The notes beneath the pieces are model-generated. The model had not been told where the DNA came from and did not search any database. It saw nothing but the letters and a program-made list of their open reading frames with translations. The position numbers and the translations under genes are program-made. A stretch of 43,216 nt of DNA, taken from positions 1 through 43,216 of IMG/VR virus record IMGVR_UViG_3300027631_000041; one strand, given 5' to 3'. This document shows positions 1 to 43,216 of this stretch, piece by piece (position 1 is the first letter of the stretch; each line of letters starts with the position of its first letter). This DNA comes from a virus.

Positions 1-50
1 TAATCGGCCAGTGTTTTCGGGCGATACGCCTCAGTCCAAAGTTCTTTCAT
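1..50 (-). CDS. 44: Sliding clamp loader large subunit gp44, 5' end only
   Basis: Only the first 16 codons lie in the window; the gene continues past the left edge. The N-terminus (ELWTEAYRPKTLAD) carries the EKYRP-type motif that opens RFC/gp44 clamp-loader ATPases. In T4-like phages this AAA+ subunit loads the gp45 sliding clamp together with gp62, which is encoded at 33649-34116. Its ATG overlaps the stop of the preceding gene (ATGA), and AAGGT upstream can serve as ribosome site. The call rests on a short but distinctive motif. Confidence 0.75.
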   Translation of the reverse strand, partial: MKELWTEAYRPKTLAD

Positions 51-244
51 GATAATACCTTAAATTTCATATTTGGAGCAATACAGTTATCAAACAACTG
101 CTCCATTTGTTTATATAAAAATGCTTGATCGGCTGGCGTCATCCCTGCACCAAATTCAGTTGAATCAGTTTTCACTAATCCAAAATCATGGCGCATTGTA
201 TAACACATTTCAACGATGATATCTTCTTTTGTTTTTGTAATCAT
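47..244 (-). CDS. Hypothetical protein, 65 aa, upstream of gp44
   Basis: Unrecognised small soluble protein, acidic N-terminal half, no membrane segment. Its stop overlaps the gp44 start codon by four bases, so the two are probably translationally coupled. The start is notable: a consensus -10 (TATAAT) ends six bases before the ATG, so the transcript would begin at or next to the start codon, and no Shine-Dalgarno sequence is possible. The gene is therefore a candidate leaderless message. Confidence 0.6.
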   Translation of the reverse strand: MITKTKEDIIVEMCYTMRHDFGLVKTDSTEFGAGMTPADQAFLYKQMEQLFDNCIAPNMKFKVLS

Positions 245-250
245 AGTTCT

Positions 251-279
251 ATTATACTATAAAAGTTACACATAATCAA
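251..279 (-). promoter_or_regulatory. Sigma70-type promoter, leaderless
   Basis: -35 TTGATT (274-279), 17-base spacer, -10 TATAAT (251-256). The ATG of the 47-244 gene begins six bases downstream of the -10. Confidence 0.6.
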
Positions 280-335
280 CTGAAATTTAAGGTATCATCA
301 TGAAAATAGTCATACCTTCGCCGGTAGCACAATAT

Positions 336-635
336 TCACTTACTAGATAGTGCAACATCTAAAGCATTTCCACTTGCTATTTTTTTGCCCAAGGCTTGCA
401 TTTTCTGTGCGTTTTCTTGGATTCTCTTACCAACGTTTTCACGCTGTTCATCAGTGAGGTCTTCCCAAGCATCTCCTTCTACCTCTGACCATTCTAACGC
501 ACGTTCATATTCTGCCTTGCAATGATTATACCAAGATAATGCCATAAATTTTTCTCGGTTCTTTTCGCTCATATTCTCCCAACCTGCAGCAAATAGTTCG
601 GGCCACGGTGCTGCGTCAAACCATCGCTTAGTCAT
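336..635 (-). CDS. Hypothetical protein, 99 aa
   Basis: Unrecognised, highly charged, largely helical protein rich in Trp and Glu. The start at 635 (MTKRWFD) is preferred over an upstream in-frame ATG at 713 because GAGG lies seven bases before it and because the longer form would overlap the neighbouring gene. It is the last of a run of small minus-strand genes, a typical phage early region of unknown small proteins. Confidence 0.6.
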   Translation of the reverse strand: MTKRWFDAAPWPELFAAGWENMSEKNREKFMALSWYNHCKAEYERALEWSEVEGDAWEDLTDEQRENVGKRIQENAQKMQALGKKIASGNALDVALSSK

Positions 636-657
636 TTTTCTGCCTCGTTTTTCATCA

Positions 658-921
658 TTACATCCTTGATGCCATGTCTGCTTTATGTGCCTGATTGCGA
701 TTATGCTGATCACGCAACAATAAATATTTTTCCCAAGAACATGAGCAATATTTATCAGGACCTTCTTTGTTATTCAAGGATTGCGCATCATTTTTTGCAT
801 GCATTTCACCAAACGCAAACCACCCAACTAACTCTTTGGTTTCATCTTCATATACCACAAACACTGGCCAGTTGTTTTTGATACAGACATTCAGTTCTAG
901 ATTCACACTTTTATTATTCAT
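658..921 (-). CDS. Hypothetical protein, 87 aa
   Basis: Unrecognised small protein. The middle (VFVVYEDETKELVGWFAF) looks like a pair of beta strands, and the C-terminal half is polar with two Cys (CSCSW). The start overlaps the stop of the 918-1136 gene by four bases (ATGA), so it is probably coupled to it. Confidence 0.55.
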   Translation of the reverse strand: MNNKSVNLELNVCIKNNWPVFVVYEDETKELVGWFAFGEMHAKNDAQSLNNKEGPDKYCSCSWEKYLLLRDQHNRNQAHKADMASRM

Positions 922-1136
922 TGCATAGATTCCGTTCGATGGGTGTCACGTTTCGTATTACATTCACTAGAATATTTTGCCCAGTTTTGCAAAACAAACT
1001 TGCCAGCAGCAAGACGTTCATTTTCTTCTGGGGTGTTCAGCCCAGTAAACAATCCTAGTGCTAGTACCATATTCTCAATATCGCTATTCTTGGTCCGATT
1101 AATACCCAATAGATCAATAGCACGTTCAAGATTCAT
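918..1136 (-). CDS. Hypothetical protein, 72 aa
   Basis: Unrecognised, mostly helical, soluble. GGAGG lies just upstream of the start. The sigma70-type promoter at 1172-1200 reads into it, so it heads a small operon with the 658-921 and 336-635 genes. Confidence 0.55.
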   Translation of the reverse strand: MNLERAIDLLGINRTKNSDIENMVLALGLFTGLNTPEENERLAAGKFVLQNWAKYSSECNTKRDTHRTESMQ

Positions 1137-1171
1137 AACTTACCTCCACAGTAACAAGTTCTTCTGTGATA

Positions 1172-1200
1172 ACCATAACACACATACCTGTAAAGGTCAA
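1172..1200 (-). promoter_or_regulatory. Sigma70-type promoter
   Basis: -35 TTGACC (1195-1200), 17-base spacer, -10 TATGGT (1172-1177), about 35 bases upstream of the 918-1136 start codon. Confidence 0.55.
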
Positions 1201-1220
1201 GTATAATAGTAGATCCATCA

Positions 1221-1385
1221 TCATTTTTTGTTATCCCCAATAAACGTTCGCAAACTCACATCAACGTCAACATGCTCAACTACACAAACTAAATCATCTA
1301 GCAGAGTATTCACTAAAGCATCAGCATCAGCCTTGCGAGTAGTAATAGCAACAATATTGTCTTCAGCATCCTTTACAATATACAT
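1221..1385 (-). CDS. Hypothetical protein, 54 aa
   Basis: Small protein beginning MYIVKDAEDN, reading like one small alpha/beta fold. A longer frame runs back to 1460 inside the 1393-1812 gene. The ATG at 1385 is chosen because it lies just beyond that gene's stop, and the ribosome site GGAGG lies within that gene's last codons. No family recognised. Confidence 0.5.
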   Translation of the reverse strand: MYIVKDAEDNIVAITTRKADADALVNTLLDDLVCVVEHVDVDVSLRTFIGDNKK

Positions 1386-1392
1386 TTTATTC

Positions 1393-1812
1393 TTATGCCT
1401 CCTGCATGTAAGGTTTGTCCCACTTACCAACATTGATGTCAAGATAGTAAGCAGTATCAAAATAATCAGTCATAATATCACTATTATCAAACCATTTATT
1501 GCCTTTCATCGCACCAACTAGTTCTGCGAAAAACTTGCCAACTTTTGGGTCATGTGAATTTTCAGGACCAGTGTGATATGGATTTGCTTGATAGTTGTCT
1601 TTGACTTCATAAGCAGTCTGTCCACGGCGTTCTGCGGATTCTTGATTTTTCTTATTCGCATCCCCAATAAGATCAAGATTGCCACTTTTGATATTTACGA
1701 CAAGCGAAGAATAATTGTGAACACCAATAGTGCCTTTCATGTCATATTTTTTGAGGACTGCTTTGATACCGGGAGCAAGTTCTTTTTTCATCGCTTGAGA
1801 CATATAAGCCAT
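1393..1812 (-). CDS. Conserved phage hypothetical protein, 139 aa
   Basis: The N-terminal 45 residues (IKAVLKKYDMKGTIGV, then SSLVVNIKSGNLDLI) look like a compact alpha/beta domain, and the C-terminus has an aromatic stretch (DYFDTAYYLDINVGKW). The pattern resembles a conserved hypothetical family seen in many large phages; function unknown. It is driven by the strong promoter at 1843-1870 and followed by the 1221-1385 gene. Confidence 0.6.
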   Translation of the reverse strand: MAYMSQAMKKELAPGIKAVLKKYDMKGTIGVHNYSSLVVNIKSGNLDLIGDANKKNQESAERRGQTAYEVKDNYQANPYHTGPENSHDPKVGKFFAELVGAMKGNKWFDNSDIMTDYFDTAYYLDINVGKWDKPYMQEA

Positions 1813-1842
1813 TTTGATCTCTCTTTCGTTGCTTTCATATAT

Positions 1843-1870
1843 ATTATAGCACTGATTCGCGCATTGTCAA
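1843..1870 (-). promoter_or_regulatory. Strong sigma70-type promoter with GANTC in spacer
   Basis: -35 TTGACA (1865-1870), 16-base spacer containing GAATC, -10 TATAAT (1843-1848). Both hexamers are perfect consensus. It reads into the 1393-1812 gene and sits just after the terminator at 1882-1908. Confidence 0.75.
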
Positions 1871-1881
1871 GTTTTTGATAC

Positions 1882-1908
1882 AAAAAAAACGCTCCCGAAG
1901 GAGCGTTT
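1882..1908 (-). terminator. Rho-independent terminator with TTCG tetraloop
   Basis: On the minus strand, AACGCTCC - TTCG - GGAGCGTT is followed by a run of T. It terminates the transcript carrying the 1969-2220 gene and the tRNA array. Confidence 0.85.
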
Positions 1909-1968
1909 GATATAAAACTATTTGAGCATATGCTGGTATAATGAAATGATGTGTGGAAGTTGTATTGT

Positions 1969-2220
1969 CTACTTAAATTCATCAATCTCTTTGACTCTCT
2001 TTACCGTTTGATATGCTCCTGCTGGCTTATTCATTGCTTGGACAAGTTCATCCCACATATCAGGACTAATCATAATCGAATGATAGTATCCTAACTCTTC
2101 ATCCCATTGCCGAATGAACGCTATATCATCGTAAAGAATTACGGATAAATCTTCGTTTTCAGCGCAGTCATCAATCACCACTATTTCTATTTCATCATGT
2201 TCCATTTCGATAGTAAACAT
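1969..2220 (-). CDS. Hypothetical acidic protein, 83 aa
   Basis: Unrecognised, strongly acidic (HDEIEIVVIDDCAENED). AAGGA lies seven bases before the ATG. It is the last gene before the terminator at 1882-1908 and lies immediately downstream of the tRNA array. Confidence 0.6.
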   Translation of the reverse strand: MFTIEMEHDEIEIVVIDDCAENEDLSVILYDDIAFIRQWDEELGYYHSIMISPDMWDELVQAMNKPAGAYQTVKRVKEIDEFK

Positions 2221-2238
2221 TTATCATTCCTTATTTTG

Positions 2239-2309
2239 AGCGGGTAGACGGAATCGAACCGACAACCGAAGATTGGAAATCTCATATGATACCTTTTCAC
2301 CATACCCGC
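2239..2309 (-). tRNA. tRNA-Gly(UCC)
   Basis: The acceptor GCGGGTA/TACCCGC is perfect, the anticodon loop is TTTCCAA and discriminator U73 matches bacterial tRNA-Gly. The T-loop TTCGATT is canonical, with one mismatch in the T-stem. CCA is not encoded, unlike most members of the array. Confidence 0.8.
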
Positions 2310-2317
2310 ATTATTTT

Positions 2318-2392
2318 TGGTGCCTGCGGAAGGTACTGCCCCTTCTATCACTCGCTTATCAGGCGAGGCCCTCGCTTTCCGGACCCACAGGC
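2318..2392 (-). tRNA. tRNA-Ile(GAU), unusual T-loop
   Basis: The acceptor GCCTGTG/CGCAGGC pairs throughout, with A73 and encoded CCA. The anticodon stem CTCGC/GCGAG is perfect with loop CTGATAA. The T-stem GAAGG/CCTTC is perfect, but the loop is GGCAGTA and lacks the T54, Psi55 and A58 positions. Confidence 0.65.
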
Positions 2393-2398
2393 ATTATT

Positions 2399-2472
2399 TG
2401 GTTGCGTCGGTAGGACTCGATACCTACAGTTACAGAATATGAGTCTGTCGTGTTACTTTACACTACATCGCA
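2399..2472 (-). tRNA. tRNA-Met or tRNA-Ile2 (CAU)
   Basis: The acceptor TGCGATG/CGACGCA has one mismatch; A73 and CCA are encoded. D-stem GTGT/ACAC and anticodon stem ACAGA/TCTGT enclose loop CTCATAT. The T-loop is one base longer than usual. The first pair is T:A, so it is not a typical initiator. Elongator Met and lysidine-type Ile2 cannot be told apart here. Confidence 0.7.
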
Positions 2473-2499
2473 TCAACTATATTTAGTCATTACTTGGAA

Positions 2500-2559
2500 G
2501 ATACACCAACCGTTTTATTACTTTCCACAAACGGTACCGGTCTATTAAGTCAGTGTATC
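2500..2559 (-). other. tRNA-like nested hairpin of unknown nature
   Basis: A perfect 7-bp outer stem (GATACAC/GTGTATC, 2500-2506 with 2553-2559) encloses a perfect 7-bp inner stem (ACCGTTT/AAACGGT, 2509-2515 with 2529-2535). It sits between two tRNA genes and has acceptor-like spacing but no T-arm and a 13-base inner loop. It may be a decayed tRNA or a processing spacer. Confidence 0.35.
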
Positions 2560-2569
2560 ATCAAAGTAA

Positions 2570-2657
2570 TGGTGGACCAGATGAGATTCGAACTCATGAC
2601 GGTATTGCTACTCCGGATTAAAAGTCCGGTCCCTTCGGCCTCTCGGGTCACTGGTCC
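2570..2657 (-). tRNA. Type II tRNA with UUU anticodon (Lys codons?)
   Basis: The acceptor GGACCAG/CTGGTCC is perfect, with A73 and encoded CCA. The anticodon stem CCGGA/TCCGG holds loop CTTTTAA, giving anticodon UUU. The variable region is 15 bases and can form a 3-bp stem with a GCAA loop, so this is a long-arm tRNA. The D-arm resembles bacterial tRNA-Tyr/Ser rather than tRNA-Lys. The amino acid identity is therefore uncertain. Confidence 0.75.
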
Positions 2658-2797
2658 ATATATATTTCTTTGCGCAAATTTTGTTTAGCAGCCTTGCGTT
2701 CTGCTTTTTTCGTTTTACCGTGCGCACCAGAACGTGTCGTCATTAAACACATAACGATTGGATTACGTTCTTTGGACACCTTCATCTTTCGTTTCAT
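2648..2797 (-). CDS. Small basic conserved phage protein, 49 aa
   Basis: Lys/Arg-rich protein with a core (RSGAHGKTKKAERK) that resembles small basic proteins of T4-like phages; role unknown, nucleic-acid binding plausible. GGAG precedes the ATG at 2797. The last codons run ten bases into the 5' end of the UUU tRNA gene, so the mRNA would be cut when that tRNA is processed. Confidence 0.55.
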   Translation of the reverse strand: MKRKMKVSKERNPIVMCLMTTRSGAHGKTKKAERKAAKQNLRKEIYMDQ

Positions 2798-2811
2798 TTT
2801 CTTTCTCCTTT

Positions 2812-3015
2812 TTACTTGTAAATTTCTATCGTGACCATCCAAAAAGGCTTGCGTGGAATAACCCAACTCATATTCTCAAAGATTTTCGATTCATCTATTA
2901 AAAACGGTCCACTCACATATACGTCAGCACTAGGGTTGTTTCCTGCTTTATGATTACTTACAAATTCTTGCGCATCTTCTTCCGTTGCGAACTCATAGTT
3001 GTTTTCAGTATGCAT
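2812..3015 (-). CDS. Hypothetical protein, 67 aa
   Basis: Begins MHTENNYEFATEEDAQEF; resembles small phage proteins with a ferredoxin-like strand-helix start, otherwise unrecognised. AGGAG lies six bases before the ATG. It sits within the tRNA array between the Thr tRNA and the 2648-2797 gene. Confidence 0.6.
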   Translation of the reverse strand: MHTENNYEFATEEDAQEFVSNHKAGNNPSADVYVSGPFLIDESKIFENMSWVIPRKPFWMVTIEIYK

Positions 3016-3028
3016 CTGCTTCTCCTTT

Positions 3029-3103
3029 TGGTGCTGTTAGCAAGATTTGAACTTGTGATCTCTTCCTTACCAAGAAAGCGTTCTACCCCTGAACTATAAC
3101 AGC
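3029..3103 (-). tRNA. tRNA-Thr(GGU)
   Basis: Acceptor GCTGTTA/TAACAGC is perfect, with A73 and CCA. D-arm GTTC/GAAC, anticodon arm CTTTC-TTGGTAA-GGAAG and T-loop TTCAAAT are canonical. Confidence 0.9.
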
Positions 3104-3121
3104 ATTGTTTCGATTCGTCAA
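3093..3121 (-). promoter_or_regulatory. Candidate sigma70-type promoter overlapping tRNA-Thr
   Basis: -35 TTGACG (3116-3121), then AATC completing a GANTC site, 17-base spacer, -10 TATAGT (3093-3098). The -10 lies inside the 5' end of tRNA-Thr, so transcripts would start within that tRNA and serve the ORFs and tRNAs below it. The -35 block is shared with the promoters at 3969, 4798 and 5178. Confidence 0.4.
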
Positions 3122-3131
3122 GTTTTATTGT

Positions 3132-3213
3132 TGGAAGTCGGTATCAGAGTCGAACTGATTACTTTCGTGCCTGGGATTTGCAAACCCGCCCCTTACCGTC
3201 CGGGCCACCGACC
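3132..3213 (-). tRNA. tRNA-Cys(GCA), atypical
   Basis: The acceptor GGTCGGT/ACCGACT closes with a G:U pair. U73 fits cysteine identity, and CCA is encoded. The D-stem CCC/GGG and T-arm ATCAG-TTCGACT-CTGAT are good. The anticodon loop reads TTGCAAA but its stem has mismatches at both ends, and the variable region is about 12 bases instead of 4-5. Confidence 0.6.
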
Positions 3214-3228
3214 TTCGATTTCGTATTC

Positions 3229-3256
3229 ACTATAACGTTGATTCGTCCAACGTCAA
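3229..3256 (-). promoter_or_regulatory. Sigma70-type promoter for tRNA-Cys
   Basis: -35 TTGACG (3251-3256), 16-base spacer containing GAATC, -10 TATAGT (3229-3234), 15 bases upstream of the tRNA-Cys 5' end. Confidence 0.6.
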
Positions 3257-3264
3257 ATTTTATT

Positions 3265-3340
3265 TGGTGAAAGGCCTGAGGATCGAACTCAGTTCTTCGG
3301 TGCTTCAAACCGACGCTATGACCACATCAGCTAACCTTTC
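3265..3340 (-). tRNA. tRNA-Phe(GAA)
   Basis: Acceptor GAAAGGT/GCCTTTC, A73 and CCA encoded. Anticodon arm TCGGT-TTGAAGC-ACCGA and T-arm CTGAG-TTCGATC-CTCAG are perfect. Confidence 0.9.
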
Positions 3341-3348
3341 ATTTATTT

Positions 3349-3424
3349 TGGTACCAGTTGTAGGCAACGATCCTATCTATTCAAGGTCCACAACCTCGCG
3401 TGTATCCATAAACACTTAACTGGC
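3349..3424 (-). tRNA. tRNA-His(GUG), A73 type
   Basis: Acceptor GCCAGTT/AACTGGT (first pair G:U), A73 and encoded CCA. Anticodon arm CGAGG-TTGTGGA-CCTTG. The base before position 1 is T, so the G-1 of ordinary tRNA-His is not encoded. A73 without G-1 is known for tRNA-His in many Alphaproteobacteria, which points to the host. The T-loop ATCGTTG is atypical. Confidence 0.8.
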
Positions 3425-3434
3425 AAAATATGTT

Positions 3435-3515
3435 TGGCGCCCACGGTAGGAGTCGAACCTACATCTACATCCAGTTACCTTACTCTCCGTTCGTAGCGGA
3501 GGGGGATACGTGGGC
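3435..3515 (-). tRNA. tRNA-like, Arg(ACG)-type anticodon arm, no D-arm
   Basis: The acceptor GCCCACG/CGTGGGC is perfect, with G73 and encoded CCA, and the T-arm GTAGG-TTCGACT-CCTAC is canonical. A perfect arm CTCCG-CTACGAA-CGGAG matches the bacterial Arg(ACG) loop. Only seven bases separate the acceptor from this arm, so no D-arm can form, while about 22 bases lie between it and the T-arm. Either a D-armless tRNA or a rearranged, possibly inactive one. Confidence 0.55.
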
Positions 3516-3521
3516 ATTGTT

Positions 3522-3597
3522 TGGTAGTGTATCATGGAATCGAACCATGTAATTATTCCTTATGAGAGAATTGCGTGAACCATTTCGCCTATACACT
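3522..3597 (-). tRNA. tRNA-Met or tRNA-Ile2 (CAU), second copy
   Basis: Acceptor AGTGTAT/ATACACT is perfect, with A73 and CCA. D-arm GCG/CGC, anticodon arm ATTCT-CTCATAA-GGAAT and T-arm CATGG-TTCGATT-CCATG are good. Two CAU tRNAs in one array suggest that one reads Met and the other AUA as Ile2. Confidence 0.85.
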
Positions 3598-3692
3598 ATA
3601 TTTCTTGGGATCATCGAATTTCTTCTATCTCAAACATACATCATTAAATTTTCAAAAAGCGGAGACAGTTTCCTGTCAGATATTGTGTTGGC

Positions 3693-3768
3693 TGGTTGGG
3701 CTACTAGGACTCGAACCTAGACTCTTCTGAACCAAAATCAGGTGTGTTACCAATTACACCATAGCCCA
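3693..3768 (-). tRNA. tRNA-Gln(UUG)
   Basis: Acceptor TGGGCTA/TAGCCCA, A73 and CCA encoded. D-arm GTGT/ACAC, anticodon loop TTTTGGT on a CTGA/TCAG stem, T-arm CTAGG-TTCGAGT-CCTAG. The overall sequence resembles bacterial tRNA-Gln. The 95 bases between it and the next tRNA hold only a short GACAG-GAAA-CTGTC hairpin (3664-3677). Confidence 0.9.
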
Positions 3769-3770
3769 AT

Positions 3771-3805
3771 AAAAAACCCTCGGAGATTTCTCTGCGAGGG
3801 TTTTT
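3771..3805 (-). terminator. Bidirectional rho-independent terminator
   Basis: AAAAACCCTCG pairs with CGAGGGTTTTT around a smaller GAGA/TCTC stem. It works on paper in both directions. On the minus strand it ends the transcript of the small peptide gene at 3830-3928, directly before tRNA-Gln. Confidence 0.85.
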
Positions 3806-3829
3806 GTGATCGTTATTTGGATATGTTAT

Positions 3830-3928
3830 CTATCCATTACCGAAACCCCCAATTGAACAACCGCGCATAAACTGGCGGCATCCAAAGATGCTCTTAATAA
3901 TCTGTTTATGTTGAGTTGAACGGGTCAT
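3830..3928 (-). CDS. Candidate small peptide, 32 aa
   Basis: A short frame beginning MTRSTQHKQIIKS with a basic start and a Cys/Gly-rich end (RGCSIGGFGNG). It has its own promoter (3969-3997) and terminator (3771-3805), which argues that the region is a dedicated unit. AAAGGA lies about 13 bases before the ATG. An in-frame ATG four codons earlier (3940) sits too close to that site. No family recognised; the unit could also be a small RNA. Confidence 0.45.
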   Translation of the reverse strand: MTRSTQHKQIIKSIFGCRQFMRGCSIGGFGNG

Positions 3929-3968
3929 CGAAAGTTCCATTTCCTTTTATCTATAATAACTTGTTTAT

Positions 3969-3997
3969 AATATATAGTATCTATATTGATTCGTCAA
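3969..3997 (-). promoter_or_regulatory. Sigma70-type promoter with TTGACGAATC
   Basis: -35 TTGACG (3992-3997) running into a GANTC site, 17-base spacer, -10 TATATT (3969-3974). Confidence 0.65.
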
Positions 3998-4162
3998 GTA
4001 TTTTCTTACACTTTATTTATCTTTTTATAGTAAAAATAGATCGTATTGAGCGCCATTCATACTATACTTACTTTTTTACATTTTTTACATTTTACTTTCA
4101 GATCACGCGATTGCGGAGAGCCTTACATAATCATTTTATCGTTTTATAATAGTGCTGAAATA

Positions 4163-4720
4163 TTAGAAATTCAAACGAGCGCCTACTACGACTTGTTCAC
4201 TATCAGTGTTGTATTCGCCGTATAGACTTACAGTTTGATCCATCACGTAGGATCGATCAACGGTGTATTGAATACCAAAATCTGCTCCATCCCAAGTAGG
4301 ATTGTCCAGATTGACTGTAGTTCCGACATACGCAACAAAACTTTCATTGATGCCATAGTTTACACGACCTGTGTATTCAACTATTGATTCTTCAGTGCGC
4401 AAGTTATACTCTAGCGTGCCAGTATGAATCAACGAAATCCGATCAGTAACCATATAATCGAATTCAAGTTCAGCACCAACATGCACTCCGGTAGCATTTG
4501 GATCTTCTAGGTCTACTTCTATTCCAGTATACAGACGAAGTTGATCAAACGCCTGATAGTTTACATTGCCTACATAAATGGAACCAAAATCTTCGGTAGT
4601 TACATTGTATTCTAGGTTAATTTCACTATCGAACGTTAGTCCTGGCGTATTGAAATCCAGAGCAAATGCTGAACCTGAAGAAAGTGCGACAATTGCTGCG
4701 GCGACGAGGGTTGTTTTCAT
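4163..4720 (-). CDS. Outer-membrane beta-barrel protein with signal peptide
   Basis: Begins MKTTLVAAAIVALSSGSAFA, a classic Sec signal peptide with predicted cleavage AFA|LD. The rest alternates polar and hydrophobic residues in strands (IEVDLEDPN, GAELEFDYMV, VSLYGEY) and ends in Phe (ARLNF), as outer-membrane barrels do. About 165 mature residues suggest 8-10 strands. Start 4720 is chosen over 4747 because AAGGA precedes it and the signal peptide begins there. A phage barrel protein could alter the infected cell's surface, as Lom does in lambda; that role is inference. The 370 bases downstream hold no clear gene apart from the 3830-3928 peptide. Confidence 0.75.
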   Translation of the reverse strand: MKTTLVAAAIVALSSGSAFALDFNTPGLTFDSEINLEYNVTTEDFGSIYVGNVNYQAFDQLRLYTGIEVDLEDPNATGVHVGAELEFDYMVTDRISLIHTGTLEYNLRTEESIVEYTGRVNYGINESFVAYVGTTVNLDNPTWDGADFGIQYTVDRSYVMDQTVSLYGEYNTDSEQVVVGARLNF

Positions 4721-4757
4721 ATTGTTAGTTCCTTGTGATTTATTCATGATAGTAATA

Positions 4758-4787
4758 GAAAAAAAACTGATAAAAGTTATTATCAGT
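4758..4787 (-). terminator. Hairpin plus T8 in the leader of the barrel gene
   Basis: ACTGATAA (4780-4787 on the minus strand) pairs with TTATCAGT and is followed by eight T. It lies downstream of both the tmRNA and the 4798-4826 promoter but upstream of the barrel gene. It may end the tmRNA transcript and attenuate the barrel message. Confidence 0.65.
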
Positions 4788-4797
4788 TATGTCGCTT

Positions 4798-4826
4798 ATA
4801 TTATCAAATTGGCGTTGATTCGTCAA
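4798..4826 (-). promoter_or_regulatory. Sigma70-type promoter with TTGACGAATC
   Basis: -35 TTGACG (4821-4826), GANTC at the start of the 17-base spacer, -10 TAATAT (4798-4803). Transcription would begin just before the leader hairpin at 4758-4787. Confidence 0.65.
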
Positions 4827-4856
4827 GTATTATTTATGCTACGTTTCGTTTTTTGT

Positions 4857-5171
4857 GTAACTTGATTCTGTTGCTAGGCTCAAGTTACAAAACCCCCACA
4901 TACCCTTAGGCTGCTAGTTTTGCCATTTCTGGCGCATAATTGTTATTTGCAATTATAAAGTTTGTTCGCGGTAACGGCGCTTACATCCCGGTAGTCTACT
5001 CTCATCGTCCAACGTCAGTCGATCCCAAATGCTCAGGCCCATCAAAAACACACAGTAGCAAGGTTACTTTACCTTTAATTATGTGGCCACATCTTCCTGT
5101 GTGTTCGTGGTGGACCTGTGGAGGCTCGAACTCCAGTCCTGTCCATCTTTCAAGTTGTATCATCAACTACA
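4857..5171 (-). ncRNA. ssrA: Two-piece (circularly permuted) tmRNA
   Basis: Gene order is permuted: the acceptor piece comes first and the coding piece second. The acceptor piece ends CAGGTCC-A-CCA (5108-5118) after a T-arm TGGAG-TTCGAGC-CTCCA (5119-5135). An intervening 5041-5107 would be removed. The coding piece starts GGGCCTG (5034-5040), which pairs with CAGGTCC in seven pairs (one G:U), then a TGGGATCGAC segment like the tmRNA D-loop. The tag frame (4906-4950) runs from resume codon GCA to TAA and encodes ANNNYAPEMAKLAA, ending in the protease signal LAA. An AACTTGA run in the acceptor piece can pair with TCAAGTT near the coding 3' end. Outer ends are approximate. tmRNA with SmpB rescues stalled ribosomes; permuted forms are typical of Alphaproteobacteria, some cyanobacteria and betaproteobacteria. 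Confidence 0.85.
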
Positions 5172-5175
5172 GTAT

Positions 5176-5206
5176 TATTTATACACTATCTCAAGTGATT
5201 CGTCAA
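5176..5206 (-). promoter_or_regulatory. Combined sigma70-type and late-type promoter of the tmRNA
   Basis: -35 TTGACG (5201-5206) with GANTC, 17-base spacer, -10 TATAAA (5178-5183). The same -10 is part of TATAAATA (5176-5183), the T4 late promoter consensus, so the tmRNA could be made both early and late. Confidence 0.65.
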
Positions 5207-5209
5207 GTG

Positions 5210-5392
5210 TTATTTTTGTTCTTGCCAAATAGTCCAAAGACCGTATGCGATTGCTCCATAAGCAATCAACTTAGCGATGGGACCTAGTACCAAAAACGCA
5301 ATCCCCGCTGCTACTAACACACCGCCATCCCAGGTTGTTCTTTCTGCAAGTCTATCTTTTATCCATTCCCATATAGCAAAAAAATCAAACAT
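5210..5392 (-). CDS. Small membrane protein, 60 aa
   Basis: An amphipathic start (MFDFFAIWEWIKDRLAE) with the tag RTTWDGG is followed by one long or two close hydrophobic helices (residues 27-55, GIAFLVLGPIAKLIAYG). AGGAG precedes the ATG and an exact late promoter lies at 5418-5425. The size and layout match small inner-membrane proteins common in marine T4-like phages. A holin-type role is possible but unproven. Confidence 0.65.
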   Translation of the reverse strand: MFDFFAIWEWIKDRLAERTTWDGGVLVAAGIAFLVLGPIAKLIAYGAIAYGLWTIWQEQK

Positions 5393-5416
5393 TTTACTCT
5401 CCTATAATGTTGTGTA

Positions 5417-5905
5417 TTATTTATACATCTTCTCACGTTTTTTTTGTGCCATATTCAGTTTGATCTTGCTCACTTTTTTATCAAACGTAATGCCATCCAA
5501 ATGATCATATTCGTGCTGAAATGCTTGGGACCAAACTCCGCTAAGTTCTCTTGTTTTCTGCTCACCTGTCATGGTTGTGTATGATACTTTGATACGTTTA
5601 TATCGCTTTACTTTCAAAAACAGTCCGGGAAAACTCAAACATCCTTCATCAAATAATCTTTGGTCGCTATCTTCGATGGGCTCCCATTCTGGATTTATAC
5701 ACGCAATGAAATCTGTATCTTTGCTGCCAATAACAAACAGTCGCTTATTGATCCCAATCTGTGGAGCAGCAAGACCAATGCCATTGTGCAATACCATCAC
5801 CTTTATCATTTCTTTTACAAGGTCTTGGGTGTCGGCGTCGATCTCGTATGCGGTTGATGGTCCATTCAATGATTTTGTGCCTTCGTATACTAGTTTTGCT
5901 TCCAT
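5417..5905 (-). CDS. def: Peptide deformylase
   Basis: Removes the formyl group from the initiator Met of nascent proteins. All three family motifs are present: GIGLAAPQ (residues 42-49), EGCLS with metal ligand Cys89 (87-91) and HEYDH with ligands His131/His135 and catalytic Glu132 (131-135). The ATG at 5905 is chosen because a perfect AAGGAG (5912-5917) lies six bases before it; an upstream GTG frame to 5926 has no such site. It lacks the C-terminal extension of bacterial enzymes, as marine phage deformylases usually do. Phage versions are thought to speed maturation of viral or photosystem proteins. Confidence 0.95.
   Translation of the reverse strand: MEAKLVYEGTKSLNGPSTAYEIDADTQDLVKEMIKVMVLHNGIGLAAPQIGINKRLFVIGSKDTDFIACINPEWEPIEDSDQRLFDEGCLSFPGLFLKVKRYKRIKVSYTTMTGEQKTRELSGVWSQAFQHEYDHLDGITFDKKVSKIKLNMAQKKREKMYK
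5418..5425 (-). promoter_or_regulatory. Late promoter TATAAATA
   Basis: Exact T4 late consensus, 26 bases upstream of the 5210-5392 start codon, inside the end of the deformylase gene. Confidence 0.65.
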
Positions 5906-6001
5906 ATCATACTCCTTTGAAGCCACATCCTGGACGTTCTGGCCACGTTTCTTTGTTTTTCTCGCCCAACCATTTTTCTCTACTATCTTGATGCGATTTG
6001 G

Positions 6002-7621
6002 CTATTCGTCGCTGCCATTCATCGATTCAACTCCGGTAACATCGTTGACTTCATCGATGTTGTTAAATACCTGAAGTTCTAATCCATAATTATTTTCTCC
6101 AGATGCTACTTCTACTCCATCAACATATCGCATCTTGATATCCTTAAATGATGAATAATCAACATGATGATGCCATCGACCATATCTCCATACCATCTTT
6201 GCTACATCAGGATGCATTTTTTCTAATAATAGAGATTTGTTGACTGTGCCACCAACGTTATATTTTCCAAGCTTAACCTCTCCTTCAACATTTTCTACAT
6301 GATAAAACTCTTGGGTGTTGCCACCAGATACCGTTTGAGTGGCAGCTTTTCCTTGAAGGAAAATATTGAATTGCACAGTGCAATCTTCGTCCTTGAGAAC
6401 ATTCAAGCAAATATCAGTATCTTCGTTGTATCTTCCCCTCCACCTGTGCTTGCAATCATTTTCTATAAGAAGAGTGGAATATATTCTTGTATTCTTTACA
6501 TATCCTGGATATTTTTGATCAGCAGCACAAAAAAAGCGATATTGTGGTCCAGCGATTTTGATATTTTCGTATCTATCACAAAAATCTTCCATAATCGTGA
6601 ACATTACTCCACTTTCAACTCGAATGCGCTGATTCTCATGTAAACGATAAAAATCTTGAATGTTATCATCAAACACCCAATGCCGCTTTGCGTTATACAC
6701 TTTCATGCTATGATCCCAGCACCAATTTCTTGCCCTACCAGGTCCATCACCGTGGTTGCTGAATGGCAACAAAAGTAAAGTTGCGTAATTCCGAATATTG
6801 AATTCGTCTAGCGCAGCGTCATACAGCTCCCAATCTTGTGGCTCAACAGCAATATGATGATGAATACGCATCCTAGATAATGATCTAGCAGTATACATCG
6901 TTTCGTGTCTACCCTTAGAAATTATATACAACGGATATTTCGGCTGGGTGTACGCATATTCTCCATTTTTGATTTCAAACCAACGCATCAATGAATTTTT
7001 TGTGATCATTCGTTGTGGATGCCACGTGCTTTTTGTTTTAGCAGTAAGTTTTTGGTCTATAATTTCACCAAACGCCGCCATATCTTCTTCAGTCGCCAGT
7101 TTTACAGTTATTGTTTTCCAAGGGCCATTTTCCTCTTGAATGAACGACGGCATATCGTTCCAGTGATCTGTCCAATGATCATTGCCTGACTCGTTATCTG
7201 CCGTTTCAAATAAGTTGGATGATTCTTGATTATTTGATTTATCATTTTTAATTTTCGTGGTTTGTGATATCTTGTATCCGATGGCGTCGGAATCGTCGAA
7301 CAACGCAGACAAAGATGTAGTCACGATCTTAGGAAACCAAATGTATTTCGTGTTATCAAAAATTGTCTGATTCAGCATAACTGCAAATGAATTCAAATCG
7401 TGAATATTGCGAAAATGTATACTGATAGATTTCCAAACATGCTTTTCAGCCGATATTTTCGGCACTTCTAGACACGAGTCTTCATTGTCTTCATCAAATA
7501 ACACACTGAATGAAGTTTTCGTATGCGACGTTTCATTATCTTCTAGTAAATCTAAACAGTTTACATAATCCGCCGTTTCGTCTACCTCTACCACGGGAGG
7601 TATATGTTTTGATTTGTTCAT
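6002..7621 (-). CDS. TAGT-like glycosyltransferase (DNA hypermodification?)
   Basis: About 539 aa. The C-terminal half (PLYIISKGRHETMYTARSL, then HIAVEPQDWELY, LPFSNHGDGPGRARNW, HWVFDDN) matches the pattern of the TET/JBP-associated glycosyltransferases (GREB1-C/TAGT fold), with DDN as the likely metal/donor motif. The N-terminal half has two copies of one small module (IHFRNIHDLNSFAVML..TKYIWFPK and VKLATEEDMAAFGEII..TKSTWHPQ), often found in phage DNA-modification proteins. Start 7621 is preferred over 7657 because AGGAT precedes it. No TET gene lies in this window. Promoter at 7823-7851. Confidence 0.65.
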   Translation of the reverse strand: MNKSKHIPPVVEVDETADYVNCLDLLEDNETSHTKTSFSVLFDEDNEDSCLEVPKISAEKHVWKSISIHFRNIHDLNSFAVMLNQTIFDNTKYIWFPKIVTTSLSALFDDSDAIGYKISQTTKIKNDKSNNQESSNLFETADNESGNDHWTDHWNDMPSFIQEENGPWKTITVKLATEEDMAAFGEIIDQKLTAKTKSTWHPQRMITKNSLMRWFEIKNGEYAYTQPKYPLYIISKGRHETMYTARSLSRMRIHHHIAVEPQDWELYDAALDEFNIRNYATLLLLPFSNHGDGPGRARNWCWDHSMKVYNAKRHWVFDDNIQDFYRLHENQRIRVESGVMFTIMEDFCDRYENIKIAGPQYRFFCAADQKYPGYVKNTRIYSTLLIENDCKHRWRGRYNEDTDICLNVLKDEDCTVQFNIFLQGKAATQTVSGGNTQEFYHVENVEGEVKLGKYNVGGTVNKSLLLEKMHPDVAKMVWRYGRWHHHVDYSSFKDIKMRYVDGVEVASGENNYGLELQVFNNIDEVNDVTGVESMNGSDE

Positions 7622-7822
7622 ATTTTTCAATATCCTATATTCAACGTATTTATGCATGCTTTTCTGCTATTCGATCTTTGCAATCAACATATTGCCCGAT
7701 TTTGCCACCATCCATTATTTTTCACTCAAAAATATCTCATACGCGTCTTGCGTAGTAATAATACATTCGATATCAACGGAAATCAACACTATGGTAGCAT
7801 ACAATACTACTATTATTTTTTA

Positions 7823-7851
7823 TTATACCATATGTGCCAAAACAAGTCAAG
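7823..7851 (-). promoter_or_regulatory. Sigma70-type promoter of the glycosyltransferase
   Basis: -35 TTGACT (7846-7851), 17-base spacer, -10 TATAAT (7823-7828). It is divergent from the plus-strand promoter at 7913. The region 7622-7984 otherwise holds only these two promoters and no convincing gene. Confidence 0.7.
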
Positions 7852-7912
7852 CAATAGTTACAAATAGATATGCGGCAAAGACATATCGAGTATACCGAAA
7901 CCGCAGTAGTAA

Positions 7913-7942
7913 TTGACGATTTTTTAGTGTATTATGTAATAA
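7913..7942 (+). promoter_or_regulatory. Promoter of the DUF1127 operon
   Basis: -35 TTGACG (7913-7918); -10 TGTAAT at a 16-base spacing or TAATAA at 18. It precedes three small plus-strand genes. Confidence 0.5.
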
Positions 7943-7984
7943 ATAATGATAGTGCTGCGATGCAGCAATATAGAGGAGAAGATA

Positions 7985-8122
7985 ATGAACATAATGAAAC
8001 GATTGGGAAGAGCATGTTGTTTATCTGGATATCGCAGAGCAGCAAGAGAATTAACATTATTAGGTTATACAATCGAAGCAAACAAATGTATGCAACAATA
8101 CAAGAAACTATCAGGAGAATAA
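7985..8122 (+). CDS. Small basic protein, 45 aa, DUF1127-like fragment
   Basis: GAGGAG lies six bases before the ATG. The middle (GYRRAARELTLLGYTIEAN) resembles the Arg/Ala helix of DUF1127/YjiS-type proteins but lacks the canonical LTDRELADIG ending. It is the first of three plus-strand genes, and its stop is two bases before the next ATG. Role unknown; DUF1127 proteins in Alphaproteobacteria are linked to RNA metabolism and stress. Confidence 0.6.
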   Translation: MNIMKRLGRACCLSGYRRAARELTLLGYTIEANKCMQQYKKLSGE

Positions 8123-8124
8123 AA

Positions 8125-8283
8125 ATGACACACCTGTTAAAAACACTCAAATCAGTGTGGACACGCAAAGAAACAACAGAAGCTGTGGAAAAGTGGGCAA
8201 AAGTAGAATATGGCAATGATTGGCTATACGCATATGATCACATGATAACAACTGGAAAAATACCAATCAGAGGAGAATATTAA
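8125..8283 (+). CDS. Hypothetical protein, 52 aa
   Basis: Unrecognised, rich in Trp and Lys (MTHLLKTLKSVWTRKE), helical, no membrane segment. AGGAG sits in the last codons of the upstream gene, six bases before this ATG. It is the middle gene of the plus-strand operon. Confidence 0.6.
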   Translation: MTHLLKTLKSVWTRKETTEAVEKWAKVEYGNDWLYAYDHMITTGKIPIRGEY

Positions 8284-8284
8284 T

Positions 8285-8458
8285 ATGTTTGATAAACTTA
8301 ACACAATGAAGTGTAATGCTATAAAATACTTTGCTAGCCGCAAGAAATATAACAATACAGTCCGAGAGTTGACATCACTTACGGATCATGAATTGAACGA
8401 TATCGGTATCAGCCGCTCAATGATTCGTTCGGTTGCTATGGAATTATACCATCCATAA
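8285..8458 (+). CDS. DUF1127 (YjiS-like) protein, 57 aa
   Basis: The C-terminal half, RELTSLTDHELNDIGISRSM, is a clear DUF1127 signature. The family is abundant in Alpha- and Gammaproteobacteria. AGGAG lies just before the ATG, and the start follows the previous stop by one base. The gene is followed by the hairpin at 8474-8501. Presence in a phage suggests capture from an alphaproteobacterial host, possibly to influence host RNA turnover. Confidence 0.8.
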   Translation: MFDKLNTMKCNAIKYFASRKKYNNTVRELTSLTDHELNDIGISRSMIRSVAMELYHP

Positions 8459-8473
8459 AACACGAAATGATTT

Positions 8474-8501
8474 AAGGCGGGGAATTTTAATTTTCCGCCT
8501 T
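8474..8501 (+). terminator. Hairpin ending the DUF1127 operon
   Basis: AAGGCGG pairs with CCGCCTT, extendable by two G:T and two A:T pairs. It is followed by TAATTAAT rather than a T-run, so it may be a weak or bidirectional terminator. Confidence 0.5.
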
Positions 8502-8514
8502 AATTAATAAGTCA

Positions 8515-8543
8515 AGCATACCCCACGATTCGTTTTATGTCAA
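8515..8543 (-). promoter_or_regulatory. Sigma70-type promoter directed at the DUF1127 operon (antisense)
   Basis: -35 TTGACA (8538-8543), 17-base spacer with GAATC, -10 TATGCT (8515-8520). No minus-strand gene lies directly downstream; transcripts would hit the 8474-8501 hairpin and then run antisense to the DUF1127 gene. Confidence 0.45.
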
Positions 8544-9773
8544 GTAAAAAAATTCTTCCAACGTAATCTCAGTAGATACGGCATCAATTCTAGCCTTGGC
8601 AATCTCCAAGTAGTTTTCGTCTAGTTCAATACCAATGAAGTTAAACCCACCTAGCTTCGCACCACGTCCTGTAGAACCACTACCCATGAACGGATCAAGG
8701 GTTGTACCACCTTTTGGTGTTACCATAGTCACAAGGTATCGCATAAGGTCTGTGGGCTTCACAGTAGGGTGGTTGTTCTGTGTAGGTGTCCAACGTCCAT
8801 ATGGATTGCCATCTTCACCGTTGTCTGCTTTCTCTGCATGGTTTGGTCTGAACTCAGAAGACGCTGTAGCCTTTGGTGTAAAGTTCTCTAGTCCATCATT
8901 ACGATCTTTCTTAGATGTCTTTGGCACATAGAAGAAACGTGCGGCTGAACCATTAACACTTGGAAACAACTCAGTCACTTCATCAGAACCATCATGAATA
9001 ATATTAGCGGGGAAACGACCTCGCTCAGATGAAGCAACATCATCACCCTTAAAGGGCGCATTTCCTATATTTGAACCTGCATTATCAGTTTTCCAAGAGC
9101 CATTGCCACCAAGTCGTGCATCATCAACATCAGGGTTAGTGGGAATACGACTTTCATCAATATTGATACCACCTGTACCATACTCCAAGACATTAGCGGC
9201 AACAGTCTTTTCTCCTAATGGTTTTCTAGCAACTGTAATAGGTTCTAGTGCAGGTTTGAGTGCTGTGCCCCAACCTTTCCATTGTTTCGAAATATCATGT
9301 TCATATTCATACTCTACAGTTTGTGTTTTGTATAAAGGACTCATATCATGTTTAGCATTTGCACCATTAATTTTTAATCTTTTAGTTCCATGCAAAGGTG
9401 ATTTAGGATCAGATTTTCCTATACCTACCCCACGCAAATGTTTATCAACATTTTTTCCAATATTATGAGACTTAGGAAAGCCGCTACCATATACCCAAGC
9501 AATCATATCACGAATTTCAAAGCCAGCATCTTCAATGCGAACCGCCATGCGGTGTTGTGTACGTGTACCAGCAAATGCCAATAGATAACCACCTGGTTTG
9601 AGAACTCTCATTGCCTGTTCCCAAATCTCTGTAGACGGAACATCGTAATCCCATTTCTTACCCATGAAATCAATTCCATAAGGTGGGTCAGTAACGATAC
9701 TATCCACAGAATTATCATCAAGGTCTTTTAGTCGGTCTAAGCAATTGCCTAGCATAAGTTTCACATCAGTCAC
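8535..9773 (-). CDS. Site-specific DNA methyltransferase (DPPY, beta class)
   Basis: Transfers a methyl group from SAM to an exocyclic amine of DNA (N6-adenine or N4-cytosine). Catalytic motif IV TDPPYGIDF lies at residues 28-36 and the SAM-binding motif DPFMGSGSTG near residue 365. The order (catalytic first, FxGxG last) is that of beta-class enzymes such as CcrM. The long middle is probably the target-recognition region; the sequence it recognises cannot be read off. It starts at GTG overlapping the stop of the 9773-9943 frame. It may mark phage DNA against host restriction. Confidence 0.9.
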   Translation of the reverse strand: MTDVKLMLGNCLDRLKDLDDNSVDSIVTDPPYGIDFMGKKWDYDVPSTEIWEQAMRVLKPGGYLLAFAGTRTQHRMAVRIEDAGFEIRDMIAWVYGSGFPKSHNIGKNVDKHLRGVGIGKSDPKSPLHGTKRLKINGANAKHDMSPLYKTQTVEYEYEHDISKQWKGWGTALKPALEPITVARKPLGEKTVAANVLEYGTGGINIDESRIPTNPDVDDARLGGNGSWKTDNAGSNIGNAPFKGDDVASSERGRFPANIIHDGSDEVTELFPSVNGSAARFFYVPKTSKKDRNDGLENFTPKATASSEFRPNHAEKADNGEDGNPYGRWTPTQNNHPTVKPTDLMRYLVTMVTPKGGTTLDPFMGSGSTGRGAKLGGFNFIGIELDENYLEIAKARIDAVSTEITLEEFFYLT

Positions 9774-9943
9774 TATATATTTGCTTTCATTTTGTACTTC
9801 CGTCTCTCTTTCTTATTGAGAGGATAGACGAATATATGTTTACCTTTGCTATGAACGTACTCCGCTTCACCGTTCTCTAGCTGTTCCTTAATCTTTTGTG
9901 CGTATGGTTTAAGACGCCTCTCGCCGTTCTGCGGCTGTCGCAT
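9773..9943 (-). CDS. Small basic protein, 56 aa
   Basis: The frame begins MRQPQNGERRLKPYAQKI and contains GKHIFVYP; it looks like a small conserved phage fold but is unrecognised. It overlaps the end of the PrkA-like fragment in another frame, and its TAG overlaps the GTG of the methyltransferase by one base, suggesting coupled translation. Confidence 0.5.
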   Translation of the reverse strand: MRQPQNGERRLKPYAQKIKEQLENGEAEYVHSKGKHIFVYPLNKKERRKYKMKANI

Positions 9944-10046
9944 ACGCCATCTTGTCTTTTTTGCATATTTTCAAGTATTTTTCCAAAGACATTTCGTCTT
10001 CTTGTTTGCTTTCGTAAACTTCTATAAAACTCTGTAAGATGCTCAT
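9909..10046 (-). pseudogene. PrkA-type serine kinase, N-terminal remnant (45 aa)
   Basis: The frame matches the conserved N-terminus of PrkA AAA+ protein kinases: SLEKYLKICKKDKMAYATAA followed by ER. Intact PrkA is about 640 aa; here the frame ends four residues after the AAER motif. Another ORF begins in a different frame at that point, so the rest of the gene appears to have been lost by deletion. Other marine T4-like phages may carry PrkA-like genes; that is recollection, not a search result. Confidence 0.6.
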
Positions 10047-10063
10047 TGTTGTTTTATCTGTAG

Positions 10064-10921
10064 TTATTTATTAGATGCAAGGTCTAAGTCTTCTAGCGTG
10101 GTAGTATACAGCATTTTATTGATATTGCCATCAAAAATGAAGTGTCCTACGTGATCCAACTTAACCAATGGATCTAACCATACTTCTCCTCCTATATCTT
10201 GCCATCTACGGCAAAATGAATAATCTTCACTAAGATATCGTTTTGTTTCTGATTCAACCATAGTATCAAAAAACAAATACGTCCACTTAGCAAACTCAGT
10301 ATCTAAGTTGAGATCATTATTAAAATACAAGTCTGGATATGCTGAAATCATTCTTTCAATAACTGACCGCTTGATAAGCATAAATCCAGTTGCCGCATCT
10401 TTCAGTTCAATGAGACCGTGCTTTACTTTTAAAAACTTCTCGCCGGCATCGGTTTTATTCCATTTGAAATTCAACGCATAATTTGCTCCATATTTAGTAA
10501 GCAACTCTGCTTCAACTCCAGATGATGACGCTTGTTTAATTCCTGACCAGTCTAACTCTTTTTTGGGATAAGCACCGACGATAATGTCTTTGTCGTGCTG
10601 GAGCATATGTAAAATATCAACCGCATCGAACCGAATATCAGCATCAATGAACATCATGTGAGTTGCTTTTGGATTTGCCATAAAATACGCAACCATATGG
10701 CATCTTGCTCTACTAATCAAAGATTCATTAGCGGATGTGGTCATCGAGTATTTAATATTGTGTTTAGTAAACATCATATGTGCCCGCGTCCAAGACCTAA
10801 AGAACGGCTCGGTCACTTGTCCTCCGTAGCACGGAGTACAATAATGTACATGCGTGTTATTAATGATGCTTAAATCAATCTGTTTGCGATATTTCAAGAG
10901 GCTATCCGCAGTTGCCTTCAT
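10064..10921 (-). CDS. Glycosyltransferase, GT-A fold
   Basis: 285 aa. The N-terminus (VHYCTPCYGGQ) and HMMFIDADIRF with DAD at residues 93-95 are the nucleotide-sugar and metal sites of GT-A enzymes. SLISRARCHMVAYF before it fits the donor-binding helix, and VGAYPKKEL follows. It lies between the PrkA remnant and the tail genes and could modify phage DNA, virion proteins or host surface sugars. The acceptor is not evident. Confidence 0.75.
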   Translation of the reverse strand: MKATADSLLKYRKQIDLSIINNTHVHYCTPCYGGQVTEPFFRSWTRAHMMFTKHNIKYSMTTSANESLISRARCHMVAYFMANPKATHMMFIDADIRFDAVDILHMLQHDKDIIVGAYPKKELDWSGIKQASSSGVEAELLTKYGANYALNFKWNKTDAGEKFLKVKHGLIELKDAATGFMLIKRSVIERMISAYPDLYFNNDLNLDTEFAKWTYLFFDTMVESETKRYLSEDYSFCRRWQDIGGEVWLDPLVKLDHVGHFIFDGNINKMLYTTTLEDLDLASNK

Positions 10922-10969
10922 ATTATGTCCTACTCATTTATTCTATTATATATCAAAATCAACGTAAAA

Positions 10970-13129
10970 TCAATATAAAAATACGGATCGATAACGAATT
11001 CCATTCCAACTGGTGGCAATATCCGTTAGTTGACGAAGAAGTTTTTTTAGTGTGGTATCTGTCTGTGTAACTATAGTATCATTATACAAGTTCATAGCTG
11101 CGGTTTCTTTGCCACCATTTTTATATGCCGATCCCGATAAAGTATATGATAGTCTGCGCTTTGTCCGTTTTATATGTTCACCTAACTCAGATTCAATGCT
11201 AGTCAGTGTTTCTACATATGATTTAGCATCTTGGACAATAGCTGTCGAATCACCACTATATACACTGTGGATATCAGCAAATTCCAATGACTTTTCTATT
11301 GTTTGTCGTAGTTGTTTTGTCTCAGTCCGTATAACTAGCATCGCATCCAAATAAGTCTTTGCAAACTTCTTCCAAGCATCAGACCGAACTACACGAACAT
11401 TGCTTCTATCAACTGTTTGATTTAGATTTGGACCTACTGCTGAATTTTTTACTGACGGATCAATCAATCCCATGATACTGCCAGCCGCGCCAGACAAAAT
11501 GCTATGTGCGTTTGGCGTAGGTCCAGCATCTGCTCCACTGTTGTCGCCATGTAAATATGCGCTCCACGGTTGATATCGTAAATCAGCACCGGTAATAGGA
11601 GACTGTGGAACGCCCGGCGATAAGGCTGCTAATCTCTGTGCGCTGTTCATTAACGAAGATACCTCTGCCATATTTACTCTTTCATCAACAGCAGTTGGAA
11701 CTGTATCATTAGTCCTATTGAATGTCTCGGATTGCAATTGTCCGATAGCAGATCCAAATGTTTCAGTTCCTGCATTTAACAATGGTGCTAGGGCACAAGA
11801 ATTGAGAGTAAGTGATCCCAGGTTTAATATTGCAAGCATCTGTGGCATTAATTCGCCAATGCCCGCAAGCCCTGCTATTTCACTCGTCACCTGATTTGAT
11901 ATGTCTTCGATGGCGCCGAATCCTGCTCCTGCCATTCCCATTACTTGTCCCATGATATCCGAAACGTTTGGTAAACCACCTATCAATCCTTCAATGCCGC
12001 CAAGGCCACCGGTCAATCCTTCAATGCCACCTGGCAATCCACTTAACAATCCTTCAACGCCACCTGGCAATCCGCCTATTAATCCCTCAAGCCCATCAGG
12101 TAGATTACCTAGTAATCCTTGTAGTCCACCGGGCATATTACCTAGTAATCCCTCAAGCCCACCTGGTATATTGCCTAGTAATCCTTGTATTCCATCTGGC
12201 AATCCACCTGCTAGTCCCTCAAGCCCACCAGGTATATTACCTAGTAATCCTTCAATGCCACCTGGCAATCCACCCAGCACTCCTTCTATGCCACCAGGTA
12301 GAGTACTTAGTAATCCCTCTAACCCGCCGGGAATATTACCTAGTAATCCTTCAATACCACCATTCATCACTCCGTCAAGCCCTCCCATCAAGGATGAAAT
12401 ATCTGGAATACTACCATCAATCATTCCTTGAAGTTGTCCAGTCATGCCACCCATGATTCCTTCTAACGGACCCATTAATTCCGTTAACGTTCCAGGCAAA
12501 TCACCAAGAAAGCTGAACGCACCATCCATTACTCCAGACATAATACCCATCATCTCATTGAACATAGAACATTCGCTACTATTCGCTGTAGTTGGTGGTC
12601 TAAAATTCTGTGCGATAGCAGAAAACGATGATATTTCATTTATGGTATTTGGCAAGTCTGCGATCTGACTATTCGTATGTTCGCACACTTCTCTGTACAT
12701 TTCAGAGGCTGCGGGAGCAAGTGTATTCAATCTACACATATCCGAATATGGTACTCCAAATAGTTCTGCGATTTTTTCCTTAGCTGCCGTTGCTGCCTCT
12801 GGATTAACTGTTTCCAATGTTTTCACTTCATCGCACAAGTCAAACAAATTAGTAGTGAACGATTGGAAAGTAGCGGTTCCAGTATCACATAAAAAAGCGT
12901 ATGGATTTTCAAACTTATCCATTTCTTCCATGATTGTTTCATACGCTACAGAATCATTGTACTTTTTTTCTAATAAATCTAATCGTTCACGTTGTTTTTC
13001 TGTTAGCCCAACATCTATCAACGATTTATATTCGACCGGTGTCACATTTGTATTATCAAATGTATGCGTCCCGCCGCCTCGCGTTATAAACTCTTGATAT
13101 AATCTTTCAAATTCTGCCTCTGTCGCCAT
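10970..13129 (-). CDS. Large virion protein with glycine-rich 11-residue repeats
   Basis: 719 aa. The N-terminal 240 residues are helical. Residues roughly 245-390 hold about a dozen tandem copies of an 11-residue unit of the type GGIEGLLGNIP, with hydrophobic residues at fixed places. The C-terminal third is helical again and rich in Ser/Thr. It lies directly downstream of the PAAR gene in a tail/tip cluster, so a baseplate, tip or fibre-associated role is likely. The repeat could form a regular glycine-rich helix or beta-solenoid spacer. No known family recognised. Confidence 0.65.
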   Translation of the reverse strand: MATEAEFERLYQEFITRGGGTHTFDNTNVTPVEYKSLIDVGLTEKQRERLDLLEKKYNDSVAYETIMEEMDKFENPYAFLCDTGTATFQSFTTNLFDLCDEVKTLETVNPEAATAAKEKIAELFGVPYSDMCRLNTLAPAASEMYREVCEHTNSQIADLPNTINEISSFSAIAQNFRPPTTANSSECSMFNEMMGIMSGVMDGAFSFLGDLPGTLTELMGPLEGIMGGMTGQLQGMIDGSIPDISSLMGGLDGVMNGGIEGLLGNIPGGLEGLLSTLPGGIEGVLGGLPGGIEGLLGNIPGGLEGLAGGLPDGIQGLLGNIPGGLEGLLGNMPGGLQGLLGNLPDGLEGLIGGLPGGVEGLLSGLPGGIEGLTGGLGGIEGLIGGLPNVSDIMGQVMGMAGAGFGAIEDISNQVTSEIAGLAGIGELMPQMLAILNLGSLTLNSCALAPLLNAGTETFGSAIGQLQSETFNRTNDTVPTAVDERVNMAEVSSLMNSAQRLAALSPGVPQSPITGADLRYQPWSAYLHGDNSGADAGPTPNAHSILSGAAGSIMGLIDPSVKNSAVGPNLNQTVDRSNVRVVRSDAWKKFAKTYLDAMLVIRTETKQLRQTIEKSLEFADIHSVYSGDSTAIVQDAKSYVETLTSIESELGEHIKRTKRRLSYTLSGSAYKNGGKETAAMNLYNDTIVTQTDTTLKKLLRQLTDIATSWNGIRYRSVFLY

Positions 13130-13132
13130 TTT

Positions 13133-13408
13133 TTAACCTACTATTATATTGTTAACTCCGGTAGTAACTTTTGCCAAACACACGGGTCTATAGATACTAT
13201 CAATTGTTCCTACCGGTTTTCCTTCTATGATAACATTACTTACTCCAGTCATTAATCGAATAGGACCATGCAATGGACATATAGCACCATCACCAATCCG
13301 ATGTGCTCCCATACGAGTTGGTCCCATTTTTGTCTTAGATGCGCCCTCAAATGCGTATCCATCGTGCGATGTTCTTGATACTATGCGGGCTGCTACTGGT
13401 TTACCCAT
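13133..13408 (-). CDS. PAAR-motif tail tip protein (gp5.4-like)
   Basis: 91 aa. Short repeats of beta turns around Gly (MGAHRIGDG, CPLHGPIRLMTG, SNVIIEGKPVG, NNIIVG) and His/Cys residues suited to bind a metal match PAAR proteins, which sharpen the tip of contractile tail spikes (T4 gp5.4). The gene sits between small virion genes and the large repeat protein. GGGAG precedes the ATG. Confidence 0.8.
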   Translation of the reverse strand: MGKPVAARIVSRTSHDGYAFEGASKTKMGPTRMGAHRIGDGAICPLHGPIRLMTGVSNVIIEGKPVGTIDSIYRPVCLAKVTTGVNNIIVG

Positions 13409-13410
13409 AT

Positions 13411-13464
13411 TTATTCTCCCAGTGTGCCTATATCGCCAGATTCAAATGTTTTTTCAACTAACAT
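13411..13464 (-). CDS. Micro-ORF, 17 aa
   Basis: MLVEKTFESGDIGTLGE, with an ideal AAGGAG six bases before its ATG. It fills the 59-base gap between the 13468-13908 gene and the PAAR gene. It could be a true micro-protein, a leader peptide coupling the two genes, or the leftover start of a longer protein. Confidence 0.4.
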   Translation of the reverse strand: MLVEKTFESGDIGTLGE

Positions 13465-13467
13465 GTG

Positions 13468-13908
13468 TTACTCCTTAAATTTTAAAGCATCTATAATATA
13501 TTCTGCTTTGTGTTTTTCTAATATATTTATATCCTGACTAACATCTTCATATTTTTCAAGTTTGCCACTCAATCTATTCAGTATGTATCCATCTATATAA
13601 CAAACCAAGTATATTTCAGAATATAACAAATCGTGTATCAACCAAAGTTCTATGTCTTTGTCAGGATAAGCAAGCGTAATAGTATAGAAACAACCAAGCC
13701 CGATACTGCTCGTAGTATAATATCCGTCCTGTATTAACTCCCACACATTCGGCCACGTTTTTATATTGTCGTAATCAAAACCATTTGCCCTAAATTTGAA
13801 CGATTGCCACCAAGTTATTATAGTTTGTAGATTTCCTTCTGAAAAATGTGTTTCTAGATTTTTTCGTAACTCACGCCATTCAAATAGCTTAGAAGCATTA
13901 TTATTCAT
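13468..13908 (-). CDS. Hypothetical protein of the tail region, 146 aa
   Basis: Unrecognised alpha/beta protein rich in Trp, Tyr and Leu (YTITLAYPDKDIELWLIHDLLYSEIYLVCYIDG). No signal peptide or membrane segment. It lies four bases after the fibre-like gene and before the PAAR gene, so it is likely a virion or assembly protein. Confidence 0.6.
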   Translation of the reverse strand: MNNNASKLFEWRELRKNLETHFSEGNLQTIITWWQSFKFRANGFDYDNIKTWPNVWELIQDGYYTTSSIGLGCFYTITLAYPDKDIELWLIHDLLYSEIYLVCYIDGYILNRLSGKLEKYEDVSQDINILEKHKAEYIIDALKFKE

Positions 13909-13912
13909 CGTA

Positions 13913-14695
13913 TTACATTGACCACCGTTTTACTGTGTATGAAATATTAGTTATAAATCCTGCATTTTGAGTATATAATATATTTACGTAATCAGCATCA
14001 AGTTGGGCAGAAAATTCTATATTTGAAAATTCATTTGATTCTTCCAGTAAATCACCATCATCTTGCCAAATTTCAGTATTATCGTCTGTTAACTTACATT
14101 GTGCTATTCCCTGCGGCACGCCATTAATGACTTTGATATCGCCAACACGAACATACGTTATCACGCCGTTGGTTTGTTTCAACGAATATTCAATAAAAAA
14201 CGATGTGCATATATTTTTATTATAGCGCAAAAATGTGCCAGATGTATTCAATAACTCCTTGTGAAATAAACTAGAACGCAACCCACTCGTAGGATCAAAT
14301 ACAGATAAATGTTGATCGGCAAACATCTGATTGAAGCTGTTTTCAGTTACAACCTCAACATTGCGTCTTGCCCTTGCATATGCTCCAGCAGGAAACAAAA
14401 TACTTGATGCCATTGCTGCCAAAATAGCATCAACGTCCGTTACATTACGAACAATCAAATCTTCGTCAACCATAAGTCCAGGTTCTGGATTTTCCACACT
14501 ATCTAACCAAGTCTGAATAACAGCGTGAGCATTGGCAAACGGATCAAACACAAGTTCATTCAACGCATCATCAGTGCCGATGTACAACTGATTTGTATCG
14601 TAGGCAAATCCCGGTTCGCCCACTTCTAACAAATCTTCGTTTATTTCTGTGCGCAATCCTTGACGCAATAATATTTTTACATATTCGATGGACAT
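13913..14695 (-). CDS. Virion protein, fibre/neck-like N-terminus
   Basis: 260 aa. The N-terminus (RQGLRTEINEDLLEVGEPGF then YIGTDDA) follows the pattern LR-x-G...L-x-x-GE-x-G-Y...G that opens many phage tail-fibre and adhesin-type proteins. The rest is beta-rich. AGGAG precedes the ATG and a late promoter (14725-14732) lies 30 bases upstream. Confidence 0.65.
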   Translation of the reverse strand: MSIEYVKILLRQGLRTEINEDLLEVGEPGFAYDTNQLYIGTDDALNELVFDPFANAHAVIQTWLDSVENPEPGLMVDEDLIVRNVTDVDAILAAMASSILFPAGAYARARRNVEVVTENSFNQMFADQHLSVFDPTSGLRSSLFHKELLNTSGTFLRYNKNICTSFFIEYSLKQTNGVITYVRVGDIKVINGVPQGIAQCKLTDDNTEIWQDDGDLLEESNEFSNIEFSAQLDADYVNILYTQNAGFITNISYTVKRWSM

Positions 14696-14724
14696 ATCAA
14701 GTAACTCCTAAAAGTAGTTACTTG

Positions 14725-14732
14725 TATTTATC
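14725..14732 (-). promoter_or_regulatory. Late promoter GATAAATA
   Basis: GATAAATAC 30 bases upstream of the 13913-14695 start codon. Confidence 0.6.
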
Positions 14733-14735
14733 ATT

Positions 14736-15422
14736 TCAAATAAGTATTCTATCATAGTATTCAGCCACTTTTCTAGATGCCATTATTGCATATCGATCAA
14801 ACTCAAGACCGTCAATAACAAACTCTTGATAGTTGCCTTCATTGTCGCCATCCCAACCAATCATCATAATAACTACAGTTCTGATACTTGTTTTGTATAC
14901 TTCATTGTGGGCAAGCGCATACAGACATCCTTGAATGAAATAATCCTCAATCCATTCTTCTTTTTTTGCTTTGCGAGATGTTTTAAAATCAATGATAGTA
15001 TGCTTGCCTTTCCATACACCAACGCAATCTGCAGTGCCTGCATACAATCCTGGATTATATAGAGGAATCTCAGTTCCCCATACTTCATCAATATTACATA
15101 ATCCTTTTTCGATGACGATATCGGATAACTTCTTGCCTATCTTGTTGATATAGTTATTTTTGATTTCTCTGTTCTCATCAAGAATGTAATATTCAATAAA
15201 TGAATGAACTGATGTGCCTATACTGGCAGCAATATTCATAATTTCATTTGCTTCTTTATGACCTATGCGATTACGCCATTCATCTAATCCTGATTGATCC
15301 TTCAACGCACTAAGTATTGTTGTAACACTAGGCAAAGGATTACCCTCTGCCCTGTAGTGACGTTTTCCTTCAACATTCACTCGGGCCAGAGGGTTATATT
15401 TGTATTTTTCTGTTAATAGCAT
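14736..15422 (-). CDS. RecB/Cas4-type PD-(D/E)XK exonuclease
   Basis: 228 aa. The family motifs appear in order: GTSVHSF (His73), GTAD (Asp132), IIDFKTS (Asp145, Lys147) and QGCLY (Gln164, Tyr168). This is the metal-dependent nuclease core of the RecB/MGME1 group. Phage members degrade or process DNA during recombination and replication. It lies between tail and head-related genes. The ATG at 15422 overlaps a TATAAATA-like block. Confidence 0.8.
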   Translation of the reverse strand: MLLTEKYKYNPLARVNVEGKRHYRAEGNPLPSVTTILSALKDQSGLDEWRNRIGHKEANEIMNIAASIGTSVHSFIEYYILDENREIKNNYINKIGKKLSDIVIEKGLCNIDEVWGTEIPLYNPGLYAGTADCVGVWKGKHTIIDFKTSRKAKKEEWIEDYFIQGCLYALAHNEVYKTSIRTVVIMMIGWDGDNEGNYQEFVIDGLEFDRYAIMASRKVAEYYDRILI

Positions 15423-15453
15423 ATTTATAATATACTACATTATGCATCAAAAG

Positions 15454-15918
15454 TCAAGAAGCATTTTTGATTTCATCAATAAGATCGTACTTTGTTTTAC
15501 GAAGATCAAGAGTTAAACCTATATGCTCTTCTGACCAAATACCAATCTGCGATTTTGTCATACTGTCAAAATCCGGCAGTTTCACTGATGTTTCTACTAT
15601 CGCTTCTTCTGATACTATCACATTAACGATTGCTGGTTCTATAACAGTCGCTACTGGCTTAGAATCAACTACCAACTCAGATACGGATTCTGCATGCGCA
15701 ATCGCGTTGCGTTTTGTCTCATTGAGTTCTTCATTTGCACGAACTCTGTCCATAAACTCTCTGTGCCGCTTTGCAGATTTTACTTCTTCCCGTATTGCTT
15801 TTTTGTCTGGTGACAACTGATCAATTCCCGAGTCTTTTTCAGTAGCCAATTTGTTAGCTAACTCGTTCATTTTGCTTTTACTGATAATCTTTGTTTCTCC
15901 CTGCACGATCAGTGGCAT
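15454..15918 (-). CDS. Hypothetical protein with C-terminal HeH/SAP-like helix pair
   Basis: 154 aa. A charged helical first half is followed by a Val-rich linker. The C-terminal 35 residues (MTKSQIGIWSEEHIGL..RKTKYDLIDEIK) look like a HeH/SAP-type DNA-binding or end-binding motif. It lies in a tight run of virion genes. Function unknown. Confidence 0.55.
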   Translation of the reverse strand: MPLIVQGETKIISKSKMNELANKLATEKDSGIDQLSPDKKAIREEVKSAKRHREFMDRVRANEELNETKRNAIAHAESVSELVVDSKPVATVIEPAIVNVIVSEEAIVETSVKLPDFDSMTKSQIGIWSEEHIGLTLDLRKTKYDLIDEIKNAS

Positions 15919-15922
15919 ATCA

Positions 15923-16258
15923 TTACATCCTTTTTTTAGTAGCAGATTTTGCTAAATTTCTAACGGTATTTCTGTTTGTCTGTGCAGTTTTATTATTTGA
16001 AGCAACAATAGACAGATCGATATTTTCAATAGACACATTAACAACAAACGGAAACTTTGATTTATTCTTCAAAATATTCACAACAGTAGACGTAGAAATT
16101 CCATCGTATGTCGTCATTCCATTTAAGTCATTCACAATAATTGCAGTTGGCACAGAAGTCATTCCTTTTGCCTTAGCCCGAAGAAGGTAATGCGTTATGT
16201 CCGTCTCAATAGAACGAGAATCTACAGCCGCTTCATTTGTTAGTTCAGAATATCGCAC
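15923..16258 (-). CDS. Putative internal virion protein with CTS-like N-terminus
   Basis: 111 aa. The start MRYSELTNEAAV resembles the T4 capsid-targeting sequence (MKTYQEFIAEA) that gp21 protease cuts after Glu. The remainder (SVPTAIIVNDLN, then a basic C-terminus NLAKSATKKRM) is unrecognised. It overlaps nothing and is spaced four bases from both neighbours. Confidence 0.6.
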   Translation of the reverse strand: MRYSELTNEAAVDSRSIETDITHYLLRAKAKGMTSVPTAIIVNDLNGMTTYDGISTSTVVNILKNKSKFPFVVNVSIENIDLSIVASNNKTAQTNRNTVRNLAKSATKKRM

Positions 16259-16262
16259 AAGA

Positions 16263-17045
16263 TTATCTCTTTTCTCTACCCATTGTCGGGGCGGGTGACA
16301 TTTCGTCTTCTATATCTAACTCCACGTCTGCTTTCATGTCTGCTTCCATGTCGCCTGTGCCAATTTCCATATCGTCGTCCATATCTACTGTCGGTGCTTG
16401 ACCAGATAATGTTAACAATGCGTTGTTCATTTCATCTTTTGTAGTTCTAGCAGATTGCAAAAGACCATCAATTGATGACATACTTGTTTGCTTGAATTGG
16501 TTGGCTTCATCAGTGCCATGTGTAAAAGCCATTTCGTCACCTAGTGGTCCCAGTTGATCATTTTGTATTTTGCCCAACTTTTCAATAATGTCCTGTAGTT
16601 CATCAACGATACCACGTGCTGCCATTGTTACTTCTGCTTCTGCTGCGTCACCCTCAAGTAAAAGGTTAAGTTCTGCTGTTAGTTTCTCTGAAAGTTGCTT
16701 CGTATTCATTTTATACTCCTGTTGCCCCTCAAATGAGTTGCCCCATTTATTTTTCGGTTGTTGGACGACGGGTGCTTTTTCTGTTGTTGTATGACGTTTG
16801 CCACAACCTTCGTCCATCTTGATCTTTACAATCTTCTTAATGCTTTCTAGCATTACGACAATCTCTGTGTAGTTGGGATCACGCATATTTGATACCATAC
16901 CTCGTTTCTTTTCAACCAATGCTCGCTTTGCCTGACGCAAAGAAGATAGATCGCCCGAAACTTTATATCCAAAGTTTTCTTTAAGATATCTGTTTAGGTT
17001 TTTGACAATAACGGCGTCATCTGTTTCAAAAAGTCTATTTTTCAT
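16263..17045 (-). CDS. Putative virion/scaffold-type protein, acidic C-terminus
   Basis: 260 aa. The N-terminus MKNRLFETDDA contains an L-x-E site like those cut by the T4 prohead protease. The N-terminal 75 residues are basic and helical. The middle (QLSEKLTAELNLLLEG...GIVDELQDIIEKLGKI) is helical. The last 45 residues are almost pure Asp/Glu/Met, typical of scaffold or internal head proteins. Late promoter at 17079-17086. Confidence 0.6.
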   Translation of the reverse strand: MKNRLFETDDAVIVKNLNRYLKENFGYKVSGDLSSLRQAKRALVEKKRGMVSNMRDPNYTEIVVMLESIKKIVKIKMDEGCGKRHTTTEKAPVVQQPKNKWGNSFEGQQEYKMNTKQLSEKLTAELNLLLEGDAAEAEVTMAARGIVDELQDIIEKLGKIQNDQLGPLGDEMAFTHGTDEANQFKQTSMSSIDGLLQSARTTKDEMNNALLTLSGQAPTVDMDDDMEIGTGDMEADMKADVELDIEDEMSPAPTMGREKR

Positions 17046-17078
17046 GTTATCAAACTTCCTAGTTGTAGTTTATATTCA

Positions 17079-17086
17079 TATTTATC
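17079..17086 (-). promoter_or_regulatory. Late promoter GATAAATA
   Basis: ATGATAAATATGA, about 35 bases upstream of the 16263-17045 start codon. Confidence 0.6.
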
Positions 17087-17092
17087 ATTTGT

Positions 17093-17713
17093 TTATATTT
17101 TCTGTTGTTTCATTGCTGCTTCATATAACAATTTTATGGAAGACTTTGCTGTCATAGCTTCGTTTTTTGCTCTGCTAAACCGATCCTCAGCGATATTCAT
17201 TTTGCGACGATCTTGTTTGCCTTTTGCCAGCCGATGGGCGTTTTTGTGCTTCATAGCATCATAATAATATGTCTCAAATATTGCGTTTGTTGAAATAATC
17301 TTTGTGATTTCTGGCGAATTTATTTTCTTGCCTTCATTCAAATGCACAGCAATAACACTAGCAGATTCTTTCAACTTGATATCCTCGAACAACGTCTCCT
17401 TCAGCCTTATGTCAACTACATCATATAAGTTGCTGTCGTTTTTCGATATTTCATACGCACCAATCTTAAAGCCCGTACGCGTTTTAGAGGATTCATACAA
17501 TGCTTCAGCGACATTCTCAGAAACAGCGTCAACATTGTTCATAGCATTCATAATCTTTAGCATCGCTGCTGTTTCTTGTTGTTTATTACTCATACCTGCA
17601 TGGCTATCGACTGATCCTGATGTCGCTGTTTTTTTGATAGCAGTAGTATCACCATTCAACGCCTTCATAATATCAGCCATTGCGGTTACATCATTTCTTG
17701 ACGGTGATTTCAT
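17093..17713 (-). CDS. Conserved hypothetical virion-region protein, 206 aa
   Basis: Three parts: a Met/Asn-rich start with two similar stretches (MADIMKALNG and MLKIMNAMNN); a small globular domain (FKIGAYEISKNDSNLYDVVD) that continues through a helix; and a basic helical tail. It resembles hypothetical proteins of marine T4-like phages; function unknown. Confidence 0.55.
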   Translation of the reverse strand: MKSPSRNDVTAMADIMKALNGDTTAIKKTATSGSVDSHAGMSNKQQETAAMLKIMNAMNNVDAVSENVAEALYESSKTRTGFKIGAYEISKNDSNLYDVVDIRLKETLFEDIKLKESASVIAVHLNEGKKINSPEITKIISTNAIFETYYYDAMKHKNAHRLAKGKQDRRKMNIAEDRFSRAKNEAMTAKSSIKLLYEAAMKQQKI

Positions 17714-17725
17714 TGTATTCCTCCA

Positions 17726-17923
17726 TTATAATAACCGAAATCCATTTTCGTGCGGCAATAACAATCCTTTACGCACAAGATCCTCTGCTATCACCATTTC
17801 ATTGTCAGTCAATTCGTTGCTCTTGACAACTGAATCCTCATTAGAAAAATAGGTGACAATCAAAAGATTTTCATCTTCTGATACCATAGTATATATGCCT
17901 CCTAGAATCTCACGGATATTCAT
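17726..17923 (-). CDS. Small protein, 65 aa
   Basis: Begins MNIREILGGIYTMVSEDEN, so it shares the charged-plus-EI start of the CTS-like group. The end (NEMVIAEDLVRKGLLLPHENGFRLL) reads like a small winged-helix wing. Its start overlaps the stop of the 17920-18963 gene. Unrecognised. Confidence 0.5.
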   Translation of the reverse strand: MNIREILGGIYTMVSEDENLLIVTYFSNEDSVVKSNELTDNEMVIAEDLVRKGLLLPHENGFRLL

Positions 17924-18963
17924 CGTTTATTTTGTCTCGCTATTGATTGTGTAGTCGCTTGATTGATATGTGTTATGCCCGCCAATCGTTTTAACTCTTC
18001 TCTGTCCATATCAGCATCTTGTTGTGCTGCCGCTGCCGATTTATCATCCTTGTGTTGTGATGTTTTACCAGGTCCCATAGTAGTAGACCTTGTAGAACTA
18101 GGCGTTTTTGGATTTGAAGCACCCTTGTATGGAGTCGGATCTGGCGATTGTGCTTGGGCTGCTTTTTTGGCAGCAGTTGGTGATTGATAGCCTGCTCTAT
18201 CATATCGTCCACTTTTTCCATATGTTGCACCACCATATTCATCTATCTGCTCGTCATCAGGACCATACCCTTTTGGCGTCACATCTTTCCAGGATGAGGT
18301 TTTACGCTCTTCGCGACCTTTGCGACTACGTTCTTCACGACCTTTGCGAACACGTTCTTCTGCGTCTGGATTTAGATTGCCTTCTTTATTAAAGAACTTA
18401 GCAAGATGAGGAGGCAAATTGCCTTCTGCTATTTCACCATTTGATTCTGCTTGGATATTACGACTTCTTGTGCCGCCTTTTTTTCGGATTTCTTGTAAAT
18501 CATCTAATGCTGTAACAAGAGCATCAAGTTTTGCTTGCAGAACAGAATATTTACGATATAGTTCATAGTTGACTTTACGATACTTGTCAATATTATCGGG
18601 CATTTTTGCTAACTCATCAAGTGTGCGACCGACATTTGCCATTAGTGTACTAACAGTCATTGATCCATAACCAGGAATTACAACATTACTTGTCATTGGA
18701 TCGTCCGAATTGAAATCGGCTAAACTTTCATCAATCTCATTTTTAGAATACAATAAATCATACACTGTTCCAGAATCTTTATCTTTAAGTGCGGCATCAA
18801 GTTTCATATAATCAGAAAATCCTAACGATGTCACGCGATCAACTACGTCATTATATTCTACCTCCGGAGAAATGTCACGCACTAACTTATGTGCAGTTCC
18901 ATAATCTTCCTCGTTGCTCTCGGCCAACATCGCTCTTGTAATTTGTTTCTTCATGCTATTCAT
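17920..18963 (-). CDS. Putative internal virion protein with LxES N-terminus
   Basis: 347 aa. The start (KKQITRAMLAESNEED) has an L-A-E|S site of prohead-protease type. A helical middle (residues 110-170) is followed by a long low-complexity, highly charged linker with two adjacent copies of an RKGREER-like unit. The conserved end motif is EELKRLAGIT, and a related LAGI motif recurs in the 24136-24369 protein. Likely packaged or structural. Confidence 0.55.
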   Translation of the reverse strand: MNSMKKQITRAMLAESNEEDYGTAHKLVRDISPEVEYNDVVDRVTSLGFSDYMKLDAALKDKDSGTVYDLLYSKNEIDESLADFNSDDPMTSNVVIPGYGSMTVSTLMANVGRTLDELAKMPDNIDKYRKVNYELYRKYSVLQAKLDALVTALDDLQEIRKKGGTRSRNIQAESNGEIAEGNLPPHLAKFFNKEGNLNPDAEERVRKGREERSRKGREERKTSSWKDVTPKGYGPDDEQIDEYGGATYGKSGRYDRAGYQSPTAAKKAAQAQSPDPTPYKGASNPKTPSSTRSTTMGPGKTSQHKDDKSAAAAQQDADMDREELKRLAGITHINQATTQSIARQNKR

Positions 18964-19244
18964 CTATTTAATGCCTTCAATCTACGCGAAGCCTGATTAA
19001 CTCGCTTTGTACGTTGCGCTTTTCGTGTCATGCGACTGCCCATTTTCGCTTTTGTTCTAGCTAACGTAAATCGTTTTTTAACATCGACTGGACCAAAACA
19101 CGCAGTCGGACTAGAAACCGTTTTGCCCTTTAATCTGCCTGCTGAACAACGAAATTTGCGAACAATTTTATTTCCTGCTCTAGCAAATACCATCTTGCCC
19201 TCTTCCAGATCAAATTCTGCTTCATATAGTTCAGATAATATCAT
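18960..19244 (-). CDS. Basic head-type protein with CTS-like N-terminus
   Basis: 94 aa from the ATG at 19244 (MILSELYEAEFDLEEG). SELYEAE carries an L-Y-E|A protease-like site. A compact middle (VRKFRCSAGRLKGK..PTACFG) is followed by a strongly basic tail (KAKMGSRMTRKAQRTKR). This layout fits a DNA-contacting internal head or core protein. A frame extension to 19298 lies inside the neighbouring gene and is not used. Confidence 0.6.
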   Translation of the reverse strand: MILSELYEAEFDLEEGKMVFARAGNKIVRKFRCSAGRLKGKTVSSPTACFGPVDVKKRFTLARTKAKMGSRMTRKAQRTKRVNQASRRLKALNR

Positions 19245-19245
19245 T

Positions 19246-19497
19246 TTACAATATTCTCCCAAACACACTAGACAATACAACAAGCAATAACGTAGCAAAC
19301 AACGTAGATGCAGCCCATAGCAATAATTTTCTTATTTCCCCAATATCAGCTTTGATATCATCAGTTGCATCTGTTATACTTTGTTCAACTCTCTTGAAAT
19401 TATTGTCTAAATTTGCATGCCGTTCTCTAGAAAGAGCAACATGAATGCCTAAATCTTCCGCTTCTAAATCATTAAGTTTACTTTCGCTGAAATCCAT
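19246..19497 (-). CDS. Small coiled-coil protein with C-terminal membrane anchor
   Basis: 83 aa: a helical, heptad-like region (residues 20-57, RHANLDNNFKRVEQSITDA) followed by one transmembrane helix (58-80, LLLWAASTLFATLLLVVL). The architecture resembles XhlA-type proteins near phage lysis genes, but no lysin is seen here. Confidence 0.55.
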   Translation of the reverse strand: MDFSESKLNDLEAEDLGIHVALSRERHANLDNNFKRVEQSITDATDDIKADIGEIRKLLLWAASTLFATLLLVVLSSVFGRIL

Positions 19498-19510
19498 GAT
19501 AAAATCCTTA

Positions 19511-19906
19511 TTATAATAAATCCGTCATAAAAAATTCAATATTTGTGCCAACAATCAGTAGAACATCATCAATCATGATGCCGGAAAACGCCTCTTTTAA
19601 TATAGCAGTGCTATCTCCATTCCGTTCGAATATGTTACTATGTTCCGTAGCAAACTTAAATACAAATCCTGCGCCGGTAATGGTTGGAGCAATTCCTGCT
19701 AAATTAACAGGTATAGGATTATTCATTATGATGGGTTGCGACACAAGATTTATGATATTAACAACGTCATCAAAATTTTGCTGTGAAATATCTAAAATAT
19801 TTCCAGTTGATAAGATGTCAACGTCCTTCAAATATAACGTATAAAATCCGATGTTGCCAGATACTACTTCACAAGAAGATGCTGATCCGTGTACTCTCGA
19901 TGTCAT
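19511..19906 (-). CDS. Hypothetical virion-region protein, 131 aa
   Basis: Beta-rich, with alternating hydrophobic residues (GNIGFYTLYLKDVDIL, PIPVNLAGIAPTITGAGFVF). No family recognised. It has its own late promoter (19937-19944) and GGAG upstream, so it is probably a minor virion protein. Confidence 0.55.
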   Translation of the reverse strand: MTSRVHGSASSCEVVSGNIGFYTLYLKDVDILSTGNILDISQQNFDDVVNIINLVSQPIIMNNPIPVNLAGIAPTITGAGFVFKFATEHSNIFERNGDSTAILKEAFSGIMIDDVLLIVGTNIEFFMTDLL

Positions 19907-19936
19907 ATTCTTCTCCGTAGTTGATTGCGTATATTA

Positions 19937-19944
19937 TATTTATC
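19937..19944 (-). promoter_or_regulatory. Late promoter GATAAATA
   Basis: TTGATAAATATAATA, about 30 bases upstream of the 19511-19906 start codon and just after the terminator at 19965-19993. Confidence 0.6.
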
Positions 19945-19964
19945 AAACGTACATAAAAGACAAC

Positions 19965-19993
19965 AAAAAAAAGAGGGCAGTCTGCCCTCTTTT
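19965..19993 (-). terminator. Rho-independent terminator
   Basis: On the minus strand AAAAGAGGGCAG pairs with CTGCCCTCTTTT, followed by a T-run. It ends the transcript of the 20016-20549 gene. Confidence 0.9.
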
Positions 19994-20015
19994 CTACATT
20001 GTTATTTGTATTGGA

Positions 20016-20549
20016 TTAGAATACGAAAGATGTAACAACCCAAGTAGAGAACGCACCAAGATTTAGAGCATCTTCTAGATCAAGAATGCCGTGATGCTCT
20101 GCTGGATCAGGTGTGCCATATGGTTCAGCATGAACTGGGTTTGGCCAAGCCTGGTTGTTTTCGATAGCTACGCGAATAACTTCTGCCTGCCATTCACCAA
20201 GAATAACAACAGTTGCTCGGGTACCAGCAATCTGTGCGATTTCACGATATTTGTCGTTTAGTGCTGCTTCTGCTGCTGCTTCTGCTGCTGTTGCTGCCGC
20301 ATCAGAAATCATCCATGTGTCTTTAGCTGCATCACGCGCCAAGATTAGAGCAGGATTTAGTGGATCCATGTCTAGATCAGCTTGTGCCAACTCTAGTGCT
20401 GCCAAATCCAAGTCTGCTGTTGCACGAGTAGCAACTGCTACTGCCTGTGCGTCTGTTACTAGTGTATCGCCGGTAGCTAGTTCAAAATAGTTCAAAGAAC
20501 CTGTTAGGAACTGACCTGCGTAGTAAGAATCATGTACTTTAGTTACCAT
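20016..20549 (-). CDS. Ala-rich putative virion protein, 177 aa
   Basis: The middle (residues 35-100) is an alanine-rich helix with DLDLAALELAQADLD and AATAAEAAAEAAL, probably a coiled coil. Flanking ends are beta-like (YAGQFLTGSLNYFELATGD; FSTWVVTSFVF). It has a late promoter (20599-20606), its own terminator and GGAG upstream, consistent with strong late expression of a structural protein. Confidence 0.6.
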   Translation of the reverse strand: MVTKVHDSYYAGQFLTGSLNYFELATGDTLVTDAQAVAVATRATADLDLAALELAQADLDMDPLNPALILARDAAKDTWMISDAAATAAEAAAEAALNDKYREIAQIAGTRATVVILGEWQAEVIRVAIENNQAWPNPVHAEPYGTPDPAEHHGILDLEDALNLGAFSTWVVTSFVF

Positions 20550-20598
20550 AATTTATCTCCTAAAAATTTATGCTGGGAAACATATCTCCCGATACATT

Positions 20599-20606
20599 TA
20601 TTTATC
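20599..20606 (-). promoter_or_regulatory. Late promoter GATAAATA
   Basis: AATGATAAATAAATG, 50 bases upstream of the 20016-20549 start codon. Confidence 0.6.
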
Positions 20607-20644
20607 ATTTGTGCGCTTTTTTTATGCCTCACATTTCTATTATT

Positions 20645-21418
20645 TTAGAACTTTTGAAACTTTGTTCCTTGACCCACTTTAGGAATTTTAGCATGATCCG
20701 TTCGCTTTACACGACTTTGTAGACTTGGGCGCCGGGATTTTACACCATATGTGATTGCCGCTGCTACTGCCGCAGCAGGAATTGCCCATGATTTCCAACT
20801 TTTTTTCTTCTTATCTTTTGAATCATCAACATCAAATGATCTGCGGCTTTTTAACACGCCAAGTGGTCCAGTAAGATCAGACATTCTGGCACTATTTCTT
20901 AAAAATTGATCAAGGCGGGTTACAACCAATGCTTTCTGTGAATGTGACAAATTTTCCCAATTGCCAACTAATCTTCGACAAGAACGCAACAATGAATCTT
21001 GTATATTCAAATCCTTTTCGAACTTCAATAAGTAACGAGATTCAGATGACGCATTAGTTTTATTACTAGCAATATTATTCAAATATGTTCTTATATCAGC
21101 AATGCGAATATTTACTCGTTCAATAGCAATGGTATCACTGTCATTGTCATAAGTCTGATCTTTTCCCATTAACCTATTCAGTGATATATACAAATCTGTG
21201 CCACTAATTCTGTGGTAATCAAAATTGTTGTATGCTTTTGTTCTTGAAGCATAATCTCCGGCAAGACTAGCAAACTCATAATCGTAATTAAAAATATTCA
21301 ATATCATTAAATTTACAAAAGCAAGGTTGGCTGCTGCATCAATAGGCAACAATAGCGCATTCTTTTTAGTACGAAACATTCTGCTTTCTGATAATGTGTT
21401 TATAAATTTCAACTCCAT
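20645..21418 (-). CDS. Putative internal virion protein, 257 aa
   Basis: Starts MELKFINTLSESRMF, with an L-S-E|S site like T4 capsid-targeting sequences. The core is helical. A basic stretch (KDKKKKSWKSW) precedes one hydrophobic segment (AIPAAAVAAAITYGV), and the tail is basic. The layout suggests a packaged protein that may touch DNA or a membrane. Unrecognised. Confidence 0.55.
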   Translation of the reverse strand: MELKFINTLSESRMFRTKKNALLLPIDAAANLAFVNLMILNIFNYDYEFASLAGDYASRTKAYNNFDYHRISGTDLYISLNRLMGKDQTYDNDSDTIAIERVNIRIADIRTYLNNIASNKTNASSESRYLLKFEKDLNIQDSLLRSCRRLVGNWENLSHSQKALVVTRLDQFLRNSARMSDLTGPLGVLKSRRSFDVDDSKDKKKKSWKSWAIPAAAVAAAITYGVKSRRPSLQSRVKRTDHAKIPKVGQGTKFQKF

Positions 21419-21430
21419 AGTTGTTTCTCC

Positions 21431-23470
21431 TTATCCGGGTATCCACTTGTGTCTTGGTACAAGCTTTACCTTGTTCGTAGCAGCAACATATCCTTCGCCG
21501 CCTTTTTGTCCATCAATATGTTGTTCGACATCCATTTCAGCATCATCGAATTGAGCAATAACACTATTTTTAATCTGTTGAATAGCAAGAACAGTTTTGA
21601 ACAGTAATGGAAAGTATTTACTTTCTGGCATAGCAATTATTTTTTCTTGCTTATTCGCGCTCACATTGCTATTTGCTAACCAATCATTAAATCCACTTTC
21701 AAGTTTATTCCATTTACCTGCTCTGCTCATCTGGTTTACATATGTATAAATGATATTCTTCATATCACTCAACCCTTGCTGCGGTTCTAATAGAGCATCA
21801 ATATTTCTAGCATTCTGTGTAATAATTGCTCTGATTCTGTCAGTATTCTTTACATTAACACTTGGAGTTTTTTGAGCATATACTGGAGGCATAATGAATA
21901 ATGAACCTTCGTTCAAATCTTCTGCGTTTGCTGGTGTTGCGTTGCCTTCTAAGTCTGTGTGTGTATGAATAACAACGCCTGCTGTACTTCCAGCAATGCG
22001 AGTACCTATATTGCTATCTTTTTTGACGCTATACGTCACCTTATTCGGCTTAAATACAAAGTGATTATTTTCTAGTTGTGGTTGTTGCTTATAAAGTAAA
22101 TCACCCAACATAAATCCTCTGAAATCTGCTGGTACTGCTTGCTCAAACGCTGGCCAAACATCACGCATTGATTTCGCAAATGCTCTGCGGTTATCATCAA
22201 CATCTTTACCCCTGCCCAAATACATCTTTTCTAATGCTTCTGGACTTTTTGCCTTGCCATCATAACGCTTTGCTTTGAAACCAGCAATATCAGTCAGTAT
22301 AAACTCGCCACTTGCATCACGCCCAAATATCACAGCCGGAGTGCCATCCCATTTTATACTAACATCACTAACATCTTGTCCAAATCTATCAAGCGTATCC
22401 AGCGCCTCTAACGCACCTTTGCTGCCATCAACAAACACAAGGTCTTCTAAATGTTGTAACTCTCTACCAACCTTGCGATCTTCTGTAAGACTTTTACTTT
22501 CGCCCAACTCAGTGGGAATACCAAACTTCTGAATGGTATGATTGGTTTTGAAATTATCAAATATATTTTTCGCTAACGTGCTACTATGGTTCTTTTTTAT
22601 AGCAGCATATAGTGTCTCAAAACTGTATAAATCATCGGCGCTATCTAATCCCAAATGCTTCGCAATATCATTTGCTGACTTCCAAGGTCCAGATACCAAC
22701 TCATTATTGTTCTTTTTTGTGTAACCATCGCCACTTTTCTTAGGAACTGGCGTTCTACGAACCCGCATCAATCCTTCTGTTGGACTAAACATAAATCTCT
22801 CAGATTCTAACGGTCTGCCATCTTCGGTAGTTTCATTACTGTCGTTGCGCTTATATTCGCCTGCTATACTCGCAATCATAATATTACGATGTACGCCTTT
22901 GTACTTACTATACTTCCCCTCAGGATCAATGCCCTTTTCATGAGGTGAATGATAATATGTTTTCATCCAATCGCGGTCGCCCGGCATAAAATCAATCTGT
23001 ACGTGTCCCGTTCTTTCTTTTCCCGGAATAGTTTTGCTTGGATCATAACCAACAATCTTTACTTTTGTCATGATAACACTGCTCTTCGCAATGTCTTCTA
23101 CCGCAGGAATAGATTTCAATTTTTCTACAAACGCAGGCACGTCCTCAGATGGAATATCAAGAGCAACATCAATATCACCAGAAAATGTCTTTTTGCCCAC
23201 TGAACCCAGCACATTGTTTTTCAAATCTACGCCCAGAACTTTTTCAAGTGCTGATAAAGTCGGTTCAATTTCAGAAATATGAATAGATCCAACGCCTGGC
23301 ATTGCGCCACCTTCGCTTAACAATGAAGATTTAATACGGTTCTTTTTCTTTTTCGCATCTTTGAACGCAGTACCAAAATTATGAAAATCTATATGCTTCG
23401 TCCAAGGTTTTCTGGGTCCTCTGAAACGGCGTTCAAGCCCTGCTCCTAAAATAATTTCATCTATCTTCAT
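21431..23470 (-). CDS. Fusion of pol-beta-type and ligase-type nucleotidyltransferase domains
   Basis: 679 aa. The N-terminus is MKIDEIILGAGLE, CTS-like. Residues 85-165 show a pol-beta-superfamily site: GS at 89-90, GDID (Asp99, Asp101) and a third Asp in HVQIDF (Asp160). Residues 370-560 carry KWDG (Lys373), the covalent lysine motif of DNA/RNA ligases, with a motif III-like segment RGFMLGDLLY and a strand GVVIHTHT that may be motif IV. It resembles an uncharacterised protein family of large marine phages. A role in end-joining or tRNA/DNA repair inside the newly infected cell is inference. Confidence 0.65.
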   Translation of the reverse strand: MKIDEIILGAGLERRFRGPRKPWTKHIDFHNFGTAFKDAKKKKNRIKSSLLSEGGAMPGVGSIHISEIEPTLSALEKVLGVDLKNNVLGSVGKKTFSGDIDVALDIPSEDVPAFVEKLKSIPAVEDIAKSSVIMTKVKIVGYDPSKTIPGKERTGHVQIDFMPGDRDWMKTYYHSPHEKGIDPEGKYSKYKGVHRNIMIASIAGEYKRNDSNETTEDGRPLESERFMFSPTEGLMRVRRTPVPKKSGDGYTKKNNNELVSGPWKSANDIAKHLGLDSADDLYSFETLYAAIKKNHSSTLAKNIFDNFKTNHTIQKFGIPTELGESKSLTEDRKVGRELQHLEDLVFVDGSKGALEALDTLDRFGQDVSDVSIKWDGTPAVIFGRDASGEFILTDIAGFKAKRYDGKAKSPEALEKMYLGRGKDVDDNRRAFAKSMRDVWPAFEQAVPADFRGFMLGDLLYKQQPQLENNHFVFKPNKVTYSVKKDSNIGTRIAGSTAGVVIHTHTDLEGNATPANAEDLNEGSLFIMPPVYAQKTPSVNVKNTDRIRAIITQNARNIDALLEPQQGLSDMKNIIYTYVNQMSRAGKWNKLESGFNDWLANSNVSANKQEKIIAMPESKYFPLLFKTVLAIQQIKNSVIAQFDDAEMDVEQHIDGQKGGEGYVAATNKVKLVPRHKWIPG

Positions 23471-23482
23471 AATATCTTTACC

Positions 23483-24139
23483 TCAATATAATAACTCAAC
23501 AACACCACGTTTGCTACCAGCAAAGGTTGTCGGATGTAATATAATATGTCCTTTTATTGGCGTATTTGCTGCCCGAATAATTTCTTTTTCTGTCATGCCA
23601 TGTATTTCCTTGGCAATCTTGTTTGTCAGTTTGCTATTCATAATAAAACTGTCATCAACAGGCACCATTATCACAGCGGGATATGGAAATTCGTGTGGTT
23701 TCCATACTGTTGCACGATTGTTGCCGAACCCAGGTTCATTGTTTCCATTAAACGCAAAATCAAATCCTATTTGCTTGTTTACTGTCCAAGATTGAACAGG
23801 TGATCTAGGAGAATATGTGTATGGCAGCCGTATCAACTTATCAGAATCCGAATACTTTTCAGCCAAATCAGCAAACGCACTTTTTGACAGTTGTGTTCCG
23901 CGATATGCGTACTTTGATTTTGGGATAAGATCGTTTGGATATTTACTTTTTAACAACATCAGATCATGCAGTAATGGCTCAACTTCGCCCTTTGTGTTTG
24001 GATCGGCATTGTTGATAAAGTTCTTTACCGCATAAAACACTTTACTTTCCCAAGTGGTATCTTCTTCTGGAGACTTCTTGAAATTGCCAAACGCAACATC
24101 TTCCATGTCTTTTTCATCTGCTATTTCAAATAATCTCAT
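23483..24139 (-). CDS. ADP-ribosyltransferase-like protein with CTS-like N-terminus
   Basis: 218 aa. The start MRLFEIADEKD resembles a capsid-targeting sequence. The body has the R-S-E layout of ADP-ribosyltransferases: AYRGTQL (Arg80), QSWT with a helix ending GFDFAF (Ser117), and VVELLY (Glu215) on the last strand. The usual Q/E two residues before the Glu is Val here, so activity is uncertain. T4 Alt is a CTS-bearing, injected ADP-ribosyltransferase that modifies host RNA polymerase; this protein is a plausible functional analogue. Confidence 0.6.
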   Translation of the reverse strand: MRLFEIADEKDMEDVAFGNFKKSPEEDTTWESKVFYAVKNFINNADPNTKGEVEPLLHDLMLLKSKYPNDLIPKSKYAYRGTQLSKSAFADLAEKYSDSDKLIRLPYTYSPRSPVQSWTVNKQIGFDFAFNGNNEPGFGNNRATVWKPHEFPYPAVIMVPVDDSFIMNSKLTNKIAKEIHGMTEKEIIRAANTPIKGHIILHPTTFAGSKRGVVELLY

Positions 24140-24369
24140 TTCTTATCTCCAGCCGTCGGAGATTCTCCGGTCACGCGTCTACTAAACCAGAGCTTAAACC
24201 ATTCTTTCGTTCCTGGCTCAATATTATTCTTGCGCTGATAAGCACCCTTATTTGTACCAATATGAGATAGGTTTTCTTCTTTATTTTCAGTCTTCGGGTT
24301 GTAAGGTTGATAGATACCAGCCAACACCTTCAGCTTTTCAAGTTGTTTTGCGTAATCGTCACTCATCAT
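24136..24369 (-). CDS. Small conserved phage protein, 77 aa
   Basis: Features: LEKLKVLAGIYQPY near the start (compare KRLAGIT in the 17920-18963 protein) and PGTKEWFKLWFSRR followed by GESP near the end, a pattern that looks conserved. Start and stop overlap both neighbours (24139 and 24359). Function unknown. Confidence 0.55.
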   Translation of the reverse strand: MMSDDYAKQLEKLKVLAGIYQPYNPKTENKEENLSHIGTNKGAYQRKNNIEPGTKEWFKLWFSRRVTGESPTAGDKK

Positions 24370-24616
24370 CCTCTCCTGCTTTTTTTACAGTAGATACACC
24401 CCGACGAAACTTCCTAGGATCTCTAGTACGAATACTATTGATCAATCGCTTAATCAAATCATTTGCGTCTGTTTCACTATAATTCGATTCAATATATTCA
24501 ATAAGATTTATTGATCCCACAATAAGATTCTCGCCGCGTTGTTCAACGAGACGCGTTTTATCTTTGGATAATGTTAAATCGTTCAGTTCTTCAAATAAAC
24601 TTTTGCGTCGTTGCAT
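24359..24616 (-). CDS. Small conserved phage protein, 85 aa
   Basis: Starts MQRRKSLFEELND, with an L-F-E|E site. The core (SINLIEYIESNYSETDANDL) ends in KRLINSIRTRDPRKF and looks like a compact helical domain. Late promoter at 24641-24648 and GGAG upstream make it the first gene of the late operon running down to the 21431 gene. Confidence 0.55.
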   Translation of the reverse strand: MQRRKSLFEELNDLTLSKDKTRLVEQRGENLIVGSINLIEYIESNYSETDANDLIKRLINSIRTRDPRKFRRGVSTVKKAGEDDE

Positions 24617-24640
24617 AGCTAAAAACTCCGTTGCGTATTG

Positions 24641-24648
24641 TATTTATC
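24641..24648 (-). promoter_or_regulatory. Late promoter GATAAATA
   Basis: AAGATAAATACAATAC, 25 bases upstream of the 24359-24616 start codon. Confidence 0.6.
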
Positions 24649-24652
24649 TTTA

Positions 24653-24931
24653 TTACAACAAAGGCAGTTCGTTAATCGCACCTTCAACTATCAATGGATA
24701 ATCACCCAAATAAGTTCCTGCCTTTAACATATCAATTGAAAGAAACTTTTTGTGTGAATGACTTATAAAATTCCAGTTCACCACAATATCCATTGACAAT
24801 TGATCAAACATTTTATCTGAAATAATCGGATCATCATTAATATAATACGCATATGCTGCCATGATATACCACGGTATCATCATATTTGAATTATTACTTA
24901 TTATGTCAGCCGCGTATTTTTCATACTTCAT
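24653..24931 (-). CDS. Hypothetical protein, 92 aa
   Basis: Conserved-looking motif YAYYINDDPIISDKMFDQLS, similar to the N-terminal Ia domain of NAD-dependent ligases (YY-x-x-D-x-P-x-x-SD-x-x-YD-x-L), but too short to be a ligase. The start overlaps the end of the helicase gene. Function unknown. Confidence 0.55.
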   Translation of the reverse strand: MKYEKYAADIISNNSNMMIPWYIMAAYAYYINDDPIISDKMFDQLSMDIVVNWNFISHSHKKFLSIDMLKAGTYLGDYPLIVEGAINELPLL

Positions 24932-26330
24932 CTAGCGGTCCACGGGTTTTTGATCTTAACATTGCCCGTAGACTTGACGCAGCACCAGATGTTTCAGTGG
25001 TAGTATTATTATCAGGCCTAGTAATACTCTTTTTACGCAAACTATCTACAATGCTGGCTGCAGAAGATGCACCTACTACATCTCCGACATCATCATCTCC
25101 AGAATCATCATCCGTTATTCGCAAGCTATCTCTGTTGAATACAAGATTAATCTTACTGCCGACACCACTACTTGAACGTGTTTTCAACAACTGTAACTGA
25201 TATTGTCCACGTTCTCGCATTGCGTTTGATGTAAAGATACCAATAACATTATCCGCTGTTTGAATTTTAGAAATACCACCTGCAATGTGCGAATGATCAA
25301 ACTCTACTTCTTCTACGGCGGAACGATTCAACTGGGATGCCGTGACGGTGACTGTTTGCCATTCCATTGCAAAGTTGCGAATTTCTTCCGTGACATATTT
25401 GTCTTTAATAAACAAATCACTTGCAGATATTTTCTTACCTACTGGCATAAGCAAATCAAGATAATCAACGCATACACAATCAACTTTTTTGCCCGTTTGT
25501 ATCTGTAATTCCTTTAGATATGACCGCAAATCATTTACAGATACCCCGCTTGGTAGATATTTGATCCGTAACATTCCAGATTTTTTACCAACTGTAGCAA
25601 CTTTTAATTCCACTTCGTCCAAATCTTTGAAGATTTGTTTTGTGCTTCGGTCTGTCAACATCGCATCAATACGCATAGCCGACAATCCCTCAGAAAGTTC
25701 AAGAGTAAAATATACTACGTTATGTCCCGCCTCTGCCCAATTCAATGCCATATTCTGCATGAACAATGATTTACCAGCGCCAGAACCGCCGGCAAAAATA
25801 GTTACTTCCCCACGGTTGATACCACCATATAACTTATGATCAAGGTCTTTCCACCCGGTAGAAATTTGACCGTTGTTATTCTTCAATGATTCAAGGCGTT
25901 CTCTTGGATTGGCAAAGTAATCCATACCTAAATCACGAGTCAATCCAATCTGGACTGCCTCTTTAACCATTTTTTCAACTTCGCCATATTTGCCAGCCTG
26001 TAATAAATCTGTGCTATTGATAATTGCTAACTCTAATGCTTTATGTTTGCAGAATTCTTCAAACTCATCCAAGAACCAATCAGCATGGGTGCTAATATCA
26101 CCCAAATCTTCTACCTCAAATCCATGCGAAGCCTTCATTATCTCAGCCGATGGCAAAGTCGAGTATTCTTCGCTATGCTCAATGATGGTGTTTACAATGT
26201 CTTTTAGCCCTCTGTCAAAAAATCTTGGTTCAATGATATTTCTGACTCTGGTATACAATTCTGGATCGTTCATCATAAAATAAATGAACAATTTTTGCAT
26301 TTCTAAGTTATAATCTTTTACGTCTGCCAT
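24921..26330 (-). CDS. 41: Replicative DNA helicase, DnaB family (gp41)
   Basis: 469 aa, close to T4 gp41. The N-terminal helical domain (1-130) is followed by the RecA-type core: Walker A GGSGAGKS (181-188) after GWKDLDHKLYGG, then CVCVDYLDLL as Walker B and QLNRSAVEE with sensor residues. It unwinds the lagging-strand template as a hexamer and works with the gp61 primase encoded at 27074. The C-terminal 60 residues are Ser/Thr/Asp-rich and probably disordered. Confidence 0.92.
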   Translation of the reverse strand: MADVKDYNLEMQKLFIYFMMNDPELYTRVRNIIEPRFFDRGLKDIVNTIIEHSEEYSTLPSAEIMKASHGFEVEDLGDISTHADWFLDEFEEFCKHKALELAIINSTDLLQAGKYGEVEKMVKEAVQIGLTRDLGMDYFANPRERLESLKNNNGQISTGWKDLDHKLYGGINRGEVTIFAGGSGAGKSLFMQNMALNWAEAGHNVVYFTLELSEGLSAMRIDAMLTDRSTKQIFKDLDEVELKVATVGKKSGMLRIKYLPSGVSVNDLRSYLKELQIQTGKKVDCVCVDYLDLLMPVGKKISASDLFIKDKYVTEEIRNFAMEWQTVTVTASQLNRSAVEEVEFDHSHIAGGISKIQTADNVIGIFTSNAMRERGQYQLQLLKTRSSSGVGSKINLVFNRDSLRITDDDSGDDDVGDVVGASSAASIVDSLRKKSITRPDNNTTTETSGAASSLRAMLRSKTRGPLDEV

Positions 26331-26349
26331 GCTCTCTCCGTGACTTACT

Positions 26350-26376
26350 AAACATAGGCCATTACAGCCTATGTTT
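26350..26376 (-). terminator. Hairpin between ClpP-like and helicase genes
   Basis: AAACATAGGC pairs perfectly with GCCTATGTTT around a 7-base loop, followed by only a short T-run, so a weak terminator or processing site. Confidence 0.5.
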
Positions 26377-26395
26377 TACTTACTACATGAGAGAA

Positions 26396-27061
26396 TTAAT
26401 AAACTTCTACTATTTCGTCAGCGATATTCAATTCAATCGCTTCGTCTGCGCTCAACCAAACATCGTGTGCCGGAAGAAGATATTTGCGAATTTTCTTTTC
26501 CGACAATCCAGTACATTTTTTGTAGTGTTTTACCATGCGCTCAGAACTCAATTCAAACTCACGCATTCGCGCAAATAATTCATGTTCCTTGCCACCTACC
26601 CCCCAAGAATATTGGTGAGACAAAATAGAAGTATTTGGAGTTAATACACGGCGACCAGGTTCGCCCGACATAAATGTGAGAACACCACCACTTGCGATAA
26701 GACCCAATCCTACTGTCTTGATAGGAATAGCTGACCCCTTCATTGTGTCAATCAAAGCAAACGCTGCGTGTACACTGCCTCCAGGCGAATTGATAATCAG
26801 TGTCAACTCCTTTGGACGCCGTGTATCAGGCAAAAGATTTTGCTCAATAATCCAAGTTACAATTGGACGGGTGCTTTCATATGTAAAGGCGTCTGCCATA
26901 TAGTACATACCGTTTTCATACATAACCATACCAGGTGCCTTAGGCGGTGCTGATGACTGGCCCGACGCAAACGGAGTATCAGTGACAGTTGATTTTTCAT
27001 TCTTCTTTCCCATAGCAGTCATTGGGACAATGTCATATCCGCCGTATCCAAAATCGTCCAT
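26396..27061 (-). CDS. ClpP-family serine protease
   Basis: 221 aa. INSPGGSVHAA is the oxyanion/strand segment. Ser124 (IASGG) and His149 (LSHQ) are 25 residues apart, exactly as in ClpP, and Asp200 is the likely third member. The first 45 residues are an extra Ser/Pro-rich segment. Phage ClpP-like enzymes serve as prohead proteases in some phages; others may act with host ClpX/ClpA. Here it lies between helicase and primase genes, so a regulatory role in replication is as likely as capsid maturation. Confidence 0.88.
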   Translation of the reverse strand: MDDFGYGGYDIVPMTAMGKKNEKSTVTDTPFASGQSSAPPKAPGMVMYENGMYYMADAFTYESTRPIVTWIIEQNLLPDTRRPKELTLIINSPGGSVHAAFALIDTMKGSAIPIKTVGLGLIASGGVLTFMSGEPGRRVLTPNTSILSHQYSWGVGGKEHELFARMREFELSSERMVKHYKKCTGLSEKKIRKYLLPAHDVWLSADEAIELNIADEIVEVY

Positions 27062-27073
27062 ATTATTTCCTCT

Positions 27074-28102
27074 CTAATTAAGTTTTAATCTTACTCTTAT
27101 TTTAGTGCTGTTATTTGTTTTAGAATTTATTATGCTTTCTGTAGTGTATAATTTTCCATATTTTTTCACCGCATCTGCTACATCCTCTATATTCTTTTCC
27201 CAGTTTGGAAATGTCACGCTCCACCCGTTTTCAATCGCATCGTTTACCAATCTATCGCCAGCGGCATTTCGGTCCGGACACAAAATAACTTCTCCCCGAA
27301 ATTTACGTAAATAATCTGCTTGCTCAGGAGAAGTTGTATTTGTTAATACCGCTACCCCATCAATTGCCGCTGCATCCAATACTCCTTCAACGAGAATTAA
27401 ATATTTTTCATCGCCATTTATTTTGTCAATATTATAAAGATAGTTATGCGGAGTATTCATTATATATTTTCCACGCGATACATCTTTTATTGCTCTTGCT
27501 GAATATCCAACAACTTTTCCATTTTGCCAAAATGGTATTATAACTCGGTCTTCAAATTTATTCATTATATCCTGGCGATGGTCTGTCCAATATGCTTCTA
27601 CGTGATTATACAATCCTCTATCAATCATATATTTGGCAGCGGTTATCGCTTTTTCTGGCGGATTAGATTCTTCCATCAACTCCCACAGCGATTTCGCATT
27701 CTTTGGCAACTTGACTTCATCAAACTGCGGTATAGTTATCACGTTCGGCCTAGTAGAAATTAAAGATATTGGTCCATCATTGACTTCCTTTTCGCGAATA
27801 CTATACAACTGTAATCGCTTCACATCGTTTTCATTCACGTTCATATATTTAAGAAGATTCACGAATGACCTACTTAACACATTTCCAGATTCAAATTTTG
27901 CGACAAAGCCACAATTAAAACAGTGATATACTATCGTATCTCCTTCAAATTTCAAACCGCCCCGCTGCTTCGTATCAGGTCTAGGCTCTCCACGTTTGAC
28001 GCAAGCAGGACAATTAAATGACTGCCAGCCTCCGCTACTGCGACGAGACTTTCCATGAATATGGGATACTAGTGTCTGTTGTAAGGTTGATAACAAATTC
28101 AT
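27074..28102 (-). CDS. 61: DNA primase (gp61)
   Basis: 342 aa from the ATG at 28102. The zinc ribbon uses Cys31, Cys34, Cys61 and Cys64. The catalytic toprim core shows YLILVEGVLDAAAIDG with the expected Glu, then VILCPDRNAAGD. It synthesises RNA primers on the lagging strand with gp41. The upstream ATG at 28111 overlaps the -10 of the promoter, so translation should begin at 28102, placing the start seven bases after the -10 (leaderless). Confidence 0.9.
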   Translation of the reverse strand: MNLLSTLQQTLVSHIHGKSRRSSGGWQSFNCPACVKRGEPRPDTKQRGGLKFEGDTIVYHCFNCGFVAKFESGNVLSRSFVNLLKYMNVNENDVKRLQLYSIREKEVNDGPISLISTRPNVITIPQFDEVKLPKNAKSLWELMEESNPPEKAITAAKYMIDRGLYNHVEAYWTDHRQDIMNKFEDRVIIPFWQNGKVVGYSARAIKDVSRGKYIMNTPHNYLYNIDKINGDEKYLILVEGVLDAAAIDGVAVLTNTTSPEQADYLRKFRGEVILCPDRNAAGDRLVNDAIENGWSVTFPNWEKNIEDVADAVKKYGKLYTTESIINSKTNNSTKIRVRLKLN

Positions 28103-28152
28103 ACTAACCATAATACATCATTTTTGGCAATGTGTCAATAAGATTTTACAAC
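28097..28152 (-). repeat. 56-bp direct repeat, copy 1 (promoter and start region)
   Basis: Nearly identical to 29600-29655. It runs from the end of the upstream gene across a promoter to the start codon (gp61 here, the endonuclease there), with only a handful of differences. Confidence 0.85.
28110..28138 (-). promoter_or_regulatory. Sigma70-type promoter of gp61, leaderless
   Basis: -35 TTGACA (28133-28138), 17-base spacer, -10 TATTAT (28110-28115), then seven bases and the ATG. Confidence 0.7.
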
Positions 28153-29024
28153 ACAAATAGGTCGTCAAATTTATCTTCACCAGCACAGTGGTCTTGGATT
28201 CGTCGTTCTGTAATATCACAATACTTTTGTTCCATGTCAATGCCTATATATTCGTGACCTTCTTGAATCGCAGCAATGCCTGTACTGCCACTTCCATTGA
28301 ATGGATCAAGAACAATGCCATTTTCAGGCGCATAAACGCGAATCAAATAACGCATAAGATTGATAGGTTTTGGAGTTGGATGATCGTTGTATTCACCGCG
28401 CTCTTTGCGCGTTGCTCTTGGAGCATAGAAATATTTTTGATGATCCTCTACGTCAAAATGACCTATAATATTACTAGGATATCTACCATCTGGATTCGCA
28501 TCTACCTTTTCATTATTCTGTTCAGTAGATTTGTCTACATCTTTTCCGAAAGCCCGGCGCGAATGTCCACCTTTAACCCAGCCTTTCGGTGGTTCTTTGT
28601 CCCAAGGGATACGGGTACCATTAAGATTTACAGTAGATGTTCCCCACTTTTCAAATGTTGCTTTTGATGTTCCAGTAAAGGGCTTTTGTCCTACTGCGAT
28701 TGGTTCGTGTGCTGGCTTTAACTTATTCTTCTTAGCCATCTTCGTTGTGACCATCCAAATAACTTGATCTTTGATAGTGAAGCCACCATCTTCCATGTTC
28801 ACAGCAAGACGATGATACAACTCTGGCGAACAGAAACTAAGACACCAAGCACCAGGCTTTAACACTCGCATTACTTCTGCCCAAGTCTCTTTTGGAGGAA
28901 CACTATGGTCCCAATGTTCCATACCCATGCCATATGGCGGGTCTGTTATACAAACATCAATGCTGTTATCGTCAAACGATGATAACACATCAGTATTGTT
29001 GCCACACAAAATATTATAATTCAA
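28146..29024 (-). CDS. DNA methyltransferase (DPPY, beta class), R-M partner
   Basis: 292 aa. Motif IV TDPPYGMGM is at residues 28-36 and the SAM motif DPFNGSGSTG lies near the C-terminus, the beta-class order for N6-adenine or N4-cytosine methylation. It is related in layout to the 8535-9773 enzyme but shorter and with a different target-recognition region. The endonuclease gene at 29075-29605 lies directly upstream in the same direction, so the pair looks like a type II restriction-modification system. Confidence 0.9.
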   Translation of the reverse strand: MNYNILCGNNTDVLSSFDDNSIDVCITDPPYGMGMEHWDHSVPPKETWAEVMRVLKPGAWCLSFCSPELYHRLAVNMEDGGFTIKDQVIWMVTTKMAKKNKLKPAHEPIAVGQKPFTGTSKATFEKWGTSTVNLNGTRIPWDKEPPKGWVKGGHSRRAFGKDVDKSTEQNNEKVDANPDGRYPSNIIGHFDVEDHQKYFYAPRATRKERGEYNDHPTPKPINLMRYLIRVYAPENGIVLDPFNGSGSTGIAAIQEGHEYIGIDMEQKYCDITERRIQDHCAGEDKFDDLFVL

Positions 29025-29074
29025 CGCATTCTCCTAAATCATATATGACATTATATAATATTTTTAGATGAATG

Positions 29075-29605
29075 TCAATATGTTCGCGATAAAACATTGC
29101 TCTCACACATTTCACGATCTGCGTGAGTGAAGTAATTGGTTTTAATTGCTCCGCCGCTCTGTGTGTACATCGCTCTCATATAAAAATCAAAGCCACGGCT
29201 ATCTTCGGTCCAATCTGGATCCTGACGCATTTCATTCAATAGGTCAGAGTATCCCGATAGTAATTTTTCATACAACTTGCGTTTCGTAGGAGAAACAATA
29301 TCATCAGCGTTGTATAGTGTAGTTTCGTTGTATTTTTTTGACGAAAATATATAAATTACACCAGGCTTAGGAAGCCCGCTGTTGTAAACTGGGAAATGAC
29401 CTTTTGAACTTTTGCATTCTACGCTGTAACGTATGTCATTATGATACACATAAAAATCAGGAGAATTCTGAATTCCGTTCGGTTGTGATTCATACCGCAA
29501 CCCGTGCTTGATTAGCAAGGCTTCGACTTGATCCTCGTGTTCTGGATTATCTTGTGAATTAGACTTGTACGGAAGTTTCAAGCAGTCAGCAAAAAATTTA
29601 TTCAT
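29075..29605 (-). CDS. PD-(D/E)XK endonuclease, probable restriction enzyme
   Basis: 176 aa from the ATG at 29605. NGIQNSPDFYV (Asp50) followed by SVECKSSKGH (Glu63, Lys65) is the D...ExK core of PD-(D/E)XK nucleases, and PVYNSGLPKPGVIYIFSS after it is typical of type II restriction endonucleases. It lies next to a beta-class DNA methyltransferase and shares a repeated promoter with the primase gene. It could attack host or rival phage DNA while the methyltransferase protects phage DNA. The cleavage site is unknown. Confidence 0.7.
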   Translation of the reverse strand: MNKFFADCLKLPYKSNSQDNPEHEDQVEALLIKHGLRYESQPNGIQNSPDFYVYHNDIRYSVECKSSKGHFPVYNSGLPKPGVIYIFSSKKYNETTLYNADDIVSPTKRKLYEKLLSGYSDLLNEMRQDPDWTEDSRGFDFYMRAMYTQSGGAIKTNYFTHADREMCESNVLSRTY

Positions 29606-29655
29606 ACTAATCACAATACATCATTTTTGGTAATTTGTCAATAAGATTTTACAAC
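29600..29655 (-). repeat. 56-bp direct repeat, copy 2 (promoter and start region)
   Basis: Second copy of the 28097-28152 repeat, covering the promoter and start codon of the endonuclease gene. Confidence 0.85.
29613..29641 (-). promoter_or_regulatory. Sigma70-type promoter of the endonuclease, leaderless
   Basis: -35 TTGACA (29636-29641), 17-base spacer, -10 TATTGT (29613-29618), seven bases before the ATG at 29605. Confidence 0.65.
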
Positions 29656-30498
29656 TTAATTTCTCATCAATACTTTTGTGATTTCACCGGTATTTGCTGG
29701 GTCAGGCCAATGTAATATGCGCAACCAATTTACGTTTGCTTTGATAACCAATCCTTGGACGCCTGTTTCTTCGTTGATTGTGATATCAAACTGTGGCGCA
29801 CCAGAATAATATAAAACTTCATTCGTTGAAAGCGGAAACCAATCAAAATCTTGACTAGATGCTTGCTCGGATAAATCGCCCTGTATCTGTATCTTGCCTT
29901 TGTAGTTGTCAAAATAAAATGCGAATGTATGTAGCGATTTACTCTTGATATTTTCACCACATCCATCGAATATAGTTGAAATATATTTGTTGCCGTCAAA
30001 CCACCAAGTCATATTTGACTGTGATGGTTCAAACTCCGGATACACATCGTCAATCACCTCAATAACACCTTTTGCGTTATTAATGGTATCAACATACGCT
30101 ATCTGTTCTTCCTCTGTCGCATCATCTACTGTATAGCAAGCAAAGTTGTAAAGACCCTGTGGTAACATAACTGTTTCTATAGTCTGAATAACCAAACGTG
30201 CCATGCCCTTTTCAGCGTTTGTTATCTCAGGATATTTAAACAATACGTTTTCTCTCGATTCTCGGTCGTGCATTTTAAAAATGAGCGTTTTACCGGTCAA
30301 ATTTATTGGCTTTCTGTCGGTATCGCGAATAGTAAATCGTAAATGATTGTCAATCCCTTTGTGTAACTTATTGTGTTTTCCATTGAAATACATTGGCATG
30401 TTTCCTAAATATCTTGGCATGGAAAAGTCGTTGGCAGTATCTTGCACTACCAAGTTTATCGGACTTTCATACTGGAGCAAATTAAAATTAATATACAT
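29656..30498 (-). CDS. Virion structural protein, BppU/Ig-like N-terminal domain
   Basis: About 280 aa. RFTIRDTDRKPINLTGKTL followed by IFKMHDRES matches the upper baseplate/fibre-type domain that opens many phage tail accessory proteins (polarised strands, then LxGkTl). The C-terminal half is beta-rich. Start 30498 (MYINFNLLQ) is chosen because it lies just after the late promoter at 30507-30514; the longer frame to 30540 would cross it. No good ribosome site is visible. Confidence 0.6.
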   Translation of the reverse strand: MYINFNLLQYESPINLVVQDTANDFSMPRYLGNMPMYFNGKHNKLHKGIDNHLRFTIRDTDRKPINLTGKTLIFKMHDRESRENVLFKYPEITNAEKGMARLVIQTIETVMLPQGLYNFACYTVDDATEEEQIAYVDTINNAKGVIEVIDDVYPEFEPSQSNMTWWFDGNKYISTIFDGCGENIKSKSLHTFAFYFDNYKGKIQIQGDLSEQASSQDFDWFPLSTNEVLYYSGAPQFDITINEETGVQGLVIKANVNWLRILHWPDPANTGEITKVLMRN

Positions 30499-30506
30499 AA
30501 CAACAG

Positions 30507-30514
30507 TATTTATC
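30507..30514 (-). promoter_or_regulatory. Late promoter GATAAATA
   Basis: TTGATAAATACTG, eight bases upstream of the 29656-30498 ATG. Confidence 0.5.
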
Positions 30515-30532
30515 AAAGTCATAAATAAAACT

Positions 30533-30922
30533 ATGATCAATAAAGAAAAACAACAATGGATACAGGAAAACTATCCATTCCTATCATACGTGAAATATGG
30601 TAAGAAGGATATAAATTACCACCTTGGTATCATTATAAACACAGATGCAGTTATATCTTCTATGTATAATATAGAAGCAGTTTCATCTCCGAGCCTACGG
30701 CAGCAACTTATTGCGGTTGGAGAAAAATGGTGGTGGGAATCTAATAGACTAATACCAATCAATATATTGTTAGGAAAAGAAATGCAAATTTTTTCCCACT
30801 GTATTATAAATATGAATTCAAAAGATGTGGAAATCGCGTGGGGTCCTCGTACATCATTAGACAATATTATCCAAAAACGAATTAAACGAAGATCGATACA
30901 ACTCGTTAGGAAGATTGATTAG
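30533..30922 (+). CDS. Hypothetical plus-strand protein, 129 aa
   Basis: Soluble alpha/beta protein (FLSYVKYGKKDINYHLGIII; EKWWWESNRLIPINILLG). It is one of few plus-strand genes, divergent from the 29656-30498 gene. CATAAATA (30520-30527) directly before the ATG looks like a late promoter, and no ribosome site is seen. It ends inside the converging 30906-31493 gene by 17 bases. No family recognised. Confidence 0.55.
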   Translation: MINKEKQQWIQENYPFLSYVKYGKKDINYHLGIIINTDAVISSMYNIEAVSSPSLRQQLIAVGEKWWWESNRLIPINILLGKEMQIFSHCIINMNSKDVEIAWGPRTSLDNIIQKRIKRRSIQLVRKID

Positions 30923-31493
30923 ATATATTATCACACAAAAAGTTTAACTGTACGATGATACTCATTGCGTAAGCGTGGGCGTGGGACTTTTTGAAAAAAT
31001 ACCCATCATCTTCCGACACAATCCATACCTGTTCCATAATGTCATTCCAATCTTTGCCAATCAAATGCTTTTTCGCTGGACGAATAATAGATATCAATGC
31101 TGCTAACTCTTCCAAAGAAGTCGGTAGATGCTGTTTTACAATGTTCCAATGATTGCCAATATGCGCAAGTTGCTCAACAATTTCTTTATATCCAAACAAC
31201 TCCCAAATAGGTTCTCTGCTTGCTAACTCATCCAAATATTCTGGATCCTCTATTCCATCATAAATCGAGTTGTTCAAAAAATCAAGCTTGAAATATCCCC
31301 TATCTTCTGCTTCTTTGAAATCTATAGTTGCCAGCCCACTCATTGGATCAAATGGAATTTCTTGAAAATATACACCAGAACTGTGTTTTTTTCTGTTACC
31401 ATTTTGATATCGCATCGCAGGAATATGCGCAAAAAGATTTAACATCTTTTCACGATCTGCTAAATCTATATCAATATCAGTCTTAGATTTCAT
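30906..31493 (-). CDS. DnaE-like (DNA polymerase III alpha-related) phage protein
   Basis: 195 aa. It opens with KTDIDIDLADREKM, recalling the PDIDVDF active-site segment of bacterial DnaE, and continues with HSSGVYFQEIP, GYFKLDFLNNSIYDG and HAHAYAMSIIVQLN, all reminiscent of DnaE palm and end segments. It is far too short for a polymerase and lacks most of the enzyme, so it may be a reduced DnaE-derived protein kept by marine T4-like phages. Function unknown. It overlaps a plus-strand gene at its 3' end. Confidence 0.5.
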   Translation of the reverse strand: MKSKTDIDIDLADREKMLNLFAHIPAMRYQNGNRKKHSSGVYFQEIPFDPMSGLATIDFKEAEDRGYFKLDFLNNSIYDGIEDPEYLDELASREPIWELFGYKEIVEQLAHIGNHWNIVKQHLPTSLEELAALISIIRPAKKHLIGKDWNDIMEQVWIVSEDDGYFFKKSHAHAYAMSIIVQLNFLCDNISNQSS

Positions 31494-31602
31494 TCAAATA
31501 ATGTCCCAAATATTTCTGTTTTTTCATTTCTGTCAATTCATCATCGTATGAATGACTGTCATCAAATCGATAATTATAGTGCAGTTTCAAAGTCAATGTC
31601 AT
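31483..31602 (-). CDS. Small ORF, 39 aa
   Basis: MTLTLKLHYNYRFDDSHSYD then a Lys/Tyr-rich end. Its stop overlaps the start of the DnaE-like gene by 11 bases, suggesting translational coupling. No family recognised. Confidence 0.4.
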   Translation of the reverse strand: MTLTLKLHYNYRFDDSHSYDDELTEMKKQKYLGHYLNEI

Positions 31603-31633
31603 TTTGGCTACGTTATTGATTTTTGTTGATTTT

Positions 31634-31963
31634 TTAGCACCAACGCATTATGAAAACAGTGGCGTCTTTCTCATCTTCAAAATATATATTCTTGCGATAG
31701 GATATATATCGACGACGACAGTTTTCATCACACCACTGTTTTACTTCTGGATGATATATAGGATTCTTGGTTGCGTTGAATGCACCAGGATATTTCGAAT
31801 CATTGAATATACTACCATCAACTGATTGCCACTTAACCTTTTCCCACTCTACAAACTCATCCGCATTCCGAAAATCTGAATATCTCCGTAATCCTTGATT
31901 GTCGGTGCTTTTTCCTGTAAGATCACGCAATCGCGCAAGTAACTGTTGTGTCCGCACGATCAC
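31634..31963 (-). CDS. Conserved phage hypothetical protein, 109 aa
   Basis: The start is a GTG (31963) overlapping the stop of the phosphoribosyltransferase (GTGA), with GGGAG upstream. The frame extension to 31990 is not needed. The C-terminus IYFEDEKDATVFIMRWC resembles the VEFIFESENDATMFLL segment of the 34103-34345 protein, so the two share a small strand-helix unit. Function unknown. Confidence 0.55.
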   Translation of the reverse strand: MIVRTQQLLARLRDLTGKSTDNQGLRRYSDFRNADEFVEWEKVKWQSVDGSIFNDSKYPGAFNATKNPIYHPEVKQWCDENCRRRYISYRKNIYFEDEKDATVFIMRWC

Positions 31964-32448
31964 AGTCTCTCCCAGAAAAAATCTACCCAAATGTTTTCAT
32001 CCTCACAGTTGATTTCTTCTCCGCAATAGTCGGCAGCCGTTTCAGAAATCCCACAATCAACCAATGACGCAAATCTAACTGACTTGTGCCAAATATCCGA
32101 AATATCTATGTGTATGCTTGACTGCCAATCCTTCTTGATCCATTCAAGTGCTTCGCCGCTGCGTATCATATCATCAACAATAAGAATGTTTTTGCCACTA
32201 CAAGCATCATCTGCCATCCAGCAGTTCATTTCAACATTTTCGTCAAAGTCGTCTGTGCCAAGTTGAACACAAAGAGTATTCATCGGAATTTTCGTCATAT
32301 GTGAAAGCATAACAGCAGGAACTAAACCACCGCGTGTTATACCAACAATATATTCTGGGCGCCAGTTATCTTTATACATTGCCATCGCAATACGGGCAAT
32401 AGCAGATTGGGTCTTTTCTAAATCAAAATTAATAGTTTTCGTCGCCAT
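31960..32448 (-). CDS. Phosphoribosyltransferase
   Basis: 162 aa. NILIVDDMIRSGEAL (residues 87-101) is the PRPP-binding loop of type I phosphoribosyltransferases, and YIVGITRGGLVPAVML carries the PPi loop. The closest pattern is xanthine/hypoxanthine-guanine phosphoribosyltransferase. It would salvage purine bases to nucleotides in step with the ribonucleotide reductase made by this phage. Its 3' end couples to the 31634 gene and its start overlaps the 32429 gene. Confidence 0.82.
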   Translation of the reverse strand: MATKTINFDLEKTQSAIARIAMAMYKDNWRPEYIVGITRGGLVPAVMLSHMTKIPMNTLCVQLGTDDFDENVEMNCWMADDACSGKNILIVDDMIRSGEALEWIKKDWQSSIHIDISDIWHKSVRFASLVDCGISETAADYCGEEINCEDENIWVDFFWERL

Positions 32449-32689
32449 GTAATAATGCCTCCAGTGTTTTATATTGCGTATATATATCCTCTAATGAGGA
32501 ATATGTTTCAAGTTGCGCATCATCCTTCTCAGATAGTATGATAAGACGATCTTCTATCATATTGATCCTACGTCGGAGATTATAAATCGTCGTATCCAAC
32601 ACTGACCTAGAAATTATATCAGTAGTTGACCCCGATGGTGATCCTATATCACAGCATTCTACGTCTGTTCCATCCCATTCTATATCCAT
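32429..32689 (-). CDS. Hypothetical protein, 86 aa, coiled-coil
   Basis: Start at 32689 (MDIEWDGTDVECCDIG) with AAGGA seven bases upstream. The last 50 residues form a long heptad-like helix (YNLRRRINMIEDRLIILSEK). It overlaps the phosphoribosyltransferase start by 20 bases. No family recognised. Confidence 0.55.
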   Translation of the reverse strand: MDIEWDGTDVECCDIGSPSGSTTDIISRSVLDTTIYNLRRRINMIEDRLIILSEKDDAQLETYSSLEDIYTQYKTLEALLHGDENY

Positions 32690-32736
32690 GATCAAATCCT
32701 TATGGTTAGATATATTTTTTCTTACCGTAGATTACA

Positions 32737-33411
32737 TCAAAAACCCGCTTTTGATAACACATCTTGCGCAAATTCAACATCATCTTTTCTCACATCAAAC
32801 TTTCTCGTCCAAAAGATTGGATCTAACGAATCCTTTACCATTTCAAGTTCGGCATCAGAAAAATCAGCCATAAAATCCATCCCAGAATCACAATTAAAAA
32901 TAATCCAAGGACTAACTCGTCCTGCCTTAATTGCTTGTATAAGACGAGGGCGACTAATCTTCCTAAAAAATACATTGACTGGCTCACTTTTTTCTTTGCT
33001 CCACTCTATGATGTAAAGCATTGATCTCTCCAATGCCCTTTCTACTGTTTCGCGTTTGTTCAGTTCAAATATATATCTATTGTATACACTGTCAGTGCAC
33101 CATTTATCAAGTGCTATGCTATTTCTTATCACAAAATCTATGTACTCTTCTGGACTAACTGCCTTCACACTTAGAATGTATTTGCCAAATTTAGTAAAAC
33201 CTAAATAATATCGACTCTCACATAGTTCATCATACGTTGGAGTGTTATGACCAGAAAACGACAACTCATAAAAACGCTGATACGCCAACGTAGCAATTTT
33301 AGCATACTTTTCATCCCTGTTCAACCATCTGCGTTTCTGTTCACATAGATGAACAGTTAATGTTTTTTCACGCTTGAATGATTTGCCGCAAAACTTACAG
33401 GTGTTGGTCAT
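32737..33411 (-). CDS. Zinc-finger phage protein, 224 aa
   Basis: It opens with a C2HC-type finger (CKFCGKSFKREKTLTVHLCE). The rest is helical with SISRPRLIQAIKAGRVSPWI-like packing and no catalytic motif seen. The pattern is that of a protein conserved across marine T4-like phages, probably DNA-binding. It lies in the replication operon between gp62 and the phosphoribosyltransferase. Confidence 0.65.
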   Translation of the reverse strand: MTNTCKFCGKSFKREKTLTVHLCEQKRRWLNRDEKYAKIATLAYQRFYELSFSGHNTPTYDELCESRYYLGFTKFGKYILSVKAVSPEEYIDFVIRNSIALDKWCTDSVYNRYIFELNKRETVERALERSMLYIIEWSKEKSEPVNVFFRKISRPRLIQAIKAGRVSPWIIFNCDSGMDFMADFSDAELEMVKDSLDPIFWTRKFDVRKDDVEFAQDVLSKAGF

Positions 33412-33423
33412 TTAGAATTTTAC

Positions 33424-33648
33424 TCACTTGATAATTTCTATGAAAAGTACGCCCAATATATTTAAATATCCCGCAAGCATTAGTAACAAATAACTCATAT
33501 ACCTATCATTAATCCAGCGGACATTAATCTTATAAAAAGCAATCATACCAATAATGAAGAACGGAACCCATAGAACAAATCCCACAATACCCCCCATCGG
33601 ACCATTGTATATCGCACTGCCAAAAAATGTTGCTAACATTGTATCCAT
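33424..33648 (-). CDS. Small membrane protein, 74 aa
   Basis: Two transmembrane helices (IVGFVLWVPFFIIGMIAFY and YLLLMLAGYLNILGVLFI) separated by a short charged loop (KINVRWINDR). Its start codon directly follows the gp62 stop. Function unknown. Confidence 0.65.
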   Translation of the reverse strand: MDTMLATFFGSAIYNGPMGGIVGFVLWVPFFIIGMIAFYKINVRWINDRYMSYLLLMLAGYLNILGVLFIEIIK

Positions 33649-34116
33649 TTATTTTTTTCCAAATATGTCTCTAACTTCTTTTTCACTGTATGCCAAGTCA
33701 ATCGCAATCTGCTTCAACTCTTTATCTGTGTTAATCTGTCGCATCAACGCAATGTCTTCAGCTTTCATTGCTGGATACACATCCGATAAAAAGGCAGCAA
33801 CCTTATCTTTTTTCTTGACATTATTTGGACCCTTGATCCAAAAATGCTGCTCTGTTTTGCCACTTGACGCAAGACAAAAGAGTCTCCATTTCAAATCTGG
33901 ATGATGAAGCAAATCATTATAATATTTATTCACAAACTCGTTTGTATTCAATAGTGCGTCGCCTTCATTCTTTCCCGACACAGTTGAAGCATATCGCAAT
34001 GTTAACCAACTACTCCATATTTTTTTTCTTTCTGCTGGAAGCCTAGAGTACCATCCAAAATCTTTTCGGTCAATCGCAGGCAACATTTCATTCAATGGTA
34101 TCCTATCTTTTGCCAT
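33649..34116 (-). CDS. 62: Clamp loader small subunit (gp62)
   Basis: 155 aa, the size of phage gp62. The fold pattern (FGWYSRLPAERKKIWSSWLT; FVNKYYNDLLHHPDLKWRLF) matches the gp62 family, which forms a 4:1 complex with gp44 to load the sliding clamp. In T4 gene 62 sits directly after 44; here the gp44 start is at the opposite end of the window. It overlaps the 34103-34345 gene by 14 bases. Confidence 0.8.
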   Translation of the reverse strand: MAKDRIPLNEMLPAIDRKDFGWYSRLPAERKKIWSSWLTLRYASTVSGKNEGDALLNTNEFVNKYYNDLLHHPDLKWRLFCLASSGKTEQHFWIKGPNNVKKKDKVAAFLSDVYPAMKAEDIALMRQINTDKELKQIAIDLAYSEKEVRDIFGKK

Positions 34117-34345
34117 TTTTTATTTCTTTCAGTTTGCCTTCATTTTTCAATAAAAACATTGTTGCGTCATTTTCACTCTCAAATATAAATTCCACACTAA
34201 CAAATGGACCACAGCGTGTTGGTATACGAGTAAGACTATTCAATGACGGCATAGTTACACAAGCAATATTAGTTTCTTCGCACCACGCAATAGCCTCTAA
34301 TACATTGTGTGCTGTTGCCGATAATGATATCTTATATAGCGCCAT
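34103..34345 (-). CDS. Hypothetical protein, 80 aa
   Basis: Alternating strand/helix (MALYKISLSATAHNVLEAIA; VSVEFIFESENDATMFLLKN). The end is shared in style with the 31634 protein. It is translationally coupled to gp62. Function unknown. Confidence 0.55.
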   Translation of the reverse strand: MALYKISLSATAHNVLEAIAWCEETNIACVTMPSLNSLTRIPTRCGPFVSVEFIFESENDATMFLLKNEGKLKEIKNGKR

Positions 34346-34348
34346 TTG

Positions 34349-34849
34349 TCAATAGAAATCATAACTATTCAACTGGTCTGGAATTCGATTCATTTCTCTA
34401 ACAAAATACAAACATCTTGGTTTGTCACCAAATTCTATCGGTATCACAAGAATATGACCAAATTTTAGTTTAGGAAAAAACCATTTCACATCAGAAAATA
34501 TATTTTGGATTCGAACAGGTTCCCATTCACACATGAATCCACTCAACGGATTAGAAACTATTGTTTGAAAATTTCGCTCATTCAGACTGGTAATAGGAAC
34601 AAATTCTAATATTCCCAACTCTCTGTCGCCAATGAGAATATTCCAATCTGTCGGCATTTCTATATTATATGGTCCAATCGTCAGTTGTACACTGGGCGAG
34701 TTAAATGTTTCCATGAAAACCAGCGGAATAAAGAAAAAATCCGGATCAGTTTTATCACTAACATCCATCACACAATATCGTATATCTTCGACCTCGTCGG
34801 GCAAATTGTTTAATTCGAAACATTGATTTTCGGGGGTAAGAATCTTAAT
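34349..34849 (-). CDS. Conserved phage protein, 166 aa, apparent AUU start
   Basis: The frame has no ATG or GTG at its natural beginning. An ATT codon at 34847-34849 has a perfect AAAGGA seven bases upstream and gives the sensible start IKILTPENQCFELNNLP. The alternative TTG at 34804 has no ribosome site. The body (DFFFIPLVFMETFNSPSVQL; YNIEMPTDWNILIGDREL; FFPKLKFGHILVIPIEFGD) resembles a conserved hypothetical protein of marine T4-like phages. AUU starts are known from infC and pcnB, where they permit regulation. Promoter at 34881-34909. Confidence 0.65.
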   Translation of the reverse strand: MKILTPENQCFELNNLPDEVEDIRYCVMDVSDKTDPDFFFIPLVFMETFNSPSVQLTIGPYNIEMPTDWNILIGDRELGILEFVPITSLNERNFQTIVSNPLSGFMCEWEPVRIQNIFSDVKWFFPKLKFGHILVIPIEFGDKPRCLYFVREMNRIPDQLNSYDFY

Positions 34850-34880
34850 TTTTTTATCCTTTGATTATATTATCTAATTT

Positions 34881-34909
34881 ATTATAGCACAAGTTATAGT
34901 AATATACAA
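34881..34909 (-). promoter_or_regulatory. Sigma70-type promoter
   Basis: -35 TTGTAT (34904-34909), 17-base spacer, -10 TATAAT (34881-34886), reading into the AUU-start gene and the gp62 operon. Confidence 0.6.
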
Positions 34910-34947
34910 CGTCTATTTTCATATCAAGATAAATGACGCTGATTATC

Positions 34948-36405
34948 TCACGCTTTTTTGTAATCCACTTTTGTGACGCTAAATTTATACTGAGCATCTT
35001 TGTAAAATCTTTTGCGTTCTGTCAAATGCTTCTTTGAATATTTTGTTCGGCTTGTAATATCCCAAATATTAACAAAATCCTTATCTTTGGCAGTACGAAC
35101 ACCCCTACCAATCGATTGAATGACGCGAATAAAACTCTTGCCCGGCTCAATCAATACCATATTAAATATTCTAGGAATGTTTAACCCAACAGCAGCGACA
35201 CCATATGTCGCAATGGTCACAGTATTATCAGACGCATTGATATCATCGTAAGCATCTTTACGGTCTTTGCCCTTCATCGCACCACGTACAAATTTTGAGT
35301 TCGGAATAAGTTTTTGTAATTCTTCGCCAGTCTCAATTCTATTAACCAAAACCAAAGTATTACCATCTTGTGAAATTGATATCATTTTCTCGGCGATCCA
35401 TGCAAGTCTGTCCGTGTCACTTGTCAAGAATTTTACTTCACTTGCATAGTTTCCGTATGTTCCCATTTCCTGTGTCTGTAAAATATTCACATGAAGGTTT
35501 GACAATACGCCTTGATCCTGTAACTCTTTCGCCGAAAGTCGATTGACCACTGGACCGATTGATGCGTGAAGTGCTGCGAACTCCCAATCAATTTTTGGAA
35601 TTGTTCCTGTCAATCCCCAGCGCAATGATATGTTAGCAAACGGTCCAGTCAATAGTTCCTTCAAAACATCTGCTTTTGACCCATGTGCTTCATCCACAAT
35701 TACACAGACAACATCCTCAATGAATTCCTGGATATTCGCTTCACCTTTTTTTGTTTTCTTCGCAAGAGATTCTAAACTTTGCCATGTGCAAATAGTATGG
35801 GTTTTGCCCTCATCTTTGCGATCACCGAAATATACGCCGACATCCAATCCTACGTTTATGTAATCCGCTTCCGTTTGTGTAACAAGGTCTTTGTTTGGAA
35901 CGATCACAATGGTACGACCATACTTTTCAGCGATCTTTGATAACGTTGCTGTGATAATTGTTTTACCTGCGCCAGTAGCTACCTCTTGTAGTGACTGTGG
36001 GTTATTCATATAACGATTTACAATTTCTACCTGATAATCTCTAAGGCGTATTTTTTCGCCTTCATGCTTGTGACCTACAGGCCAAACAGAATCGCCCCAG
36101 AAATCCTCTGCAATCAATTCAAATTCTATAGGAGTTGAATCTCTCTGGTCATTAATATCAAGTTCATACCCTTCGCCAATGACGATTGGTAGAATCTCAT
36201 CCAATAGATTTAGAAATGTTCTGCCGCCAATATCGAAGTATTTGACTTTGCCATCCCACCTGCCTAATTTGAAAGCGGGGACGTGGTATGCGTGTGGAAG
36301 AAAATATGATAGTTTGCTACTGCATTTCCGACGTGTCGCGGGATCAAGGTTGAGAAGTCGCACGTTCACTTCGTCGCGGATTTCTATAGTACATTTTTTG
36401 GCCAT
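34948..36405 (-). CDS. uvsW: UvsW-type helicase (superfamily 2)
   Basis: 485 aa, near T4 UvsW length. The N-terminal 110 residues match its small substrate-recognition domain. Then LRDYQVEIVNRY, Walker A ATGAGKT (143-149), DEAH in IVDEAHG, GLTGTI as motif III and QSIGRGVR as motif VI. It unwinds branched DNA and R-loops and, in T4, switches replication from origin to recombination mode. AGGAA precedes the ATG; promoter at 36430-36458. Confidence 0.93.
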   Translation of the reverse strand: MAKKCTIEIRDEVNVRLLNLDPATRRKCSSKLSYFLPHAYHVPAFKLGRWDGKVKYFDIGGRTFLNLLDEILPIVIGEGYELDINDQRDSTPIEFELIAEDFWGDSVWPVGHKHEGEKIRLRDYQVEIVNRYMNNPQSLQEVATGAGKTIITATLSKIAEKYGRTIVIVPNKDLVTQTEADYINVGLDVGVYFGDRKDEGKTHTICTWQSLESLAKKTKKGEANIQEFIEDVVCVIVDEAHGSKADVLKELLTGPFANISLRWGLTGTIPKIDWEFAALHASIGPVVNRLSAKELQDQGVLSNLHVNILQTQEMGTYGNYASEVKFLTSDTDRLAWIAEKMISISQDGNTLVLVNRIETGEELQKLIPNSKFVRGAMKGKDRKDAYDDINASDNTVTIATYGVAAVGLNIPRIFNMVLIEPGKSFIRVIQSIGRGVRTAKDKDFVNIWDITSRTKYSKKHLTERKRFYKDAQYKFSVTKVDYKKA

Positions 36406-36429
36406 TGAAAATTCCTGTTATAATAATTC

Positions 36430-36458
36430 ATTATAACACAAACTGGAGTGGGTTTCAA
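36430..36458 (-). promoter_or_regulatory. Sigma70-type promoter of uvsW
   Basis: -35 TTGAAA (36453-36458), 17-base spacer, -10 TATAAT (36430-36435). Confidence 0.7.
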
Positions 36459-36463
36459 TACAT

Positions 36464-37435
36464 TTAAGAAATTTTATTTCGGTCAAAAACAAGAGTATTT
36501 TTGTTAATTCGCGTCTTGTATGCGGCAAGCACCCGCAATCCTGGATATTTGTGCCGAGGTCGGCGACGTGTCCTGTCATTACGGATCAAGAAAAATACTT
36601 TATTTTCTTCTGGAATATCTTCTGGCTTCTTGATCACCATATTCACTTCAATTGTCAAATGGTTACCGTCAAGTTTATAATGCTCGTTAGCGAATGTTTG
36701 CTTTACAATTGCACCATTGTTGGCTAAAATATCATTGCCAAATATCACATTTAATGTTTCTTCTGGTGTTGCTTCTACGGCAATCTCTGGAGTAATTTTT
36801 ACAAATTTAGTACCATCTGGGCGCTCGGTTTCTAAATCCTGCAACTTGACTTGTTCTCTGTCCTCAAGATATGTTACAATTTTATCTGCTGTGTCACCAA
36901 AATATGTATCGGCGCTTTCCCAATATGCTGCGTTTGATTGCTTGATACTGATAGGGACGCGGCTGTTTCCTGCAATCAAAATTACATCGCTTTTGCTGCG
37001 ATCTGTAACTTCTGCACCAACGCCTTTTGCCTCTGTAACACCGTCAACAGTGATATCAACACCGTTCTTGCCTAAGAATTTGATATTTAATGGACCCACT
37101 TCATTTGCAAAACTGTTAATAGAATCTATGAAATTTTGTTCATTCATAAGTCCAGCAGATTTGCCGCCTGACTTTCCTGTTGGTCGAATGCGAATCGTCA
37201 TATCATTCATACGAATTGCACCTATACTACTGCCAGAAAAGTTCTTATCATGTACCGCATCATCGTAATAATCTACAATTTGATTCAAAACTTCCATACG
37301 CTGTTGCGCAGGAACAAACACACTAATTGTTTTTTGTGAATCAATTCTTGTTTCTTCAAATCCTACTTTTGCGAGACTATGTGCCAATTTATCAATCGGA
37401 CGTTCTGCTTCTGTAATAATGTCACGATAACGCAT
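36464..37435 (-). CDS. Putative packaged nuclease-like protein with CTS N-terminus
   Basis: 323 aa from the ATG at 37435. MRYRDIITEAE lines up closely with the T4 capsid-targeting sequence MKTYQEFIAEA, with I-T-E|A as the cut site. Residues 140-180 (SDVILIAGNSRVPISIKQSN) look like a PD-(D/E)XK core in which Ser replaces the usual Glu. The middle repeats hydrophobic strands, and the end is basic (RNDRTRRRPRHKYPG). Late promoter at 37464-37471 and GGAG upstream. It may be an injected nuclease-like protein. Confidence 0.55.
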   Translation of the reverse strand: MRYRDIITEAERPIDKLAHSLAKVGFEETRIDSQKTISVFVPAQQRMEVLNQIVDYYDDAVHDKNFSGSSIGAIRMNDMTIRIRPTGKSGGKSAGLMNEQNFIDSINSFANEVGPLNIKFLGKNGVDITVDGVTEAKGVGAEVTDRSKSDVILIAGNSRVPISIKQSNAAYWESADTYFGDTADKIVTYLEDREQVKLQDLETERPDGTKFVKITPEIAVEATPEETLNVIFGNDILANNGAIVKQTFANEHYKLDGNHLTIEVNMVIKKPEDIPEENKVFFLIRNDRTRRRPRHKYPGLRVLAAYKTRINKNTLVFDRNKIS

Positions 37436-37470
37436 ATTCACTCCATACAAATTCTATTTTATATATTTAT
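37434..37470 (-). repeat. Duplicated late-promoter leader, copy 1
   Basis: 37 bases nearly identical (35 of 37) to 38834-38870, covering a late promoter, an A/T-rich leader, GGAG and a start codon. Confidence 0.8.
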
Positions 37471-37471
37471 C
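37464..37471 (-). promoter_or_regulatory. Late promoter GATAAATA
   Basis: ATGATAAATATAT, about 30 bases upstream of the 37435 start. Confidence 0.65.
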
Positions 37472-37484
37472 ATTTTGTGAACGT

Positions 37485-37568
37485 TTATATTTTTAAGTTG
37501 TACTTTACATCTTCGAAAGTGAAGGCAAGTTGCTCAATACTAGACGATATGCCAAGTGTTATTTTCAC
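37485..37568 (-). CDS. Possible 27-aa ORF downstream of the esterase
   Basis: A GTG overlapping the esterase stop (GTGA) opens a short frame with MKITLGISSSIEQLAF-type composition. The coupling geometry is good but there is no other support. Confidence 0.3.
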   Translation of the reverse strand: MKITLGISSSIEQLAFTFEDVKYNLKI

Positions 37569-38131
37569 AAAGAGTAAATAAAATCTGCCGAGTTTGCGAA
37601 CCGTTGAATATGCTCAATCGATTCTGCGATATGAGCAAAACGATGATTACCGCCTTCAAATATGATTACTTCATAACAACTATCCAACATATCCATTGTT
37701 GGTGCTGCTGGCAACACATCATCTGCTTCATCCAACAGTACCAATCCAGCACCGTTTGTCGCAATCGTTTCAGGATATGAATCTGCCGTCGCTTGTGTAA
37801 TAGTGTAGGGTTCGCCATAGTATGTAGTTCCAGAACCAATACGATTACTCATTTGAATGACAGGATGAATGACAGGATTGATAGCGACAAATGGAATGCC
37901 TAGACTAGAGCCAATTTCTGCTGCCCAAAATCCACCAAAACTCGTACCAACAATCAAGTCGATTTCATTATCTTGAATGGTTTCTTTTAGTATAGACACA
38001 ATTACATCGTGTGGGACACTGTAATCAATATCAATTCCATGTACTTCGCCTAGTTCTGACAAAGCCAAAACTTTTTCATTAGTTTGATCATACCGACTGC
38101 CAAACCCATGAACATATAAAATAGTGGTCAT
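37565..38131 (-). CDS. Alpha/beta-hydrolase esterase, YqiA/UPF0227-like
   Basis: 188 aa from the ATG at 38131. ILYVHGFGSRYD is the oxyanion strand, VGTSFGGFWA the nucleophile elbow with catalytic Ser, LLDEADDVLP the Asp and GGNHRFAH the His: a complete triad in the short YqiA layout. AGGAAA precedes the chosen ATG; the GTG at 38161 has no such site. The substrate is unknown. It is flanked by two CTS-type late genes. Confidence 0.82.
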   Translation of the reverse strand: MTTILYVHGFGSRYDQTNEKVLALSELGEVHGIDIDYSVPHDVIVSILKETIQDNEIDLIVGTSFGGFWAAEIGSSLGIPFVAINPVIHPVIQMSNRIGSGTTYYGEPYTITQATADSYPETIATNGAGLVLLDEADDVLPAAPTMDMLDSCYEVIIFEGGNHRFAHIAESIEHIQRFANSADFIYSL

Positions 38132-38192
38132 ACTTTCCTCGTAGTTTCTCTTACGATTCACAATAACATACTATTTGTATATGTCAAGTTTT

Positions 38193-38819
38193 TTATGTAA
38201 TATTTTTTCCAGGAGTGCCTGACATAACCTTGAACAGAAGTTGGCCATTCAACTCACGCACGTATCCAAAATTGACAATTTCAGGAAACTTTTCGATTGT
38301 GAATTTAGCATCTTCTGGCCATTGCTCTTGTGGAACATCTTTAATTGCAGTGACTTCTTTGCCCAATATTTTTGATGCTGCGGCAGGTGGTTGTAAAAAA
38401 TCTTGTAGAATATCCCAAGGAACTGTTTTCAAAAGAAGTCCTAATGCTGCTTTACTTTTTTCGCCGTATGCTCTTCCAAGTTCCGCTGCCAGAGAATTAG
38501 TAATGTTTTTACGTGCATAATCAGAACCATCCGATCCCATCGCAACACTTTTTCTGCCGCCCTTGTCTTTGTACATAATACACGCAACAACGTTTCCATT
38601 TTGTGTCACAATTTTCCACATAGGAATATTTAACATCGCTTCTTTGGTTTCAAAACCTTTGCCTGCGATTCCGCCTATCTTTCTATATGAATGTTGTAGC
38701 AAGTCCCAAACTTGATCCATATACTTTTTCTTCGTCGCCATAGCAGTTTCATCATTGCCTACTGCGTTAACGAACTTTTCCAGCAGATTATTTTCATATA
38801 AAATTTCAGATATTTTCAT
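38193..38819 (-). CDS. Putative packaged protein with CTS-like N-terminus
   Basis: 208 aa. MKISEILYENNLLEK has an L-Y-E|N site. The middle (PMWKIVTQNGNVVACIMYKD then KGGRKSVAMGSDGSDYARK) looks like a conserved alpha/beta module seen in other large phages. The rest is helical. The leader at 38834-38870 copies that of the 36464 gene; its ATG here would begin a 9-codon upstream ORF overlapping this start. Confidence 0.5.
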   Translation of the reverse strand: MKISEILYENNLLEKFVNAVGNDETAMATKKKYMDQVWDLLQHSYRKIGGIAGKGFETKEAMLNIPMWKIVTQNGNVVACIMYKDKGGRKSVAMGSDGSDYARKNITNSLAAELGRAYGEKSKAALGLLLKTVPWDILQDFLQPPAAASKILGKEVTAIKDVPQEQWPEDAKFTIEKFPEIVNFGYVRELNGQLLFKVMSGTPGKNIT

Positions 38820-38833
38820 TTTCTTCTCTTTTC

Positions 38834-38870
38834 ATATTCACTCCATACAATTTCTATTTTATGTATTTAT
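38834..38870 (-). repeat. Duplicated late-promoter leader, copy 2
   Basis: Second copy of 37434-37470, two differences. Late promoter TATAAATA is at 38864-38871. Confidence 0.8.
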
Positions 38871-38871
38871 A
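38864..38871 (-). promoter_or_regulatory. Late promoter TATAAATA
   Basis: Exact T4 late consensus ahead of the 38193-38819 gene. Confidence 0.65.
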
Positions 38872-38879
38872 TTATCTAA

Positions 38880-38902
38880 TAAAAAAAGGCGCCGAAGCGC
38901 CC
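38880..38902 (-). terminator. Rho-independent terminator with TTCG loop
   Basis: GGGCGC-TTCG-GCGCC followed by seven T on the minus strand, ending the AAA+ gene transcript. Confidence 0.9.
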
Positions 38903-38924
38903 TAAAGTTTCTGCTGTTATTCTG

Positions 38925-39917
38925 TTACCGAGTACCCTTCATACACGTAGTCATTGCCAACCGCTTCCAGCGATCATTCTGTGGAGCCATCTTACACAGG
39001 TCTGCCAGCTTCTGAGCCATACGCAGCGACAACTCCCGCATCTTGGTTTGATTCGCAACCATGAAATCAATGATGTCTTGTTCTTGATATTTGGTCAGAC
39101 CTTTTTCGTCAAAGAGTCCACCATCACGCGCAATCTGCTTAATACGCAAGATTTTGTCCCTGTATGAATCGATTGAAAGGTCCAGATAGTGACACCGCGA
39201 CAAGATTGCGTCAAGGTGATCCTTGATTTTGGAAGACTTGACGTTATCAAACTTGAGATTTGTAATGAAGACAACAGCACCTTCGAAGATGAACTCGTTT
39301 GGAACACCTTCATTGCGCAGAATACGAGAGTCAGAGTGCCAGGAAATTTTACGCTTCTTGCCGCTATCAAGAGCAGCCTTGAGAATGTTTAGAGCATCCT
39401 CGTTAAACAGAATACTATCACAGTCATCAAGAACAAGAATGTTACCTGCGTTACTGTATTCATACAACTTAACATAAAGACCGATCGGAGACATAGCACC
39501 TTTTACAAACGTGTATCGCGATGGCTTGTCGCCTAGCATATCAAAAATACCGTCCTTTTCAAGCACTTGCTCAACACCGTATGTCTTGCCAACACCTGGA
39601 GGACCTGAGACAACCATGCCGCGAACAACCCCATCAAGAGTCGCCTCCGTCATCTCATCCAAGATTTCAAACCTCTCTTTAATGCGATTCATCGCCTGTT
39701 CATCAGTTTCAGTAATCACCTCTTCTTCTGCCGAAATATCGTCGGGCGATTTAACACGAACCCGAATTTTATCCTTTGCGAATTCAGTATCAGACCCGTT
39801 CACTGTAATGAACCAATCACCCTTAGATGATTTTTTCAAAGGCGATACAACTTCAAAAGAACCTGTAATTTCAGTCCCGCGATGTGAACCATTCGCAATT
39901 TGAACAATAGCAGCCAT
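38925..39917 (-). CDS. AAA+ ATPase
   Basis: 330 aa. An N-terminal domain of about 60 beta-rich residues precedes Walker A GPPGVGKT (105-112), Walker B ILVLDDCDS (160-168) and VVFITNLKFD as sensor 1. The body is reminiscent of Cdc48/RuvB-like single-ring ATPases seen in marine T4-like phages; the substrate is unknown. It has its own strong promoter and terminator, so it is a separate transcription unit, and the base composition looks less AT-rich than its neighbours. AGGAA precedes the ATG. Confidence 0.85.
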   Translation of the reverse strand: MAAIVQIANGSHRGTEITGSFEVVSPLKKSSKGDWFITVNGSDTEFAKDKIRVRVKSPDDISAEEEVITETDEQAMNRIKERFEILDEMTEATLDGVVRGMVVSGPPGVGKTYGVEQVLEKDGIFDMLGDKPSRYTFVKGAMSPIGLYVKLYEYSNAGNILVLDDCDSILFNEDALNILKAALDSGKKRKISWHSDSRILRNEGVPNEFIFEGAVVFITNLKFDNVKSSKIKDHLDAILSRCHYLDLSIDSYRDKILRIKQIARDGGLFDEKGLTKYQEQDIIDFMVANQTKMRELSLRMAQKLADLCKMAPQNDRWKRLAMTTCMKGTR

Positions 39918-39953
39918 TTTATTTTCCTTTTGGGTGATTCTTTCTACACTACT

Positions 39954-39981
39954 AATATATCACGATTCAACGCATGGTCAA
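39954..39981 (-). promoter_or_regulatory. Sigma70-type promoter of the AAA+ gene
   Basis: -35 TTGACC (39976-39981), 16-base spacer containing GAATC, -10 TATATT (39954-39959). Confidence 0.65.
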
Positions 39982-40039
39982 GTTTTATTTGATGTGTATA
40001 TGTACATATAATCCAATATAACGACAATAATATTCACCG

Positions 40040-40096
40040 CACAAGATGTAGTGTTTTATTGCATAATATACTGCAATAAAACTACTATATCTTGTG
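40040..40096. repeat. Long inverted repeat, 24-bp arms
   Basis: CACAAGAT...TTGCA (40040-40063) is complementary to 40072-40096 with one mismatch and one bulge; the loop is eight bases. It lies in the 210-base gap between the AAA+ promoter and the small membrane-protein gene. Without a T-run it is not a normal terminator. Confidence 0.85.
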
Positions 40097-40127
40097 TGTA
40101 ATACAGTTTTTTGGTTTTTTTGTTATT

Positions 40128-40334
40128 TTACGATGGTGTATATGGTTTTGTGCCAGGTTCAATCATAGTGATAGCACCATCCTTGCGAGTCAATCGAAGT
40201 GTATCAGATTTCTCAAGTTCTATCAAGATATAATATGTCATGATACTTACACTGTTATTAATGGAGCGAGTATAACCGTACCATACGCCCATGCCAAATA
40301 TTACAATCCCAATTCCCACAGCGATATATTCCAC
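40128..40334 (-). CDS. Small membrane protein, 68 aa
   Basis: One N-terminal transmembrane helix (YIAVGIGIVIFGMGVWYGY) followed by a small cytoplasmic tail (TYYILIELEKSDTLRLTRKD). GGAG precedes the ATG. The tail could sense or hold a partner. Function unknown. Confidence 0.6.
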   Translation of the reverse strand: MEYIAVGIGIVIFGMGVWYGYTRSINNSVSIMTYYILIELEKSDTLRLTRKDGAITMIEPGTKPYTPS

Positions 40335-40367
40335 GATTTTCTCCTTCGGTCGTTATAAACAATAAGA

Positions 40368-40502
40368 TCAAGGCACCCTGTGCATTTCTTTCGATTGCCC
40401 GCCGAACCCTTTACGTAATACATTATCACCAAATACATAAACAATATCTGGATTGTGTTTCAAATCCGTTCTGTATATTCTGTGCTGAAATATTAAAGGC
40501 AC
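40368..40502 (-). pseudogene. Truncated ORF with VYVFGDN motif
   Basis: A GTG start overlaps the methyltransferase stop (TAGTG) with GAAGAA upstream. The 44 residues (RTDLKHNPDIVYVFGDN..GFGGQSKEM) match the N-terminal half of a phage/bacterial hypothetical family in which the motif continues with RGEPNA and about 60 more residues. Here a stop follows RVP, so the gene appears truncated, though the short form may still be made. Confidence 0.55.
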
Positions 40503-41152
40503 TATTCTTCAAACTCTGGTAAAGTCAATGATATCTGCTTTGAAACAATAATGAAATTATGTTTCTCAAATGCTTCTTCTGCAGTCAACTCATACGAATC
40601 TTGCTGAATAACTTCAAACCCAGCACGTTGAAATAATTTTTTATAAGTATCAACATGCAGTGTTGCGTAATATGTGCTGTCTGCTGGTTCAGGAATCTCA
40701 ATGTATGCCCAGCCACCTGTTTTCATAACACGGTTCATTTCAACAATGGTAAAGAATGGAAACGGAGAATAATGTAGGCTCTGTCTTGCCCACAAAACAT
40801 CAAACGATGAATCATCAAACGTCATGAAATTATAGTCCATTAAATCAATATCAAGACCAAATAGTTTTCCTTCTGCTACACTATCTTCATGCATTGTGAT
40901 ACCAGATACGTTTTCAAACCCCATATCTTTCATTTTTTTCATCGCATAGCCAGATCCGCATCCCATGTCAAGAATGGTGATGTCTTTTTCTTCGGGCGAA
41001 ACTGCTTCGAAAAAAGCAGGCAAGTAAGTATCAATCACTTTATGATCAACGGGAGAACCTTGATGATATGTTTGCTCTCGCGAAACTGCGTTGTGAAATT
41101 GCTTCAATCGTATCCATTTATCCGCCATAGTGAATATCCATTTATCCGTCAT
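40502..41152 (-). CDS. SAM-dependent methyltransferase (class I)
   Basis: 216 aa. ITILDMGCGSGYAM is motif I (glycine-rich SAM loop), SGITMHEDSV the acidic motif II region, FDVLWARQSLHY motif IV and GGWAYIEIPEP post-motif. It resembles small-molecule or lipid methyltransferases rather than DNA enzymes. The substrate is unknown. The start overlaps the nrdB stop (ATGA). The first eight codons are a tandem duplication: the ATG with TDKWIFT is followed by a second ATG with ADKWI; only the first has GGAGG. Confidence 0.8.
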   Translation of the reverse strand: MTDKWIFTMADKWIRLKQFHNAVSREQTYHQGSPVDHKVIDTYLPAFFEAVSPEEKDITILDMGCGSGYAMKKMKDMGFENVSGITMHEDSVAEGKLFGLDIDLMDYNFMTFDDSSFDVLWARQSLHYSPFPFFTIVEMNRVMKTGGWAYIEIPEPADSTYYATLHVDTYKKLFQRAGFEVIQQDSYELTAEEAFEKHNFIIVSKQISLTLPEFEE

Positions 41153-42279
41153 AGTGAATATCCTCCAAATGTATCTTTATCAACATCTTGCTTGACTCCT
41201 CCCAAAACGTAAGATACAATTTCTGTTTCTTGGGGTGCCACTTGGACTTCTGCGCCTGCAATCCATTTTTGCGTCCACGGTAATGGATTCGCTTGTGGTA
41301 CGCTATACGGACATCTTAAACCAACAGCCGTCATTCGCTTGTGCCCAATCCATTCAATATATCGATGTAGAAGGTCTGCGTTCAATCCAATCATTGACCC
41401 GTCTTTGAATAGATAGTTTGCCCATTCTTTTTCTTGCTCAATAGCAGAAACAAACAGTTGGATCATTTCATCTTCCAGTTCAGCGGATATTTTGATATAA
41501 TCTGGATCATCTTTTGGTAGAAGTTTCAATAATGTTTGCGTAAATGCCAAATGAAGATTTTCATCGCGAGCAATAAACTTAATAATTTTTGCATTGCCTT
41601 CCATTTTCTTTAGTTCGGCAAATGCCCATGAACAAGCAAACGAAACATAAAATCGTACTCCCTCAAGAATATTCACACTCATTAATGTGCGCCAAATATC
41701 TTTCTTGATTTCATACGTATCAATGTTTACTGTTTCGCCGTTTACCGTATGTTTACCTTCACCCAAAAGAGTGTACCATTGTGCTTTTTCAATCAAAGAA
41801 TCGTAATTATTAGAAATATCATCAGCACAATCAAGAATTTCTTGTATCTCCATCATTTCATCAAAAATAATAGATGGGTCAGAATACACAGTACGAATAA
41901 TATGCGTATAGGAACGACTATGAATCGTTTCATTGAATGTCCATGTTTGAATCCAAGATTCAAGTTCTGGTAAACTACAAATAGGACCAAACGCTTCTAC
42001 TGGTGCGCGTCCTTGAACACTGTCTAACAAAATTTGACGTTTCAGATTGGATGTGAAAATGTGTTCTTCGTGTGTAGTAAGGTTTTTGAAATCGTTAGCA
42101 TCTTTAAGAATATCTACTTCTTCTGGGCGCCAAAAGAAACCCAACTGCTTATCCGTCAGTTTGTCAATTTGCTTATACTTTAGCGTATCATATCGTTGAA
42201 TTGCGACGCCGCCTGATGGATCAAGAAATGCTAATACTTTAGTATGGTCGCTATTATTTTTCGAATCGAAAACCGTCAT
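41149..42279 (-). CDS. nrdB: Ribonucleotide reductase class Ia, beta subunit
   Basis: 376 aa. The di-iron and radical residues are present: WTFNETIHSRSY gives Glu, His and the radical Tyr in the E-x2-H-x3-Y spacing, and ARDENLHLAF gives the second E-x2-H pair. It supplies the tyrosyl radical to NrdA to make deoxyribonucleotides. It has its own promoter (42308-42336) and follows nrdA. Confidence 0.95.
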   Translation of the reverse strand: MTVFDSKNNSDHTKVLAFLDPSGGVAIQRYDTLKYKQIDKLTDKQLGFFWRPEEVDILKDANDFKNLTTHEEHIFTSNLKRQILLDSVQGRAPVEAFGPICSLPELESWIQTWTFNETIHSRSYTHIIRTVYSDPSIIFDEMMEIQEILDCADDISNNYDSLIEKAQWYTLLGEGKHTVNGETVNIDTYEIKKDIWRTLMSVNILEGVRFYVSFACSWAFAELKKMEGNAKIIKFIARDENLHLAFTQTLLKLLPKDDPDYIKISAELEDEMIQLFVSAIEQEKEWANYLFKDGSMIGLNADLLHRYIEWIGHKRMTAVGLRCPYSVPQANPLPWTQKWIAGAEVQVAPQETEIVSYVLGGVKQDVDKDTFGGYSL

Positions 42280-42307
42280 ATTATTCCTATTTTTATACTA
42301 TCTATTC

Positions 42308-42336
42308 ATTGTACGCGAAAAAGTTATAAATGTCAA
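42308..42336 (-). promoter_or_regulatory. Sigma70-type promoter of nrdB
   Basis: -35 TTGACA (42331-42336), 17-base spacer, -10 TACAAT (42308-42313), inside the end of the 42333-42524 frame. Confidence 0.65.
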
Positions 42337-42524
42337 TGGCAATGCGACGATCTACAGGCATTAAAGTGCCAGCGTGCCATTGTCGCGAACCTACCTGTCT
42401 TATTACAATACGGACAGGTTATTTTCTGTGTTGGAATGTCCTTCTTTGCCTCCGATATTTTTCTTCTGTTAGTAAGTCCTTTAGTCTCATATCGTACAAC
42501 TGTCACATTCAGAATCTTCATCAT
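42333..42524 (-). CDS. Small zinc-finger ORF, possible homing-endonuclease remnant
   Basis: 63 aa. CPYCNKTGRFATMARWHFNAC is a C-x2-C...H-x3-C zinc site of the kind found in phage HNH/GIY-YIG homing endonucleases (MxRWHFDNC). The frame overlaps the last 38 bases of nrdA and has no clear ribosome site, so it may be a decayed end of a longer gene. It sits directly between nrdA (with its split intein) and nrdB. Confidence 0.45.
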   Translation of the reverse strand: MMKILNVTVVRYETKGLTNRRKISEAKKDIPTQKITCPYCNKTGRFATMARWHFNACRSSHCH

Positions 42525-43026
42525 TTAAATCGCCCGTTGGCAAATCTTCTAATGTTTTGTCCACATCAATCTCACCTTGTCCATCATATGTTTGGAAGTA
42601 ATAAAGTTGCTTACCACCTAGTTTGTAGAACATTAACAAATGCTGTAACATTTCAGACATTGGAATTTTTTCGTCTGGATAAAACTGAGGGTTGTAGGAC
42701 GTATTCACAGAAATGCCTTGGTCAATATACTTTTGAAGAATTGATACAATTTTCAAATATCCTTCTGGTGATTCTTGCTCCCAAAGTAACTCATATTTTT
42801 TCTTTAGATTGTGAATGCCGGGAACAACTTGGCGTAACGCACCATGCTTGGATTGCTTCACACTCACATAACTACGTGGTGGTTCAATGCCATTTGTAGA
42901 GTTGGAAATCTGTGCTGATGTATTGTGACTAATCACCCCATTACTAAGTTGATATGTTTCTTTGTCAGTAGATACATCCCACGTATGTTCAATTGCTATG
43001 TCTCTGGTAATCTTCTTAATCTTCAT
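42487..43026 (-). CDS. nrdA: C-intein fused to the C-terminal part of NrdA
   Basis: The first 35 residues (MKIKKITRDIAIEHTWDV to GVISHN) are an intein C-terminal fragment ending in the invariant His-Asn; the next residue, Thr, is the +1 nucleophile. The remaining 144 residues are the NrdA C-terminus (TSAQISNSTNGIEPPR; QLYYFQTYDG with the two radical-path Tyr; CDSCTI with the redox Cys pair). It must join in trans with the N-terminal product encoded at higher coordinates. GGAG lies seven bases before the ATG. Confidence 0.92.
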   Translation of the reverse strand: MKIKKITRDIAIEHTWDVSTDKETYQLSNGVISHNTSAQISNSTNGIEPPRSYVSVKQSKHGALRQVVPGIHNLKKKYELLWEQESPEGYLKIVSILQKYIDQGISVNTSYNPQFYPDEKIPMSEMLQHLLMFYKLGGKQLYYFQTYDGQGEIDVDKTLEDLPTGDLNDEDSECDSCTI

Positions 43027-43037
43027 TTGTCAACTCC

Positions 43038-43216
43038 TCAAACGCTAATAATTTCATCTGTTTCACGAAGATCCTTTACTTCTATCCATTCCTCTACATG
43101 TTCTCTATTGACCAGTAGTTTATGATTTTCAGTAAAGCGATATACTGATCCGTCTTCCAATTCAATTTCAGTCATCGACTTCGGTCCATTATAATAGCAT
43201 TCATATGCAATGCTAT
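43038..43216 (-). CDS. nrdA: End of the N-intein fused to NrdA N-terminal part (partial)
   Basis: The last 58 codons of a frame that enters from the right edge. The sequence (SMTEIELEDGSVYRFTENHKLLVN, then WIEVKDLRETDEIISV and stop) is the characteristic final stretch of a split-intein N-fragment (block B-to-end pattern: TENHKLLVNR, WxxVKDL, DEI). The start and the extein are outside the window. The stop is 11 bases before the C-intein ATG and in a different frame. Confidence 0.88.
   Translation of the reverse strand, partial: SIAYECYYNGPKSMTEIELEDGSVYRFTENHKLLVNREHVEEWIEVKDLRETDEIISV

What the first reader, a model, noticed from the sequence alone, without database searches (positions are those of the whole stretch)
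42920..43216. Split intein in nrdA with its halves encoded 11 bp apart
The 43038-43216 frame ends as an intein N-fragment (SVYRFTENHKLLVN ... DEIISV, stop). The next gene starts 11 bp later in another frame with a 35-residue C-intein ending SHN|T, followed by the NrdA C-terminus. Active ribonucleotide reductase would need protein trans-splicing. No homing endonuclease lies between the halves, but a zinc-finger ORF (42333-42524) of homing-endonuclease type lies just downstream. Split NrdA inteins are known from marine metagenomes; this adjacency may be a naturally compact form, and the C-fragment is short enough to be a fast-splicing candidate.
Basis: partly seen in the sequence, partly recalled or inferred. 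Interest (0 to 1): 0.85.

Follow-up and report, generated by a model that had tools for sequence, protein, structure and literature searches.

The report
Compact split intein in viral nrdA
A phage gene for the DNA-building-block enzyme ribonucleotide reductase is cut in two by a protein-splicing element whose halves are encoded 11 bases apart, apparently because the mobile endonuclease gene that normally sits between them was lost, so the enzyme must be rejoined after translation.

Summary
On the minus strand an N-intein frame (43214-43038) stops, and 11 bp later, in another frame behind a strong ribosome-binding site, an ORF (43026-42487) begins with a 35-aa C-intein ending SHN|T, followed by the NrdA C-terminus. 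The window ends inside the N-intein. A second contig of the same virus (99.98% over 5,337 bp) runs 1.6 kb further and supplies the missing part: NrdA N-extein ending MPAE, then Cys1. No single indel gives a continuous intein. Relatives share the insertion site and split point, usually with a free-standing homing-endonuclease (HEN) ORF between the halves; others keep a HEN remnant, have overlapping ORFs, or are fused into one chain. Best reading: a split intein of the 'fractured gene' kind that has lost its HEN. Protein trans-splicing is inferred, not shown. A 35-aa C-half is ordinary and says nothing about speed. Upstream, outside the window, the same nrdA is split again, intein-free, at the site where mobE splits nrdA of phage Aeh1, so this NrdA is encoded in at least three pieces. 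New variant of a known kind; the HEN-loss series is the most interesting part.

The parts
43038..43214 (-). C-terminal 58 aa of the N-intein half (53 further residues with Cys1, and the N-extein, lie beyond the contig end); TENH block B at 43122-43133; stop TGA 43038-43040
   Evidence: full length seen in L107:1434-1769
43027..43037 (-). 11-bp spacer GGAGTTGACAA; with the preceding GA it forms GAGGAG, a Shine-Dalgarno-like site 7 nt before the ATG; the third frame reads FEELTNED*, resembling the C-terminus of the HEN in relatives (EKELYNED*, TKEDLINED*)
42922..43026 (-). C-intein half, 35 aa MKIKKITRDIAIEHTWDVSTDKETYQLSNGVISHN (block F TWDV, block G ISHN)
42487..42921 (-). NrdA C-extein, begins with +1 Thr (TSAQISNSTNGIEPPRS...), stop at 42487-42489
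   Evidence: PF02867 and NCBIfam class Ia NrdA
42333..42524 (-). 63-aa ORF with CPYC...HFNAC zinc-finger motif, overlaps the nrdA 3' end; possible HEN relic, link to the intein not shown
41149..42279 (-). nrdB, class Ia RNR small subunit (same gene order; named from position and sequence, not scanned)

Best explanation
This is a naturally split, Cys1 / +1 Thr intein at the NrdA site MPAE|TSAQ. It derives from the 'fractured gene' arrangement (N-intein gene, free-standing HEN gene, C-intein gene) by deletion of the HEN gene. The two nrdA parts are translated as separate proteins, probably from one message; the end of the N-half gene and the ribosome-binding site of the C-half gene are so close that coupled re-initiation is likely. 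The N-intein and C-intein then associate, fold as one HINT domain and splice in trans: N-S acyl shift at Cys1, transfer to Thr+1, cyclisation of the last Asn, leaving contiguous NrdA ...MALMPAE-TSAQISN... Shown: both halves, catalytic residues, site, split point, HEN between the halves in relatives, purifying selection. Inferred: trans-splicing activity, coupling, HEN deletion as the cause in this particular virus.
For: Cys1 and N-extein in L107, same virus. TxNH (block B) and HN|T or HN|S (block G) in the related loci. Empty sites MPAE|TSAQISN in uninvaded relatives such as L006, L007, L012. Same split point with an intact HEN ORF between the halves in L004, L005, L089, L095, L100, L101, L103, L104, L119 and cultured Klebsiella phages KP13-7 and phiKp_21; HEN remnants in L003, L094, L097; no HEN in the window virus, L098, L102. 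In L098 the N-half ORF runs in frame into ITLEELNYEN, matching the HEN C-terminus ITIEELYNEN of L104, a deletion scar. dN/dS about 0.14-0.27 in the N-intein and 0.07-0.23 in the C-intein where dS is not saturated, similar to the exteins. AF2 model of the fused relative L102 (pLDDT 76): the 50 best PDB hits are all inteins or Hedgehog Hint domains.
Against: No splicing assay. Intein models score just below curated cut-offs (PF14890 32.8 vs 35.8; TIGR01445 18.0 vs 24.5). TM-scores to PDB inteins are modest (0.34-0.54); the C-terminal 14 residues are poorly modelled. The HEN relic in the window is only about 9 informative bases and overlaps the ribosome-binding site, so selection for the latter could explain it. 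A single HEN-less clade is not rejected (AU p 0.115), so the number of independent losses is uncertain.
Confidence: 0.82

Rival explanations
1. The intein is really continuous (a mini-intein) and the stop and frame change are a sequencing or assembly error.
For: Relative L102 is a continuous fused form of the same intein.
Against: The C frame is closed by TGA 6 nt before the ATG and the N frame by TGA at 43040-43038, so no single indel or frameshift yields one chain. Two assemblies agree; many relatives are split at the same point; a strong ribosome-binding site stands before the ATG.
Confidence: 0.03
2. The halves no longer splice; the two NrdA parts simply assemble non-covalently, like the split NrdA of phage Aeh1, with intein remnants attached.
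For: The same nrdA is also split upstream at the Aeh1 site by non-intein tails, and split Aeh1 NrdA is reported functional (PMC2988022).
Against: All catalytic residues are conserved, both halves show dN well below dS, and about 146 extra residues would remain at a conserved NrdA core site.
Confidence: 0.1
3. Compact split is the older state: a mini-intein was broken by mutation, and HEN genes later invaded the gap in other lineages.
For: The usual view is that split inteins arise from continuous ones (PMC7765530, PMC12707363). Campylobacter phages PC14/NCTC12673 carry a continuous mini-intein of this wider family at the equivalent site.
Against: The HEN-bearing split form spans the whole tree; HEN-less forms sit inside it, fused L102 beside HEN-bearing L101 (92/94 support), and L003 (HEN remnant) has an intein identical to HEN-bearing L095. 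L098 carries HEN C-terminal codons.
Confidence: 0.15

Closest known systems
'Fractured genes' with split inteins and a free-standing homing endonuclease (Dassa et al. 2009, doi 10.1093/nar/gkp095; text not held here, known from citations and own knowledge)
   Same: Conserved enzyme gene, including nrdA, cut by a split intein encoded in adjacent genes; close relatives have a HEN gene between the halves.
   Different: HEN gene absent in this virus; halves 11 bp apart. Site MPAE|T with Thr+1 differs from the SNL|C type (NrdA-2-like, own knowledge), which occurs separately in L003.
NrdA split intein of Klebsiella jumbo phages KP13-7 (OP617745) and phiKp_21 (LC768485)
   Same: Same insertion site and split point, related halves (window C-ORF 51.6% identity; N-intein of relative L005 33.6%).
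   Different: They keep a 323-aa HEN ORF between the halves, overlapping both.
Continuous NrdA mini-intein of Campylobacter phages PC14 / NCTC12673
   Same: Related intein at the equivalent NrdA site, HN|T end.
   Different: One continuous chain, no split; about 38% identity to fused relative L102 over the matched 93 residues.
Genes-in-pieces nrdA of Aeromonas phage Aeh1 (mobE)
   Same: NrdA encoded by separate genes; the upstream break of this virus is at the same place (PF02867 position 221/222) and its HEG shares its C-terminal half with Aeh1 MobE (37%, E 2e-16).
   Different: Aeh1 has no intein and its break is not repaired covalently. The HEG here has a GIY-YIG-like start instead of HNH.

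Membership tests
Intein (HINT, Cys1 type) | Nucleophile Cys at position 1 after the N-extein (block A) | tested here: met
   Not in the window (contig end); met in L107, same virus: MPAE|CQSL
Intein (HINT, Cys1 type) | Block B TxxH | tested here: met
   TENH at 43122-43133; TxNH in the related loci
Intein (HINT, Cys1 type) | C-terminal His-Asn followed by Cys/Ser/Thr | tested here: met
   SHN|T, 42919-42930
Intein (HINT, Cys1 type) | Profile score above curated cut-off | tested here: inconclusive
   Near misses: PF14890 32.8 vs 35.8 bits (E 7e-8); TIGR01445 18.0 vs 24.5
Intein (HINT, Cys1 type) | HINT fold | tested here: met
   For fused relative L102 only: pLDDT 76, 50 best PDB hits are inteins or Hedgehog Hint domains, E from 6e-7, TM 0.34-0.54
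Naturally split intein | Two separate ORFs, each fused to its extein of the same host protein | tested here: met
   PF02867 on both L107 ORFs
Naturally split intein | Protein trans-splicing activity | not testable with these tools
   Needs a co-expression assay
Fractured gene (Dassa et al. 2009) | Free-standing HEN gene between the intein halves | tested here: not met
   Absent in window and L107; present in most relatives
Canonical cis mini-intein | Single continuous chain | tested here: not met
   Stops in the N frame and in the C frame before the C-ORF ATG; met in relative L102
Class Ia RNR large subunit NrdA | PF02867 / class Ia model match | tested here: met
   PF02867 44.3 bits; NF006578 class Ia is the best NCBIfam hit of both parts, partial as expected for fragments

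The most novel reading that the evidence does not exclude
At this one NrdA site, split inteins run the homing cycle to its end: the free-standing HEN decays and is deleted, the halves become adjacent (this virus) or overlap (L098), and in at least one lineage they fuse back into a cis-splicing mini-intein (L102), the reverse of the usual view that split inteins arise from continuous ones.
Probability: 0.5. Interest if true: 0.62.

Novelty: new variant of a known kind. Interest (0 to 1): 0.5.

Why it matters
It gives a natural series, at one insertion site and in one clade, from split intein with endonuclease, through endonuclease remnants, to an 11-bp compact split, overlapping halves and a fused mini-intein. 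That makes the direction of intein splitting and re-fusion, and the fate of a HEN that lies outside the intein reading frame, directly testable with closely related sequences. The same gene also carries a second, non-intein split, so one enzyme would be assembled by both covalent and non-covalent repair. The halves are candidates for the trans-splicing toolbox, of unknown speed.

Tried and rejected
Thermus phage phiYS40 nrdJ-a/nrdJ-b, 12 bp apart, was checked as a possible earlier compact split intein: the two ORFs show no intein halves, rejected. DNA-level search of the junction in the phage collection: no match. HEN remnant of detectable length in the window: none. First AF2 alignment with C-half rows (A4) misaligned the N-half ends and was not used. 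AF2 model of the NrdA tails fused in L124: pLDDT 56, not interpretable. Tree support among the HEN-less forms is weak and a single HEN-less clade is not rejected. Dassa et al. 2009 is not held in the library, so whether compact, HEN-less cases were noted there could not be checked. The claim that a 35-aa C-half suggests fast splicing was rejected as ordinary length (PMC12707363).

Full report
WHAT IS THERE. The window is a 43,216-bp IMG/VR virus record. On the minus strand, from its right end inward, an open frame 43214-43038 (SIAYECYYNGPKSMTEIELEDGSVYRFTENHKLLVNREHVEEWIEVKDLRETDEIISV) ends at TGA. Eleven bases later an ATG at 43026, behind GAGGAGTTGACAA, opens a 179-aa ORF: 35 residues ending SHN, then TSAQISNSTNGIEPPRS..., the NrdA C-terminus. 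nrdB (41149-42279) follows.

THE MISSING HALF. The block-A Cys and N-extein lie outside the window. A scan for the C-intein brought in L107/L099 (IMG/VR 3300024346_000256), which is 99.98% identical over 5,337 bp with an identical junction and reaches 1.6 kb further. Its ORF 831-1769 is NrdA ending ...RNSTLMALMPAE, then CQSLTNEMKLKDGSILSLAEVIQDMG... to the same ISV stop. The N-intein is 111 aa, the C-intein 35 aa, the usual sizes for a split at the HEN position (PMC12707363). Removing both gives MALMPAE-TSAQISN, the sequence of uninvaded relatives (L006, L007, L012 and others).

NOT AN ERROR. The C-ORF frame is closed by TGA two codons before its ATG, and the N frame by its own TGA, so neither one indel nor a ribosomal frameshift can make one chain. 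Two assemblies agree, and the split point is shared by divergent relatives. Where dS is not saturated, dN/dS is about 0.14-0.27 for the N-intein and 0.07-0.23 for the C-intein, similar to the exteins. Many comparisons are saturated, so these figures are rough.

RELATIVES. Scans of viral contigs and of cultured phages show the same site and split point repeatedly. In most, a free-standing ORF of about 325 aa with an HNH-like C-terminus (LDHKFSISRGFI...; phrog_5104, endonuclease VII weakly) lies between the halves, and its 3' end overlaps or abuts the C-half ATG (L004, L005, L089, L095, L100, L101, L103, L104, L119; Klebsiella phages KP13-7 and phiKp_21). In L003, L094 and L097 only parts of it remain. 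In the window virus nothing detectable remains. In L098 the N-half ORF overlaps the C-half ORF by 23 nt and reads ITLEELNYEN at its end, as the HEN does in L104 (ITIEELYNEN), a deletion scar. In L102 the two halves are one 929-aa NrdA chain that keeps the former start Met (...DDIVSVGLSRIK-MKIKKINRN...). In the window the third frame over the junction reads FEELTNED*, like the HEN ends EKELYNED* and TKEDLINED*; since this overlaps the ribosome-binding site, it is suggestive only.

DIRECTION. A tree of the concatenated halves puts HEN-bearing forms throughout and HEN-less forms inside; fused L102 pairs with HEN-bearing L101 (92/94), and L003 with a HEN remnant has an intein identical to L095 with an intact HEN. 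A single clade of the three HEN-less forms is not rejected (p-AU 0.115). Campylobacter phages PC14 and NCTC12673 hold a continuous mini-intein of the wider family at the equivalent site, so the deep ancestor is open. The homing-cycle model (PMC8966425) predicts decay and deletion of the HEN after fixation; here it would act on a HEN that is a separate gene.

FOLD. A model of the continuous relative L102 (pLDDT 76) retrieves only inteins and Hedgehog Hint domains among the 50 best PDB matches (E from 6e-7), with modest TM-scores; the last 14 residues are poorly modelled.

MECHANISM. Most likely: two nrdA parts made from one message, probably by coupled re-initiation; the intein halves associate and splice in trans by the standard Cys1 / Thr+1 / Asn route. 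Catalytic residues and site are shown; activity is inferred.

A SECOND SPLIT. L107 also shows that the N-extein ORF starts mid-enzyme with an acidic 33-aa tail, preceded by a GIY-YIG-like HEG (89-847; the GIY-YIG label is by eye, phrog_314 homing endonuclease E 3e-21) and by the tail end of a further upstream part (1-60). This break lies at PF02867 position 221/222, as in Aeh1 nrdA split by mobE, and the HEG shares its C-terminal half with Aeh1 MobE (37%, E 2e-16). The tails align across relatives and weakly with Aeh1; upstream tails are basic and downstream tails acidic. L098 keeps the tails without the HEG; L124 has both tails fused in one ORF; L031 has this split without the MPAE|T intein. 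So NrdA of this virus is encoded in at least three pieces, two presumably joined by splicing and two held non-covalently, as for Aeh1 (PMC2988022). This lies outside the window.

VERDICT. Observation confirmed; interpretation right in its core, over-read on splicing speed, and best restated as a fractured gene that has lost its endonuclease.

Noticed in passing
L107:1-977 (same virus, beyond the window's right end): nrdA is split again at the Aeh1 mobE site, with a tail on the upstream part, an acidic tail on the downstream part and a GIY-YIG-like HEG between them.
   Followed up: partly
L003:2370-6552: NrdA of a relative holds a cis mini-intein (VKSC|S), a split intein at SNL|C, the tail split and the MPAE|T split intein: four polypeptides for one enzyme.
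   Followed up: partly
L124:1218-1532: The two NrdA tails of other viruses are fused in one continuous ORF here, as a roughly 70-aa insert; structure model too poor to interpret.
   Followed up: partly
L084 (KP13-7) 1376-4558 and L083 (phiKp_21) 846-4558: Cultured Klebsiella jumbo phages carry the MPxE|T split intein with a HEN; in KP13-7 a second split intein (ILVHN|C) with a GIY-YIG-like HEG cuts NrdA further; mostly annotated as hypothetical.
   Followed up: partly
L198 / L199 (Campylobacter phages PC14, NCTC12673): Continuous mini-intein at the equivalent NrdA site; this NrdA part also starts near the Aeh1 break, after a HEG; unannotated in NCTC12673.
   Followed up: partly
42333-42524 (-): 63-aa zinc-finger ORF overlapping the nrdA 3' end, similar to zinc fingers of homing endonucleases; not found in close relatives.
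   Followed up: partly
L200:1727-3694 (Vibrio phage vB_VmeM-32): UvsX appears cut by a split intein with a SegG-like HEG between the halves (from the record's annotation, HintC note).
   Followed up: no
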